The notes under the pieces are model-generated. The model did no database searches. It was not told the DNA's origin and was given only the letters and a program-made list of their open reading frames with translations. Position numbers and translations under genes: made by a program. From a virus: 49,994 nucleotides of DNA. Below, one piece after another: positions 1-49,994 of the stretch (the stretch's first letter is position 1; each line of letters opens with the position of its first letter). The stretch covers positions 1 through 49,994 of the IMG/VR virus record IMGVR_UViG_3300021478_000039; one strand, given 5' to 3'.

Positions 1-2
1 AC

Positions 3-257
3 CTGTGTGGTGCCAACCTGTGTGGTGCCAACCTGTATGGTGCCAGCCTGTATGGTGCCAACCTGCGTGATGCCGACCTGTATGGTGCCAACCTGCGTGA
101 TGCCGACCTGTGTGGTGCCAACCTGTATGGTGCCAACCTGCGTGATGCCGACCTGTGTGGTGCCAGCCTGTATGGTGCCAACCTGCGTGATGCCGACCTG
201 CGTGATGCCGACCTGTGTGGTGCCAACCTGTATGGTGCCAGCCTGTATGGTGCCAAA
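3..257 (+). repeat. 15-bp tandem repeats coding pentapeptides (17 units)
   Basis: Seventeen head-to-tail 15-bp units come from about three DNA variants: CTGTGTGGTGCCAAC, CTGTATGGTGCCAAC and CTGCGTGATGCCGAC. The units are nearly identical at the DNA level, third positions included. This points to recent expansion or gene conversion, not only protein-level selection. The same variants fill 49700-49994. Confidence 0.95.
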
Positions 258-584
258 AATTCTGAATCGGCCATTGCTCATACACGTATCCTGCCAGAAG
301 GATCTTTAATTGGCTGGAAAAAGTGTCGTGGCGGGGTTATCGTTAAGCTACGTATTCCCGAAGCAGCTAAACGCTGCCATGCTTTTGGTCGTAAATGCCG
401 GGCTGAATATGTAGAAGTTTTGGAAGTCATCGGGGCAACTGTTGGGATCAGTACTTATGATACTAAAACGGAATACAAACAGGGAGTAATTGTATCGTGT
501 GGTACATGGGGAGAAGATTTCACTCAGGAATGCTCAGGAGGTATTCACTTCTTCATTACACGTATTGAAGCAGAACAATACTAA
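3..584 (+). CDS. Pentapeptide-repeat protein, C-terminal part, DUF5758-like tail (5' partial)
   Basis: Read in frame 3, the window opens inside 17 tandem five-residue repeats of the A(D/N)LXX type ([20 protein letters not shown]). These predict a right-handed quadrilateral beta-helix. A unique C-terminal domain of about 108 residues follows and ends in [18 protein letters not shown], typical of the DUF5758-like domain that closes many phage pentapeptide-repeat proteins. The 5' end is missing. The same gene appears to begin at 49589 near the other end of the window, with the same repeats and a compatible frame. The role is unknown; pentapeptide folds are often protein-binding or DNA mimics. 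Family assignment is from recalled motifs. Confidence 0.85.
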
Positions 585-594
585 GACTACTATC

Positions 595-924
595 ATGCAA
601 CCCATCGACATACTTATTAGTGCCAAAGCGCTAATCCAACGTCCTCAAGACTGGGCCCAGGGTGCCTTTGCCCGGAACATTGTGGGTACACCAGTCCCAC
701 CAAATAGTGACCGGGCTGTTAAATGGGATAGTCGTGGTGCTATCAATAAACTAGTAGCTATTACCGATGTAAACAATGGGCTTGCCACATTATTTCTTAC
801 TCGGGCTATGGGTGGAGATGTAGTTGCCCGCAATGATTACTGTTCTCACGGGGAAGTCATGGAAGCATTTGACTTAGCTATTAATCTAGCAGCAGTAGCT
901 AAACATGGAGAACAACATGGATAA
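595..924 (+). CDS. DUF6197-like small protein
   Basis: 109 residues. The order of conserved features (DWAQGAFARN, a proline-rich link, SDRAVKWDSRGAI, then a C-terminal NDYCSH and a helix) matches the DUF6197 pattern as I recall it, a family of unknown function in phages and bacteria. The ATG at 595 was chosen because an upstream TTG at 490 lies inside the preceding gene. The start overlaps the recurrent motif TACTATCA (588-595), and the first 13 bases (TACTATCATGCAA) are identical to those at the ligase gene at 4237. There is no obvious Shine-Dalgarno sequence. Confidence 0.75.
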   Translation: MQPIDILISAKALIQRPQDWAQGAFARNIVGTPVPPNSDRAVKWDSRGAINKLVAITDVNNGLATLFLTRAMGGDVVARNDYCSHGEVMEAFDLAINLAAVAKHGEQHG

Positions 925-1102
925 ATCTGCACAGGATTCTTTCATGGGTATTAAAACTGTCCAGGTAAAGCAATCCCATCTGGAAGAGATAGGTAACATT
1001 ATCAAATCCCTTGCAGAACAAGCCGATGCAACAGAAGCCTTGCGCATTACTGTGCCGGTTACTGTTGTTCGTCGTTTATTGACGTTATATCATACGATAT
1101 AA
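917..1102 (+). CDS. Hypothetical small protein
   Basis: 61 residues, overlapping the end of the preceding gene by 8 bp. The ATG at 917 is preferred over the in-frame ATG at 905 because GGAG at 907-910 sits six bases upstream of it. Predominantly helical composition with hydrophobic heptads (IGNIIKSLAEQ, VVRRLLTLYHTI). No family recognised. Confidence 0.6.
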   Translation: MDKSAQDSFMGIKTVQVKQSHLEEIGNIIKSLAEQADATEALRITVPVTVVRRLLTLYHTI

Positions 1103-1148
1103 CTACTATCACAATTTTCAACGTAGTACATTTAAGGAGCATTACATC

Positions 1149-1343
1149 ATGTCAAAAATCCATAGTGTCAAGGGCCGATATCTTGTAGGAGGTGGATGGA
1201 AATCCCATGCTCTCAAACAGAATGGCAGAGCTTCTCGAACTGCTTCCCATCGGGCAAGAATCTATTTTGCCTACCCTCCTATTGAAGGCTGGCCAGGAGG
1301 TGATCCTAAATTGAATGGTTATCGGGCGGGTGCTCGTAAATAA
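1149..1343 (+). CDS. Hypothetical basic small protein
   Basis: 64 residues, rich in Arg, Lys and Gly (KGRYLVGGGWKSHALKQNG at the N-terminus, YRAGARK at the C-terminus), predicted pI well above 9. AAGGAG at 1133-1138 is a good ribosome binding site. A nucleic-acid-binding role would be a guess from charge only. No family recognised. It sits in a run of small co-directional genes upstream of the ligase island. Confidence 0.65.
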   Translation: MSKIHSVKGRYLVGGGWKSHALKQNGRASRTASHRARIYFAYPPIEGWPGGDPKLNGYRAGARK

Positions 1344-1382
1344 CATTAATTTTTGATCTTATAAATTTTCTAGGAGAAAATT

Positions 1383-1664
1383 ATGGCACGACATATAGTC
1401 GATGGAAAAGGTCACGTATCAAAAGGCCAACGTAAATCCTGCAATCCAACCGGTAAGCTGTCCAGTTTGATTGATACAAAACAGATGAATCACGTACATC
1501 CTTGTACGGAATTTGTCAAGGCTTACGAACTAGCCGAAAAGAAACGAGCTGGTTTATTGGCAACCAAAGGACCCTTCCAAGTTCATAAGAACAAGGGAAA
1601 AGATGGTAAAATTACAGTTGAGCGTCGGGCTATCGGTACAGCCCATTCATTTGTGTTTGGATAA
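1383..1664 (+). CDS. Hypothetical basic protein
   Basis: 93 residues, preceded by AGGAG at 1372-1376. Lysine-rich middle and C-terminal half (HKNKGKDGKITVERRAIG). No membrane segment or signal peptide. No recognised family. Confidence 0.65.
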   Translation: MARHIVDGKGHVSKGQRKSCNPTGKLSSLIDTKQMNHVHPCTEFVKAYELAEKKRAGLLATKGPFQVHKNKGKDGKITVERRAIGTAHSFVFG

Positions 1665-1669
1665 GCATC

Positions 1670-2095
1670 ATGAATGCACATAATCTCGTTATTATTACTC
1701 CGAGCAAAGATCCAAAGAAAAATGTAAAGATGAAAGATTTTGAAAGTCTTTACTGTTATCTTAAGGCTTTAACGGGTAAAGAATACGTACCTTACTTGGA
1801 CGATAGCGGCTTAGCTAATTTCTGTTATTTCCATCAGCTAGTAGATGCTCAAAAGGCCCCAGAAGAATTTATTCCTCAGGTCGCTAAGGCAGCAGTCTAT
1901 TATGCTTGTCAAGATACAAGTGAGGCAATTGTGCAGATAAGTGTCTGTTCAAGGGATGCTACTCATAAAGCATGGTTGGCTATGGCCAAAGAATGGCCCG
2001 GAGCAACTATAACTAAGCTACGTCGGAAGGCTGGCCATGGGGGTTCCTATAACAATAGGACTCTCTATAGTATTCTATTGCCAAGTAATCATTAA
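1670..2095 (+). CDS. Hypothetical protein, paralogue of the 3745-4203 product
   Basis: 141 residues, unrecognised family. Residues about 48-138 align along their whole length with the 152-residue product of 3745-4203. Shared pattern: CYF-x-QL, then IP-x-x-(V/L)-x-KAA, (A/V)I-(V/L)-QVS-like strands, PG-(A/V)-x-IT-x-(L/V)-(K/R)R, and a C-terminal Y-(S/T)-x-LLP/LVP. The two genes bracket the 226-residue protein and the class I amidotransferase. Each is followed within 4 bp of its stop by the TTAACAGTGTTAA palindrome, so the gene plus palindrome looks duplicated as a unit. Confidence 0.7.
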   Translation: MNAHNLVIITPSKDPKKNVKMKDFESLYCYLKALTGKEYVPYLDDSGLANFCYFHQLVDAQKAPEEFIPQVAKAAVYYACQDTSEAIVQISVCSRDATHKAWLAMAKEWPGATITKLRRKAGHGGSYNNRTLYSILLPSNH

Positions 2096-2116
2096 TTTTA
2101 ACAGTGTTAAAATTAA
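2092..2116. promoter_or_regulatory. Operator-like palindrome, 25-bp perfect form
   Basis: Core TTAACAGTGTTAA at 2098-2110, with perfect symmetry extending to 25 bp around the single central G. It begins in the stop codon region of the preceding gene and lies about 50 bp upstream of the 2163 gene. TATAAA at 2128-2133 lies 17 bp downstream. A one-base centre suits a DNA-binding dimer better than an RNA hairpin. Longest and most symmetric of eight copies. Confidence 0.75.
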
Positions 2117-2162
2117 ACTCGATCTTTTATAAATGAAGCTAATTCAATAATCGGAGATTAGC

Positions 2163-2333
2163 ATGAAGATTTTATCTGTAAATAAACGTATCGCCGATGT
2201 ATTCTGGGGTAATCAGGGCTGGAAAACTCATACACGTATTCGTATCACTGGCCCAAATACTTTTGATTACATCTCAGGCAACAAGATGCCACGTGCAGTA
2301 CAAGCATCAGTGGCTGATCTATTGGGTAAATAG
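2163..2333 (+). CDS. Hypothetical 56-residue protein
   Basis: Short ORF MKILSVNKRIADVFWG... ending ADLLGK, preceded by CGGAG about seven bases upstream. It ends four bases before an ATG of the next ORF. Amphipathic and basic in the middle (WKTHTRIRITG). No family recognised. Kept as a gene because of the binding site, tight packing and plausible codon use. Confidence 0.6.
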   Translation: MKILSVNKRIADVFWGNQGWKTHTRIRITGPNTFDYISGNKMPRAVQASVADLLGK

Positions 2334-2384
2334 GCCATGCAAGAGTACTCAATAGATTTTGATATGATTACCGGAGGTAAAATA

Positions 2385-3065
2385 ATGGATCTCCATAGAA
2401 ACGTTGCATGTTTTGCCCCCTTGAATCATTATAAATGTGATGAGATACATTTTTTCACAAAGTACCCTACTTATGAATTCATTAAAGATGTACCAGAAAT
2501 GATTGGCATTTCTTATAATGAATTAGTCTTATGGTACTTGGAAAAGATGGAGCATTTAGGTTGTAAATTTGTGCCGGTCATTCCGAATATTGAGGATGAT
2601 AGCCAAATTGCTAGGCTTACAGCCTGTGTTAGTTCTGGATTCAGAATTATAAATGAATTTGGAATGCCCCATATACTGATGAAAGCTACTATCATTCGCT
2701 ATATTCAAGAATATCCAAACATGCTAGTGGCTTGGTATAAGTTATTACAATTATATCCTGATTTAGCTTTGTCGGATGCTCGGACTTATTCATCCTTTGG
2801 TATTGCTAATGCTGGGGGGAATCCTCTGGGGTTAGATTTTAAGGGACAAAATCAAATTTGTAATCCGGGACATACTCTATTTGCTAATGCTTGTAATACA
2901 GTTTACAAACTGCCCTCATTTCAGGCTGCTTTATCTGGCAAAAGAAAAATAGGTGTTCGTGCTCTTGATATTGCTACAGCAGTAGATTCACAATTCTTTC
3001 CTAATCGGCCTTATGGGTCTAGTATGACACCCCTAATTGAATGGATAATCAATAATGTCGAATGA
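2385..3065 (+). CDS. Hypothetical protein at the head of the amidotransferase pair
   Basis: 226 residues from ATG 2385, which has a strong GGAGGT at 2373-2378 spaced six bases. An in-frame ATG at 2337 would add 16 residues but lacks a binding site. Mostly helical middle; a later Gly/Asn-rich segment (FGIANAGGNPLGLDFKGQ) could be a ligand loop. No family recognised. It overlaps the class I amidotransferase by 11 bp (ATG at 3055), so the two are translationally coupled and probably functionally linked. Confidence 0.65.
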   Translation: MDLHRNVACFAPLNHYKCDEIHFFTKYPTYEFIKDVPEMIGISYNELVLWYLEKMEHLGCKFVPVIPNIEDDSQIARLTACVSSGFRIINEFGMPHILMKATIIRYIQEYPNMLVAWYKLLQLYPDLALSDARTYSSFGIANAGGNPLGLDFKGQNQICNPGHTLFANACNTVYKLPSFQAALSGKRKIGVRALDIATAVDSQFFPNRPYGSSMTPLIEWIINNVE

Positions 3066-3738
3066 TCTTTTACCAAAATTGTACGTAGTGGGAGGTTCTA
3101 TTGGCTACGCAAGTTACCTGCGTAGTAAGCCGGGCCGAAGTGTTCAGTTTGAGCTAACACAGAACCCAGCCCATGCGGATATTGCTCTCTTTACTGGTGG
3201 GGAAGATGTAGACCCTGCTACTTACGGGGAACAATGTAGCAAAACAACTCATTATACCAATAGAGATAAACATGAAATTGAGATGTTCAATTTCTTTGTT
3301 GAGGAAGAAGTTCCAATGATTGGTATTTGTCGGGGTCTTCAGCTTTTTGCTGGTCTTAATGGGGGCCGACTGATCCAAGATACGACCGGCCATGCTGGAT
3401 CTAATCATGGAGTTATTTTTGAAGGCTATGACGATACTTGCATGGGTGATGAGTTTAAGGGATCTATTACTCTTCCTTATACAAGTGCCCATCATCAAAT
3501 GGTTGATCCAACACGCATTAAAGCTGACTGGAAAATCTTAGGCCGTAGTGAAACACGGCGTAGCCGCCATTATTTGGGAGGTGACGATAAAGAAATTCAT
3601 GGGGTGGACACTGAAATTGAATGTGTGTTCTTTCCAAAGACACAATGTCTAGGTATTCAAGGCCATCCCGAATGGATGGACCCTACTAGCCCCAGTGTGG
3701 AATTCTGGCGTCAATTGATTAAAACTTATCTATTGTGA
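3055..3738 (+). CDS. Class I glutamine amidotransferase, peptidase C26-like
   Basis: 227 residues. A triad of the class I glutaminase fold is visible: nucleophile Cys92 in GICRGLQ, and His204 and Glu206 in GIQGHPEW. FTGGEDVDPATYG near residue 47 resembles the gamma-glutamyl-GABA hydrolase (PuuD-like) branch. Such enzymes hydrolyse glutamine or gamma-glutamyl amides and can pass ammonia to a partner ligase. Within 5 kb lie an ATP-grasp ligase, two amidoligase-type enzymes and a class II amidotransferase, so it is probably part of one peptide-modifying pathway. The substrate is unknown. Confidence 0.85.
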   Translation: MSNDLLPKLYVVGGSIGYASYLRSKPGRSVQFELTQNPAHADIALFTGGEDVDPATYGEQCSKTTHYTNRDKHEIEMFNFFVEEEVPMIGICRGLQLFAGLNGGRLIQDTTGHAGSNHGVIFEGYDDTCMGDEFKGSITLPYTSAHHQMVDPTRIKADWKILGRSETRRSRHYLGGDDKEIHGVDTEIECVFFPKTQCLGIQGHPEWMDPTSPSVEFWRQLIKTYLL

Positions 3739-3744
3739 ATAACT

Positions 3745-4203
3745 ATGGAAAAATCATTTGAAGAAAAGATCGCAGCAGGACAAGCAATTCTGGACACTGC
3801 TATAAATCCAAATCCTGTCACTTTTAGATCCATCAAGGATGTTCTTGGATTCGACTGGACCAATCTTCGGATTAACCCAGAACAACCCTACTGTTATTTT
3901 TCACAGCTTATCGGTGTAGATCAGAATATCCCAGCGGAGTATCTTCCATTCCTTGTGAAAGCCGCACTTAAGTGTTCTAAAATTGCTAGGGATGAAGTGA
4001 TTCTTCAAGTTTCTATTATCAATCATGAAGTTGGTTGGGTAAAGAAATTGGAGTATCTTCGTTCTCTTCCGGGTGTGGCTATTACTCAAGTGAAACGAAA
4101 TTCTGGAGGTAATCATTATTACACGGCATATTCATGCTTAGTTCCCGGCCCTAAGTATGTAACATTGGATGATGCACCGTTGTACCACAAAGATCGAGTT
4201 TAA
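3745..4203 (+). CDS. Hypothetical protein, paralogue of the 1670-2095 product
   Basis: 152 residues, starting seven bases after the amidotransferase stop. It shares the CYF-x-QL...PG-x-AITQVKRNSGG...Y-x-CLVP pattern with the 141-residue product of 1670-2095 and has its own N-terminal helix. The stop is followed at 4207 by the TTAACAGTGTTAA palindrome, as in its paralogue. Function unknown. The position inside the ligase island suggests a role there, by association only. Confidence 0.7.
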   Translation: MEKSFEEKIAAGQAILDTAINPNPVTFRSIKDVLGFDWTNLRINPEQPYCYFSQLIGVDQNIPAEYLPFLVKAALKCSKIARDEVILQVSIINHEVGWVKKLEYLRSLPGVAITQVKRNSGGNHYYTAYSCLVPGPKYVTLDDAPLYHKDRV

Positions 4204-4205
4204 TT

Positions 4206-4220
4206 TTTAACAGTGTTAAA
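4206..4220. promoter_or_regulatory. Operator-like palindrome upstream of the COOH-NH2 ligase gene
   Basis: TTTAACAGTGTTAAA lies three bases after a stop codon and ends three bases before the AAGGAG ribosome binding site of the gene at 4237. Same core as seven other sites. A bound protein here could block transcription into the ligase genes. Confidence 0.7.
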
Positions 4221-4236
4221 TAAAAGGAGTACTATC

Positions 4237-5031
4237 ATGCAACGCTACCAAAATATTACTGTCGGTTGCGACCCAGAATTTTTCCTGAAAGAGGCTGACG
4301 GGAATTTCATTGGGGCTTTCAAATTTCTTAGTGGGACTAAATGGCGTCCTGAGAGCATCGACGATGACGGCAGTGCAATTCTCCATGATAATGTCATGGT
4401 CGAATTCAACACAGCTCCAGCCAATAGCCGGGAGCAATTCATTGCTTCGGTAGATAAGGTTCTAAATCATCTACGTTTGCGCCTACCCGAAGATATCGAA
4501 TTCAGTTTCCTTCCTTCGGCCCACTTCCAACTGAATAAGTTGCGCAGCCGGGCTGCCAAAGAATTTGGATGCGAACCAGACTTCAATGCGTGGATGGGGG
4601 GTGAGCGTAATCCAGCTATCCATTGTGATGACCGGACTCTGCGCACTAGTGGAGGACATATTCATGTAGGATTTGAAGATTCCGATAAAGAAGCTCGTCT
4701 GAGTCTCATCCAACATATGGATGTGTTCCTCGGGATTCCGTCTATTCTGTTGGATAAAGCTGGATCTGAACGCCGCTTGATGTACGGAAAGGCCGGCGCA
4801 TTCCGTCCAAAGCCTTATGGAGCAGAATACCGAGTGCTCTCCAACTTCTGGTTACAATCTCAGGAATTGAAGGGATGGGCTTTTGATGCTACGTTGGAAA
4901 CAATTGGTCAACTCAATGAAGGTTTCTGTCTTGATGCTGAAGATATTGAGTTGATTGTGCCAACGATCAACAATAGCGATTATAAGTCAGCCGAATATTT
5001 GATTAATAAGTATCATCTTCCAATGGTGTAA
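4237..5031 (+). CDS. phiEco32-type COOH-NH2 ligase (type 2)
   Basis: 264 residues from ATG 4237, with AAGGAG at 4224-4229. Motifs of the glutamine-synthetase-like phage ligases are in order: GCDPEF (10-15), an acidic DGSAILHDNVMVEFN block (44-58), TSGGHIHVGF (137-146), SERRLMYGKAGAFR (177-190) and YGAEYRVLSNFW (194-205). The acidic and His residues would bind Mg-ATP and the carboxylate. Family members are predicted to join an amine to a carboxyl group in an ATP-dependent reaction; the natural substrates are not established. It is the first ligase of the island, directly after an operator-like palindrome. Confidence 0.85.
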   Translation: MQRYQNITVGCDPEFFLKEADGNFIGAFKFLSGTKWRPESIDDDGSAILHDNVMVEFNTAPANSREQFIASVDKVLNHLRLRLPEDIEFSFLPSAHFQLNKLRSRAAKEFGCEPDFNAWMGGERNPAIHCDDRTLRTSGGHIHVGFEDSDKEARLSLIQHMDVFLGIPSILLDKAGSERRLMYGKAGAFRPKPYGAEYRVLSNFWLQSQELKGWAFDATLETIGQLNEGFCLDAEDIELIVPTINNSDYKSAEYLINKYHLPMV

Positions 5032-5043
5032 TCGGAGCCTAGC

Positions 5044-5658
5044 ATGTGGAATTACCAAGATACAGAATGTACGTCTGAAGACATGGGCCGTAAGTTTAAT
5101 GGCTCTTGGGTAAATCTGGATAAAATCGGCATTGCTCAAATCGACTCATTTGACGATGACGGATTTTATACTAGACTTGATGATGGAAATGAAAAGTATT
5201 ATAAACGTTCTGAGTTCAAGATTATCTCTGAATATCCAGATGTTGGACAGATGGTGAATATTCGTGGGACCGCACATTACATTTTGCGAACTCCTCGCCG
5301 CCAATGGATAGCTGGACTGACCATTGATACTCTTAGTTCTGAGTGTCCAACAACAGGTAAAGCAATCGGACGCTTGACTCGGGAAACCGTAAATAGTCTT
5401 TTCCATCCAGAGTATGTACCATTGGATATAGCATACAATGCTGTTATCAAAAAAGTGGGAATTAGCATGGCATTTACTCCTCTCTATTGGCTTATCAATA
5501 TGGATGGGAAATCTGTGCAACTGTGGCGGCGCGCTGTTGAGGTAGGTACTATCATAAAAAATGATGATATTTACTCCATCAATATCCACGACTTCTCAAT
5601 GTCTCTGACACAAGAACTTAAGGATGATCTTAAAAATGCCAAGTACACCATTAGCTAA
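5044..5658 (+). CDS. Hypothetical protein between the two amidoligase genes
   Basis: 204 residues, RBS-like CGGAG upstream, starting 12 bp after the ligase stop and overlapping the next ligase gene. The N-terminal 70 residues are acidic with short beta strands (FDDDGFYTRLDDGNEKYYKRSEF), suggesting a small beta-barrel. The C-terminal half is mixed. No family recognised. The conserved position between two ligases suggests a substrate-carrier or accessory role, by inference only. Confidence 0.65.
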   Translation: MWNYQDTECTSEDMGRKFNGSWVNLDKIGIAQIDSFDDDGFYTRLDDGNEKYYKRSEFKIISEYPDVGQMVNIRGTAHYILRTPRRQWIAGLTIDTLSSECPTTGKAIGRLTRETVNSLFHPEYVPLDIAYNAVIKKVGISMAFTPLYWLINMDGKSVQLWRRAVEVGTIIKNDDIYSINIHDFSMSLTQELKDDLKNAKYTIS

Positions 5659-6850
5659 GATTTTCAGAAATCGATTGGGAGATTGGCGAGAGCCAGCATT
5701 TACCCAAGAAACAATTGGGCAATACTCAAAGAATAAGGATATTCCAAATATTACAGCTGGATCATTAGCTGGAATTGAGTTTGAGATTGAAAAATGCGAT
5801 ACACATCATCTTGTAGATCAATATCCACGAGAGGCAGCCCGTATTTTTAATAGTCTCTGGAATATTACCCACGATGGTTCTTTGCGTAATAATGGTCTGG
5901 AATTTATTACCAAGCCATTATCTGGGAATAATTTGTCATTTGCACTTCAGATGCTGGACAATTATACTAAAGCTGTCTATCCAGAATGTCGTCCTAGTGG
6001 GCGTACTGGAATTCATGTGCATGTTAATGCTCTTGACATTAACACAGCTCAATTATTTGCTTGGATAAGTCTTTACCAGATTTTTGAAAAGCAACTGTAT
6101 CGTTTGTCGGGGGGCCGGGATAAGAATTTATTCTGCCTGCCAACTTGGGCTTGGGATGGTAATATTAAAAGTGCTATTCAGTATTTTGTTCTACGTAAAG
6201 ATGATGGTGTCTCAGCGGCAAACCAACTTGCCGGACAGGGTTTAAAATATGCTGGTCTAAATACCCGTACTTTGCAAGAACATGGTACTCTTGAATTCCG
6301 GCAGATGCATACCACTAGAGATATGGCAAAGATTGCTCAATGGGCTGATATGTTGATTCGTATCAAGAAGTCCGCTGTATCTCAAGTAACAGAGATGGAG
6401 AGTCTTATCAAATTCTGGGAGAAACTTTCGGAATTAAATACGAATTCCGAATACTATCAACTAATGCACCAAGTATTTGGAGATGCTAGACCATTATTGG
6501 AAATGCAGGGCTACGATTCTGATATGGCTGCGGGTGTTATTCAGGTTAAGGAATGCTTGATTACATACCAACGTGCCTTAAAGAATCCACCTAAAGAAGT
6601 CCCAGCTGCACAACCACCACCGCAAAGGAATATTTTTAGAGGGCCGTCTCGACGAGACTATGAAATAGCTATTGAGCAAGCTAGGACTCAAATAATTAGA
6701 TATGAGCTTACCTTAGCTGCTGAACGACACGGGCGTAATGACCCCGCCCGAATTCATGATTTGACTCTGCAAATAGATCAACAACGATCAAGAATTATTA
6801 CTTGGCAAGGGGTTATAGCTGAAATGCCAGACCAACCTGTAGCAGGATAA
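5636..6850 (+). CDS. Amidoligase_2 family enzyme with C-terminal coiled-coil extension
   Basis: 404 residues from ATG 5636; an alternative ATG at 5624 adds four residues. Signature motifs of the amidoligase_2 group: GIEFEIE (46-52), DGSLRNNGLEF (80-90), GIHVHVN (125-131), YAGLNT (205-210) and GTLEFRQ (217-223). These enzymes share the glutamine-synthetase-like ATP-dependent ligase fold. After about residue 300 come a Pro/Gln linker and a charged helical tail (EIAIEQARTQIIRYELTL-like) suited to oligomerisation. The gene overlaps the preceding one by 23 bp and is followed 12 bp later by the class II amidotransferase. The substrate is unknown. Confidence 0.85.
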   Translation: MPSTPLAKIFRNRLGDWREPAFTQETIGQYSKNKDIPNITAGSLAGIEFEIEKCDTHHLVDQYPREAARIFNSLWNITHDGSLRNNGLEFITKPLSGNNLSFALQMLDNYTKAVYPECRPSGRTGIHVHVNALDINTAQLFAWISLYQIFEKQLYRLSGGRDKNLFCLPTWAWDGNIKSAIQYFVLRKDDGVSAANQLAGQGLKYAGLNTRTLQEHGTLEFRQMHTTRDMAKIAQWADMLIRIKKSAVSQVTEMESLIKFWEKLSELNTNSEYYQLMHQVFGDARPLLEMQGYDSDMAAGVIQVKECLITYQRALKNPPKEVPAAQPPPQRNIFRGPSRRDYEIAIEQARTQIIRYELTLAAERHGRNDPARIHDLTLQIDQQRSRIITWQGVIAEMPDQPVAG

Positions 6851-6862
6851 TTAAGGATACTT

Positions 6863-8119
6863 ATGTGTGGAATTGTGGGGTTTATAAATAAAGATGGTCT
6901 TTCTTCAGTTCGTTTGGAGCAATGTTTCAAACAACTGTTGATTGTAGATCAACTACGTGGCCAGGATGCTACTGGTGTGGCTTCTCTTGGTAAAGATGGG
7001 AAACGAGACTGGGTTAAAACTCCAACTCTACCAGAGGAATTCCTCCAACATAAAGATGTGCATGAGTTCTTCCGTAAATTCCATGGAGATGGTTTTGCTA
7101 TTGGGCATAATCGAGCTCGTACCCATGGAAACAACACAGAAAATAATGCACACCCGTTTGAAGTCGGAGATATTCTTGGTGTCCATAATGGAACTATTCA
7201 TAATAAATATGATATTTGTGATAAAGGTCATATGTATGAGGTAGATAGCCATGCTTTCTTTGCGGGTGTATCCGAGAATGGCATTAAAGAAACCATCAAA
7301 GCTTCGGATGGGGCCTTCTCTGTTGTATATATTAACACAAAAGAAAAGACGATTAACTTCGTTCGTAACGAAGAGCGTCCTATGTATATGTTAGAAGTAA
7401 TGGAGCCGGGTTGGAGTAAGGATGCTCCTGATCGTGAACACCTATTGTTTGGTTCCGAATTGCTTATGCTTATGTGGGTTGCTACACGTAGTGGTTTCCG
7501 TACTGGAAAACATTATGAAACAGAACCATACAAACATTACTCTTTTGCCATGGGAGAAGAGAAGCCAACAATTTCTCAGATGGAGAAGTATGTAAAAAAG
7601 CAATACGAATACCATGGTGGTCGGAATATTGGGAAAACATCTGTATGGCGTCATGGTAAGCTAGTCTCCTCTGAGACTATTATGTTGCCTAACAATGTCC
7701 CAAACAATCGCCAAAGTGCTTTGACTACAGCAATGCCCACAGATTTTAGTTCAGTTGGTTTCTTTTCCAATAAAGATATTGACGGAAATATTAAAGCTGC
7801 TGTTGCAAAAATCTGGAATACAACCCACAAAGAATCAGTAGTTAGTTTTGTAGTAACTGAAGCTATTGATCTTCAGGCTAGTATGCAATTAATTGGTAAG
7901 CTGGCTGGCCGCAAGAAAGATGGTCTTCCGATTATGGTGTCCACAATTGTAGATAAGGATTTCTATAGTACAATCAAAAGTAGTAGTGCAATTCTTCAAG
8001 CTCGTGTTACGCACAAAGGTTGTTCGATGGATAAAAAAGGTTTGGAATTGATTGTTAAAGACCCAATGATTTTGGTGTACTCAACTAATGATGGGGAGTC
8101 TATCAATGCTGAATGTTAA
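6863..8119 (+). CDS. Class II glutamine amidotransferase (Ntn, GATase II)
   Basis: 418 residues beginning MCGIVGF, so Cys2 becomes the N-terminal nucleophile after Met removal. Family motifs follow: RGQDATG (32-38), GHNRARTHG (81-89), NAHPF (95-99) and VHNGTI (107-112). The glutaminase domain covers about residues 1-220. The C-terminal 200 residues do not show the sugar-isomerase domains of GlmS, so this is not glucosamine synthase. Probably it supplies ammonia, or transfers an amide, within the ligase pathway. It overlaps the ATP-grasp gene by 14 bp. Confidence 0.85.
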   Translation: MCGIVGFINKDGLSSVRLEQCFKQLLIVDQLRGQDATGVASLGKDGKRDWVKTPTLPEEFLQHKDVHEFFRKFHGDGFAIGHNRARTHGNNTENNAHPFEVGDILGVHNGTIHNKYDICDKGHMYEVDSHAFFAGVSENGIKETIKASDGAFSVVYINTKEKTINFVRNEERPMYMLEVMEPGWSKDAPDREHLLFGSELLMLMWVATRSGFRTGKHYETEPYKHYSFAMGEEKPTISQMEKYVKKQYEYHGGRNIGKTSVWRHGKLVSSETIMLPNNVPNNRQSALTTAMPTDFSSVGFFSNKDIDGNIKAAVAKIWNTTHKESVVSFVVTEAIDLQASMQLIGKLAGRKKDGLPIMVSTIVDKDFYSTIKSSSAILQARVTHKGCSMDKKGLELIVKDPMILVYSTNDGESINAEC

Positions 8120-8876
8120 AATATTCCCACACAATATTGGATCAGAAGGGGCCCGAGCTTTAGCCCGTGGTCTTGATGTTCTTCGTATTCGTAAAGATGG
8201 GAATTTTGTAGCTCGAACTGGGACTACTATCATAAATTGGGGAAATCAAATATTTCCTAAATGGCGTGTGTCTCGACGTGGTGGTAATTTAACAGTGTTA
8301 AATAAGCCTGAAGCCGTGGCACGGGCTATAAATAAGATTGCAGCTTTTCAAGCATTTGAGGCTGCTGGGGTGAGTATTCCTAAATATACTCTAACACAAC
8401 AGGAGGCTCGTGGTTTTCTTGATAATGATGGCATCGTTGTTTGTCGTACCATTGTTTCTGGTCACGCTGGCAAAGGGATTGTTGTTGCTCGTAAAGAAGA
8501 AGAGATCGTAGCTGCCCCACTTTACACGAAACATATCCGTCATAAAGAAGAATATCGAGTACATGTAGTTCGTGGCCAAGTAATTGACTATGCTCAGAAG
8601 AAAAAACGTAACGGCACTGATCCAGATATTCTTGTTAGAAGCCACGGAAACTGGATTTTTAGTCGAGAAGGTGTCACCCTACCACCGGATGCTATTACGC
8701 AGGCTATAGCGGCTGTAAAGGCCCTTGGCTTGGATTTTGGGGCCGTGGACATTGGTTATCGTGTCAAAGAAAGTAAAGCATTTGTATTTGAGGTGAATAC
8801 AGCCCCCGGATTTGAGTACGGAACTACTACTCAACGATCTTATACACGAGTATTCAAAGAACTTCTAGGAGTGTAA
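8106..8876 (+). CDS. ATP-grasp ligase, RimK-like
   Basis: 256 residues from ATG 8106 (GGGGAG at 8092-8097). ATP-grasp features: nucleotide-binding strand and glycine loop CRTIVSGHAGKGI (113-125), EEYRVHVV (148-155), and the metal-binding end FVFEVNTAPG (226-235) with Glu229 and Asn231. These enzymes form an acyl-phosphate on a carboxyl group and join it to an amine, as in RimK or D-Ala-D-Ala ligase. Last enzyme of the amidotransferase/amidoligase island. The TTAACAGTGTTAA palindrome lies within codons 61-66, which is unusual. Confidence 0.85.
   Translation: MLNVKIFPHNIGSEGARALARGLDVLRIRKDGNFVARTGTTIINWGNQIFPKWRVSRRGGNLTVLNKPEAVARAINKIAAFQAFEAAGVSIPKYTLTQQEARGFLDNDGIVVCRTIVSGHAGKGIVVARKEEEIVAAPLYTKHIRHKEEYRVHVVRGQVIDYAQKKKRNGTDPDILVRSHGNWIFSREGVTLPPDAITQAIAAVKALGLDFGAVDIGYRVKESKAFVFEVNTAPGFEYGTTTQRSYTRVFKELLGV
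8287..8303. promoter_or_regulatory. Operator-like palindrome inside the ATP-grasp gene
   Basis: ATTTAACAGTGTTAAAT, a perfect 17-bp palindrome around a central G, within the coding sequence. The encoded residues (NLTVLN) are not a known ATP-grasp motif. A DNA-level constraint is therefore plausible, for example an internal operator or roadblock. Confidence 0.65.
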
Positions 8877-8877
8877 T

Positions 8878-9111
8878 ATGCGTTGTCAGGCATGTAATAA
8901 GAATTTAACAGATGCTGAGTCCACACGTAAAGATACACATGGTCAATATAAAGACATGTGTACTAAATGCGATAACCTTATCGATGACGTGCAAATGACA
9001 GCACGCGAGGATGATGTTATGCCAATTATGGAAGATAATGACGAACATGATGATCTTTTGGGGCTATCTCTAGAAGATATTCAATCTCTTGATTATTCTG
9101 ATGATAAGTAA
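8878..9111 (+). CDS. Small zinc-ribbon protein with acidic tail
   Basis: 77 residues. Two CxxC knuckles (CQAC near residue 3, CTKC near residue 33) predict one zinc ribbon. The C-terminal 35 residues are strongly acidic (EDNDEHDD, DYSDDK). Starts one base after the ATP-grasp stop, with AGGAG upstream. Possibly a nucleic-acid or polymerase-binding adaptor, by inference only. Confidence 0.7.
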   Translation: MRCQACNKNLTDAESTRKDTHGQYKDMCTKCDNLIDDVQMTAREDDVMPIMEDNDEHDDLLGLSLEDIQSLDYSDDK

Positions 9112-9114
9112 GCT

Positions 9115-9516
9115 ATGGCTATGAAATCTTTTCGGGCTAGATATGCCCTAAATAGTTGTATAGCCAAGAATGTCAATGGTTGGAAATCTGATTTTACTAC
9201 TGAATATAATGATAAAGGTGGTACTGAGAAGATTGCTTACTGGTGTACAAAAGATGGAGTAAAGATTATTCGTTGTGACCAATATGAACCTACTGAGAAT
9301 ACCGACCAAGCTTGGGATCTGCTCCAAGAATGGGAATTGCTCCATGAAAATCGAGACTTCATGATTAAGGCCGCAGACAGCATCTCTGAAGACGAACTTA
9401 GTCTAGAAGATGACTACCATTGCTTTGCTCGGTTGCAGATTTGCTTAGCTGTTCTGGCCTGTGCTTCATTTGTTTGTGATCGAGATTTTGTTACGGAGTA
9501 TGATTATGCATATTGA
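9115..9516 (+). CDS. Hypothetical protein upstream of primase
   Basis: 133 residues, starting three bases after the zinc-ribbon gene. Charged N-terminal half; a hydrophobic Cys-containing segment near the C-terminus (QICLAVLACASFVCDRDF). No family recognised. It ends two bases before the primase ATG, so the two are likely co-transcribed. Confidence 0.6.
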   Translation: MAMKSFRARYALNSCIAKNVNGWKSDFTTEYNDKGGTEKIAYWCTKDGVKIIRCDQYEPTENTDQAWDLLQEWELLHENRDFMIKAADSISEDELSLEDDYHCFARLQICLAVLACASFVCDRDFVTEYDYAY

Positions 9517-9518
9517 CT

Positions 9519-10244
9519 ATGTATGTTAGACATACTAATTGCCCACGCTGTGGAAGCCGGGATAATCTGGGCGTGTATGCTGATGGCCATTCTTGGTGTT
9601 TTGGTTGTGGTCATTATATACCATCAGTTGAAACTCTTGGGGATCGGGCCTCCAAAATCAGCAGAGCAAAAGAGATTGCTTATGAAGACTCCATCGAACC
9701 CATGCCCCGAGACATCAGTTATGATCTCCCCGAGCAACCTACCCGATGGCTTAAACAGTATGGAATTACTGAAACTGAGATTAAAAATAATAGAATTTGT
9801 TGGAGTACTACCACATCTCAGCTTATCTTCCCAATATACGGAGGTGACTCTGGAGTTATCGCCTGGCAAGCACGTAATTTTAACGCAGACAAGGCTCTCA
9901 AACGGAAATATTATTCTGTCGGTAAAATGGATGAAATCCTCCATATAATTGGTAATCATCAAGATGAAACTATCATCCTAACCGAAGATATAGTATCGGC
10001 AATTAAAGTATCCCGGCACATGAATGCCATGCCAATCTTTGGTGCTCATATCTCATCAAACCGTCTAAATCGACTCATACGACGTTTTAATAAGTTGGTG
10101 GTATGGTTGGACTATGATAAGGCTGTTGAGGCCCGGAAGGCCGTTCTAAGGGCTTTACAGTATGGTTTTGAAGCGAAAACTATCCATACAGAATTAGATC
10201 CCAAAGAATTAAGTGATAAAGAGATACGTAAACAATTGGAATAA
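9519..10244 (+). CDS. DNA primase, zinc ribbon plus TOPRIM
   Basis: 241 residues. An N-terminal zinc ribbon (Cys8, Cys11, Cys27, Cys30) for template recognition is followed by a TOPRIM-type catalytic part with ILTEDIVSAIK (Glu156) and VVWLDYDKA (Asp198, Asp200). It corresponds to the primase half of T7 gp4 without the helicase; a separate helicase gene lies 1.2 kb downstream. ATG 9519 was chosen over TTG 9513. It makes RNA primers for lagging-strand synthesis. Confidence 0.88.
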   Translation: MYVRHTNCPRCGSRDNLGVYADGHSWCFGCGHYIPSVETLGDRASKISRAKEIAYEDSIEPMPRDISYDLPEQPTRWLKQYGITETEIKNNRICWSTTTSQLIFPIYGGDSGVIAWQARNFNADKALKRKYYSVGKMDEILHIIGNHQDETIILTEDIVSAIKVSRHMNAMPIFGAHISSNRLNRLIRRFNKLVVWLDYDKAVEARKAVLRALQYGFEAKTIHTELDPKELSDKEIRKQLE

Positions 10245-10247
10245 ACT

Positions 10248-10706
10248 ATGGCTATAAGTAAATGGGCAATTAAACTACCAGAAAAAGATATCAAGATTAA
10301 GGTAACAATCCCAACTGATATCACAATTGAAATTCCTTGGTATGAGGGGGAACCTCTAAGATATACCCCAGATGAATTCCAGACTTTGGTAGAAAAGATG
10401 TTGGCTCTAAAGTTTGATAACTTTACTATCGAAACAGTAAAACAGAATCAACATTTGAAGTTTTATTCTGAAGATATTCCAGAACAGGTTACGCAATTAG
10501 GTCAAGCCGGAAGATTTGAAGCACAAATGGCAGCAGATGTTTGGCCACATGCTATCGGAGCTGTTCCTGAGGGACGTCTAGGAATTATTGCTCCTCATGG
10601 TGTACCTCGACCTGTTAGGGCAGTTAATAGGGTAGGGGATCTGATTGAAGAAATCGCTCAGGCAAGAGCTAACAATATGGACGCCCAAGATGAGCTGGAT
10701 TTCTAA
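10248..10706 (+). CDS. Hypothetical protein between primase and promoter
   Basis: 152 residues, beginning three bases after the primase stop. Beta-rich N-terminal 60 residues, then a Gly/Pro-rich segment (IGAVPEGRLGIIAPHGVPRP) and an acidic end (DAQDELDF). An acidic tail next to primase recalls replication accessory proteins, but no family is recognised. Confidence 0.65.
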   Translation: MAISKWAIKLPEKDIKIKVTIPTDITIEIPWYEGEPLRYTPDEFQTLVEKMLALKFDNFTIETVKQNQHLKFYSEDIPEQVTQLGQAGRFEAQMAADVWPHAIGAVPEGRLGIIAPHGVPRPVRAVNRVGDLIEEIAQARANNMDAQDELDF

Positions 10707-10764
10707 TACTGTTGTATTTTAGAGACACTAAATTATCTCAAGAGCAACAGATACAAAATAGTTC

Positions 10765-10793
10765 TTGCACTTTTTCTCTAGATGTGGTACAAT
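10765..10793 (+). promoter_or_regulatory. Sigma70-like promoter upstream of the HTH-nuclease gene
   Basis: TTGCAC (10765-10770), a 17-bp spacer, then TACAAT (10788-10793). Both hexamers are close to consensus with ideal spacing. It lies in the 174-bp gap 10707-10880 and would drive 10881 onward, including the helicase and polymerase. Confidence 0.75.
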
Positions 10794-10834
10794 AGAAGTA
10801 CAATACAGTTTTAACATAAGCTTTTAAATACTAT

Positions 10835-10861
10835 GGTTAAGGGTCTTTAGAACCCTTAACC
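10835..10861 (+). terminator. 10-bp hairpin between promoter and gene (attenuator-like)
   Basis: GGTTAAGGGT and ACCCTTAACC pair perfectly over a 7-base loop. The hairpin lies about 35 bp downstream of the predicted transcription start and 19 bp before the next ATG. The following bases (TATTATATAT) are AU-rich but not a clean U tract, so it may be a weak terminator, an attenuator or a 5' stabiliser. Confidence 0.6.
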
Positions 10862-10880
10862 TATTATATATAAAGGAATT

Positions 10881-11438
10881 ATGACAAAGTCAGTTTGGAA
10901 AAATGAAGTAGATAATTTAATTGCTCTGGATAAATCTGGCATGAATTTATCTGATATTGCAGATATATATCATGTGTCTAGACAAAGAATGAGTCAAGTG
11001 TTTAACAAGTTTGATCTAGAGATAACTAGTAAGCATGTAAAACGAGAAGCTAAACGAGTAGCCTATCATGCAAAGTGGGGTGATCGTGGCCAGGATCTTT
11101 ATGATATTAAACGATCTAAATGGAGATTAAAAAAGGCCAATGCACTTAGGGCTGGGATTGATTTCTCAATCCAATTTTCTGAGATTGATTTTCCTACTCA
11201 TTGTCCAGTTCTTGGAATTAAACTTGACTATGAGAATGAATCTAAGAAAGAAAATAGCCCATCCTTTGACCGTAAAGATAAGACCAAGGGATATGAAGTT
11301 GGTAATGTGGGAATCATATCATTACGAGCCAACCGTATAAAAAATGATGGCTCTGCAACAGAACACAGGTTGATAGCTGATTACATGGAGGCCGATGATA
11401 CTATCACCAAACAGCGCAGTTTTAACACTGTTAATTAA
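10881..11438 (+). CDS. HTH plus HNH/His-Me-type nuclease-like protein
   Basis: 185 residues with AAAGGA upstream. The N-terminal 50 residues contain a helix-turn-helix (LSDIADIYHVSRQRMSQVF). A basic linker follows, then a C-terminal region with CPVLGI, PSFDRKDKTKGYEVGNV and SLRANRIKNDG. That order is typical of phage HNH or endonuclease-VII-like homing nucleases (DR-x-D...GY-x-x-GNV). It has its own promoter and interrupts the primase-helicase order, fitting a mobile insertion. It overlaps the helicase start by 44 bp. It could also act as a regulator through the HTH. Confidence 0.7.
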   Translation: MTKSVWKNEVDNLIALDKSGMNLSDIADIYHVSRQRMSQVFNKFDLEITSKHVKREAKRVAYHAKWGDRGQDLYDIKRSKWRLKKANALRAGIDFSIQFSEIDFPTHCPVLGIKLDYENESKKENSPSFDRKDKTKGYEVGNVGIISLRANRIKNDGSATEHRLIADYMEADDTITKQRSFNTVN

Positions 11439-12654
11439 AGACAAAAAGCTATACGAAGAATACATATCTTATGTAAATCTCAATAAGGAAGACAAAGAAC
11501 TAGGCAACATCTATAAAGTACTGGCTCTTCTATTCAAATATGAACGTGAATCTTATACTCTTGATGAGTTAGAAACGTTCTTCTATGGTCAATATCCCAA
11601 TATGAAAGCTTCGGATATTGAAACTTATCAAAACATCTTTAAGAATATTAGATCATTTGACATATCTGAGGATATGCTCTACGATCTATTAGCCCAGTCT
11701 AAGGCTAGGGCTCAGGCTACAGATATTGGCATGATGGCTTTTGATATTGCTGAAGGTAAGAAGTCACCTAGTGATCTAGTTGCTCTTATCGAAGCATTTC
11801 AGGGGATGACACAAGAGCTTCCAGCAGAAGATGTAAGCGAAGAGCTATATCAATCAGATTTTGCTACACTTATTGCCATACACGTTAACGCTCATGGTCT
11901 GCGATGGAGACTTAAAACTCTCAATCGAATCCTCGGCAGTCTTCGCATTGGTAACTTTGGTTTCCTCTTTGCTCGACCTGAAACGGGTAAAACTACATTT
12001 CTGGCGTCGGAGGTAACCCATATGGCGGAACAGCTAACTACTGAACATCCAGCCATATGGTTTAACAATGAGGAGAAGAAAGAAGCTGTATGGCTTCGCA
12101 TCATGCAAGGAGCCCTCGGTGTAACTAAAGATGAGTTTCTTAAAGATCCAGAAGGATGCGATATAAGATTCAAATCTATATTAGGCGGTAAGTTATTTCT
12201 TGTGGATGGTAGCGACATTACCAAGGAAAAGGTGGAGCGTATCTGTAAGGCAATGAATCCGGGTCTTATGGTATTTGACCAACTGGATAAAATTAGTGGG
12301 GTAAGTAAAAATGATCGAGAAGACCTACGGCTTGGGGCGATATATATATGGGCACGGGGACTTGCCAAGCAGTATTGTCCCGTTATTGCTGTTTGCCAAG
12401 CCGATGGAACTGGAGAAGGTGTTAAGTGGCTCAACATGGGACACGTTAGTTCTGCCAAGACCAGTAAGCAAGCTGAAGCGGACTGGATTCTTGGGATAGG
12501 TAAGACCCATGCGGAAGGAGAAGCCTATGTGCGCTACCTTAATGTGTCGAAAAACAAACTAACTGGCGATGCTGACAGTGAAGAAGCTTTGAGACACGGA
12601 AGGAAAGCTGTATTAATTAGGCCTGAATTTGCGAGGTACGAAGATGTCGAATAA
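11395..12654 (+). CDS. Replicative DNA helicase, DnaB/RecA-like
   Basis: 419 residues. An N-terminal helical domain (about 1-140) is followed by a RecA-type ATPase: Walker A ARPETGKTT (193-201), where Ala replaces the first Gly, and Walker B GLMVFDQLDK (290-299). Later come VIAVCQADG and a C-terminal nucleotide-contact strand. It unwinds the fork for the split polymerase and works with the separate primase. The first codons lie inside the preceding gene and contain both TACTATCA (11399) and the TTAACACTGTTAA palindrome (11422). Confidence 0.85.
   Translation: MILSPNSAVLTLLIKDKKLYEEYISYVNLNKEDKELGNIYKVLALLFKYERESYTLDELETFFYGQYPNMKASDIETYQNIFKNIRSFDISEDMLYDLLAQSKARAQATDIGMMAFDIAEGKKSPSDLVALIEAFQGMTQELPAEDVSEELYQSDFATLIAIHVNAHGLRWRLKTLNRILGSLRIGNFGFLFARPETGKTTFLASEVTHMAEQLTTEHPAIWFNNEEKKEAVWLRIMQGALGVTKDEFLKDPEGCDIRFKSILGGKLFLVDGSDITKEKVERICKAMNPGLMVFDQLDKISGVSKNDREDLRLGAIYIWARGLAKQYCPVIAVCQADGTGEGVKWLNMGHVSSAKTSKQAEADWILGIGKTHAEGEAYVRYLNVSKNKLTGDADSEEALRHGRKAVLIRPEFARYEDVE
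11422..11434. promoter_or_regulatory. Operator-like palindrome at the helicase start
   Basis: TTAACACTGTTAA overlaps codons 10-14 of the helicase and the last codons of the upstream nuclease gene. It is the inverse-centre version (C) of the same 13-bp site. Confidence 0.65.
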
Positions 12655-12781
12655 ATATCGTGAACCAAATCGAGAAGAATTTAAAGAATTAAAACGGAAA
12701 TACCCCGGTGATAACTGGAAGCAAGAACGGAAAGCTTTCAAGAAGATCGTGCAACGTATGCGTCGAGAGAATCCCCAATGA
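12644..12781 (+). CDS. Small basic protein between helicase and polymerase
   Basis: 45 residues, about half Lys, Arg, Glu or Asp (REEFKELKRKYPG...WKQERKAFKKIVQRMRREN). It overlaps the helicase end and stops one base before the polymerase ATG. Highly charged helical peptide. Packing and codon use support it; the function is unknown. Confidence 0.55.
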   Translation: MSNKYREPNREEFKELKRKYPGDNWKQERKAFKKIVQRMRRENPQ

Positions 12782-12782
12782 C

Positions 12783-13988
12783 ATGCGCGTACTAACGTTT
12801 GATAACGAAACAACCATAAGGAATAAAGGTAATCCCTTTACACGAAGTAATTTCTTGTGTACAGTGGGTATCCTAGTAGTCGAAGATGGAATAGAGATAT
12901 TCTATCGAGATCTAAACTTTTTAACAGAACCCCACCAAGAACTTCTGGACACAATCCAAAAAGAACTTGATTTGGCTGACCTGATTATCGGGTTTAATAT
13001 TAAGTTTGATCTTCATTGGCTACGCCGATATGGTATTACCTTTGATGATGCTAAAGTATGGGATGTACAGGTAGCGGAATTTATTATCTCTAACCAGAAA
13101 AATACATATCCGTCTCTGGATGATACCGGAGAGAAGTATGGACAAGGCCGTAAGCTAGATATAGTTAAAACTGAGTACTGGGATAAAGGAATTGATACCC
13201 CAGATGTACCAGCCTATATACTAGCAGAATATCAAGAACAGGATGTTCGCCTTACATATTTATGCTATTTGTACCAAATAGCCCTATTAAATGAGCTTCC
13301 ATTAAAGCATCGATTAATAACTTTGGCATGCCAGGATCTGTTGGTCCTCGAAGAGATGGAATGGAATGGATTAAAATATGAATCGGAAAAATCCCTATTA
13401 TTGGGAGATGATCTCCAAAGAAGCACACAAGACCTCGATGAGCGACTTCGTAGTCTGTTCCCTGGTATTCCTATTAATTGGAATAGCGGCGATCATCTTA
13501 GTGCTGTTCTCTTTGGTGGCCGGATTGTGGAGCGGAGGCAGATCCCTACTGGCGTATATAAAACCGGGATCAAAGCAGGACAAACTAAACTAGGATGGAC
13601 TGAGGTACAATATGATTTACCGAGATTGGTCGAACCAAATAAAAGTGATGAACTTTCATCCACAAAGGGGTTTTCGAATGAGGATGCGATTCTCAGAAAA
13701 GGTTCGAGGATGTATGCGACCAATGAGGGTGTCCTTAAATCCCTCAAATCTACGAGTAAGGCCAAAGAGATTATTGGAATTATTTTGGAGAGGTCTGAGA
13801 AGGAGAAACTTAGGGGCACCTACTATCATGGAATCCCAAAACTATGCGAAGAAATGGATTGGGAACCTAACATGATCCATGGACAACTCAATCAGGTTGT
13901 AGCAGCAACAGGAAGGCTAAGTGCGACGAAACCAAATCAGCAGAATATGCCTCCCGAGTTCGATGCCCTTTTAATTACGAGGTTTTAG
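12783..13988 (+). CDS. Family A DNA polymerase, N-terminal part (exonuclease, thumb and start of palm)
   Basis: 401 residues from ATG 12783. The 3'-5' exonuclease site is complete: Asp7 and Glu9 in FDNET, Asp76 in FNIKFDLHW, Tyr150 and Asp154 in YQEQDVRLTY. The polymerase domain begins, reaches the conserved TGRLSATKPNQQNMP, then stops at TAG after LLITRF, just before motif A. The rest of the palm and fingers is in a separate ORF at 14406. An intact proofreading site and intact downstream motifs argue for two polypeptides that assemble, not a dead gene. Confidence 0.88.
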   Translation: MRVLTFDNETTIRNKGNPFTRSNFLCTVGILVVEDGIEIFYRDLNFLTEPHQELLDTIQKELDLADLIIGFNIKFDLHWLRRYGITFDDAKVWDVQVAEFIISNQKNTYPSLDDTGEKYGQGRKLDIVKTEYWDKGIDTPDVPAYILAEYQEQDVRLTYLCYLYQIALLNELPLKHRLITLACQDLLVLEEMEWNGLKYESEKSLLLGDDLQRSTQDLDERLRSLFPGIPINWNSGDHLSAVLFGGRIVERRQIPTGVYKTGIKAGQTKLGWTEVQYDLPRLVEPNKSDELSSTKGFSNEDAILRKGSRMYATNEGVLKSLKSTSKAKEIIGIILERSEKEKLRGTYYHGIPKLCEEMDWEPNMIHGQLNQVVAATGRLSATKPNQQNMPPEFDALLITRF

Positions 13989-14054
13989 ATGACCGCAACA
14001 GATATTATCATTATAAGCGTAATACTTATTTTTATTGGATTAGTATTTTTCTAG
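13989..14054 (+). CDS. Tiny single-span membrane peptide inside the polymerase split
   Basis: 21 residues starting directly after the polymerase stop codon (TAGATG). After MTATD it is entirely hydrophobic (IIIISVILIFIGLVFF), one predicted membrane helix. Below the usual gene-calling limit. The tight packing with two further membrane peptides supports it, but it may not be expressed. Confidence 0.4.
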   Translation: MTATDIIIISVILIFIGLVFF

Positions 14055-14062
14055 GAGATACC

Positions 14063-14155
14063 ATGTTTAATTATTCATTAATTATTGTTTATATTCTCAT
14101 TTTTGGAGTTGGTGTTGTCCTTGGTTATAGTCTTGGTTCTACGGACGAATTCTGA
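14063..14155 (+). CDS. Tiny membrane protein inside the polymerase split
   Basis: 30 residues, preceded by TAGGAG seven bases upstream. MFNYSLIIVYILIFGVGVVL forms one membrane helix, followed by a short polar tail ending in DEF. Its TGA overlaps the next ATG (TGATG), indicating translational coupling. Confidence 0.5.
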   Translation: MFNYSLIIVYILIFGVGVVLGYSLGSTDEF

Positions 14156-14253
14156 TGCTAGCTATTATTCTCGGAGTTATTGCCCTCGTACTAGCAATCA
14201 TTGGTCTTCTTATATGTGATGGACTTCCTGATTCTAACGATGAATGGCAATAA
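14155..14253 (+). CDS. Tiny membrane protein inside the polymerase split
   Basis: 32 residues: one hydrophobic helix (AIILGVIALVLAIIGLLI) and an acidic tail (DGLPDSNDEWQ). Coupled to the gene before it by TGATG. Its last codons overlap the start of the Cys-rich gene. Holin-like or regulatory membrane peptides look like this, but no assignment can be made. Confidence 0.5.
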   Translation: MLAIILGVIALVLAIIGLLICDGLPDSNDEWQ

Positions 14254-14416
14254 AATAAAGAAGTTGAACTGTAAGGAATGTCCACACTATTGTGAACCCA
14301 GAGAAGGGTATATCATGGGAACATGTATTGAGGTACATTCCTATCAGCATGGCTTAGACAAAATTGAGGAGTGTCCATTGATCCTCCAAAAACAAATAGA
14401 AATAGATGCTCTGTAA
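14240..14416 (+). CDS. Small Cys-rich protein inside the polymerase split
   Basis: 58 residues from ATG 14240. CKECPHYC near the N-terminus plus two later Cys (GTCIEV, EECPL) suggest a metal site. Overlaps the previous gene by 14 bp and the polymerase C-terminal ORF by 11 bp. No family recognised. Confidence 0.55.
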   Translation: MNGNKIKKLNCKECPHYCEPREGYIMGTCIEVHSYQHGLDKIEECPLILQKQIEIDAL

Positions 14417-15128
14417 TATTGATGCAAAAGGCCTCGAAGTAGTTGCAGCAGCATATCTTAGTCAGGATAAAGTTCTCGTACAAGAGGTACGAGACAAGAT
14501 AGATCTACATGGGGATAATCAGAAACGATTTGGACTTCCAACTCGGGTTATCGCCAAGGTATTTAAATTCCGATTAATTTATGGTGGTAGTGCTTACAGT
14601 TATTCTGTTGATTCAGATTTTGCTGAAGTTGGATTTAGTCAAAAAAGATGGCAACAGGTTATCGATGAGTATTATGATAAATATCAAGGTCTAGCCACTT
14701 GGCACACACAGATTGTTCAGGAAGTTACATTAACAGGTAGGATTAACCTACCTACAGGGCGGCAGTTTGATTACCAACCCTTCGAGTCTCCTAACGGAGA
14801 TATTAAATGGCCCCGCACTACCATTCTTAATTATCCTGTTCAAGGTTTGGGGGCTGACCTTGTTATGCTTGCTAGGATTAGTTTTAGGAATCGCTTACGT
14901 AAGCTAGGACTTCGGGCTCTTCTTATATCAACTGTACATGATTCTATTGTCGTGGATTGTCCTGATAAAGAAGTAGACATTGTATGTCAATTAGCCCATG
15001 ATGTATTTCGGGATATACCAGCTAATTTCCAGAAAATGTTTGGAGTGGAGTTTAATCTTCCGATGACAGCAGAGGTATTAATTGGAAATAATATGGGAAA
15101 TATGAAGGAGTGGAATGTTAAAAACTAA
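14406..15128 (+). CDS. Family A DNA polymerase, C-terminal part (palm and fingers)
   Basis: 240 residues starting at motif A: NIDAKGLE with Asp6 and Glu11 (T7 DASGLE equivalent). Motif B is present as RVIAKVFKFRLIYGG (Arg47, Lys51, Tyr59). Motif C reads VHDSIVVD (His178, Asp179), with Ser in place of the usual Glu of HDE. Both catalytic aspartates survive. It continues the 12783-13988 product after a 417-bp interruption. The start codon lies inside the preceding Cys-rich gene, and the codon before it is TAG. Activity would require association with the N-terminal polypeptide. Confidence 0.87.
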   Translation: MLCNIDAKGLEVVAAAYLSQDKVLVQEVRDKIDLHGDNQKRFGLPTRVIAKVFKFRLIYGGSAYSYSVDSDFAEVGFSQKRWQQVIDEYYDKYQGLATWHTQIVQEVTLTGRINLPTGRQFDYQPFESPNGDIKWPRTTILNYPVQGLGADLVMLARISFRNRLRKLGLRALLISTVHDSIVVDCPDKEVDIVCQLAHDVFRDIPANFQKMFGVEFNLPMTAEVLIGNNMGNMKEWNVKN

Positions 15129-15303
15129 ACTATCGGAACTAATTTGTAAGTGTCGAGAGAAGCCAAATACCTGGCCTGAGAAGAAAATAAACTTCTATGA
15201 ATATGATGCAATAACCCGTGTTGGTAAAGAAGAAGATGCCCGTACACGTAAAGTAATGGAAGATTTTGACAAACAACGTAAGGAACGAAATGGCTCAAAT
15301 TAA
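15115..15303 (+). CDS. Hypothetical charged protein
   Basis: 62 residues, overlapping the polymerase end by 14 bp and the next gene by 14 bp. Lys/Glu-rich, mostly helical (EEDARTRKVMEDFDKQRKER). No family recognised. The overlaps imply translation as part of the replication operon. Confidence 0.65.
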   Translation: MLKTKLSELICKCREKPNTWPEKKINFYEYDAITRVGKEEDARTRKVMEDFDKQRKERNGSN

Positions 15304-15874
15304 ATTTATTACATCCGAAACAGAATTTGTTAAAACAGCCAAAGGGGGTTATAACAAGATTAATGTAACCTATAAAGATCCCAATGGTAAGATTGTTAGT
15401 CGGGGTATCTTTGACTTTGCAAAGCCAGCTATCTTTAAAGCATTTAAGGATGCCAATGCCAATGATCTATTTGATGTAGAGGAAATTAAGAATGACAAAG
15501 GATACTGGGAATTCGTTACCGTCACAAAATCAATGGGACCAGCCGTTGAACATACATCTGAACCAACGGTATCGACAGGAGTTTCAATCCCTAAAGCAAC
15601 TGGAGGAGTGGTTGCACCACGTAGTAACTACGAAACACCAGAAGAACGAGCCTTCCGACAGCGCCTCATCGTTAGGCAGTCGTCGATTGGACATGCTCTC
15701 GAATTTCTACCTCTAAGTGGTGAGAAGAAATCTACCAAAGAGGAAGTGATTAAGCTAGCTCGATATTTCGAATCATTTGTCTATGGCGAAGAATACGATA
15801 CGAATGAAAAAAAAGCTGTAGCAGCTAGTATGAAAGCTATTATGGATATGCCTGAAGGTATTGAAGTAGACTAA
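15290..15874 (+). CDS. Probable single-stranded DNA-binding protein
   Basis: 194 residues from ATG 15290, with AAGGA upstream. The first 80 residues form alternating strands (KFITSETEFV, YNKINVTYKD, WEFVTVTK) consistent with an OB fold. A Pro/Thr linker follows, then a helical segment RQRLIVRQSSIGHALEFL of a kind seen in phage replication accessory proteins. The C-terminus is acidic (EGIEVD), as in SSBs. It sits between polymerase and 5' nuclease. Assignment rests on fold pattern and context, not a clear family hit. Confidence 0.55.
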   Translation: MAQIKFITSETEFVKTAKGGYNKINVTYKDPNGKIVSRGIFDFAKPAIFKAFKDANANDLFDVEEIKNDKGYWEFVTVTKSMGPAVEHTSEPTVSTGVSIPKATGGVVAPRSNYETPEERAFRQRLIVRQSSIGHALEFLPLSGEKKSTKEEVIKLARYFESFVYGEEYDTNEKKAVAASMKAIMDMPEGIEVD

Positions 15875-15882
15875 GGAGCCCG

Positions 15883-16080
15883 ATGAAAATTACAAACCTA
15901 GAAAAACGAGAAGACGGTGGTGCTGTAATGTCGTTTGATGCAACAAGTGAGGAATTCTCCTATTTATTGACATTTGCGATAAACAATCTAATAGCCATGG
16001 GCATTATTGCCATGGATGAAGAAAGTATGGAACCACAAGAAGTAGAGATTCTAAACAAGAAAATTAAAGGAATGCACTAA
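15883..16080 (+). CDS. Hypothetical acidic small protein
   Basis: 65 residues, AAGGAG upstream. Short beta strands, then a hydrophobic helix (YLLTFAINNLIAMGIIAM) and an acidic C-terminal part. No family recognised. Confidence 0.65.
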   Translation: MKITNLEKREDGGAVMSFDATSEEFSYLLTFAINNLIAMGIIAMDEESMEPQEVEILNKKIKGMH

Positions 16081-16082
16081 TC

Positions 16083-16298
16083 ATGTTTACATTTATTAAA
16101 ACTGTTGAATCAATTGCCGCTGAATTGGAAGCTAAGATTAAAGATCTGGAAGCTCTTGAAGCCCAACATTTGTTAGCCGTAATGAACCATGCTAAAGTTA
16201 TCGCTGCCACACAAGAGGCTCAAATAGCTGCTGGTGCTAAGGCCGCCCTGGCCAATAGCTTGGCTTCTAAGATTCGTTCCATGCTGGGTCTAAGCTAA
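16083..16298 (+). CDS. Hypothetical Ala-rich coiled-coil protein
   Basis: 71 residues. Long amphipathic helix with heptads (IAAELEAKIKDLEALEAQHLL), then an Ala-rich stretch. Starts two bases after the previous stop. Function unknown. Confidence 0.65.
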   Translation: MFTFIKTVESIAAELEAKIKDLEALEAQHLLAVMNHAKVIAATQEAQIAAGAKAALANSLASKIRSMLGLS

Positions 16299-16299
16299 T

Positions 16300-16449
16300 A
16301 TGTTTCAAATTATTATGCTGGGAATTAATGCTGTCTTCTTTACTATAGTGGCTCGATGGGCCTCTCAGGAAGAAAATCCAGATCCAGTAATGGTTTATGG
16401 TATTGGTGCCTATGCTCTCTGTAATCTTCTGGCAGCTATTCTAAAATAG
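16300..16449 (+). CDS. Small membrane protein, two predicted spans
   Basis: 49 residues. Hydrophobic helices at about 3-18 (QIIMLGINAVFFTIVA) and 33-47 (VYGIGAYALCNLLAAI), separated by a polar acidic loop (SQEENPDP). Starts one base after the preceding stop. Function unknown. Confidence 0.6.
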   Translation: MFQIIMLGINAVFFTIVARWASQEENPDPVMVYGIGAYALCNLLAAILK

Positions 16450-16479
16450 GATGAAATCCTTAAGCGCAAGGAATTTGCT

Positions 16480-17199
16480 ATGATAGCCTTAGTTGATGCG
16501 GATATTACTGTGTACAGATGTGCTGCTGCTAGTGAAAATGATCCTCTAGAAGTAGCGGTAGATCGTCTGGAACATCTCATGGATAAGATTGTGTCAGCTA
16601 CCAAAGCTGATACAGTCCAATCCTACATTACTGGTGAAAATAACTTTCGGTATAAAGTAAACCCGGAATATAAAGCCAACCGCCGTCAAACTCTTGATCC
16701 CAAGTGGCGTCAAGAACTGAATGAGTACATGGTTGTAAACTGGAAAGCTGTCGTAACTGATGGCTTTGAAGCTGATGATGCCCTTGGCATGGAACAGATG
16801 AAGTATGGGTACTATCCAATACCCAACACAGTCATCTGTAGTATTGACAAGGATCTAAAGCAAATACCGGGACTTCATTATAATTTCGTAAAGGATGAAT
16901 GGGATGAAGTGTCTCCAGCAGAAGGACTACGTTTCTTTTATGAGCAGCTGCTTATTGGAGATCGTGCTGACAATATCATTGGTATTGATCGTGTTGGTCC
17001 TGTAAAGGCTAAGAAAGCATTAGAAAATTCTTTTCAAGAAACAGACTGGTTTCGGCAGGTACGATCTATGTATTGTAATGATAAGCGCATGTTGATGAAT
17101 GCCCGATGTTTACATATCTGGCAAGAAATGGGGGGAGATTGGGTAAATACAGATCTTGGCAAAATGCTAGCCGCAGAAGTGGGTTTGAAGATAGAGTAG
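16480..17199 (+). CDS. 5'-3' exonuclease / flap nuclease
   Basis: 239 residues. FEN/PIN-like nuclease motifs: ALVDAD at the N-terminus, YKANRR, GFEADDALG, CSIDKDLKQIPG, and the helix-3-turn-helix region GDRADNIIGIDRVGPVKAKK. The clustered Asp and Glu residues bind two metals. It removes primers and degrades DNA ends, as T7 gp6 does. AAGGAA lies before the start. It overlaps the endonuclease I gene by 94 bp in another frame. Confidence 0.88.
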   Translation: MIALVDADITVYRCAAASENDPLEVAVDRLEHLMDKIVSATKADTVQSYITGENNFRYKVNPEYKANRRQTLDPKWRQELNEYMVVNWKAVVTDGFEADDALGMEQMKYGYYPIPNTVICSIDKDLKQIPGLHYNFVKDEWDEVSPAEGLRFFYEQLLIGDRADNIIGIDRVGPVKAKKALENSFQETDWFRQVRSMYCNDKRMLMNARCLHIWQEMGGDWVNTDLGKMLAAEVGLKIE

Positions 17200-17531
17200 A
17201 AGATACTCTTAAACATCTCAATGCTAAATATGAATATGAACCCGATATTCTTAAGTATGAATTACCGGCAACTACTCATAATTATCATCCTGATTTTAAG
17301 CTTCGAGATAATGTATACATTGAAGCTAAAGGAGAATTCACAGCAGCTGATCGAAAGAAAATGCTGGCTGTACAAGAGCAATACCCAGATGTAAAAATCT
17401 ATATACTCTTTCAGAAAGCAGGTAATACTCTTTCTAAGAAAAGTAAAACCACATATCGAGACTGGTGTAGTAAGAATGGTTTCGAGAGTGCCGACTTTAG
17501 TGAAAAGGAGATTTGGACGAAATGGCTATAA
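17106..17531 (+). CDS. T7-type endonuclease I, Holliday junction resolvase
   Basis: 141 residues. All four catalytic residues of T7 gp3 are present with identical spacing: Glu28, Asp63 in YHPDF, Glu73 and Lys75 in IEAKG (T7 Glu20, Asp55, Glu65, Lys67). It resolves branched DNA and may degrade host DNA. The conserved part begins near residue 22. The ATG at 17106 lies deep in the exonuclease gene and lacks a clear binding site, so the true start could be a later alternative codon. It overlaps the metallophosphoesterase start by 10 bp. Confidence 0.85.
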   Translation: MFTYLARNGGRLGKYRSWQNASRRSGFEDRVEDTLKHLNAKYEYEPDILKYELPATTHNYHPDFKLRDNVYIEAKGEFTAADRKKMLAVQEQYPDVKIYILFQKAGNTLSKKSKTTYRDWCSKNGFESADFSEKEIWTKWL

Positions 17532-18289
17532 AAATTTTAGTCTGTCCTGATACCCAAGTACGTCCGGGTATCGATCTGTCCTATCTTACAGAAATTGGTA
17601 AGTATTGGGTTGATAAGAAACCAGATATCGTAGTTCATCTAGGGGATCATTGGGATTTCCCAAGTCTAAGTAGCTATGATTTTGGTAAGATGGCTTTTGA
17701 AGGACGTCGATATAAGGCTGATGTAGAAGCTGGTAATCAAGGCATGGGTGCTCTACTCCATCCTCTCATTGAATATAATGAGAAACAGAAGAAGAATGGT
17801 AAGAAGCAGTATTGGCCAGATATGCATTTCTTGCTAGGCAATCACGAGCATCGTGTAGAGAGGGCTGTCAATGACGATTCTAAGCTGGAAGGTACTATTG
17901 GCTATGATGACCTTTTTCTACATCCTTGGAAAGTGCACCCCTTTCTCGAGGTGGTTGTCATCGAGGGAGTTGCTTTTAGCCACTATTTTACTACTGGTGT
18001 TATGGGTAGGCCCGCTACTACAGCTAGTGCACTTCTTAACAAAAAGCACATGAGCTGTATTCAAGGCCACCAACAAGGTCGTCAATCGGCTAGTTCATTC
18101 CGAGCTGATGGTAAACAGATCACAGCGATCATAGCTGGCTCTGGTTATCCTCATGATGAGGCATACATGGGTGCTCAGGGTAATAAACACTGGCGTGGTG
18201 TGGTTATGCTCCACAATGTGGAAGATGGTAGCTTTGATGAGTGCTTCGTTCCGCTCTCTTATTTGAAAGAAAAATATGGCACAGAGTAA
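17522..18289 (+). CDS. Metallophosphoesterase
   Basis: 255 residues from ATG 17522; a TTG at 17513 is an alternative closer to AAGGAG. Calcineurin-like motifs: CPDTQ near the N-terminus, VVHLGDHWD, LLGNHEHR and a late QGHQQG. It could be a nuclease subunit, a nucleotide phosphatase or a protein phosphatase. The neighbours (nucleases, dNTP pyrophosphohydrolase) favour nucleotide or DNA metabolism. It overlaps the next gene by 14 bp. Confidence 0.82.
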   Translation: MAIKILVCPDTQVRPGIDLSYLTEIGKYWVDKKPDIVVHLGDHWDFPSLSSYDFGKMAFEGRRYKADVEAGNQGMGALLHPLIEYNEKQKKNGKKQYWPDMHFLLGNHEHRVERAVNDDSKLEGTIGYDDLFLHPWKVHPFLEVVVIEGVAFSHYFTTGVMGRPATTASALLNKKHMSCIQGHQQGRQSASSFRADGKQITAIIAGSGYPHDEAYMGAQGNKHWRGVVMLHNVEDGSFDECFVPLSYLKEKYGTE

Positions 18290-18488
18290 TGTTAGAAGTA
18301 TTAAAGAAGCAGTCATTAATGTAGTAGTTGGCTATCTAGTAAATTATGCAGGTAACATCGCTATCTTTAATGGACTTCTTCATCAGAATATTACATGGAA
18401 ACAGAATATCGTAGCTGGTGTTTTGTTTACCGTTATTAGTTTGGTACGTAGTTATCTAATCCGCCGATGGATGAATAAGAATGACTAA
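18276..18488 (+). CDS. Small membrane protein, DUF7220-like
   Basis: 70 residues. Two hydrophobic segments (AVINVVVGYLVNYAGNIAIF and IVAGVLFTVISLVRSYLI), ending RRWMNKND. The SLVRSYLIRR end is typical of a widespread phage membrane family recalled as DUF7220. Function unknown. Overlaps both neighbours. Confidence 0.7.
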   Translation: MAQSNVRSIKEAVINVVVGYLVNYAGNIAIFNGLLHQNITWKQNIVAGVLFTVISLVRSYLIRRWMNKND

Positions 18489-18846
18489 ACCTGTAACATA
18501 CATTCAAGGCCAAGTATTCCCCAATGAAGCTGGTGGTATCAAGCACGATCAGGATAAGCCAATGATGGATCTTTTAGATTCTGGCTTCCTAGAAGATATG
18601 GCAAGTGTACTGACCTTTGGAGCTAAGAAATATGCCGCGCATAATTGGCGTAAAGGAATCAACGTATCTCGTACTATTGCTGCTATTTATCGACATCTTG
18701 GGGCTCTTAATCGTGGGGAAGATCTTGATCCAGAATCAGGATGTCATCATGAAGCTTGTATTGCTATTAATTGTCAATTTCTAAATTGGATGTTAAAGAA
18801 TAGGCCCGATCTTGATGATCGGTTTAAGAATGACAAATCTAGCTGA
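18481..18846 (+). CDS. dATP/dGTP diphosphohydrolase-like (MazG-related) protein
   Basis: 121 residues. GGIKHDQDKPMMDLLD, VLTFGAKKYAAHNWRKG and GEDLDPESGCHHEACIAINC match the helical N-terminal dATP/dGTP diphosphohydrolase domain of phages. Such enzymes cleave dNTPs to dNMP and pyrophosphate. In some phages they accompany base-modified genomes. I see no PurZ-like synthetase or modified-pyrimidine synthase here, so pool control is the simpler reading. Confidence 0.78.
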   Translation: MTKPVTYIQGQVFPNEAGGIKHDQDKPMMDLLDSGFLEDMASVLTFGAKKYAAHNWRKGINVSRTIAAIYRHLGALNRGEDLDPESGCHHEACIAINCQFLNWMLKNRPDLDDRFKNDKSS

Positions 18847-19300
18847 TAAATTAATCGAGCAGGCTAAAAGGCATCCTTACTTCCATTTGGAAGGTTACAT
18901 GGAACGTTATTGGCTTACTCCATTTAGTCCTGATAATTCTCAAAATACTAGAATTCATCATATTTTATCTAGTGATAAGGATAGAATATTTCATGACCAC
19001 TCTTGGGAATCTACAAGTATTATCTTAAAGGGCGGATATTGGGAAATTATGCCGGGGGACCAAGGTCAAGATCCTTCTTTTGATGATATTAATTATATAT
19101 CAATTTGGAGAGCACCCGGAGATGTAGTTAGCCGCAAAGCATTAACTCGCCATAGAATAGAATTACCAGAGGGTAAAACATCTTGGTCTATGTTTATCAT
19201 GGGTAAGTACGAGAATAAGTGGGGTTTCTATACACCTGAAGGTAAGGTGTACTGGAGAGAATATTTAAATGAGGAGGAAAGGAAATCCGAGGATGAGTAA
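18830..19300 (+). CDS. Cupin-fold protein
   Basis: 156 residues from ATG 18830. RIHHI, FHDHSWESTSIILKGGYWE and an R-x-x-x-x-H-x-x-ELP segment (ALTRHRIELPEG) give the two conserved cupin halves with candidate metal-binding His and Glu residues. Similar cupins are common in phages without a known substrate. It overlaps the dNTP hydrolase gene by 17 bp. Confidence 0.7.
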   Translation: MTNLADKLIEQAKRHPYFHLEGYMERYWLTPFSPDNSQNTRIHHILSSDKDRIFHDHSWESTSIILKGGYWEIMPGDQGQDPSFDDINYISIWRAPGDVVSRKALTRHRIELPEGKTSWSMFIMGKYENKWGFYTPEGKVYWREYLNEEERKSEDE

Positions 19301-19472
19301 TATTAAACGTATGGTTGATGAGATTCAAGAGTTCTATGATCGACTCTATGCAGCCCAACAAAAGAAACTGACTCCCGCGGAGAAAGCCAGCTTTGAAGCT
19401 GAATTACTTATGCTGAAAGCTAAGTATCCCCTGACTAAGGCAAGTGACTTTGATGAACGACAAGCTAATTGA
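19293..19472 (+). CDS. Hypothetical helical protein
   Basis: 59 residues from ATG 19293, Shine-Dalgarno-like AGGAAAGGA just upstream. Amphipathic helices with heptads (IQEFYDRLYAAQQKKL, KASFEAELLMLKAK). Overlaps both neighbours. Function unknown. Confidence 0.6.
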   Translation: MSNIKRMVDEIQEFYDRLYAAQQKKLTPAEKASFEAELLMLKAKYPLTKASDFDERQAN

Positions 19473-19605
19473 TTTGCTGGGAATACTACGGGATTACGAT
19501 CCTGTATCCTTGATTGAAGTACTTGGTATTACCTCTGATGATTTGATAGATGCACTTCGGGATTACGTCGAAGATCATCAAGAAGAAATCGAAGATAATC
19601 TGTGA
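19453..19605 (+). CDS. Small acidic protein, last gene of the rightward block
   Basis: 50 residues, MNDKLIDLLGILRDYDP..., with an acidic C-terminus (DYVEDHQEEIEDN). The LLGIL-x-(D/E)-YDP start recalls small conserved phage proteins seen near replication modules. It overlaps the previous gene and runs directly into the terminator. Confidence 0.6.
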   Translation: MNDKLIDLLGILRDYDPVSLIEVLGITSDDLIDALRDYVEDHQEEIEDNL

Positions 19606-19690
19606 GGAGCTTTGCTCCGAAGGTAATCTCTTTAGGAGATTAGATAAAAAGAAGCCCCGATAACCTACAAAGGTTCGGGGCTTTTATTTT
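19606..19690. terminator. Triple hairpin, bidirectional terminator between convergent blocks
   Basis: Three hairpins in a row: GGAGC/GCTCC, TAATCTC/GAGATTA, and a strong stem AGCCCCGA..AACCT / AGGTTCGGGGCT with a 2-base bulge (19652-19682). The last is followed by CTTTTATTTT for rightward RNA, and on the other strand by a run reading CTTCTTTTTA for leftward RNA. It separates the rightward early/replication block from the leftward late block. Confidence 0.85.
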
Positions 19691-20159
19691 AACTTAAGAA
19701 AAGATCATGTTCAGCTTTACGTCTATTATCTAATCCATGTTGAACTGCACTACCAGGACTATCCCATTTTAAGAACTCAGCTGCTGCTCCTTGATAATCA
19801 AAGGTATTCAGTTTCTTAAGTAGGGTAGATGGCTGTCCATTCTTAAGTTGGATTATACCATCTTTATATCTACTACCTGGACCTACATTTCCAATAATAG
19901 AACAGAGAGCATCAAACTGATTTTGGGTAAGCGGAACAACTACATTCTTATTAACAGTGTTAACTACCCATTCCATATCGTCTTCAAAATAGATTCTACT
20001 TTGTTCTTCGGTGATAGTAGTTCCCTCATGAACCTCAGGTCCAGTATGTCCTCGTCCGACTGTCCAGGGATCTCCCCCAGTCTTAGGATCAGGATAAGCT
20101 TCAAGCTCATTGCCCTCAAACTTATCCCATAGATTAATTAAACCTTGTGAATAATTCAT
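19689..20159 (-). CDS. Endolysin, GH24 lysozyme
   Basis: 156 residues, no signal peptide. Catalytic region KFEGNELEAYPD with Glu15 and Asp24, then GGDPWTVGRGHTG with Thr33, and the GH24 signatures ALCSIIGNVG and HGLDNRRKAEHDLF. It cleaves the peptidoglycan glycan strand after holin-mediated release. Last gene of the late block, overlapping the large virion protein by 4 bp. It carries one TTAACAGTGTTAA palindrome in its coding sequence. Confidence 0.9.
   Translation of the reverse strand: MNYSQGLINLWDKFEGNELEAYPDPKTGGDPWTVGRGHTGPEVHEGTTITEEQSRIYFEDDMEWVVNTVNKNVVVPLTQNQFDALCSIIGNVGPGSRYKDGIIQLKNGQPSTLLKKLNTFDYQGAAAEFLKWDSPGSAVQHGLDNRRKAEHDLFLS
19951..19963. promoter_or_regulatory. Operator-like palindrome inside the endolysin gene
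   Basis: TTAACAGTGTTAA; on the gene strand it encodes the VNTVN region. This is the only copy in the leftward block. It may be functional or chance retention. Confidence 0.5.
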
Positions 20160-23100
20160 TTGGTTCCTAACAATTGTTTAGTAAATGATGCTCGTTTCTG
20201 GGCCATCTGTAGATCATTAAGAGATGTACTCTTGGCTGCTTTGAGATCCTCAAATTCACCTCGAGTAAGCTGCCGTCCAATCTGATTCTCAACTAAGCCT
20301 TGAATAATACCATCGGTATTACGTGCATAGTCTGGATTCAAAGCTATAAGCTGTTGGAATAATCCACCCAAAGGACGATGTTGATCGGCTGCATCTCCCA
20401 TTAATGTAATTAACTTCTTGGTTTGAACATCCTGACGTTCTTTAAGATAGTTAATCTGATTATTGATATCTCGTTGTTTCTTTTCGTCAAGAGAAGTAAA
20501 TGGATTATGATACATAATGTCTGTATCTTCACCACTACGTTTAATACCCTCTTTCAGAATAAGATCATTAGGGCCACCTTGTGGACTAGGTCGTTGTTTG
20601 GCTTCAGCATTCTCATACAAGAATTGGAAGTTAGGAGGAATGATTGCTTTACGAGAACGATATAGATCCATCTGAGTAGGTGGATTAACTAAACCAGTCT
20701 TCGATAAAGCATTCTTGCCTTCATTATAAGCTTCAGATCCATAATCTAAAATAGACTCAGGAAGGAACTGACCAAATCCAAACAGAGAACCAGTCCGGTT
20801 AGACTGAAATATATCTCGTTTGGTAGCTTCTGGAATAGCACCATAGTAGGCATCATTAGAATGTTTGCCAAATACGTCAGGACCATGAGCCATCTGGAGT
20901 TGGAAACTCAATGGAATATTCAGGTTGAACATATCATTAAGCTTCTTAGCCAGTTTATCATAATCCTGGATACCGGGCATGCCAGACCAACCTGTAGCTA
21001 GATACGATACAGCTAGGAATGACATAATTGGTAGGGCTACACTATTAATAAATTGTCCTTTATGTGTACCTATACCACGACCCACTGTTTCCATTTGGGC
21101 GATAGTGTTAATCATAAATGTAGACAATTGATTCAATGTAGAGCCAATCAGGGGACCTTCCTCACGGATAAGATCACTCTTACCAGCTTTGGTATAGTCA
21201 CCCATAACCTGATTCATAGCACGAACAGCATAGACCCGTGCCTCACCTTCTGGAAATCCTAGATCCTTAGCAAGCTTATAGGATGTCAGGAAAGACATAG
21301 AACGTGGAGTACGCTCGGCATGTTGAGTAATAGCCGAACCTGTAGCAATCTTAGTAGCTTGCTTAGTAAGGTTCATATTATCATGAGAGATAAGGGTATC
21401 CAGATGCCCGTGTTCAGTAGCCCATTTAAGAGCTGCTGTAGATTTTGGATCGGCCATGCCACCCATATGGGCTATAGTGTCATAGTGAGCCTTAACCATA
21501 GCAGCCATGACTTTGATTGGGGACTTACCCAATTGGATTGCCTGGTTAGCTATACCGGAGACTGGATCATTCTTAGCAAAGAACGCAGTACCCTCACCCA
21601 TAGAACCCATAACAGAAAGAAAATGTTGCAAATATTGAACTGGCAACAAATGAGCATTCATATAAGGACTAATCTTAGACCAGAGAGCTAACCTACCAAA
21701 TCCACGTGTGGCATTGGCTATAGTTTGCTTACCAATAGCTGGTTGTTTAGTATGGCTAGGAATAGTGCTCTTATCTCCCATAGAGGATAGCATATCTACA
21801 GCCTTTTCAGGCAGAGATACTTTAGAATTATCATAGAGAGGTTTAGTATAAGCTTCAGATTGTTCACGAATGATTTTCTGAAGTTGTGGCCACGCCTGAG
21901 TATGAGCTACATCATGATCTTCAGCAGCCTGCTTAAACGCCTTCATTAGCTCATTGTTAATGACCTCTTTAGAGAAACGGCTAGAGTCATTCATGTACTT
22001 CTGAGGAAGTTTAGTCAGGAAATCTGCATCACGTTGCATAGCTTGACGTTGTGCTCCAACAGCATCCTCTGGAAATTCATGCTTACCCGCATATTCCATG
22101 TCTCCGGTACGAAGTTCTTTAGCACCAAGACGAGCCCTGTTCAACTTAGCAGATACAGCAGCAATCATATTATGAAAACCAGATGGATCTGTACCATAGA
22201 AACGGGAAGCTTGTTGCTTAAGCATCTCAGAAAGATCATGAAAGCTTTGTCCTACACGAGGAGCACGTTTGTAATCCACAGCATAACCATCAGGAAGAGT
22301 TCTATTAAGATGCTCTGCCATCTTACGAGCTTCAGCTAGAGATCCAAAAGCTTGGACATGTTGTTGTCCAGATTTCTTCTCTATCGTTGTAACTCGGAAT
22401 TCACCATTAAGTTGATGCTGGAAGTAGTTAGGAATAGGTTTAATCTGAGGTTGTCCCACTTTCTCTAGACGAGCATTGTTCATCTTAAGGCCCATATCAT
22501 AGATACGACCTGCCTCAGTAAGAGCTTTAGCTACCTTTGGAGTAGCCCCACGATCCAACCATTCTTTCTCAGTGAAGTGATTACGACCTTCATTAATCAT
22601 ATCCTCACTAGTACGACCTTCAAACCGGGATTTGAGTTGAGCATACTGCCAACGTTCATCCTTATTGAGAGTCTCTAGATTACGGGTTGGGTGTTCCCCA
22701 TGATCTCCTTCTAGAGTCTTACGAACTTCAAAATTAACTTTATCAGAAATATGGGCAAAAGCATCATAAGCCCCCCGAAGTATAGGATTATCATTCCAGA
22801 GATTACGCCGATACCAATTAGGATAGGCTTCCCCAGTGCGCCCGTTAAGAGGTTTAATAGTGTCTTCATTGATACCAAACGTCTTAAAAATGTTGTCGGG
22901 AGACATTAAGATCTGGCGATCTCGTTGAGTCTCTAATTGTGCCTTAGTCGGAGTTACACCTTCATTAGAGGTATCACCTGCAATATCTAACATGTGTCCC
23001 ACTTGTTCTGGAGCATTAAATAGGAAACTAGGTTCAGTATCACCAAAAGCTTGTTGTTCTCCATTCCCTTTAAATAGAGCATTAGAACCTTCTGTATTAA

Positions 23101-24670
23101 TCTGAGCTACCTTATCAATAGGTGCTGTTTCTGGAAGGGGTTCAGCAGCCTTTTGAGCTGATGTAACCAAATCATCCAGAGGATTAATATGAAGTTCATT
23201 CTGACCTGAATACTGAGGAGTTTCTGGGCCTAGGTACGTCTCACCAGTAGTCCAGGGCTCTACCACATTAGGATGTGGAGTATCAAGTTCCCCAGTAAAC
23301 GGCATAGCCGGGGTTTGATTAGGATAAGCATTATTTTCAGGAGATTCTTCTGGGAACAATTGCCCTTGTATTGGAGCTGCTTCTTCTACTTCTGGAGTAC
23401 CTTGAACACCCAAGTCTTCATCCAATTTTCCATAGAATGGTTTAGGATTAGAAGCTTCTCTAGCCTGATCTACTAGCCCAGAAAGCTTAGGTGGAGTAAT
23501 AGTAACAGGTTCTGGAGCAATTGGCCCCTCTTGGGCTGGAATTTCTGGGAACAGCTCAGATTGCTGTCCTCTAGGAAGCGCTTGGGGAGCTTCATGAGCC
23601 TCAGGTAATACGTTACCACCAGTATAATGGTCAGCAAGCGCTGTGGCCCCTTTATGGGCTCCCAAAGGGATTGCTACCATTGCTGCATCCCGAAGAGCAT
23701 CATTTACGAAGGTTCCGGGTGTAGAAACGGTGTTTGCCAATATTGTAGCTGGTTTACCAAGGATTGTATCCAAAGCACCGGTAAAAGGCTCGGCATTCTC
23801 AGTAGCCAGATTTGAAGTTTGAAGAGCTTTATCCAAACTCAACTTGGACATGATCTCATCTTTAACATTCTTGGCTACAGTTGGGTCCATAGTTGCTAGA
23901 CCAGCTACTCCACCCCCCAAGTAGCCGGCTGCCATACTACCGGCCGAACCTACTAAATCAATTAACTTAGCAGTCGAGGAAGCCGACTCTTTAGCTTGTC
24001 CAAGAAGACTGGTATCTTTAGCTGTTGGAGTAGAAGCAATAGTAGGATTCCCGGTAGGAGCATGCTCATTGACCCCAATAGGGATGTCGGTTGGACTAGC
24101 TCCGATAGGTTTATCAAGTTGTCCTGTAAAGGGTTTAGGCTGCATCGGAGTACCTTGTGGGGTATCCAATTGACCTGTAAACTCAGTTGCTGGTTTAGCA
24201 TCTAGGGCTCCTATAAAAGGAGCCACCGTTCCTTCTGGCTTAGGCTGAAAGAACTTAGCTGTATTCTGTAAATACTTAAATGTCTCTGGTGAAGTTGGGG
24301 CTTTACCCGCTTGTGCTAAAGCACCTTGAGAATTACCACCATTATAATGGGCCAAGGCAGCAGGAATACTACCGTGATATTGTTTCAATAGATCGACAGC
24401 CATATCTCCAGCAGCATCAATAGATGCATACGGATCTCGGATATCACGACCTTTACCATATTGTTTCCATGTTTCGGGCATAAACTGCATAACACCCTGA
24501 GCGCCAGCTGGAGAAACAGAGGTGGCGTTGGAACGCTCACCCCCATTCTTGATAGCCATAAGGAAACCAGATGGAAGCCCTTTATCAGCTTCCACCTTAG
24601 TTGCATATGCATCCAATTTAGGATCATTATATTGCGTTGGGTCCAAACTACCTGTAAATGGTTGAGCCAT
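20156..24670 (-). CDS. Large internal virion protein with lytic transglycosylase domain
   Basis: 1504 residues. The N-terminal 145 residues carry an SLT-type transglycosylase domain (FLMAIKNGGERSN, SPAGAQGVMQFMPETW, AALAHYNGG), here with Asn-Gly-Gly-Glu where the usual motif reads E-S. A long low-complexity region (about 150-480) follows with at least seven copies of a PF-x-G-x-LD motif, then a roughly 1000-residue helical part. By position and domains it resembles the T7 gp16 class of ejected proteins that cut the cell wall and carry DNA into the host. Penultimate late gene. Confidence 0.82.
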   Translation of the reverse strand: MAQPFTGSLDPTQYNDPKLDAYATKVEADKGLPSGFLMAIKNGGERSNATSVSPAGAQGVMQFMPETWKQYGKGRDIRDPYASIDAAGDMAVDLLKQYHGSIPAALAHYNGGNSQGALAQAGKAPTSPETFKYLQNTAKFFQPKPEGTVAPFIGALDAKPATEFTGQLDTPQGTPMQPKPFTGQLDKPIGASPTDIPIGVNEHAPTGNPTIASTPTAKDTSLLGQAKESASSTAKLIDLVGSAGSMAAGYLGGGVAGLATMDPTVAKNVKDEIMSKLSLDKALQTSNLATENAEPFTGALDTILGKPATILANTVSTPGTFVNDALRDAAMVAIPLGAHKGATALADHYTGGNVLPEAHEAPQALPRGQQSELFPEIPAQEGPIAPEPVTITPPKLSGLVDQAREASNPKPFYGKLDEDLGVQGTPEVEEAAPIQGQLFPEESPENNAYPNQTPAMPFTGELDTPHPNVVEPWTTGETYLGPETPQYSGQNELHINPLDDLVTSAQKAAEPLPETAPIDKVAQINTEGSNALFKGNGEQQAFGDTEPSFLFNAPEQVGHMLDIAGDTSNEGVTPTKAQLETQRDRQILMSPDNIFKTFGINEDTIKPLNGRTGEAYPNWYRRNLWNDNPILRGAYDAFAHISDKVNFEVRKTLEGDHGEHPTRNLETLNKDERWQYAQLKSRFEGRTSEDMINEGRNHFTEKEWLDRGATPKVAKALTEAGRIYDMGLKMNNARLEKVGQPQIKPIPNYFQHQLNGEFRVTTIEKKSGQQHVQAFGSLAEARKMAEHLNRTLPDGYAVDYKRAPRVGQSFHDLSEMLKQQASRFYGTDPSGFHNMIAAVSAKLNRARLGAKELRTGDMEYAGKHEFPEDAVGAQRQAMQRDADFLTKLPQKYMNDSSRFSKEVINNELMKAFKQAAEDHDVAHTQAWPQLQKIIREQSEAYTKPLYDNSKVSLPEKAVDMLSSMGDKSTIPSHTKQPAIGKQTIANATRGFGRLALWSKISPYMNAHLLPVQYLQHFLSVMGSMGEGTAFFAKNDPVSGIANQAIQLGKSPIKVMAAMVKAHYDTIAHMGGMADPKSTAALKWATEHGHLDTLISHDNMNLTKQATKIATGSAITQHAERTPRSMSFLTSYKLAKDLGFPEGEARVYAVRAMNQVMGDYTKAGKSDLIREEGPLIGSTLNQLSTFMINTIAQMETVGRGIGTHKGQFINSVALPIMSFLAVSYLATGWSGMPGIQDYDKLAKKLNDMFNLNIPLSFQLQMAHGPDVFGKHSNDAYYGAIPEATKRDIFQSNRTGSLFGFGQFLPESILDYGSEAYNEGKNALSKTGLVNPPTQMDLYRSRKAIIPPNFQFLYENAEAKQRPSPQGGPNDLILKEGIKRSGEDTDIMYHNPFTSLDEKKQRDINNQINYLKERQDVQTKKLITLMGDAADQHRPLGGLFQQLIALNPDYARNTDGIIQGLVENQIGRQLTRGEFEDLKAAKSTSLNDLQMAQKRASFTKQLLGTK

Positions 24671-24693
24671 AATAATCCTTATTTAGATTTATC

Positions 24694-25752
24694 TTACTGC
24701 CACATCTTTCCTTGTGGATCTTTATACACTGGTTTACCACCAGATGTACCAACCACTGTACTACCCGGTGGAACTCCCGGTGGAAGTTGTGGACTGGCCT
24801 GCGGAGCTGGTTTAGCTATTGGAGCTTGTCCTGGAGTTGGGAAGTTAGCTACAGGATTAGCCCCCGGTTGAGGAATGGTATTAACCACACCCGGTAACAG
24901 AGAACTAGTTGTATTAGCTTGTTGAAAGGCTTGGAATAGACCTTTATTATTAGCCAATGATGTAGCAATCTGATTAGCTTGATCCAGTGCTTCTTTAGCT
25001 TCAGGAGTTGGGTTAGCTTGATACTCTTGAGTACGTTTAGCAACCAATTGATCTGGACTAACAACCTTATTGTCAAACATAACTTGTTTGAGTTTAAGAG
25101 CATTAGCAGCAATAGATTCTTTGGAAGTATTATTCATACCAGCAACAGTAATCGAAGTATCTGCTTTAGTAGTAGCAACATTCTCAGCAGAAGCAGCTTT
25201 AATACCAGCCACATTAGAAGTACCTGCATTTTTAGTTTGTTGCAGAGCTTGTTGTTGAATATAAGCTTGTGTACTTTGCTGAATCTTAGTACCCATATCA
25301 GATAATGCTTGAGGCATATCATTTGGATCTTTAGATAACAATCCTTGCATTATAGGATGATCTTCCGGGATACCAATCTTTGCTCCAAAGTTTGTTAATG
25401 CTTGGGCACGGGCTGGAGGAGGTACTTGATTAAGAACAGCACCAAACTGACTAGTAAGCGATCCAAAATTCTGCAACTGGGTAAGTTTGTCAGTAGTTTG
25501 TTTAGTATTTAGATCTGTACTTTGTTGGGCAATCTTCTGAGGCATATTAGCTTGAGCTAATTGACCAGCAGCAGCCTGTTGTTGAGACTGTCCTTGAATG
25601 CCAGGAAGCTGGGCCTGCATTTGCTGACTTTTTAGCAAAGACTGTAGTTGCTCTTGTTGCTGGGCTTGTCCTTGTTGGAAGGCGTCATATTGACCACCAC
25701 CCATAATATCATTGAGAGCCATAGGATTCCTTAAAAGAGACTGCCAAGCCAA
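24694..25752 (-). CDS. Internal virion protein-like, Gln-rich
   Basis: 352 residues. Gln-rich helical N-terminal 120 residues (QQGQAQQQEQLQSLLKSQQ), an Ala/Thr-rich middle, and a Pro-rich C-terminal linker ending KPVYKDPQGKMWQ. It lies between two other presumed internal virion genes and overlaps the upstream one by 22 bp. Low-complexity, ejection-protein-like. No family recognised. Confidence 0.65.
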   Translation of the reverse strand: MAWQSLLRNPMALNDIMGGGQYDAFQQGQAQQQEQLQSLLKSQQMQAQLPGIQGQSQQQAAAGQLAQANMPQKIAQQSTDLNTKQTTDKLTQLQNFGSLTSQFGAVLNQVPPPARAQALTNFGAKIGIPEDHPIMQGLLSKDPNDMPQALSDMGTKIQQSTQAYIQQQALQQTKNAGTSNVAGIKAASAENVATTKADTSITVAGMNNTSKESIAANALKLKQVMFDNKVVSPDQLVAKRTQEYQANPTPEAKEALDQANQIATSLANNKGLFQAFQQANTTSSLLPGVVNTIPQPGANPVANFPTPGQAPIAKPAPQASPQLPPGVPPGSTVVGTSGGKPVYKDPQGKMWQ

Positions 25753-27233
25753 TCACCAGCACTAGAAGCAGCATTACCAACAGCACTAGCAACTCCAGGT
25801 ACTGCACTAGCCGCTGTAGTTCCAGCCCCAAAGAGTTTACTTAAGCTAGTAAGGCCACCATACTTATTAGTATTATAGGTAGAGTTTAAACCTTGATAAG
25901 CAGGGCTCATCATAGCATTAGCATTACCTTGTGCAAGGGCTTGTTGTAGATCTACCGCCCGTTGTCCATATTGGCTGTTGCGCCCAGCTGCTGCATCTCT
26001 AGCAGCCAGTTGCCGCTGAAGACCCTGAGAATATGCGCCATTTTGACTAAAATTATTAGTAATGGAATTCATCATATTCTGAGCATTTTTAGCTTTTTGA
26101 TTAGCAGCATACAAATCGTAGAGAGAACTAGCCCCCCGATATGTTTGGCCGATCGGGCCATTATATAGACTCTTGGCTTGGTTAAAAAGACCAGTTAATC
26201 CTGATTGAGAAGCAGCTGTACCTGAATCGATAGCACCATTAACATCAACACCATTAAATCCAGAACCTAGAGTATTGCCTAAACCACCTCCAGCACCACT
26301 GCCAATACCACCAGAAAATGTACCAGAAGGTACACCACCAGCAGATGGAGATAGGGAACCAAAAGCACCCATATCCCCGCCTCCTGCAAAAGTAGCATTG
26401 TCAATACCAAGTCCATTAAATCCAGAACCTAAACTTCCAAAATTTCCAGATCCAGCAGAACCAAACTCAGTCCCACTTCCGGCTGTAAAATCAGTCCCAG
26501 TACTAGTACCGCCACCAGCTCCACCAAATCCGCCAGCTGCGCCGCCTCCTACACCGGCTCCCGTGAAGCCAACTCCATTCATACCATTGATACCAGCACC
26601 AGAAAAACCGGCACCAGACATGCCGTCAATACCAGCTCCGGCAAAACCAGCCTCTCCAGCACCAGCACCACCTGCTTCACCGGCCCCTGCCCCGGCTCCA
26701 GCAGCTGCCCCACCAAATGCCCCCGCAAGAGCACCGCCTCCTAGCACAAAGGCAGCTAATGGTAAGACATCATGTAGCATGGTCTGACCAAAGCTCATAT
26801 TCCTTTCGGTAGAGAGCTGGTTATTCTCAGTAACATTACCGGATGGACCAAAGCCCATCGCATGATAAATAGCTCCTGCAGTCGTATCTGGAGAACTCCA
26901 TACGTTACCTCCACGAAGTGCCCCCATTGGATCATTGGTATTCGGATTAACCCAGCCAACCCCTGGAATATTTACCAGATCTCCAGGCATATTATTAGTA
27001 GTAGAATTTGGGTTATGGTATACACTAGGACCACTAGTAGGATCACCATTAAAATTAGTACCCGGACTCCAATTAGACGGATCTTTATATGCTGCTAAAT
27101 TGGCCTGAAATGTTGGGTCAGCCATCAGACCTTTCATATAAGTATCACCAAGACTACCAGCAGCATAGCTTGGCATACCCCCCGGAGTTGGATTATTAGC
27201 CTGACCTTGGCTTATAAGCTCTTGCAGAGTCAT
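25731..27233 (-). CDS. Internal virion protein-like, Gly/Ala-rich
   Basis: 500 residues. The N-terminus is Pro/Gly/Asn-rich. A short hydrophobic helix (VLPLAAFVLGGGALAGAF) precedes about 180 residues of Gly/Ala/Ser repeats (GAGIDGMSGAGFSGAGINGM), then a helical Gln/Asn C-terminal part (DAAAGRNSQYGQRAVDLQQAL). It resembles phage ejection proteins in size, composition and order. The Gly-rich part may be a flexible or membrane-associating segment. Confidence 0.65.
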   Translation of the reverse strand: MTLQELISQGQANNPTPGGMPSYAAGSLGDTYMKGLMADPTFQANLAAYKDPSNWSPGTNFNGDPTSGPSVYHNPNSTTNNMPGDLVNIPGVGWVNPNTNDPMGALRGGNVWSSPDTTAGAIYHAMGFGPSGNVTENNQLSTERNMSFGQTMLHDVLPLAAFVLGGGALAGAFGGAAAGAGAGAGEAGGAGAGEAGFAGAGIDGMSGAGFSGAGINGMNGVGFTGAGVGGGAAGGFGGAGGGTSTGTDFTAGSGTEFGSAGSGNFGSLGSGFNGLGIDNATFAGGGDMGAFGSLSPSAGGVPSGTFSGGIGSGAGGGLGNTLGSGFNGVDVNGAIDSGTAASQSGLTGLFNQAKSLYNGPIGQTYRGASSLYDLYAANQKAKNAQNMMNSITNNFSQNGAYSQGLQRQLAARDAAAGRNSQYGQRAVDLQQALAQGNANAMMSPAYQGLNSTYNTNKYGGLTSLSKLFGAGTTAASAVPGVASAVGNAASSAGDWLGSLF

Positions 27234-27308
27234 TTAGAATACTCCATATTAAATTTATTAATAAACATTATTAACCTTATCTTCAATAATAGATAATCTA
27301 ATTATGGA

Positions 27309-28340
27309 TTATCCGACCTTAGTAATTGTTATGTGCCCAGTTTGAGTAGATCCAGAGGATTGTTTGACTTGGATTGCTAAACCAGATAAAGTAATTGGAT
27401 AGTCAGTACCAAAACTAGATAGCATAATCTTCGATGTAGCCCCATCCGTAGCTATTACAGCAAATGAAGAGTATCCTGATACATTCGAGACATTCCCAAT
27501 ATTAGCAGATACCAAATACATAGATACAGATGTATTTGGCAACGTATATATTGTGGTTGTAGTACCAGAAGTAAGAGATACTGATGCTGTTGCTGTAGCA
27601 AAACTACCCCCAGTTACTACTCCTGTAATAGTTGCTGATGCTGCTGATAATAGGCCCGGGACTACAGCTGAAGTAGATGTAAGAGTCAATGAATTCGTAA
27701 GAGTATCTGATGCCCTAGTATTAAATACCATCGAGGCACCAATATCATTTACATCTATTGGTTGAGCTACAATTGTTCCCAGAGTCTTATTTGTACCTAT
27801 TGTATCTTCACCAGTTAAAGCAATAGTTACAGTTTTGGTAGTGTTACTTGCAGTACTTGTATTAGTTAGAGTAAGCGGAGTATTACCAGTAGAAGCATTA
27901 GAGGATAAGGTAAGACTTGTTCCCGTCGCAGCACCTATAACTGGTGTGACCAAAGTTGGAGAAGTCTGGAGAACTGTTACTCCAGTACCAGTAGTTCCAG
28001 AGGAATTAAATGGAGTATATCCTAGTGCTGTAGTAACATCACCTGAAGTAAGGGTAACAGCTCCTGTACGGGTATTAAATGAATTAACAAAAGTACTACC
28101 TAAAGCTGTCCACTGGGCTAACGTCAGATGATATTGCTCCGTACTATTACCACCCTGTACTGAGGTTAATTCTACGTGGGCTCGATCAGAGAGATCTGAT
28201 AATTTAGATCCAGCTTTATTAATTACAGCCCATGGAATAGAATTAGCCGTATTTAAATAGGAAACAAGGGTTGAGTACCAGTCGGTCCAAATAAATTCAC
28301 CTGGTTGAGCTTGGATTGGTGGTGGTGGTATTACAGCCAT
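27309..28340 (-). CDS. Tail fiber-like structural protein
   Basis: 343 residues. Pro-rich N-terminus (MAVIPPPPIQAQPG), FNTRTGAVTLTSGDVTTALGYTP in the middle (a common fiber hinge motif), then Thr/Ser/Val-rich beta repeats and a compact C-terminal domain. Likely a trimeric fiber or tail-associated protein. Located between internal virion genes and the P22 gp10-like gene. Confidence 0.7.
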   Translation of the reverse strand: MAVIPPPPIQAQPGEFIWTDWYSTLVSYLNTANSIPWAVINKAGSKLSDLSDRAHVELTSVQGGNSTEQYHLTLAQWTALGSTFVNSFNTRTGAVTLTSGDVTTALGYTPFNSSGTTGTGVTVLQTSPTLVTPVIGAATGTSLTLSSNASTGNTPLTLTNTSTASNTTKTVTIALTGEDTIGTNKTLGTIVAQPIDVNDIGASMVFNTRASDTLTNSLTLTSTSAVVPGLLSAASATITGVVTGGSFATATASVSLTSGTTTTIYTLPNTSVSMYLVSANIGNVSNVSGYSSFAVIATDGATSKIMLSSFGTDYPITLSGLAIQVKQSSGSTQTGHITITKVG

Positions 28341-28351
28341 AAAATCTCCAA

Positions 28352-29809
28352 TTAATAATTTCCGATATTAACCATAAGTTCGAGGGCTTCTAATCGAGAT
28401 GGGTAAGGTTGATTATAAGTAATCAAGAATGCCCTTCGGCGGAATATTCCTAATTGAGATATAGCAGCCATATAAGGATTCATCTGTAATGTCACAGGAG
28501 TACTAAAAGTATTGTAATCATCGTCAGACCATGAAATATTATATGGTGTATTCGTAATACCATTGGGGCAATCTCCAACCAAGAGTAAACGATTACATGA
28601 TTTTCTCCTACTAGTATCAGCATCAAACTTTTTAGTCAAAGCTGTACATACGATAGGAATAGTTCCAGTTGGACTATAATCAGTATATGTAGTTTCGTTT
28701 AAAAGCATACTGGTTCCATCCACATTATGGACTAGTAACGGATAGCCACTAGGATGATCTCCAGAATAATTAGAAGAGAATGCTGTACCATCTGCTATGT
28801 AAGACCACTCGTGCCACATACCGCTATCAAAATCATAAACCCAAGTTCTTCCAGTAGGAAGATTGAGAATATACCATTTATGTCCCATAGATCGAACTAC
28901 AAGTCCATAACAATTTACTATGTTTGTACCTAAGATATCGAGACTTTGGGATACAGCTGAATTTCCAATATCGTCAGCTTTAAACCCACTGATACTATAG
29001 ACTGTACGGCCACCATTATTATTTTCTCCAATCAGAAGAACCTGGATATCCGTCTGGACTACACTTTCGGGCGCGGGGCAGCCAAATTGTTGAACTGCTG
29101 CTGCATTAAGAGCTAAAGGACTGCCCGTAGCAATCCCTGCATCAGAGAAATACTCAATGGCCTGTGTCCCAATCGCATAGAGATAATTTTGATTTTTAGT
29201 CAAATTTACAACTGTTTGAGGATACATTTCAGCTGTAATAAATTGTGCCGCTGACCAAGTTAAAGGATCTGTTACATTACAATTAAAAATATCAGCAGTT
29301 GCTGCTTTAGCTACAAAAACATATCCGTCTAAAGATACTGGATGAGGAACATGGGGTGTAGGAAAATTTACATCTGTGATCTTAGTAATTGTATTATCAG
29401 TTTTAACAACCCAACCACTTATACCATCACAAATAATAAGAGCACTATAAGTACCCTCATACAAGCTAAATCCAACAGTACCAGTACTAGTTGATAAAGT
29501 TTGTACAAATACACCATCTCTAAAGAGGTTCGCACCACACGCGCGCCACACTGAGTTATTAAAATAAATAGTACCTCGACCGGCAAAACCAACAGCTGGA
29601 AGATTCACAGATGTACCCGGACGTTTACGTAGGTAGTAAGTTCGAGGTTCTCCAAAAAGAGGGGGCTTGGTTTTAGTAAGAACCAATTCTGGAAAGAAAT
29701 TTACAAATCTCTGATCTTTAGTAGAAGTACCATCTCGTTGCTGAGGACTTCCTACTAAAAGTACCCGCTGCTGTTTATAGGATGATTCTTGTAGATTAGT
29801 AGCTGCCAT
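28352..29809 (-). CDS. P22 gp10-like tail hub / DNA stabilisation protein
   Basis: 485 residues, beta-rich, with repeated propeller-like strands and Trp/Tyr/Gly turns (GTIYFNNSVWRACG, YVFVAKAATADIFNC, GHKWYILNLPTGRTWVYD). Early features QRFVNFFPE and KRPGT fit the phage stabilisation protein family. It closes the portal channel after packaging. It follows the gp4-like gene, the expected order in P22-type tails. Confidence 0.78.
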   Translation of the reverse strand: MAATNLQESSYKQQRVLLVGSPQQRDGTSTKDQRFVNFFPELVLTKTKPPLFGEPRTYYLRKRPGTSVNLPAVGFAGRGTIYFNNSVWRACGANLFRDGVFVQTLSTSTGTVGFSLYEGTYSALIICDGISGWVVKTDNTITKITDVNFPTPHVPHPVSLDGYVFVAKAATADIFNCNVTDPLTWSAAQFITAEMYPQTVVNLTKNQNYLYAIGTQAIEYFSDAGIATGSPLALNAAAVQQFGCPAPESVVQTDIQVLLIGENNNGGRTVYSISGFKADDIGNSAVSQSLDILGTNIVNCYGLVVRSMGHKWYILNLPTGRTWVYDFDSGMWHEWSYIADGTAFSSNYSGDHPSGYPLLVHNVDGTSMLLNETTYTDYSPTGTIPIVCTALTKKFDADTSRRKSCNRLLLVGDCPNGITNTPYNISWSDDDYNTFSTPVTLQMNPYMAAISQLGIFRRRAFLITYNQPYPSRLEALELMVNIGNY

Positions 29810-29820
29810 GAAATATCCTA

Positions 29821-30543
29821 TTAATTATTTTGCCAATATGACCAATCTGGTTGAAAATGAATACTACCTTCCTCAAGACCAAACGATAAAGCATCTGCTA
29901 ACATTTCTTTAGCTTCTTGTTTTAGAATAGCCCTATCTTGTAAAGGTATTCCATATTCAGGGGCCAACCGCGTGGCAAGTCCATAAATGATTGCCTCAGT
30001 CCAATAGGAAGGAAAGTCAATACTATCACTAGGATTAATCATATCGTCAAAAGGACGCTGATAAGTAATAGTTATATTCTGTAGAGATTGAGTTGTTGAA
30101 TCTGGGATTGGCCAGATATGGACATTACCAGTTGTACGCAAAGGTTCATACCAGAGATTAATTGGAACACCAGTAGTTTGAGTAGATGTTAGTAAATTAA
30201 AATCATAATGGGTATAAATATTCATTAGAATAGTTACACCCGTAGAAATAAAATTGCGCCGTGCTTGAATCACTTTTAATGGCATTGGAGTATTAATAGT
30301 CTGCCCAATACCAATTGTATAAGTATTTGTATTAGTTAAAGGGAATGTAATTTCAGTAATTGCCCAGAGAGGCATTCCATAAGTTTGGAATGTCTTTATC
30401 ATGGCATTAAGAGCTTGCATTGCACTTGCAGTATCAGATGTATTTACTGTAGTGCCCTGAACTAGATAAGCTATCTTTCTAAGGGCAGCAGCAATAATAT
30501 CGGTACTAAACAATTCCCATGTTGTTGACCCTGAGATAGCCAT
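29821..30543 (-). CDS. Head-to-tail connector, P22 gp4-like
   Basis: 240 residues. AAALRKIAYLVQG, SAMQALNAMIKTFQTYGMPLW and a C-terminal SYWTEAIIYGLATRLAPEYG are typical of the tail accessory factor that binds the portal ring in P22-like tails. It immediately precedes the gp10-like gene in transcription order. Confidence 0.78.
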   Translation of the reverse strand: MAISGSTTWELFSTDIIAAALRKIAYLVQGTTVNTSDTASAMQALNAMIKTFQTYGMPLWAITEITFPLTNTNTYTIGIGQTINTPMPLKVIQARRNFISTGVTILMNIYTHYDFNLLTSTQTTGVPINLWYEPLRTTGNVHIWPIPDSTTQSLQNITITYQRPFDDMINPSDSIDFPSYWTEAIIYGLATRLAPEYGIPLQDRAILKQEAKEMLADALSFGLEEGSIHFQPDWSYWQNN

Positions 30544-30776
30544 TATTCTTCCTTAATAGGGGTTTCTTTACCCATACCCAAAGCAGCAGCTGCCCCTGCC
30601 CATGCTGCACCTAAGCCTAAACCAAATGTTTGCATATTGAATGCTACATGATTTCCGATGGTATCCCATCCCTGATAGAATAAGGATGCAACAGTACCAC
30701 CAAATACTAGATATTTCATCAGAGAATGGGTTTTGTTATCACTCTCTGTGAAGAGTTGATTAAGCCAATTAATCAT
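30543..30776 (-). CDS. Small membrane protein, holin candidate
   Basis: 77 residues. A polar N-terminus, then two hydrophobic segments (LMKYLVFGGTVASLFYQGW and TFGLGLGAAWAGAAAALG) and a charged end (GKETPIKEE). Two-span architecture fits a class II holin, but similar phage proteins have unproven roles. Its stop overlaps the gp4-like start by one base. Confidence 0.65.
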   Translation of the reverse strand: MINWLNQLFTESDNKTHSLMKYLVFGGTVASLFYQGWDTIGNHVAFNMQTFGLGLGAAWAGAAAALGMGKETPIKEE

Positions 30777-30948
30777 TTGGAACCTCGGGAGTTCTACGAT
30801 TTTTAAAATAATCGTATATACGTATTCCGTACCAGATTATTGATCCGATAGCGGCAAGAGATGACAATATCGAAGGAAGAAAACTTAAAAAACTACCATA
30901 AGCTGCAATACCAGCTAGTATGTCTCCTACTGAAGAAGTATGGTTCAT
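30769..30948 (-). CDS. Small membrane protein, holin candidate
   Basis: 59 residues. One or two hydrophobic segments (ILAGIAAYGSFLSFLPSILSS, AAIGSIIWYGIRIYDYF), then a basic tail (KNRRTPEVPND). The start overlaps the DUF1003 gene stop (ATGA) and the end overlaps the 77-residue protein by 8 bp. These three membrane proteins form one tightly coupled group. Confidence 0.6.
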   Translation of the reverse strand: MNHTSSVGDILAGIAAYGSFLSFLPSILSSLAAIGSIIWYGIRIYDYFKNRRTPEVPND

Positions 30949-31325
30949 TCAGAAACCTTTAGTTTAATAAGTTCTTTTATTTCTTGAAGCATTACATTTG
31001 TTTCATTTGCTAAATCTGCCATATATATTTCCTCTTCTTCAGCGTGGATTTTATCTCGGGCTGTTTGTCTTGTTTGGGCTAATAGAATTAAAGGTGCCGC
31101 GTATCCACTCTGGATCGTGTATATGAAATTTAGAAACATAAATGGCAGGGGGTCCCAATGTTTACAGAGGGCTATGCTATTTAAGATAATCCATATAACA
31201 GTAAATAATGTTTGTCCTAATAGAAAAGAAGGGGTGCCAAAAAAAATAGCAAAACTTTCAGCAACCTGCCCAAACTTATCATCATCGCCTAAATGTTTAT
31301 TTTCTTTTGGCAACCTAATTTTCAT
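30945..31325 (-). CDS. DUF1003-type membrane protein
   Basis: 126 residues from ATG 31325, preceded by AAGGA. FGQVAESFAIFFGTPSFLLGQ, TVIWIILNSI and FDPxPF-like WDPLPFMFLNF match DUF1003 inner-membrane proteins with two spans. A cytoplasmic charged helix follows (QTRQTARDKIHAEEEE). Role unknown. It may influence membrane state during infection or lysis, by context. Confidence 0.75.
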   Translation of the reverse strand: MKIRLPKENKHLGDDDKFGQVAESFAIFFGTPSFLLGQTLFTVIWIILNSIALCKHWDPLPFMFLNFIYTIQSGYAAPLILLAQTRQTARDKIHAEEEEIYMADLANETNVMLQEIKELIKLKVSE

Positions 31326-31326
31326 G

Positions 31327-31554
31327 TTAATCCTTAGAGACGCCTTTTGATCCAACATTTGGATCGTAAGCTTTCTGGCAATGATCCTTTTGGATTTTAG
31401 AGAGGAATTTACACAAGATACAACCCCACATCTTCCCCTCTTGCATGGCCTTATCAGCTCGACTAGATATTGTTTCTTTTGGATCTCCACAAAAAACAGC
31501 ATTCACAAGTTGATCCAAAGCTATCAATATGTTCACAATATATTGTCTAATCAT
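31327..31554 (-). CDS. Conserved small phage protein with CxxC
   Basis: 75 residues. IALDQLVNAVFCGDPKETISSRA, then WGCILCKFLSKIQKDHC, resembles a widespread small phage protein found beside lysis and tail genes. The CxxC-plus-Cys-His arrangement may bind metal. Function unknown. Confidence 0.7.
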   Translation of the reverse strand: MIRQYIVNILIALDQLVNAVFCGDPKETISSRADKAMQEGKMWGCILCKFLSKIQKDHCQKAYDPNVGSKGVSKD

Positions 31555-31556
31555 AT

Positions 31557-32996
31557 TTAGGTTCTATTAAATTCAATAAAATAATCAATATTTACTGGAT
31601 TAGCAGCAGCAATAGTAAAGGTACAGCCACTTGTTATACTACCTCTAGATACAATAGGAATGCCTCCAGATAATACCCCAAACGAGGATGCTGTAATTGT
31701 CCATCCAGTTGGCGGCCCAAAGGTAATCTCAAACTGGCCGGCAGCCGAGGGAGTAAAAACACAACGTCCGGCTAATGTACATCTACGAGTAAACGGAGAA
31801 TATGGTCCAGTAACAGAAAATGTATTTGAAGTAAGAACACCAGCACCTCCTGCAGTTTGTGTAATTCCAATAGCCGGAGTTTCAACAATATCTAATAGAT
31901 CAATCTTAACATTACCATTAATAGTACCAGTATTAGTCCAAGTTTGAGGGCTAACTTCAAAAACATTCATCCAGATATTTGCAGTAGAACTAGTTGCAAA
32001 ATCTATAGTTGTAGCCCCAGTTAGACTTGTACCATTAACTATCGTATGGTGTGGGGTATTACCACTTGGAGCATAAGATAAATGCGCCAGATTCGCCTCA
32101 AGAGCACCCCCAGTTATAACGGTACTAACTCCCATGTAAATAGCGGTTGCGGTTGAATTTGCTTCAATCCAGGGAGAATCAATAGTAGTGGCATATGTTA
32201 AATTTGCATCAATACCAATAGATAACCCGGTATTATTATAAATTACAGGACTATTAATTTTATTAGCGTTAGAATTTCCACTATTTCCAGCACCATTATT
32301 GTTAAAATGAAATGCTTTAGTATATCCAGTTGTTCCTACTAAAGTAGGGTTATTAAATGTATTAAAATAAGAGAGATACGGAGCAGCTGCGCAATCAAAA
32401 ATTGCATAGAACCCAGCAGTACCATTAGATAATCCCTCAATACGATTAAAAGTAGAACCAGTGAATCCTGAAGTAAAAATTGCAGATACTGTACTACTTG
32501 CCCCAGATGCCGGCAGGACACAAAATGGGCCAATTTGCCAGTTGTATGCACGCCCTGCTGTTGCTACTTTTTTAAACAAGGGTTCATTAGCTGCTGCAGC
32601 TTTAAAAATAACCCGGGGAGATCCAATAAATTGTCCTCCTAGAGGATTAGTATCGCTGGGGCTATTTGGAAAATATAAAGTATCTGTAAGATATGTACCA
32701 TCTGGACAAAGAATACCATATCCAGAATTGATCGCTGCCTGCACTGGCACTGTAACATTTATTAAAGCAGTATTAGCTCTAACATCTGCTATTTGTGCTG
32801 GGGTCATAAAATCAAAGACACTTTTTAGATCTCTAAGTGTATCTTGAACATTGCGGGCAACAGCTCCAGTTGCATTATCAATATGCCCTATTAGAGATGA
32901 CCCTGTAGAAAGAGGGGCACCATAAGTAAGGGCGTTTACATCATTAAGCCAATCATGAAGTATAGTTGTACCAGGAACAAAAACGGTAGAGGCCAT
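31557..32996 (-). CDS. Tailspike, possible polysaccharide depolymerase
   Basis: 479 residues. The N-terminal FVPGTTILHDWLNDVNALTYG is the head-binding motif of podoviral spikes. The central 300 residues show beta-helix-like short strands rich in Asn, Gly and Thr (pectate-lyase-like), and a C-terminal beta domain ends in IDYFIEFNRT. It likely binds and may cleave host surface polysaccharide. No catalytic residues can be assigned by eye. Confidence 0.75.
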   Translation of the reverse strand: MASTVFVPGTTILHDWLNDVNALTYGAPLSTGSSLIGHIDNATGAVARNVQDTLRDLKSVFDFMTPAQIADVRANTALINVTVPVQAAINSGYGILCPDGTYLTDTLYFPNSPSDTNPLGGQFIGSPRVIFKAAAANEPLFKKVATAGRAYNWQIGPFCVLPASGASSTVSAIFTSGFTGSTFNRIEGLSNGTAGFYAIFDCAAAPYLSYFNTFNNPTLVGTTGYTKAFHFNNNGAGNSGNSNANKINSPVIYNNTGLSIGIDANLTYATTIDSPWIEANSTATAIYMGVSTVITGGALEANLAHLSYAPSGNTPHHTIVNGTSLTGATTIDFATSSTANIWMNVFEVSPQTWTNTGTINGNVKIDLLDIVETPAIGITQTAGGAGVLTSNTFSVTGPYSPFTRRCTLAGRCVFTPSAAGQFEITFGPPTGWTITASSFGVLSGGIPIVSRGSITSGCTFTIAAANPVNIDYFIEFNRT

Positions 32997-33004
32997 AAAA
33001 ATCC

Positions 33005-33319
33005 TTATTGATAGAACGGGTCTTCGACCAATCCTAGATTAATGTCAGCTCGGGCACAATCTGCTTGACCGAGATCAGCTATTCCTTGACTTTGTATAAG
33101 GTAGCAGACGTAAAGTTCCAGTGTTTCTGGGGGCCTAGAAAAAGGTACTGTAATTTTTTCCTCATGTACTCGTAAGAAGTCTTGTGGGTGGCGTGTTTCC
33201 CAGCAATGAGAACATACCATATATCCAGTCCACTCTTTACGAATTTCTGTAGATTTATATTTTTTCCCACATCTATCACAAATTACATTCCAAGCACCGG
33301 ATTTAAAGTAGTTCTTCAT
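33005..33319 (-). CDS. Conserved zinc-ribbon phage protein
   Basis: 104 residues. CDRCGKKYKSTEIRKEW and VCSHCWETRHPQDF give a CxxC...CxxC ribbon with a conserved RHPQDF. This combination is common in a small protein near phage tail genes. Role unknown. Confidence 0.75.
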   Translation of the reverse strand: MKNYFKSGAWNVICDRCGKKYKSTEIRKEWTGYMVCSHCWETRHPQDFLRVHEEKITVPFSRPPETLELYVCYLIQSQGIADLGQADCARADINLGLVEDPFYQ

Positions 33320-33328
33320 TGGAGGTCC

Positions 33329-35188
33329 TTATTGAAGTCTATACCAAACTTTATTAGCTGCCCGATAAATGAATTCATATCCCATACTACCTGTTAAATT
33401 TGGCGTAAAAGATGTCGGAGCATTTACTATGGTTTGCCCTGAATTTGGACTGACAGTTAAAGATGTTACTATTTGAGTACAGCAAATTCTTGCAACTTGC
33501 CCGTCTATTGGATTAGGTGCCATAATAACAGTACCGGTAGCCAATGTACCTGCTGGTTCTAATATAATAGTGGTATTACTATTACCAAAAGTAACACTGA
33601 ATCCTGTTGTTGGGGTAGAATAAGCATAACTAGTATCACCCTGAGCACCGGCAATAGTACATGATCCTGGAATTACTACTGTTTCTGTAGCTGTTCCAAG
33701 CATAATCTGGTTACTGGCTGTTACAGTTGCTGTATATCCAATAGCAACCGATTGGTTAATACCAGCAGCATTAGATGTTGCTCCATACCCTAGAAATGTA
33801 TTGAATTGGCCTGTTAATATGCTGGCCGAATCTCCACCAACTACAGTGTTATACCAACCAGTTGTAAGTGCTGGAGCTGCGTTCTTACCAATAATCACAG
33901 AATTCTTAGCTGTGGTCATGGTAATACCAGCACCTTCCCCAATGACTACATCATTCGAACCACTTGTAATAGCCTGCCCAGCAGCAGCACCAATAACTGT
34001 ATTATTAGTACATGTCGTGGCAGCAGTAAGAGCATTTACACCAATAGCAGTATTGTAACCCTGAACAGCAGAATTCCAGGTAAGTAACGCTGCATTGCCA
34101 ATAGCTACATTATCAGTTCCAGCTACGTTAGTTGCTAAGGTATTAGATCCAAATGCTGAGTTCCGAGTACCAGTAGTATTAGCTGTTAATGATAAATTAC
34201 CAAATGCTTCATTATTTGAAGCAGTTGTATTTGCAGCTAGTGCATGATTACCAAAGGCAGCATTATTTGAACCGGTAGTATTTGCCAGCATTACAGCATT
34301 ACCAAAACCAGAATTGGCCTTTCCCGTTGTATTAGCAGTAGCCGCTACATCACCAAAAAAAGCATTGTCATATCCAGCAGTATTGCTGGCCATAGAAAGA
34401 TGCCCCATAGTTGTATTAAAACAACCTGTGGCATTCAATTTAAGGGCATTATATCCTACACCAGTATTTTGGACACCACTAACATTAGAAGCTAATGCTT
34501 GATAACCAACACCAGTATTCTGATAGGCATAGGTTGTATTTTGAGCACCAGCACCATATCCTAGGAATGTACTACTGCCTAATGCATTTGGAGATGATCG
34601 AATTTCAAAATCATTAGTAGCTGCTGAACTAGTTAGAGCATACGTCGGTGCATAAGATCCTGTGACTTGTTTAACAGAGATATTTGAAAGTGTGCCATTA
34701 AAATCTGTAGTTGTTGCAAAGGAAACACCAGTAGTAGCTGTAGTAAATGGCCCATAAAAATATGTTCCATTAGCAGGACTTGTATTAAGTATAATATCCC
34801 CTCCGTTTGGAACGGAGGTAACACCTCCCAAACTAGGAGTTACCAATCCAGCTGTAGCGCCAGTAATGGTAAAAGATAATATATAGTAAGCCCCTGATGT
34901 TACAGCTGTAGAATTTGAAAGAGTACTAGTATTACCCGCCGTATGAGTAAATCCAGCACCAAAACTACCAGTCCAGCCAGTTGAAGTCCATCCAGAACTA
35001 GATAAAGTCTCGGCCCCAAGTGGAGGTGATTCTAAGGTAGCATTCGATGTAGCATTTAAAGTTGTAAGAGTCAAACTGCCAGTCATTGTATCACCAGCTT
35101 TATTTACCGGAGTATAGCCTAATGCTCCGGTAACGTCAGAGGCTGAAACACCAGTAGCAGTAATACCCTTTGCAAGAGTAATCGGCAT
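33329..35188 (-). CDS. Fiber protein with YadA-head-like beta-roll repeats
   Basis: 619 residues. N-terminal VTGALGYTPVNKAGDTMTG fiber motif, a beta domain to about 190, then about 13 degenerate repeats of 20-26 residues of the form N-T-x-x-G-x-x-A-L (NTGVGYQAL, NTAIGVNAL, NTVIGAAAG). These predict a trimeric left-handed beta-roll as in bacterial YadA-type adhesins. A C-terminal beta domain of about 120 residues follows. Likely an adhesin or host-recognition fiber. Confidence 0.75.
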   Translation of the reverse strand: MPITLAKGITATGVSASDVTGALGYTPVNKAGDTMTGSLTLTTLNATSNATLESPPLGAETLSSSGWTSTGWTGSFGAGFTHTAGNTSTLSNSTAVTSGAYYILSFTITGATAGLVTPSLGGVTSVPNGGDIILNTSPANGTYFYGPFTTATTGVSFATTTDFNGTLSNISVKQVTGSYAPTYALTSSAATNDFEIRSSPNALGSSTFLGYGAGAQNTTYAYQNTGVGYQALASNVSGVQNTGVGYNALKLNATGCFNTTMGHLSMASNTAGYDNAFFGDVAATANTTGKANSGFGNAVMLANTTGSNNAAFGNHALAANTTASNNEAFGNLSLTANTTGTRNSAFGSNTLATNVAGTDNVAIGNAALLTWNSAVQGYNTAIGVNALTAATTCTNNTVIGAAAGQAITSGSNDVVIGEGAGITMTTAKNSVIIGKNAAPALTTGWYNTVVGGDSASILTGQFNTFLGYGATSNAAGINQSVAIGYTATVTASNQIMLGTATETVVIPGSCTIAGAQGDTSYAYSTPTTGFSVTFGNSNTTIILEPAGTLATGTVIMAPNPIDGQVARICCTQIVTSLTVSPNSGQTIVNAPTSFTPNLTGSMGYEFIYRAANKVWYRLQ

Positions 35189-35190
35189 GA

Positions 35191-35508
35191 TTAACCTTGC
35201 CCAGTTTGTTGAAGAATTGTAAGAGTAACAGTACCAGTGCCAGAAGCTTGGTTAATACGAACAGCTGCACATGGAAAAGCAAAGTTACCTGAGGAATTTG
35301 CTGTTTGAGCAGCCATGGTAGCATGTGGAAATGCTGTAATAGTCCCCACATTGGGGTCCATAATTGCATCAAAGGTATATTCAATCGTATAGGTAGCCGT
35401 GCCCGAGACAACGGCCCCCATACCTACACCGAATACCTGAGCACGAGGGTCCAGAGGTTCCCATGCGGATACACCGGTACCAACTTGTGTAACAATTAAA
35501 CGGCGCAT
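35191..35508 (-). CDS. Small structural protein
   Basis: 105 residues, beta-rich (GTATYTIEYTFDAIMD, TVTLTILQQT). Near the end of the head/tail gene order between fiber and decoration-like genes. No family recognised; a virion role is inferred from position. Confidence 0.6.
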   Translation of the reverse strand: MRRLIVTQVGTGVSAWEPLDPRAQVFGVGMGAVVSGTATYTIEYTFDAIMDPNVGTITAFPHATMAAQTANSSGNFAFPCAAVRINQASGTGTVTLTILQQTGQG

Positions 35509-35517
35509 AATATTTCC

Positions 35518-35952
35518 TTAGGTTACGTATTGAATATCAAAAATCCAAGGACCACCTGAAGTAGAGGCGGTACCTGTTTCTGCATATACAGAAGTAACTA
35601 CAATGTCACCATTAGCCACAATACTTTCTTCAATATTAGGAAGATTAGTCATTTGGACAAGGGCTGTGGTTGCTCCATTAGCTAGTACATTAACTGTACC
35701 AGTTGAGATTACACCAGTATTATTTGTTAGAGTAACTGTAATTGTAGCAGTAGTACCTGCATTAGAAACAGAAGATCCGTGGATGGTTACTTCCAAAACA
35801 GAAGCCATGGAGGGTAGAATTGCTTCTACACTTGAAGTTGTATTAGTTCGAGATACTTGAAAAGCTTTCGCTTTCAGATCTTTCGATGTCGGGGACATCG
35901 TAGTTGGTCCATTAGTCGCAATTGGATTAATGTCAATATTCTTGAAACCCAT
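35518..35952 (-). CDS. Small structural protein, beta-rich
   Basis: 144 residues, Thr/Ser/Val-rich (TATITVTLTNNTGVISTGTV) with a C-terminal WIFDIQYVT. First gene after the strong terminator that follows the capsid gene. Likely virion-associated, by context only. Confidence 0.6.
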   Translation of the reverse strand: MGFKNIDINPIATNGPTTMSPTSKDLKAKAFQVSRTNTTSSVEAILPSMASVLEVTIHGSSVSNAGTTATITVTLTNNTGVISTGTVNVLANGATTALVQMTNLPNIEESIVANGDIVVTSVYAETGTASTSGGPWIFDIQYVT

Positions 35953-35968
35953 TTTATATCCTTAAATG

Positions 35969-36014
35969 AAAAAAAAGAGCACACCTATTTGATTTAAATT
36001 TGGTGTGCCCTCTT
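35969..36014 (-). terminator. Strong intrinsic terminator after the capsid gene
   Basis: On the leftward strand GGCACACC pairs with GGTGTGCT (one G-U pair; further outer pairs) over a 16-base loop, followed by eight U. It lies 20 bp beyond the capsid stop, so capsid transcripts can end here. The downstream fiber, tail and lysis genes would then need read-through or another promoter. Confidence 0.85.
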
Positions 36015-36033
36015 GGGTTATTACTTAAGTTTC

Positions 36034-36942
36034 TTAGCCTGGTGAACCGTAGATTGCACGATTGTCCGTAATACCAAAGGAGAAACGAGAAGTAGCCTTG
36101 AACTTAGCGTTCTCAGTATCAAACTCATTATCCATTTCAAATTGGTCAGGACGACGTTCAAAATATTTCAGACCATCCTTAACATTGGTACGAATGAACC
36201 AAGCAGCTGGATCTGTCAGGTAATGGTTAATTACATAACCTTTACTAAACTTACCCATCTCACGAAGAGCATTAGTATCATTGTTATCTGTAGCTACACG
36301 GCCTTGAGATTTCAGAATACGAGCTGCTTCAAAATCAAGGGTAGGAGGCAAAATCAACATCTCTGGTTTAACAGCGATACGCAGACCACGATCATTGGTA
36401 AACAAGGAGATATCAATACAAGCTTGCTCCAGAGCTGCTTCAGACAAGTCTGATGCTGTAGAGATTTGGTTAGACCAAGTACCACCAGCAAAGTTTGGAT
36501 GAGAGGCATTCACCATCGAAACACCATCGCCGAAAGTATACGAAGAGTTAAATGCACGATTGTACACGTTAGCTGCGATAACTTCCTTAGTTTGACGAAT
36601 AGAAAATGCCAAACCTTGAGCTTTCTTTTGACCAACCACATCATACTGGTCATCTTCCATGATTTCACGTGTGATGATGAAACCAAGGGCAAAGACGTTG
36701 TGGATATAGCGAGTTGTGAAAGCTTGGCGTTCCGAATCATAAGTGATTGGAGATGCCTCAGGTTTCAGGATAGCAAGACCAAACGAAGAAATACCAACAT
36801 CTTCTTCATATTGCTTATTGGATGTATACTTATCGAAGAGTTTATCAAACTCAACTTCGTATTCAGCGTACGATTTACCGTACCAAGCATTAACACCAGG
36901 CCATAGGGCCTTGGCAAAGCTTGAACTATTAATAAGAGCCAT
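36034..36942 (-). CDS. Major capsid protein
   Basis: 302 residues. HK97-type pattern: long charged N-terminal helix region (YEVEFDKLFDKYTS), VFALGFIITREIMEDDQYDV, then NASHPNFAGG and a C-terminal FERRPDQFEMDNEFDTENAKFKATSRFSFG. This resembles Mu-type or podoviral capsid proteins with an E-loop and A-domain. AAGGAA precedes the start, and a strong terminator follows. Position after scaffold and before tail genes supports it. Confidence 0.82.
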   Translation of the reverse strand: MALINSSSFAKALWPGVNAWYGKSYAEYEVEFDKLFDKYTSNKQYEEDVGISSFGLAILKPEASPITYDSERQAFTTRYIHNVFALGFIITREIMEDDQYDVVGQKKAQGLAFSIRQTKEVIAANVYNRAFNSSYTFGDGVSMVNASHPNFAGGTWSNQISTASDLSEAALEQACIDISLFTNDRGLRIAVKPEMLILPPTLDFEAARILKSQGRVATDNNDTNALREMGKFSKGYVINHYLTDPAAWFIRTNVKDGLKYFERRPDQFEMDNEFDTENAKFKATSRFSFGITDNRAIYGSPG

Positions 36943-36960
36943 TTTACTATTCCTTTTCTA

Positions 36961-37560
36961 TTATACGCCAGCAGTACCAGTACCACCCATATATTGATCG
37001 TTATTCAATTTAACGAGCAATTTAGCGGCAGCGGAGGTATTATCATTATCCACACGTTGTGTGAAACCCATAATTTTCAACGGAAGAGTTGCGGTAGTAA
37101 GAATAGTACCTACATCCAGAGTCATCCCAGAAGTACCTGTAGAAGTAGAACCAGCTGCTACAGCAAAGTTTGCGTTGTTACCAACATCGCCCAAAGCCGC
37201 AGTACCATTACTAGTTTGAACTTCGTATAGAACATTAGGATCATCCGACACATACACATAGCGACCAGTAGAGGCTTTGCGATATTGCGGAGAATTAAGA
37301 TTCAAAGGATCAATAGCAAAACCAACTACGACACCCAATACAGCATTACCAGCAGCTGCCTGAATTACCGATGGAAGACCCAAGGCATTACCCCCAGAAG
37401 CGGCAGGATCGCCAGTTGTTTCTGCTTTGACCAAATCACCAACGAAGACAGCAGTACCGTCACCCGATGGAATAAAGTATAGATTGGCTTGGCCGTTATA
37501 CGACGCACCATTCAAGTACTTAATAGGATTAAACCCATTAACACGACTTACATTAGACAT
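36961..37560 (-). CDS. Capsid decoration or head-associated protein
   Basis: 199 residues, beta-rich, Gly/Ala/Asn-rich (NGQANLYFIPSGDGTAVFVGD, AGNAVLGVVVGFAIDP). Directly upstream of capsid in the operon. A cement or decoration role is likely from position. Its ribosome binding site GGAG is inside a 10-bp hairpin (37565-37596). Confidence 0.65.
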   Translation of the reverse strand: MSNVSRVNGFNPIKYLNGASYNGQANLYFIPSGDGTAVFVGDLVKAETTGDPAASGGNALGLPSVIQAAAGNAVLGVVVGFAIDPLNLNSPQYRKASTGRYVYVSDDPNVLYEVQTSNGTAALGDVGNNANFAVAAGSTSTGTSGMTLDVGTILTTATLPLKIMGFTQRVDNDNTSAAAKLLVKLNNDQYMGGTGTAGV

Positions 37561-37564
37561 TTAA

Positions 37565-37596
37565 ACTCCATTAAATTGTAAGACTCTTAATGGAGT
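37565..37596 (-). promoter_or_regulatory. Hairpin enclosing the ribosome binding site of the 36961-37560 gene
   Basis: ACTCCATTAA and TTAATGGAGT are perfect 10-base arms around a 12-base loop. The second arm, on the leftward strand, contains the GGAG that lies seven bases before the ATG. Folding would hide the site. No U run follows, so a terminator is unlikely. Confidence 0.7.
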
Positions 37597-37604
37597 AGGT
37601 TTGT

Positions 37605-38027
37605 CTAAGTTGGTTTTCGACCAATTTCAAGTTTACCATAATCTCCAGATTTAAGAGCATCAGCTTTCATTGTTTCCTCAGTAGCATTGACTTCTCGTTG
37701 TTTAGCGGCTTCATCTTCTTCATACCAATCTTTACGGATTCGCATGACGACGCCTTTAGTACCACCACCAACCGAGAAATGCTGAATACTACCTTCAGGG
37801 GTGCCTTTATTAACACGACGATCCCCAACTTTTACATCAGAGGCTTTACAAACCTCGTAGCCTGCGGCTTCGTACTGTTCAACGCGATCCTCATCGGCAT
37901 TAACAATTCGATATACGTAATTCGGGTCTTTTCCCTTTACGGTCAAAACATTACGTACACCTACTGGGGTACGAGTTACACGGCCACTTGGCGCTTTAGC
38001 AATAGCTTCTTTTTCTGGATTAGACAT
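37605..38027 (-). CDS. Hypothetical head-region protein
   Basis: 140 residues, charged. VGVRNVLTVKGKDPNYVYRIVN and VMRIRKDWYEEDEAAKQREV resemble a small conserved protein placed between scaffold and capsid genes in several podoviruses. Function unknown. It overlaps the scaffold stop by one base. Confidence 0.68.
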   Translation of the reverse strand: MSNPEKEAIAKAPSGRVTRTPVGVRNVLTVKGKDPNYVYRIVNADEDRVEQYEAAGYEVCKASDVKVGDRRVNKGTPEGSIQHFSVGGGTKGVVMRIRKDWYEEDEAAKQREVNATEETMKADALKSGDYGKLEIGRKPT

Positions 38028-38812
38028 TATTGATTTCCTCTTTGGATTTTGATTTCTTTGATATACTGTTCCTCGGTCAATGCCCCAGCACGAACAAACG
38101 TGGCCATAGCTCTACGTTCTTCAGCGGTCAATTGAAATCCAGAACTTGATTGTGTCTTATGAGCAGAAGAACTTTCCACAGAATTTGGTTTATCCCTGTT
38201 AGGATTACTAAACTTCTCTGGAAATTTTGCTTTAACTTCTCTTTCGACCAAACGTAATACATCAGACGGAGATTTACCAGTACTCGCCAATTCTTGGCCA
38301 TAAGCATCAGCGAATGCTTTCATAGTACGATTTGTATCATACCACTGATTACGTTGAGTCCAATTCTCAAATTCAGGATGGCGAACTTCAGATTCAACAA
38401 CAGCTTCTTGAATGAGTTGCTGCTTATCTTTAGTAATTTCTGCTTTAACAAGATCAATGCGTTCATCGATATTGATGACTGCATCTGCATCCATATCAGT
38501 CAGAGCTGCCTTCTTTTGGGCACGCAATGTATCAAGAGCACGTTGGTACTCTACTTCACGAGTTTTAGCATGATGTGAAGCCATAAGCTTAAGAGCTTTT
38601 TTGACTTCCTTGAGTTCTCGTTTCTGGGCATCAATATGTTCAAAAAGAGGAGCCCGAGCTACAAAGATCGAGGCGTCAACCCACTTACTAGGATCACCCT
38701 CGTACTCATCTTTTGGACGCCAACCCTGATCTAGGGCTTGCTTTTCAATTTCAGAGTATTCTTTTGGTTCGCCTTGTTGTTCTGTATTTTCAGTCTGGAC
38801 TTGCTCAGTCAT
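38027..38812 (-). CDS. Scaffolding protein
   Basis: 261 residues, highly charged and helical. Acidic Gln-rich N-terminus, ALDQGWRPKDEYEGDP...WVDASIFV (a typical scaffold start), long coiled-coil (80-140), and a C-terminal basic helix (EERRAMATFVRAGALTEEQYIKE) of the capsid-binding kind. It lies between co-chaperonin and capsid. Confidence 0.8.
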   Translation of the reverse strand: MTEQVQTENTEQQGEPKEYSEIEKQALDQGWRPKDEYEGDPSKWVDASIFVARAPLFEHIDAQKRELKEVKKALKLMASHHAKTREVEYQRALDTLRAQKKAALTDMDADAVINIDERIDLVKAEITKDKQQLIQEAVVESEVRHPEFENWTQRNQWYDTNRTMKAFADAYGQELASTGKSPSDVLRLVEREVKAKFPEKFSNPNRDKPNSVESSSAHKTQSSSGFQLTAEERRAMATFVRAGALTEEQYIKEIKIQRGNQ

Positions 38813-39147
38813 TATTCACTCTCATGGATTAATGCACAGATAATATCTTCATCGTTAATGATGAGTATTTCTTCACCAGTAACTGGATCTTTGACCCACT
38901 TACCACTATATTTAGCATAAGCTACATGGTCACCAATTTGGCACCATTTAGTCTCGCCAGTAAAGTCTCTAAAAGCCGAGAAACCAATATCGATTACGAT
39001 ACCAGTATCTACAGCCTTTTGTTCTCGATCACGAGATTCAACTTCAACAATAATACCAGCAGCTTTCGCACTTTTGATATTCTCATCAAGTTCTTCAAAC
39101 TTATCAGGCCGAATACTCAATCGATGTCCTAATGCTTTAATTCCCAT
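38812..39147 (-). CDS. GroES-like co-chaperonin
   Basis: 111 residues. ALGHRLSIRPDKFEE, AGIIVEVESRDREQKAVDTGIV, GDHVAYAKYSGKWV and a final NDEDIICALI match the Cpn10 barrel with its mobile-loop region near residues 27-42. It would cap host GroEL for folding of capsid or other virion proteins, as T4 gp31 does. Located between portal and scaffold. Overlaps the scaffold start by one base. Confidence 0.8.
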   Translation of the reverse strand: MGIKALGHRLSIRPDKFEELDENIKSAKAAGIIVEVESRDREQKAVDTGIVIDIGFSAFRDFTGETKWCQIGDHVAYAKYSGKWVKDPVTGEEILIINDEDIICALIHESE

Positions 39148-39295
39148 CTAAATCTCCTTCATAGTCAATACCTAGTAGATCACGGTATGCCTTTATGGCT
39201 GTTGATCGAATCAAATCCTTTTGTGAATCAATTCCAGCTTGGTCTTGCAGTTCTTCTGTAAGATTTGCTATACGTTGACGCAGATAACCGAACAC
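39137..39295 (-). CDS. Small helical protein between portal and co-chaperonin
   Basis: 52 residues from GTG 39295, QRIANLTEELQDQAGIDSQK then AYRDLLGIDYEGDLDG. In-frame coding-like sequence continues upstream (EFQDWKNQIVTQ), overlapping the portal end without an ATG, so the start is uncertain. Similar short helical proteins follow portals in other phages. The stop overlaps the co-chaperonin start. Confidence 0.55.
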   Translation of the reverse strand: MFGYLRQRIANLTEELQDQAGIDSQKDLIRSTAIKAYRDLLGIDYEGDLDGN

Positions 39296-39303
39296 TTCTT
39301 GTG

Positions 39304-41427
39304 TTACGATTTGGTTTTTCCAGTCTTGGAATTCTGACTTTGAGATTGTGCTAATTTGTGGGCCTCTTCATTGTGGGACATCTTCTGTTGATGTAATTGC
39401 TCATTGTGAACCAGAGACTGAATGGTCTGAGCGGTTTCGTCAGCAGTACTCGCTTGAGCCTTATGCTGTAGTTCTGCGGTCTTTAGACCTAGTAGTTGTT
39501 GCTTATACTGTAGATCAGCATCAAGTGCTTGCTGAGCCATTTGTTGTTTAGTTTGTTGATCTGATTGTTCTAGATGAGATTTGAATGCAAGTGCTTGAGC
39601 TTTAGTTTGCTGTTCTTGCTGTTGCATCTGACCTTTCATCTGGAGTTCTAACATTTTAGGATCTGGCTTCTGTGGAGTAGCCGGTTGTCCTGTCTGTTGC
39701 GTTTCCTGATGAATCAGTTTCTTCCAGTTTGGCTGCTCTTGAGCTTCAAGGATACGAGAGATAACTTCTAATGGATCAAGCATACCTGTTGGTAAAAGTT
39801 CCATAAGTCCCTGGGCCTTTAGCAGTTTCTCGGTTTGAGAAATAGCATTAGGATCAGCTCCTGGACAGATCTTATATCCAGCAGATGTAAAGTCATGAGG
39901 ATCTACTTGAATACCTAGGACTTCTTCATAAGTATTTGGATTGAGATATACCTCATTCAAACGGAAAAGCTTTTCATATTCCTCAGCCAAAGAACGATAG
40001 ATACGTTTATAGACAGCTGTAAACACCTTCATACCCTGTTCAATGGTAGCCATTGTAGTGGTAGCTGGTGTATTCTGACCTGGCATCTTACCAACAAAGA
40101 TTTCTGCAACAGAAGCTAATTCTTTACCAGAAGAGATCAAAGATCCCATCAGTTTAAACAAAACTTCGCTTGGTTCTTTGGTTGGCAATGGAAAGATCTG
40201 TTTCTTCAAATCATCAGCTGTAGAATTTACAGCTTTCCACTCACCCGGTTGAAACCGTGTTTCACCCATCTTGACACGTATCCCCTTACCAATAAATCCA
40301 GACTGAAGATTAGAAAGAGAACCAGCATCGACTAGTTGATTAATGATCGTGTTAACAGATTCATTGATAGGGCCAAGAAGCATCCCAAATCCGATGTCAT
40401 AAAATCCGCCATCTGGATTGGGTACGAATCCAAACTTGGTGTAATACTGGAGAGGATCAACTCTAACAACTTTTCCATCATCATCCTTTTTAATACTTTT
40501 CTCATCAAATCTAGCAGAGATACGAAGTACTTTTCCTGTTTCCTTATGGAAGGTCACGATATATGGAAGAGCATAACCTGTTTCTGAGAGATCTAAAAAT
40601 GTATGTTGCTCAACAATCCGATATGGGGTTGTTTGATCTACTTCTGGAATAAATTTACCTTCATGACCATCAAGGGAGGGTCTACCAATTTCTGCTTCTA
40701 TAAATAGTTTGGAAAGTTGGCGTTCTTTAAGAATACGTGGACTCATCTCGATAATCTCAGAGATACGTTCACAATCTTTAAGGTTTTTAGTCCAGTAGTT
40801 TACTACGATATTCTTTGGATGTACAAGTTCTGATTTATTATGCCCAGAGATCTTACACCAATAAGTTTTCTTAAACATAGTGCCAACAATGGGCAACATT
40901 ATAAGCATCTTATCCATGTCTTCTTCCCAACCACACATTTCGTGCATTAGTTGGTAGGACATGTAGGAACTTACACGCATAGCCTGATCTTCTTTAGATC
41001 CATCAGGATCTTTACCAATGACTATGGATTTTACAATCTGTCCGTCACTAGGAACAAGACTAGGATATGCACGAGCTGCAAATTGCATGGCAGCTGTGCT
41101 TAGAATTGGAAACTTGATATTTGAAGCTTTAGGCCAAGGATAGGTACGAACTTCTTTATGTTGATTGGCTAACTTAGTCCACTCATCAATTTGTTTATCC
41201 CAATGCTCACGAGATAGGAGATCATTCTCTAAACCTCGTTTACATTCTTGACCAATCTTATGAAGCAATTCCTTCTCAAGATGTTCTGCTATATTGACAT
41301 TCTCCAGAGCGGCACGAATAGCAGGATGTTCTATATCATTATGTACAATATCAGTATCCCGTGGTTCCGTTCCTTCCATCGTCTCTTGAGTCTGATCTTT
41401 CTCGTTCATCTTCATAAAGTTCATCAT
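39304..41427 (-). CDS. Portal protein, P22-like
   Basis: 707 residues. Central portal body with KEVRTYPWPKASNIKFP, VVNYWTKNLKDCERI, the stem region NESVNTIINQLVDAGSL, and a Gln-rich helical C-terminal barrel of about 130 residues (QMKGQMQQQEQQTKAQ). The length and Gln-rich end resemble P22-like portals with long barrels. It forms the dodecameric packaging and tail-attachment ring. The start could be any of several close in-frame ATGs. It overlaps the terminase by 77 bp. Confidence 0.82.
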   Translation of the reverse strand: MMNFMKMNEKDQTQETMEGTEPRDTDIVHNDIEHPAIRAALENVNIAEHLEKELLHKIGQECKRGLENDLLSREHWDKQIDEWTKLANQHKEVRTYPWPKASNIKFPILSTAAMQFAARAYPSLVPSDGQIVKSIVIGKDPDGSKEDQAMRVSSYMSYQLMHEMCGWEEDMDKMLIMLPIVGTMFKKTYWCKISGHNKSELVHPKNIVVNYWTKNLKDCERISEIIEMSPRILKERQLSKLFIEAEIGRPSLDGHEGKFIPEVDQTTPYRIVEQHTFLDLSETGYALPYIVTFHKETGKVLRISARFDEKSIKKDDDGKVVRVDPLQYYTKFGFVPNPDGGFYDIGFGMLLGPINESVNTIINQLVDAGSLSNLQSGFIGKGIRVKMGETRFQPGEWKAVNSTADDLKKQIFPLPTKEPSEVLFKLMGSLISSGKELASVAEIFVGKMPGQNTPATTTMATIEQGMKVFTAVYKRIYRSLAEEYEKLFRLNEVYLNPNTYEEVLGIQVDPHDFTSAGYKICPGADPNAISQTEKLLKAQGLMELLPTGMLDPLEVISRILEAQEQPNWKKLIHQETQQTGQPATPQKPDPKMLELQMKGQMQQQEQQTKAQALAFKSHLEQSDQQTKQQMAQQALDADLQYKQQLLGLKTAELQHKAQASTADETAQTIQSLVHNEQLHQQKMSHNEEAHKLAQSQSQNSKTGKTKS

Positions 41428-42859
41428 CCTGTTCTTCTGGGGTTAGCGCTTCAGCCATTTTGTGAACTGCAAGCATCATATAACTTACAGCATCAACTTG
41501 GTCGTCATGCCGACCTCGAGGGAATTTTAATAATTCATCTTCCATATCATCCCACCAATCAGCTCCTTTATCAAACTTGATTGCTCTAGCTTTGACTCGG
41601 GCTTGTAATGGGCGGGCTCTTGATACCTTATCTGTATTAGCCCGGACTAAATGAATATTTGGATAAACATTATGTTTTCGCATTTCCTCATGCAATGAGG
41701 GCATTAGTGTCTTAGCAATTTGACCATCTTCAACTACAAAGACTGAAGGATCAAACGTAGATTGGATTTGAAGAAACATATTAACAAGCTCATCAGCAGG
41801 CATACGATCTCGTATGACGTGCCGAACCTGGGTGACACGACTCTCATCCATACCTCCAATAACAAAGACTGAATAATCAGCTCCTTGTTTCTCTGAAATA
41901 GCTAAATCAACACCAACATAATAATTCAAGGATACTTTCTTATCATCCTCAGTAAGAGCAATAAGATCATTCTTTTTAATAAAAGCTCGTGTTTCATCAA
42001 TAGGAATATTCAGGTACTCCTGAGAATACACATCTGGTAAACCTTGGTCTATAAATGATTGGCGAATAGACTTCAATTCTGCTACTGACTTCTTAGAAGG
42101 CCAGAGAGTCTCACTGAAATCCTCGTTATGTGCTTTATATTTTATTGACTTCCAACTATATTTAGCTGCAAGACTTATTGTTTTGAGTCCGACTGTGACT
42201 GTTCGACGGTCATGCTCTTTTGGCATGGTGTTCTCAAGGAACGAGTCAGCATGAAGAATGGTGCCAACGACCCGCACAATCCCAATATCAGAACGGCAAG
42301 GGATAAGTGCACCATTAACCCAGCGTTTAAACTTATCACGGCGTTCCTTATTCATTACTTGTTCATCACCTTCTAGATCATCACAGACAATCAAATCGGG
42401 ACGTTTACCAGACCATTTGAGACCACGTACGCGCTGTTCACTACCTTTGGCAGTTACACGAAACTGTTGTCCATCTTCAAATTGACCAATAAAATCGGCT
42501 TCTGTTTCTTTAATGAATCCTTGAAAACCAAAGAGAGATCGAAGATCTTCATTTTCAATGAGTTCTTTTTTCAGGTCATTAAGGAAAAGAATAGACTGGG
42601 CTTCTGTTTCGGAGACAATAATTACATAACTACGTTGTCTAAAAACAAGATTAGCCAAGACGTATGAAAACGTAATGGCTGTAGATTTAGCATGGCCCCG
42701 AGGAGCAGCTATTGAAACAAGAGTATCGGGAGAACAGCAGTATTCCCACCATTCCATATGACAGTCAGGAATTTCAGCAGCCCCATCAAAATTCTTCTGT
42801 AGTAATGAGGCTACAAAGCCTCGAATTAGATCTGGAGTTAGTTTGATGTTGGACTGCAT
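41351..42859 (-). CDS. Terminase large subunit
   Basis: 502 residues. ATPase: Walker A APRGHAKST (52-60), Walker B LIVCDDLEGD (156-165), coupling motif VGTILH. Nuclease: GVDLAISEKQGADYSV, VVEDGQ and RHDDQVDAV supply the acidic metal-binding residues. It packages DNA into the prohead. AGAGGAAT precedes the start. The acidic C-terminal 30 residues are encoded in the overlap with portal. Confidence 0.9.
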   Translation of the reverse strand: MQSNIKLTPDLIRGFVASLLQKNFDGAAEIPDCHMEWWEYCCSPDTLVSIAAPRGHAKSTAITFSYVLANLVFRQRSYVIIVSETEAQSILFLNDLKKELIENEDLRSLFGFQGFIKETEADFIGQFEDGQQFRVTAKGSEQRVRGLKWSGKRPDLIVCDDLEGDEQVMNKERRDKFKRWVNGALIPCRSDIGIVRVVGTILHADSFLENTMPKEHDRRTVTVGLKTISLAAKYSWKSIKYKAHNEDFSETLWPSKKSVAELKSIRQSFIDQGLPDVYSQEYLNIPIDETRAFIKKNDLIALTEDDKKVSLNYYVGVDLAISEKQGADYSVFVIGGMDESRVTQVRHVIRDRMPADELVNMFLQIQSTFDPSVFVVEDGQIAKTLMPSLHEEMRKHNVYPNIHLVRANTDKVSRARPLQARVKARAIKFDKGADWWDDMEDELLKFPRGRHDDQVDAVSYMMLAVHKMAEALTPEEQDDELYEDERERSDSRDDGRNGTTGY

Positions 42860-42867
42860 GTATTCCT

Positions 42868-43407
42868 CTATAGGGATGCAAAGATAAAGGGAGCACGTAC
42901 TCCACTTGAAAATTGCTCTGCGGCTTCTAGAGCTGTTGTTAGTCGTGTAGCTGGGGACATCTTGGAACTAGCAGTAGAATAAAGAGAACCAAGGGCTATA
43001 TTTGTACCACATCCTACAGCATTAAAAGGATGGATGCCTTCTCCTACTTGGTAATCTTCTCCAATTTCAAAAAGACGACCTTCATAACCTACTAGAAAGT
43101 TGCCACCACTCTCTACACCATTATCCTTAGTAGACATACCACCTTCAGCTAAACAATTACGTACAGCATCAATAAACACTGTGTTCATGTATTGGTCCAC
43201 GGACATATTGGGATTTCTATCTGGAACTACCAAACTATATCCAAGTAACTGCCCCATACGAAAAGAACTCGTAAAACCAATTAGGAAATCTCCAACCTGA
43301 AAGATTTTAGGGTCTTTCCGTATAGTTAAATTATAACCTTCTACTCCCGCAGAGTCTGCTCCCATATAAACTTTGTCTTTAAGAACTAAAGCTACAACAC
43401 AGGTCAT
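42868..43407 (-). CDS. Proteasome/HslV-like Ntn hydrolase
   Basis: 179 residues. If the initiator Met is removed, Thr1 (MTCVVAL), Asp17 (GADSAG) and Lys33 (KDPKIF) fall at the HslV/proteasome catalytic positions, and a GFTSSF segment follows. The fold is therefore probably an active threonine peptidase subunit that would assemble into rings. No HslU-like ATPase is encoded. It lies between spanins and terminase, so prohead maturation, host-protein degradation or removal of a host factor are all possible. Overlaps Rz1 by 4 bp. Confidence 0.8.
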   Translation of the reverse strand: MTCVVALVLKDKVYMGADSAGVEGYNLTIRKDPKIFQVGDFLIGFTSSFRMGQLLGYSLVVPDRNPNMSVDQYMNTVFIDAVRNCLAEGGMSTKDNGVESGGNFLVGYEGRLFEIGEDYQVGEGIHPFNAVGCGTNIALGSLYSTASSKMSPATRLTTALEAAEQFSSGVRAPFIFASL

Positions 43408-43670
43408 GGAAGTTCCTTAATCAATTCATTATATTTATCCCGAAGATCATTATACATTTTGCGTAGTAGACGTTGATTCAGGAATGCATCTTCTAGACTA
43501 GTTCCGATTAGATCCGGTGCTGGGGGAGCTGGCTGCTTTACTGAGACAGGCGCTGGTGGCTGTGGCATCGCCGTTATCGTTCCAGTAGCACAACTGCTCA
43601 GCAGTAAGATGAGTGTCAGTGAGGGAAGGAGTATGAATAACCTTTGGAACGTTCTTGTCAGTCGTAGCAT
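43404..43670 (-). CDS. Outer-membrane spanin lipoprotein, Rz1-like
   Basis: 88 residues from ATG 43670. Signal peptide with basic start, hydrophobic core LFILLPSLTLILLL and lipobox LSSC, so a lipoprotein. The mature part is Pro-rich (PQPPAPVSVKQPAPPAPD) with a C-terminal helix. Its first 173 bp lie inside the Rz gene in another frame. It joins with Rz to fuse inner and outer membranes at lysis. Longer than classical Rz1. Confidence 0.82.
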   Translation of the reverse strand: MLRLTRTFQRLFILLPSLTLILLLSSCATGTITAMPQPPAPVSVKQPAPPAPDLIGTSLEDAFLNQRLLRKMYNDLRDKYNELIKELP

Positions 43671-43899
43671 ATGCTGTGCTCCTCTTAATTTCCAGATCAC
43701 TGATCCGTTTGTCTAGATCTGTCCACTTTTGGACTTGATCTGCATAAAGTTTCTGTTGTTCAGCCATTGTGGCCACCTGAGCTTTAAGTGTTTCTACAGA
43801 GTCAATCTTAGACTTCATATAGAATCCACCACCAACTAAACCTAGTATTACTGCTAGAATAGCCCCATACTTAGCTATTGATAACCAATTGATTAGCAT
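43498..43899 (-). CDS. Inner-membrane spanin, Rz-like
   Basis: 133 residues. N-terminal membrane anchor (YGAILAVILGLVGGGFYM), then a periplasmic coiled coil (ETLKAQVATMAEQQKLYADQ) and a Cys-containing Ser/Thr-rich end. The Rz1 gene begins within it in another frame, the standard embedded spanin arrangement. Confidence 0.82.
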   Translation of the reverse strand: MLINWLSIAKYGAILAVILGLVGGGFYMKSKIDSVETLKAQVATMAEQQKLYADQVQKWTDLDKRISDLEIKRSTAYATTDKNVPKVIHTPSLTDTHLTAEQLCYWNDNGDATATSACLSKAASSPSTGSNRN

Positions 43900-44055
43900 G
43901 TTTCTATTCCTTAAATTAAAGCTAGTTTTTGAAAGTTATTTGGAACTAGCAAACCATAACAAGCCCATAGGGTACTTGGGAGGATTACCGAACCTCTGGT
44001 TGCTTAGGTTTGCTTCTACTATTCCTTCGAGCAAACCAAGGTAATTTTTTAACTT
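43900..44055 (-). other. Short non-coding gap upstream of Rz
   Basis: 156 bp without a convincing ORF. It holds a 7-bp inverted repeat GCTAGTT/AACTAGC (43920-43949) and three occurrences of GCAAACC or its complement, which could form alternative stems in the leftward transcript. It may be a leader or processing region. No promoter or U-rich terminator stands out. Confidence 0.4.
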
Positions 44056-44325
44056 TTAATCTTCTAAAAGATCATGACTAGCAATAGTTTTACCATGTTG
44101 ATTCATGATATATGTATTACCAGTTCGTTCATACATTTCAAAACCTGGCTTTCCATCACGAAGTATAAAGAGCATTCGTTTATCACTTTCACACAGATCA
44201 TCACGTTTAAGATCACAATAACCGACCTGAATACGATCTGCATCTCCTACTGTAATAAGATGAAAGTTTTTTGAAGGATGTGAATCAGGAATATCCTGAG
44301 AAGACATAATTTTAATAAATAGCAT
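44056..44325 (-). CDS. Hypothetical protein
   Basis: 89 residues, AGGAG seven bases upstream of ATG 44325. Short beta strands and charged turns (HLITVGDADRIQVGYCDLKRDD, FILRDGKPGFEMYER). No family recognised. Confidence 0.62.
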   Translation of the reverse strand: MLFIKIMSSQDIPDSHPSKNFHLITVGDADRIQVGYCDLKRDDLCESDKRMLFILRDGKPGFEMYERTGNTYIMNQHGKTIASHDLLED

Positions 44326-44360
44326 ATAGTTCTCCTAGTAATTAAGGTATCTCTACCAAT

Positions 44361-44381
44361 CAGATTTTGATCTAAAATCTG
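44361..44381. terminator. Hairpin in a late intergenic gap
   Basis: CAGATTTT and AAAATCTG pair perfectly over five bases, just past the stop of the 44390-44545 gene. No strong U tract follows on the leftward strand, so it is a weak terminator or mRNA-end stabiliser at best. Confidence 0.45.
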
Positions 44382-44389
44382 CAAAATTC

Positions 44390-44545
44390 TTATCGGCCCC
44401 TACCAGAGCCTTTATGTGTTTTAAAATATTCTACCTGTCGAAGGCGTTTAACAGCCCCAGTTTTAGATAGATTAGGTTTAGACAGAGGTTTACCCTTAGT
44501 CTCACTCTTTACTTCGTAACCTGATCTAGTTTTAACAATTGTCAT
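44390..44545 (-). CDS. Small very basic protein
   Basis: 51 residues with about 15 Lys/Arg (KSETKGKPLSKPNLSKTG, VKRLRQVEYFKTHKGSGRGR). AAGG lies before the ATG. Disordered and nucleic-acid-binding in character. Lies next to the HNH protein. No family recognised. Confidence 0.6.
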   Translation of the reverse strand: MTIVKTRSGYEVKSETKGKPLSKPNLSKTGAVKRLRQVEYFKTHKGSGRGR

Positions 44546-44552
44546 ACTGGCC

Positions 44553-44810
44553 TTATTTCATCTTAGCCCCAGAAGTTCGCGGGAAACTGCGATTCTGTGA
44601 AGCGGTTCGCACTCGGAGGTTAGACTTGGCTGTACTTCCACCTTTGACCAATGGTACTCGGTGATCCACATCTTTTCCATCTCCTTTGCTGACCTTTCCT
44701 GCTTTGACCATTTCCGAACGAGCCGCATTTCTTTCTGCTCTTTTCTTGATCTGAGCTGGTTGACCTTGGTAATTCTGATACTCTTTTTTGTAATCACGTT
44801 TAGTTGCCAT
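44553..44810 (-). CDS. Small HNH endonuclease-like protein
   Basis: 85 residues, basic. KDVDHRVPLVKGGSTAKSNLRV carries the DH...N arrangement of HNH nucleases. Small HNH proteins beside terminase genes can assist DNA cleavage at packaging in other phages. Here it sits beside the presumed small terminase and overlaps it by 11 bp. It could instead be a stand-alone nuclease. Confidence 0.75.
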   Translation of the reverse strand: MATKRDYKKEYQNYQGQPAQIKKRAERNAARSEMVKAGKVSKGDGKDVDHRVPLVKGGSTAKSNLRVRTASQNRSFPRTSGAKMK

Positions 44811-45426
44811 CTTTTATCTCCACATCTAGAATATCCGAATCCAGAGATGGATTGGGTTTGACTACAATAGTACGACTTTTTTGGAAGTTTTCAAATTCCA
44901 TAGCTAACTTCTGAAGACGATCATTAACTGATACTTGCTCTGTAATTCGGGTCGGTTTACCACGAGCTACATTCCGTTGATCCATAAGAGTAGTTGTAAC
45001 CTTTAGAGCATCTGTAGCCTTCAAGGGCTTCCGGGTGAACTTATTCTCTTTAGAGTTCCACATCCAGTCACCATGTTTAAGACGGTCCCGTACAGTACCC
45101 ATACCTTCCTTGATTAAGGAAGTCATGTCTGCTTCTAGGACTGTATCTTCTTCTCTCTGGATCTCCTTAATGGAGTCTTTCCACCATTGGGTTTGACCTG
45201 TATTACGGAGGGTATCATAGTGCATACCCGACTCCTGAGCCGCTATAACCCAAGAGCCAGTAGCGGCATAAGTCTGAAGAGCAGTTAGTTTCTGTTTATC
45301 TGTATAATGAGTCATAGGTTTACCCTTACGGGTAGCCATAAGACTCAATTTAACACCTGTACCTAACTTCTGAAACTTGCGAGTCTCTCGGTGAAGAGCA
45401 AGTTGTTCTTTAAGCTTTTCATCCAT
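44800..45426 (-). CDS. Probable terminase small subunit
   Basis: 208 residues from ATG 45426. A helix-turn-helix lies at about residues 42-75 (KLTALQTYAATGSWVIAAQE, then SGMHYDTLRN), followed by a long charged helical region and a short C-terminal tail. HTH plus helical oligomerisation domain, and first place in the late block, fit a terminase small subunit that recognises packaging sites. A GTG at 45450 is an alternative start. Confidence 0.68.
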   Translation of the reverse strand: MDEKLKEQLALHRETRKFQKLGTGVKLSLMATRKGKPMTHYTDKQKLTALQTYAATGSWVIAAQESGMHYDTLRNTGQTQWWKDSIKEIQREEDTVLEADMTSLIKEGMGTVRDRLKHGDWMWNSKENKFTRKPLKATDALKVTTTLMDQRNVARGKPTRITEQVSVNDRLQKLAMEFENFQKSRTIVVKPNPSLDSDILDVEIKDGN

Positions 45427-45484
45427 AAGAGTTTTTCTTTCAAAGAGCACAGTATGTGCATACTAGAATATATATATATATAAC

Positions 45485-45509
45485 GTAAAGCTGTTTTAAA
45501 CAGCTTTAC
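45485..45509. promoter_or_regulatory. 25-bp perfect palindrome upstream of the late block
   Basis: GTAAAGCTGTTT and AAACAGCTTTAC around one central T, immediately downstream of a leftward TATAAT (45521-45526). The position in the presumed late leader or promoter suggests an operator. A second inverted repeat, AAAGTATC-GCTA-GATACTTT (45526-45545), flanks the TATAAT on the other side. Confidence 0.6.
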
Positions 45510-45751
45510 ATATTAGTAGTATTATAAAGTATCGCTAGATACTTTGTTGTATCTAGCTCTTTATAAGTAATTATTTAGTAGTTGTTTTTAAAACCTATAC
45601 ATCTATTATAACAAAATTAGACAACTAGTACCATAGTATATTAGTAATCTATATTGTCAATAGATATCTTATCTGTCTAAAGAGCATGATTAGAGATCAT
45701 GCGAGGGTCACCAGACCCGAAGCAAAAATTCTAAGTCTTTACAGGCTTTTA

Positions 45752-45780
45752 GACTAGTACCCGGTAGGGTAGTACTAGTC
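45752..45780. repeat. Inverted repeat with nested outer arms
   Basis: GACTAGTAC and GTACTAGTC are perfect 9-bp arms with an 11-base centre. Further out, TTTTAGA and TCTAAAA also pair, giving a nested stem. It may be an RNA structure or a binding site in the control region. Confidence 0.55.
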
Positions 45781-46147
45781 CCTATCTAAAAATGGCTCCA
45801 AGAGCCCATTAAAGGCTTTTAAAGAGCATTCATGAACATATTCCTATCTTATCCCTCCCCTTATCCTTTAGGATATCTTTGGGTGGTTGACCCCACCCCA
45901 TGTTTTAAAATAGCAAAAAGTGTGAGTTTTGATGTCTCACACATTTCCCAACCCGAATCTTTTCCCCCTACCCCCTTCTAAATGTGGAAATAAAGCAACA
46001 CTATCGAAATAATAGTGAGTAAAAAGACAAGCTGAGCTGAGACGTTGGGTAGGGTTGTATACACCGTTGTTAATAAACAACAGCTTACACGTGAGAGATA
46101 TATCCTAACTATGATACAAAGGGTTACAAATATCCCTTAATAAACCC

Positions 46148-46175
46148 TTGCATTCAATCCTAGCTATGCTAAGAT
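46148..46175 (+). promoter_or_regulatory. Sigma70-like promoter for the rightward early genes
   Basis: TTGCAT, a 16-bp spacer, then TAAGAT. Expected transcription start near 46182. That start would leave an ATG at 46182 leaderless, which supports the downstream ATG at 46215 (TTGGAG upstream) as the real first gene start. Confidence 0.6.
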
Positions 46176-46214
46176 GTAGTCATGGATAACAGCAGTACAT
46201 CATTGGAGATTATC

Positions 46215-46436
46215 ATGCGTACCGCAACGATTGAACAAACAGATAAACCTGATAGCCGTTACAATAACTCTGCTGAATACCAGCTTGATATGAAGTTCGA
46301 TGGGGGAACCTATCGCGTCTATCTGAACAGCCTTGCTGAATCCTTGCAGGTTGCACAAACATGGGTTCATACTGGTATCATCGCTATTGATGCAGATAGT
46401 GACGATGAGATAACGTTGTTGTCAACAATACATTAG
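46215..46436 (+). CDS. Hypothetical early protein
   Basis: 73 residues from ATG 46215, with TTGGAG six bases upstream. Beta-rich (YQLDMKFDGGTYRVYLNS), then a helix and an acidic end (DADSDDEIT). First gene of the rightward block. Early phage genes of this size often target host functions, but none is recognised. Confidence 0.62.
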   Translation: MRTATIEQTDKPDSRYNNSAEYQLDMKFDGGTYRVYLNSLAESLQVAQTWVHTGIIAIDADSDDEITLLSTIH

Positions 46437-46437
46437 A

Positions 46438-46563
46438 ATGGACGTCAAGCTTAAAACCATCATAGTGTTATTAGATCGACATTATGTTGAGTATAGCCAA
46501 AGTGCTAATGGTCTCTGGACATGGCGTAGGATTGTGTCGTATAGCGCTATAACCTTACAGTAA
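46438..46563 (+). CDS. Hypothetical 41-residue protein
   Basis: MDVKLKTIIVLLDRHYVEYS, then a Trp/Arg-rich end (NGLWTWRRIVSYS). Begins one base after the preceding stop. Short, but packed like its neighbours. No clear Shine-Dalgarno sequence. Confidence 0.45.
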   Translation: MDVKLKTIIVLLDRHYVEYSQSANGLWTWRRIVSYSAITLQ

Positions 46564-46578
46564 CTGATGGAGGGTGTC

Positions 46579-46764
46579 ATGAACACATTAGATGTTGTTG
46601 CTAATGCAATTCCAGCTCATCCGGTATATATCCGTAGCAAGACATATACCCACAAAACAGCACATCTGTCGGATGATCCAACGATGATTATCAACGATAT
46701 TCAATATGACCTGCTGTCGCACGGTCTTAAGGAAAAGATAACTATTCTCGTGGTAATGAAATAA
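46579..46764 (+). CDS. Hypothetical early protein
   Basis: 61 residues from ATG 46579, with GGAGG seven bases upstream. Contains YIRSKTYTHKTAHLSDD and a C-terminal helix with a hydrophobic end (EKITILVVMK). No family recognised. Confidence 0.58.
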   Translation: MNTLDVVANAIPAHPVYIRSKTYTHKTAHLSDDPTMIINDIQYDLLSHGLKEKITILVVMK

Positions 46765-46766
46765 TC

Positions 46767-47012
46767 ATGCGTGGATTCATTCATTGGTATGTTGACGGAG
46801 TACAACTTGATAAGGGTGACATCATGTTTTCTAAACAACAACAGATTAGCTTGCGCTTTCACTTTGAGAAGCAACATGCAGGCCAAGGGTTGGATTACAG
46901 CCTGTCCATGCTAGGTAACTACAAGTCAGAGCAGACCAATGCTCTGTGGCATGATTACGTGGATAGTCCGGTAGCTAAGGCCATTGTGGCACGGATACAA
47001 CACAATAATTAG
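46767..47012 (+). CDS. Hypothetical early protein
   Basis: 81 residues starting two bases after the previous stop. An internal ATG at 46824 has the better ribosome binding site (AAGGGTG) and would give a 62-residue form. Aromatic N-terminus (MRGFIHWYVDGVQL), polar C-terminal helix. No family recognised. Confidence 0.55.
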   Translation: MRGFIHWYVDGVQLDKGDIMFSKQQQISLRFHFEKQHAGQGLDYSLSMLGNYKSEQTNALWHDYVDSPVAKAIVARIQHNN

Positions 47013-47120
47013 TATAAAACCTCTAATCTATACCCTAGCAGATTCCTAAAAGTCTGCTACAATATAGATGTAGTGTTCAGACAAGGCTTAATTAAAATTG
47101 CCTGTATGTCTGGTTTGTAT

Positions 47121-47217
47121 GCCTATGAGTGTAGGGCTGCATAGATAGCAGGGGACTTAGCTTGCTAGGGGTGATCCGTAGTTGCTATTGGTGTGGGTTC
47201 GAGTCCCGCAATAGGTA
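47121..47217 (+). other. tRNA-like element, T-arm and acceptor only
   Basis: GGGTTCGAGTCC is a textbook T-arm/B-box. GTGGG/CCCGC forms a 5-bp T stem, and AATAGGT could pair with GCCTATG at 47121 as an acceptor (one mismatch). I could not fold a proper D arm or anticodon arm in the intervening sequence, and the span (96 nt) is long. It may be a decayed tRNA or a tRNA-mimic RNA. Confidence 0.3.
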
Positions 47218-47230
47218 AATTATTTATATG

Positions 47231-47257
47231 ACAACAATCTATCGGCGCGATTGTTGT
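47231..47257 (+). terminator. 9-bp hairpin after the tRNA-like element
   Basis: ACAACAATC and GATTGTTGT pair perfectly around a GC-containing 9-base loop. The following sequence has no U run, so termination is uncertain. It may bound the preceding small RNA. Confidence 0.45.
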
Positions 47258-47290
47258 TAGGCTGTATCTTTGCGCCTCCTTACTTAGCAC

Positions 47291-47303
47291 TTAACAGTGT
47301 TAA
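47291..47303. promoter_or_regulatory. Operator-like palindrome upstream of the 47350 gene
   Basis: TTAACAGTGTTAA, 47 bp before the ATG of the 240-residue early protein. Same site as seven others. Confidence 0.7.
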
Positions 47304-47349
47304 TTTAGTCCTAAAGGACTTATTTGCCACATAGTAGCGGGAGAATATC

Positions 47350-48072
47350 ATGAGTATCAAGTATACAATCGGTGAAAATGGTGTTGAGATTCGTACCACG
47401 GGTAAGAATGGAGCAGAAACCATTCGTATCGAGGCTTACGACAAGGCCATCGATCAAAAGGATATCGTCGCAGCAATGCGAAAGAACACCAAGCAAGCCA
47501 CGTCGATGCGGGCTGCTAGTCTGTCTTTCATCAGTGCGATTCAAGAATCAGGTGTACTTAAGCCATGGTATGGTAGCGGTACTGTTGCCTCGGAATTGCT
47601 GAAGAAAATGCGCGAAGCAGAGGAAACTCAAGCCAAGGAATGGGGTATGTCTCCTGAAGACATTGCCGAAATGCGCAAGCCGGGTGCCTATGCGGACAGC
47701 CGTAGTCATGCACTCAAGGCCTGGGGTTTCGGTATTGCTCTTAAGCATGGCGTGGATGACAAGGGCGTGGGCAAGCTGTTGACTGTGTCAACATTGCGTC
47801 AAATCAACGCAAGCAAGCGCGCCAAGCCAGAACCAACAGGTATTAATGGTATCCTCGACAAGTTGGCCGATCATCTTGCTAACAATCCACAAGATGTAAT
47901 CGTAGCTGAAAAGGCCATGCTGAATACAATCAAGTATGCCCGCTCATTGCTGGACAAGTCAGCCTTGTTGCTGGCCGGCCAAACTGTAGAGCCGAAAGAT
48001 GAGTCGACTCTTACACGCAAGCAAGTAGCAGCAGCTAAGTATCAGGATCAACCGGCAGCAATTGCTGCCTAA
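47350..48072 (+). CDS. Hypothetical early protein
   Basis: 240 residues, preceded by GGGAG. Beta N-terminus (IKYTIGENGVEIRTTGKNG), then long Ala/Lys/Glu-rich helices (LLKKMREAEETQAKEWG, LDKLADHLANNPQDVIVAEK) and an Ala-rich end. More GC-rich in third positions than its neighbours. No HTH or catalytic motif is apparent. Highest-copy-looking early gene by codon choice; function unknown. Confidence 0.7.
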   Translation: MSIKYTIGENGVEIRTTGKNGAETIRIEAYDKAIDQKDIVAAMRKNTKQATSMRAASLSFISAIQESGVLKPWYGSGTVASELLKKMREAEETQAKEWGMSPEDIAEMRKPGAYADSRSHALKAWGFGIALKHGVDDKGVGKLLTVSTLRQINASKRAKPEPTGINGILDKLADHLANNPQDVIVAEKAMLNTIKYARSLLDKSALLLAGQTVEPKDESTLTRKQVAAAKYQDQPAAIAA

Positions 48073-48158
48073 TCTCGCAACGTTGCAAGCTGTCTCTGTT
48101 GGCAGACAGAGTTATGAAAACTGCCACTAATTCCTATCACTAATATAAAGGCATTCTA

Positions 48159-48326
48159 ATGTCTACGATAACACTTCAACGCCTGCTAAAAGCTGGCATC
48201 TACCACACTCCCCACATTAGAGTGTTGCTTAATGCTACGTTTAAAACGTACATTTTCGTTCGAACTAAGAAACCACGCAGAACAATTAACAGTGTTAAAT
48301 CTCCTGTTAATCTTGGACCCAGCTAA
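48159..48326 (+). CDS. Small basic protein overlapping an operator
   Basis: 55 residues, AAGG seven bases before the ATG. Basic (FVRTKKPRRTINSVK). The TTAACAGTGTTAA palindrome spans its NSV codons. Could be a DNA-binding peptide; the evidence is charge alone. Confidence 0.5.
   Translation: MSTITLQRLLKAGIYHTPHIRVLLNATFKTYIFVRTKKPRRTINSVKSPVNLGPS
48287..48299. promoter_or_regulatory. Operator-like palindrome upstream of the protease gene
   Basis: TTAACAGTGTTAA followed six bases later by GTTAAT (48306-48311), a weak -10-like element, about 53 bp before the protease ATG. A GCACC/GGTGC hairpin (48337-48350) lies between it and the AAGGAA binding site. Confidence 0.62.
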
Positions 48327-48363
48327 CTACTATCACGCACCGTGTGGTGCATAAGGAACTACC

Positions 48364-49029
48364 ATGAAAACACTTTTTAATGCCTTGATGCTAGCATTGA
48401 TGATGAATGCAACTGTGCCAGCTAATGCGGTATCTACCGAAACATTTCAAGAAATAGCCAAGCATACGGTAAATGTGCTTAGCGAAGATGGAACTGGCAC
48501 AGGAACAATTATTGACCAACATCATGTCTTAACAGCTTTTCATGTAGTCCCGGATAAAGATGGTAATTATCTATGTGTGCTGCCTGATGGTTATATTGTC
48601 TTTGCTCAGGTAGAGCGAAGTGATCCTGCTAGCGATCTGGCTATGCTGGTAACGTTGTCTCCTTTAGGAGATGATGGAGCTACTATTGCAACTCAGTCCC
48701 CAATGAAATTTCAGGCTGTTGCTACAGTAGGTTTTCCATTAGGTATGGAAGTGCCCGTAGCTACTGAAGGGGTATTTAACGCCCTATTGCCGGAGAATAA
48801 TATTCTTTCGGTGTTCACATTATCTATTACATTTGGTAATTCAGGAGGCGGTGTTTATGCTATAGATAAATATGGACACCCCACGTTGACGGGTGTTGTA
48901 CACGCGATGTCCGTTAGTACATACATTGGCATAGATTATCCGACATTTCATCTTCTACTTGGTATTTCATATCAGCCCATGGTGGCTTTTCTAAAACCTA
49001 AATTTGAGGGATTTGGTTTAGGCGGATAA
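48364..49029 (+). CDS. Secreted trypsin-like serine protease
   Basis: 221 residues. Signal peptide of about 22 residues (LFNALMLALMMNATVPANA). A chymotrypsin-fold catalytic triad follows: His60 in LTAFHVV, Asp91 in SDLAML and Ser160 in FGNSGGG, with the GTGTGTIID strand before His. Closest to the trypsin_2/HtrA catalytic domain, without a PDZ domain. Expected in the periplasm. AAGGAA lies before the start, and palindromes flank it on both sides. Unusual cargo for a lytic-type phage; possible targets are periplasmic proteins or superinfecting phage. Confidence 0.85.
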   Translation: MKTLFNALMLALMMNATVPANAVSTETFQEIAKHTVNVLSEDGTGTGTIIDQHHVLTAFHVVPDKDGNYLCVLPDGYIVFAQVERSDPASDLAMLVTLSPLGDDGATIATQSPMKFQAVATVGFPLGMEVPVATEGVFNALLPENNILSVFTLSITFGNSGGGVYAIDKYGHPTLTGVVHAMSVSTYIGIDYPTFHLLLGISYQPMVAFLKPKFEGFGLGG

Positions 49030-49042
49030 TACCAAGCCAAAT

Positions 49043-49065
49043 TTAACACTGTTAAAGTTTATAAT
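49043..49065 (+). promoter_or_regulatory. Operator-like palindrome overlapping a -10 element
   Basis: TTAACACTGTTAA (49043-49055), then TATAAT (49060-49065) four bases later. The palindrome would occupy the spacer between -35 and -10, the classical place for repression. The -35 itself is poor (CCAAAT), so an activator or a different sigma is possible. It would drive the 49097 gene and the repeat-peptide genes. Confidence 0.65.
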
Positions 49066-49096
49066 CGCCTTTATAGGCTATTTTAGGAGTATTAAA

Positions 49097-49360
49097 ATGA
49101 AAGTTCTTCAAACAGTAACTGAAGTACAAGGCGAAGGTTTTGAAGCCCTTATCGGGGAAACAATTACCTGTTTCTGTGCTGTGTATATTTATACGGGGAA
49201 ATTGGTAGGTGTGAATAGCACTTGTATTAAGCTGGAAGATCCCAAGATTGTGTATGAGACCGGATCTTTTGACAATGCAAATTGGAAAGACGCCCAGAAG
49301 TTACCCCATGATCTCTATTTGCAAATGGCAATGATCGAATCTTTTGGTATCGTTAAATAA
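49097..49360 (+). CDS. Conserved small phage protein
   Basis: 87 residues, TAGGAG upstream. GEGFEALIGETITCFCAVYIYTG...GVNSTCIKLEDPKIVYETG...LPHDLYLQMAMIESFGIVK resembles a small protein often found next to pentapeptide-repeat genes in phages. Beta-rich. Function unknown. Confidence 0.7.
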   Translation: MKVLQTVTEVQGEGFEALIGETITCFCAVYIYTGKLVGVNSTCIKLEDPKIVYETGSFDNANWKDAQKLPHDLYLQMAMIESFGIVK

Positions 49361-49398
49361 CTTATAACGTACCGTCCTCATTCCAACTGGAGAATACT

Positions 49399-49539
49399 GT
49401 GGCTACTACACGTAAAGCGACGATTAGGTCCCGGTCAGGGTCAGGGTCATGGTCATGGTCCCGGTCAGGGTCAGGGTCCCGGTCAGGGTCATGGTCATGG
49501 TCATGGTCAGGGTCAGGGTCATGGTCATGGTCATATTAA
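49399..49539 (+). CDS. Ser-X dipeptide-repeat peptide
   Basis: 46 residues from GTG 49399, with GGAG six bases upstream. After ATTRKATIR it consists wholly of Ser alternating with Arg, Gly or Trp, ending SY. It is encoded by 18 six-base units. An open +2 frame of the same repeat would give Gly-Gln/Gly-His repeats but lacks a start. Extremely low complexity, basic and Trp-rich, so possibly nucleic-acid- or membrane-interacting. Expression is likely given the binding site, but unproven. Confidence 0.5.
49427..49534 (+). repeat. Hexanucleotide tandem repeat GGTCNN (18 units)
   Basis: Eighteen contiguous 6-bp units, only GGTCAG, GGTCAT and GGTCCC. Because the unit is divisible by three, gain or loss of units changes peptide length without a frameshift. 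Confidence 0.95.
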
Positions 49540-49588
49540 TATTTACCCAGTGATATCATTTTAATTTTAATTCTTTTTGGAGAATTTT

Positions 49589-49994
49589 ATGCTTATCGAA
49601 ATTAAGAATACCTATACAGGTAATGTCCTCTTTGCTCATGAAGCCAAGGAGAATTCTCTAAGGATTACTTTGACAATGGCTAGGAAAGCTCGTGCCAGCC
49701 TGCGTGATGCCGACCTGTGTGGTGCCAACCTGTATGGTGCCAACCTGCGTGATGCCGACCTGTGTGGTGCCAACCTGCGTGATGCCGACCTGTGTGGTGC
49801 CAGCCTGCGTGATGCCGACCTGTGTGGTGCCAACCTGTATGGTGCCAACCTGTGTGGTGCCAACCTGCGTGGTGCCAACCTGTATGGTGCCAGCCTGTAT
49901 GGTGCCAACCTGCGTGATGCCGACCTGTATGGTGCCAACCTGCGTGATGCCGACCTGTGTGGTGCCAACCTGTATGGTGCCAACCTGCGTGATG
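49589..49994 (+). CDS. Pentapeptide-repeat protein, N-terminal part (3' partial)
   Basis: Starts at ATG 49589 with TTGGAG seven bases upstream. A unique 37-residue N-terminus ([20 protein letters not shown]...) is followed by nearly 20 pentapeptide repeats ([15 protein letters not shown]), running off the window end in frame. Joining base 49994 to base 1 keeps the frame and loses only one residue of the repeat pattern, so this is very likely the same gene as 3-584. The whole protein would be about 330 residues. Confidence 0.85.
49700..49994 (+). repeat. 15-bp tandem repeats coding pentapeptides (about 19.7 units)
   Basis: The same three unit variants as at 3-257, continuing to the last base. 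Together they form an array of at least 36 units across the contig junction. Confidence 0.95.

Follow-up and report, generated by a model that had tools for sequence, protein, structure and literature searches.

The eight genes at positions 2385-8876 belong to the phage amidoligase cassette, which is already known; about this assignment we have practically no doubt. We lean towards explaining the set as a whole as an early, cytosolic pathway for a gamma-glutamyl amide or peptide. New here are a C26/PuuD-like GAT1, a rule by which CNL occurs together with GAT1 or GGCT (gamma-glutamyl cyclotransferase), the apparent role of U204 as a CNL partner, and a probable family link for U226. The CNL-GAT1/GGCT rule turns the "peptidoglycan modification" label of the cassette into a testable gamma-glutamyl claim and names the enzymes to be considered jointly: the pair of CNL and U204, followed by GAT1 or GGCT.

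The window (the whole stretch of DNA analysed, 49,994 bases of an IMG/VR virus record) has a podovirus-like plan, with early genes on the + strand and the terminase, portal and capsid genes on the - strand. The cassette lies in the early region, upstream of the primase and polymerase genes (Table 1). The genes claimed in a first-pass annotation were all found as + strand ORFs in their place; its count of seven left out an eighth, U152. As that annotation had said, the genes overlap or nearly touch: the eight ORFs are closely packed, with junctions of -35 to +36 bp, and thus likely form a single operon. None of the eight proteins has a hydrophobic N-terminus, so the set probably acts in the cytosol. 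A PADLOC search for anti-phage defence families returned no match. The catalytic residues of all five enzymes are present and are conserved among relatives, confirming that the key motifs are intact.

Table 1. Genes of the cassette in the window.
Gene	Coordinates	Strand	Description
U226	2385..3065	+	226 aa; probable divergent member of a family of ~300-aa proteins
GAT1	3055..3738	+	class I GATase superfamily; peptidase C26 / PuuD-like, resembling a gamma-glutamyl hydrolase
U152	3745..4203	+	152 aa; paralogue of the 141-aa ORF 1670-2095
CNL	4237..5031	+	phiEco32-like COOH-NH2 ligase type 2, 264 aa
U204	5044..5658	+	204 aa; behaves as a conserved CNL partner, small-barrel fold (model)
AMD	5624..6850	+	Amidoligase_2 enzyme, 408 aa
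GAT2	6863..8119	+	glutaminase domain of class II (Ntn) at residues 1-245, followed by an unassigned C-terminal part
GRASP	8088..8876	+	RimK/R2K-like ATP-grasp ligase, 262 aa

The window carries the enzymes by which the cassette is recognised: a PF14395 ligase, an Amidoligase_2 enzyme, an ATP-grasp ligase and a class II GATase in one operon. GGCT, an optional feature carried by many but not all members, is absent from the window, and GAT1 is present instead. The cassette of phiEco32-type phages, LUZ24 and Zobellviridae is reportedly treated in Iyer 2009 and Hardies 2013. The window shares with it the enzyme families, the common strand, the tight linkage and the early location, but differs from the phiEco32-type version in having GAT1 without GGCT and in adding the lineage-specific 152-aa gene and a very divergent U226. 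The window's GAT2 also lacks the CxxC pairs present in the GAT2 of many relatives. The relation to the phiEco32 set that had been suspected is indeed a matter of shared, published families: a "peptidoglycan modification cassette" of seven genes has been described in phiEco32, 7-11, PA11, tf, LUZ24, PaP3, CW02 and RIO-1 (PMC5498523). This description is repeated in a paper that reports cassette-bearing LUZ24-like phages as therapy candidates (PMC11945000).

Searches with tblastn matched similar numbers of phage records for GRASP (310), GAT2 (322) and CNL (313), with a nearly equal genus make-up. The cassette is annotated in >300 sequenced phages, whose hosts include Pseudomonas, Escherichia, Vibrio, Aeromonas, Proteus and Klebsiella, and annotated neighbourhoods with the same set occur in Klyazma, T5S1, CW02, O4, UFV-P2, 172-1, Privateer and LAh_6. 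Two IMG/VR scans gave at least 160 best-scoring loci, partly overlapping. After we had collapsed near-copies (80% CNL identity) and discarded loci with too little flank, 68 non-redundant loci were left; among them are the window itself, isolates and a number of contigs from genome collections. All four core genes occur in 66 of the 68, and the core genes lie on one strand in every one. The five amide-chemistry enzymes that had been placed in one operon are thus linked across relatives, and neither of the outcomes named beforehand as refuting, lost ligase sites or unlinked, scattered genes, was observed. The same comparison disposes of a novel island: the cassette is already published, and the exact gene order of the window recurs in 25/68 loci. 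The core order GAT1-CNL-U204-AMD-GAT2-GRASP is identical in Alcaligenes phage vB_Af_QDWS535 and the IMG/VR loci L012, L048, L091 and L171, at identities of only about 35-48%; QDWS535 and L012, unlike the window, carry GGCT too.

The minimal form of the cassette consists of the amidoligase, the class II GATase and the ATP-grasp ligase alone, and CNL is a module added to it. We also searched 84,980 species genomes, which yielded 11 contigs, all MAGs. They were rejected as a cellular model operon because most of them carry more cassette genes in phage orders; they are probably phage, and no metabolic context was found around their cassette genes.

GAT1 had been taken for a class I amidotransferase. 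Its Cys92/His204/Glu206 triad is intact and it belongs to PF07722 (class I GATase/peptidase C26; E 1.5e-17), but its sequence features suggest a gamma-glutamyl hydrolase rather than an ammonia donor. The C26 signature GxCRGxQ, SxHHQ and QxHPE is present, and the PDB entries that it resembles in sequence are Lin1909 and PuuD. Its top NCBIfam models are hydrolases of gamma-Glu-GABA and gamma-Glu-CDP-amidate, with a score far below the cut-off (27.7 versus 266 bits), so that the likeness holds at superfamily level only. Ammonia donation could be an alternative role.

We then asked how GAT1 and GGCT are distributed relative to CNL. Among the 68 flank-adequate CNL loci, 39 have GAT1 only, 11 GGCT only and 18 both; none has neither. 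By contrast, GAT1 or GGCT was found in 0/21 flank-adequate loci that lack CNL. Neither gene was seen in four further CNL loci, each of them on a stretch too short to satisfy the flank criterion. Whole records gave the same picture, with GAT1 and/or GGCT in 29/29 records with CNL and in 0/11 without it. In locus L136, GGCT (PF06094, 6.7e-20) sits between the upstream gene and GAT2, the slot that GAT1 takes in sister phages, and in locus L082 GAT1 has lost its catalytic Cys, yet the record carries GGCT. Counted by name rather than matched per record, the phages of Pseudomonas have 121 CNL genes against 16 GAT1 plus 105 GGCT, and those of Escherichia have 93 CNL against 93 GGCT, numbers that agree with the rule. 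A Fisher test of the rule gave p 2e-5, a value that ignores the relatedness of the loci. On the CNL tree there are only 3-4 independent changes in GAT1 presence, all in the expected direction or showing no difference; a sign test on so few changes cannot reach 0.05 and we claim no significance. This co-occurrence suggests that the cassette works through gamma-glutamyl intermediates rather than by tagging virions.

CNL itself matches PF14395 (COOH-NH2_lig; E 8.5e-13, 48.6 bits versus a cut-off of 25) and phrog_3815 (6.7e-66). We corrected its start to the ATG at 4237, and its DPEF, VEFN, GHIHVG and EYR motifs are intact. Its assignment as a glutamine-synthetase-type enzyme comes from established knowledge of the family; the gamma-glutamyl ligase activity that we predict for it rests on this knowledge and on the co-occurrence. 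Comparison by hhalign of the CNL profile with E. coli YbdK (probability 2.8) and with AMD (probability 4.4) did not show relatedness, and a PF04107 (GCS2) search of the record had no match. On a GCS/GS ancestry of the ligases, profile comparison and PDB sequence searches gave nothing usable.

U204 (phrog_11055, 7.7e-6) had been proposed as a carrier or target. Its family was found in 102 loci, 100 of which also have CNL; thus, U204 behaves as a conserved partner of CNL. Its gene lies between CNL and AMD in UFV-P2, CW02, O4, 172-1 and Privateer. A stricter version, in which no CNL locus lacks U204, broke down on the larger set: U204 was detected in 50/68 non-redundant CNL loci. The AF2 model (pLDDT 89.8) is a confident small barrel, like SH3, Tudor or Sm-like folds, and it matches predicted proteins of cassette-bearing phages, sharing its fold with the predicted structure of Salinivibrio phage CW02 protein H9D1D2. 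Against the PDB it matched small-barrel pieces only (Hfq/Sm, Tudor and the UvrD C-terminal domain; best Z 5.5). Foldseek returned no PDB match below 0.001, which does not prove a new fold. We found no carrier-like features in U204, which speaks against the proposed role.

The other three enzymes also keep their active sites. AMD is just above the cut-off of PF12224 (Amidoligase_2; E 1.5e-4, 22.2 versus 22 bits) and matches phrog_7469 (5e-39); its IEFE, LEF, HVH and LEFR motifs are intact, and its alignment has 16 invariant columns, including E52, E54, H131, H133, E224 and R226. GAT2 matches PF13522 (class II GATase, 1.7e-14) with Cys2, R84, T87, N109-G110 and D128 in place. Its model, confident for residues 1-245 only, resembles the glutaminase of GlmS/PurF; no synthase domain was found, and residues 250-418 are modelled at low confidence. 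GRASP matches phrog_2599 (4.7e-74) and retains K83, R120, E155, D221, E235 and N237. It scores 26.6 bits against R2K_2 (PF18299, cut-off 26.2), is also above the cut-off of RimK (PF08443), and has RimK-type PDB entries as its nearest solved structures by sequence.

U226, unrecognised in the first-pass annotation, had been put forward there as a possible carrier or target. By itself it has no match in Pfam, PHROG, NCBIfam, phage tblastn or IMG/VR searches; an alternative in-frame ATG at 2337 would lengthen it to 242 aa. From other phages we took the gene that occupies this place, directly upstream of GAT1 or CNL, and built a profile of 36 relatives with U226 excluded; the family has ~300 aa and adjoins GAT1 or CNL in 33/37 loci. 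This profile caught U226 weakly, with an E of 0.001 among 12,475 ORFs and 17.5 bits versus a shuffle maximum of 6.4. The weak match together with the matching position indicates that U226 is probably this upstream gene, strongly diverged, and we dropped the orphan carrier. U152 has a paralogue in the same genome (phmmer E 1.4e-10) and no detected relative outside it.

How might these proteins work together? A gamma-glutamyl working mechanism seems to us evenly poised between right and wrong. CNL, aided by the barrel-fold U204, would act at an early stage of infection and in the cytosol of the host, using ATP to join the gamma-carboxyl of glutamate to an amine. AMD and the RimK-like GRASP would make further amide bonds, and GAT2 would supply ammonia from glutamine or handle the gamma-glutamyl group. 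GAT1, or GGCT as its substitute in other phages, would finally remove or recycle that group. The product would most likely be either a small metabolite (peptide-like or an amide) or an envelope precursor in modified form. The literature surveyed reports no product of the cassette. Pathways that protect and deprotect with a gamma-glutamyl group are known: PuuA/PuuD, the gamma-glutamyl-putrescine pathway, and BtrJ/BtrG of butirosin. The GAT1/GGCT step would be of this kind. The set shares with PuuA/PuuD the logic of an ATP-dependent ligase and a C26 hydrolase but lacks genes for a PuuA-like glutamine synthetase, an aminotransferase and a dehydrogenase. More tentatively, the cassette may be devoted to a gamma-glutamyl metabolite not seen before: two unrelated cleaving enzymes, the PuuD-like hydrolase and GGCT, would interchangeably release the CNL-U204 product, and this product would alter early host physiology.

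Expression data come from a relative, PSA-HP1, whose cassette genes are the first to be transcribed in infection and whose host, once infected, shows strong induction of sulfate assimilation and of cysteine synthesis (PMC7082346). We take this only as a lead, but the timing and the host induction agree better with a metabolite pathway that runs early than with tagging of virions.

The published hypothesis is peptidoglycan modification (PMC5498523, PMC10580990, PMC11945000): the ligases would introduce unusual amide links, either in stem peptides or in their precursors in the cytosol, and GAT1/GGCT would trim gamma-Glu bonds, so that an altered wall blocks superinfection or the material is recycled. 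Peptidoglycan does contain gamma-D-Glu bonds and the early expression of the set would suit this purpose. However, the published accounts surveyed cite no experiment, none of the cassette proteins appears to be exported, and the known substrates of GGCT and PuuD-type enzymes are small gamma-L-glutamyl compounds. We consider this explanation rather unlikely as it stands; should the acceptor be a wall precursor in the cytosol, it would be compatible with the gamma-glutamyl pathway.

Protein tagging is less probable still. GRASP would extend a protein of the host or virion by further residues, in the manner of RimK on S6, and the other enzymes would build or cap the tag. The RimK/R2K similarity of GRASP fits such a role, and R2K enzymes are predicted modifiers of host proteins in phage conflicts (PMC4431377). 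Tagging of virion proteins, which the first-pass annotation had entertained, is disfavoured by the position of the set in the early region and by the first-transcribed set of PSA-HP1; nothing points to DNA, its other suggested target. No obligate acceptor accompanies the enzymes. A small acidic CxxC...CxxC ORF (8878-9111) directly follows GRASP, and its family occurs near the cassette in 90 loci. We rejected this zinc-finger ORF as acceptor or carrier because it tracks the primase (43/44 independent loci) and not the cassette (19/44).

Lastly, it is very improbable that the glutaminase-like enzymes and ligases merely scavenge nitrogen, rebalancing glutamine and glutamate for nucleotide synthesis with no dedicated product: the set does hold two GATase-superfamily enzymes and adjoins replication genes, but two amidoligases and an ATP-grasp ligase kept together with intact ligase motifs imply a specific product, and GAT1 is lost where GGCT is present.

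In many of the related loci, a gamma-glutamyl cyclotransferase (PF06094) replaces or accompanies the cassette hydrolase (GAT1, a PuuD-like peptidase C26). In one of them (L136:3078-5887), the cyclotransferase occupies the exact slot that the PuuD-like hydrolase holds in sister phages. The hydrolase of another locus (L082:4590-5192) has its catalytic Cys replaced (GIGRG), and this record encodes a cyclotransferase too. A second cassette architecture, which lacks the 204-aa partner of the COOH-NH2 ligase, was found in L095, L110, L152, L154, and their relatives; here, the hydrolase and the cyclotransferase nearly always occur together.

Several other features of the window are given in the table. 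We did not detect relatives of the two small paralogues outside this genome. The family of the CxxC...CxxC protein gave only weak PHROG matches and is present in 90 of the fetched loci; its occurrence follows that of the primase gene and not that of the cassette. The ORF at 10881-11438 is possibly a homing endonuclease.

Features of the window outside the main cassette enzymes
Feature	Position	Remarks
Small protein, 141 aa	1670-2095	Paralogue of the 152-aa protein
Small protein, 152 aa	3745-4203	Within the cassette; paralogue of the 141-aa protein
CxxC...CxxC protein, 77 aa	8878-9111	Acidic tail
ORF	10881-11438	Helix-turn-helix and HNH-like stretch; primase on one side, DnaB helicase on the other
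Family A DNA polymerase, split	12708-15128	Break inside the polymerase domain
15-bp tandem repeat ACCTGTGTGGTGCCA	1-256	About 17 copies
15-bp tandem repeat ACCTGTGTGGTGCCA	49692-49991	About 20 copies

The two DNA polymerase pieces correspond to model positions 53-132 and 154-379. The gap between them holds three micro-ORFs that each contain a single hydrophobic stretch, together with a small ORF of about 60 aa. The window matched no Rfam family. Because both ends of the record carry the identical tandem repeat unit, the genome is probably near-complete, though the record is classed as linear.
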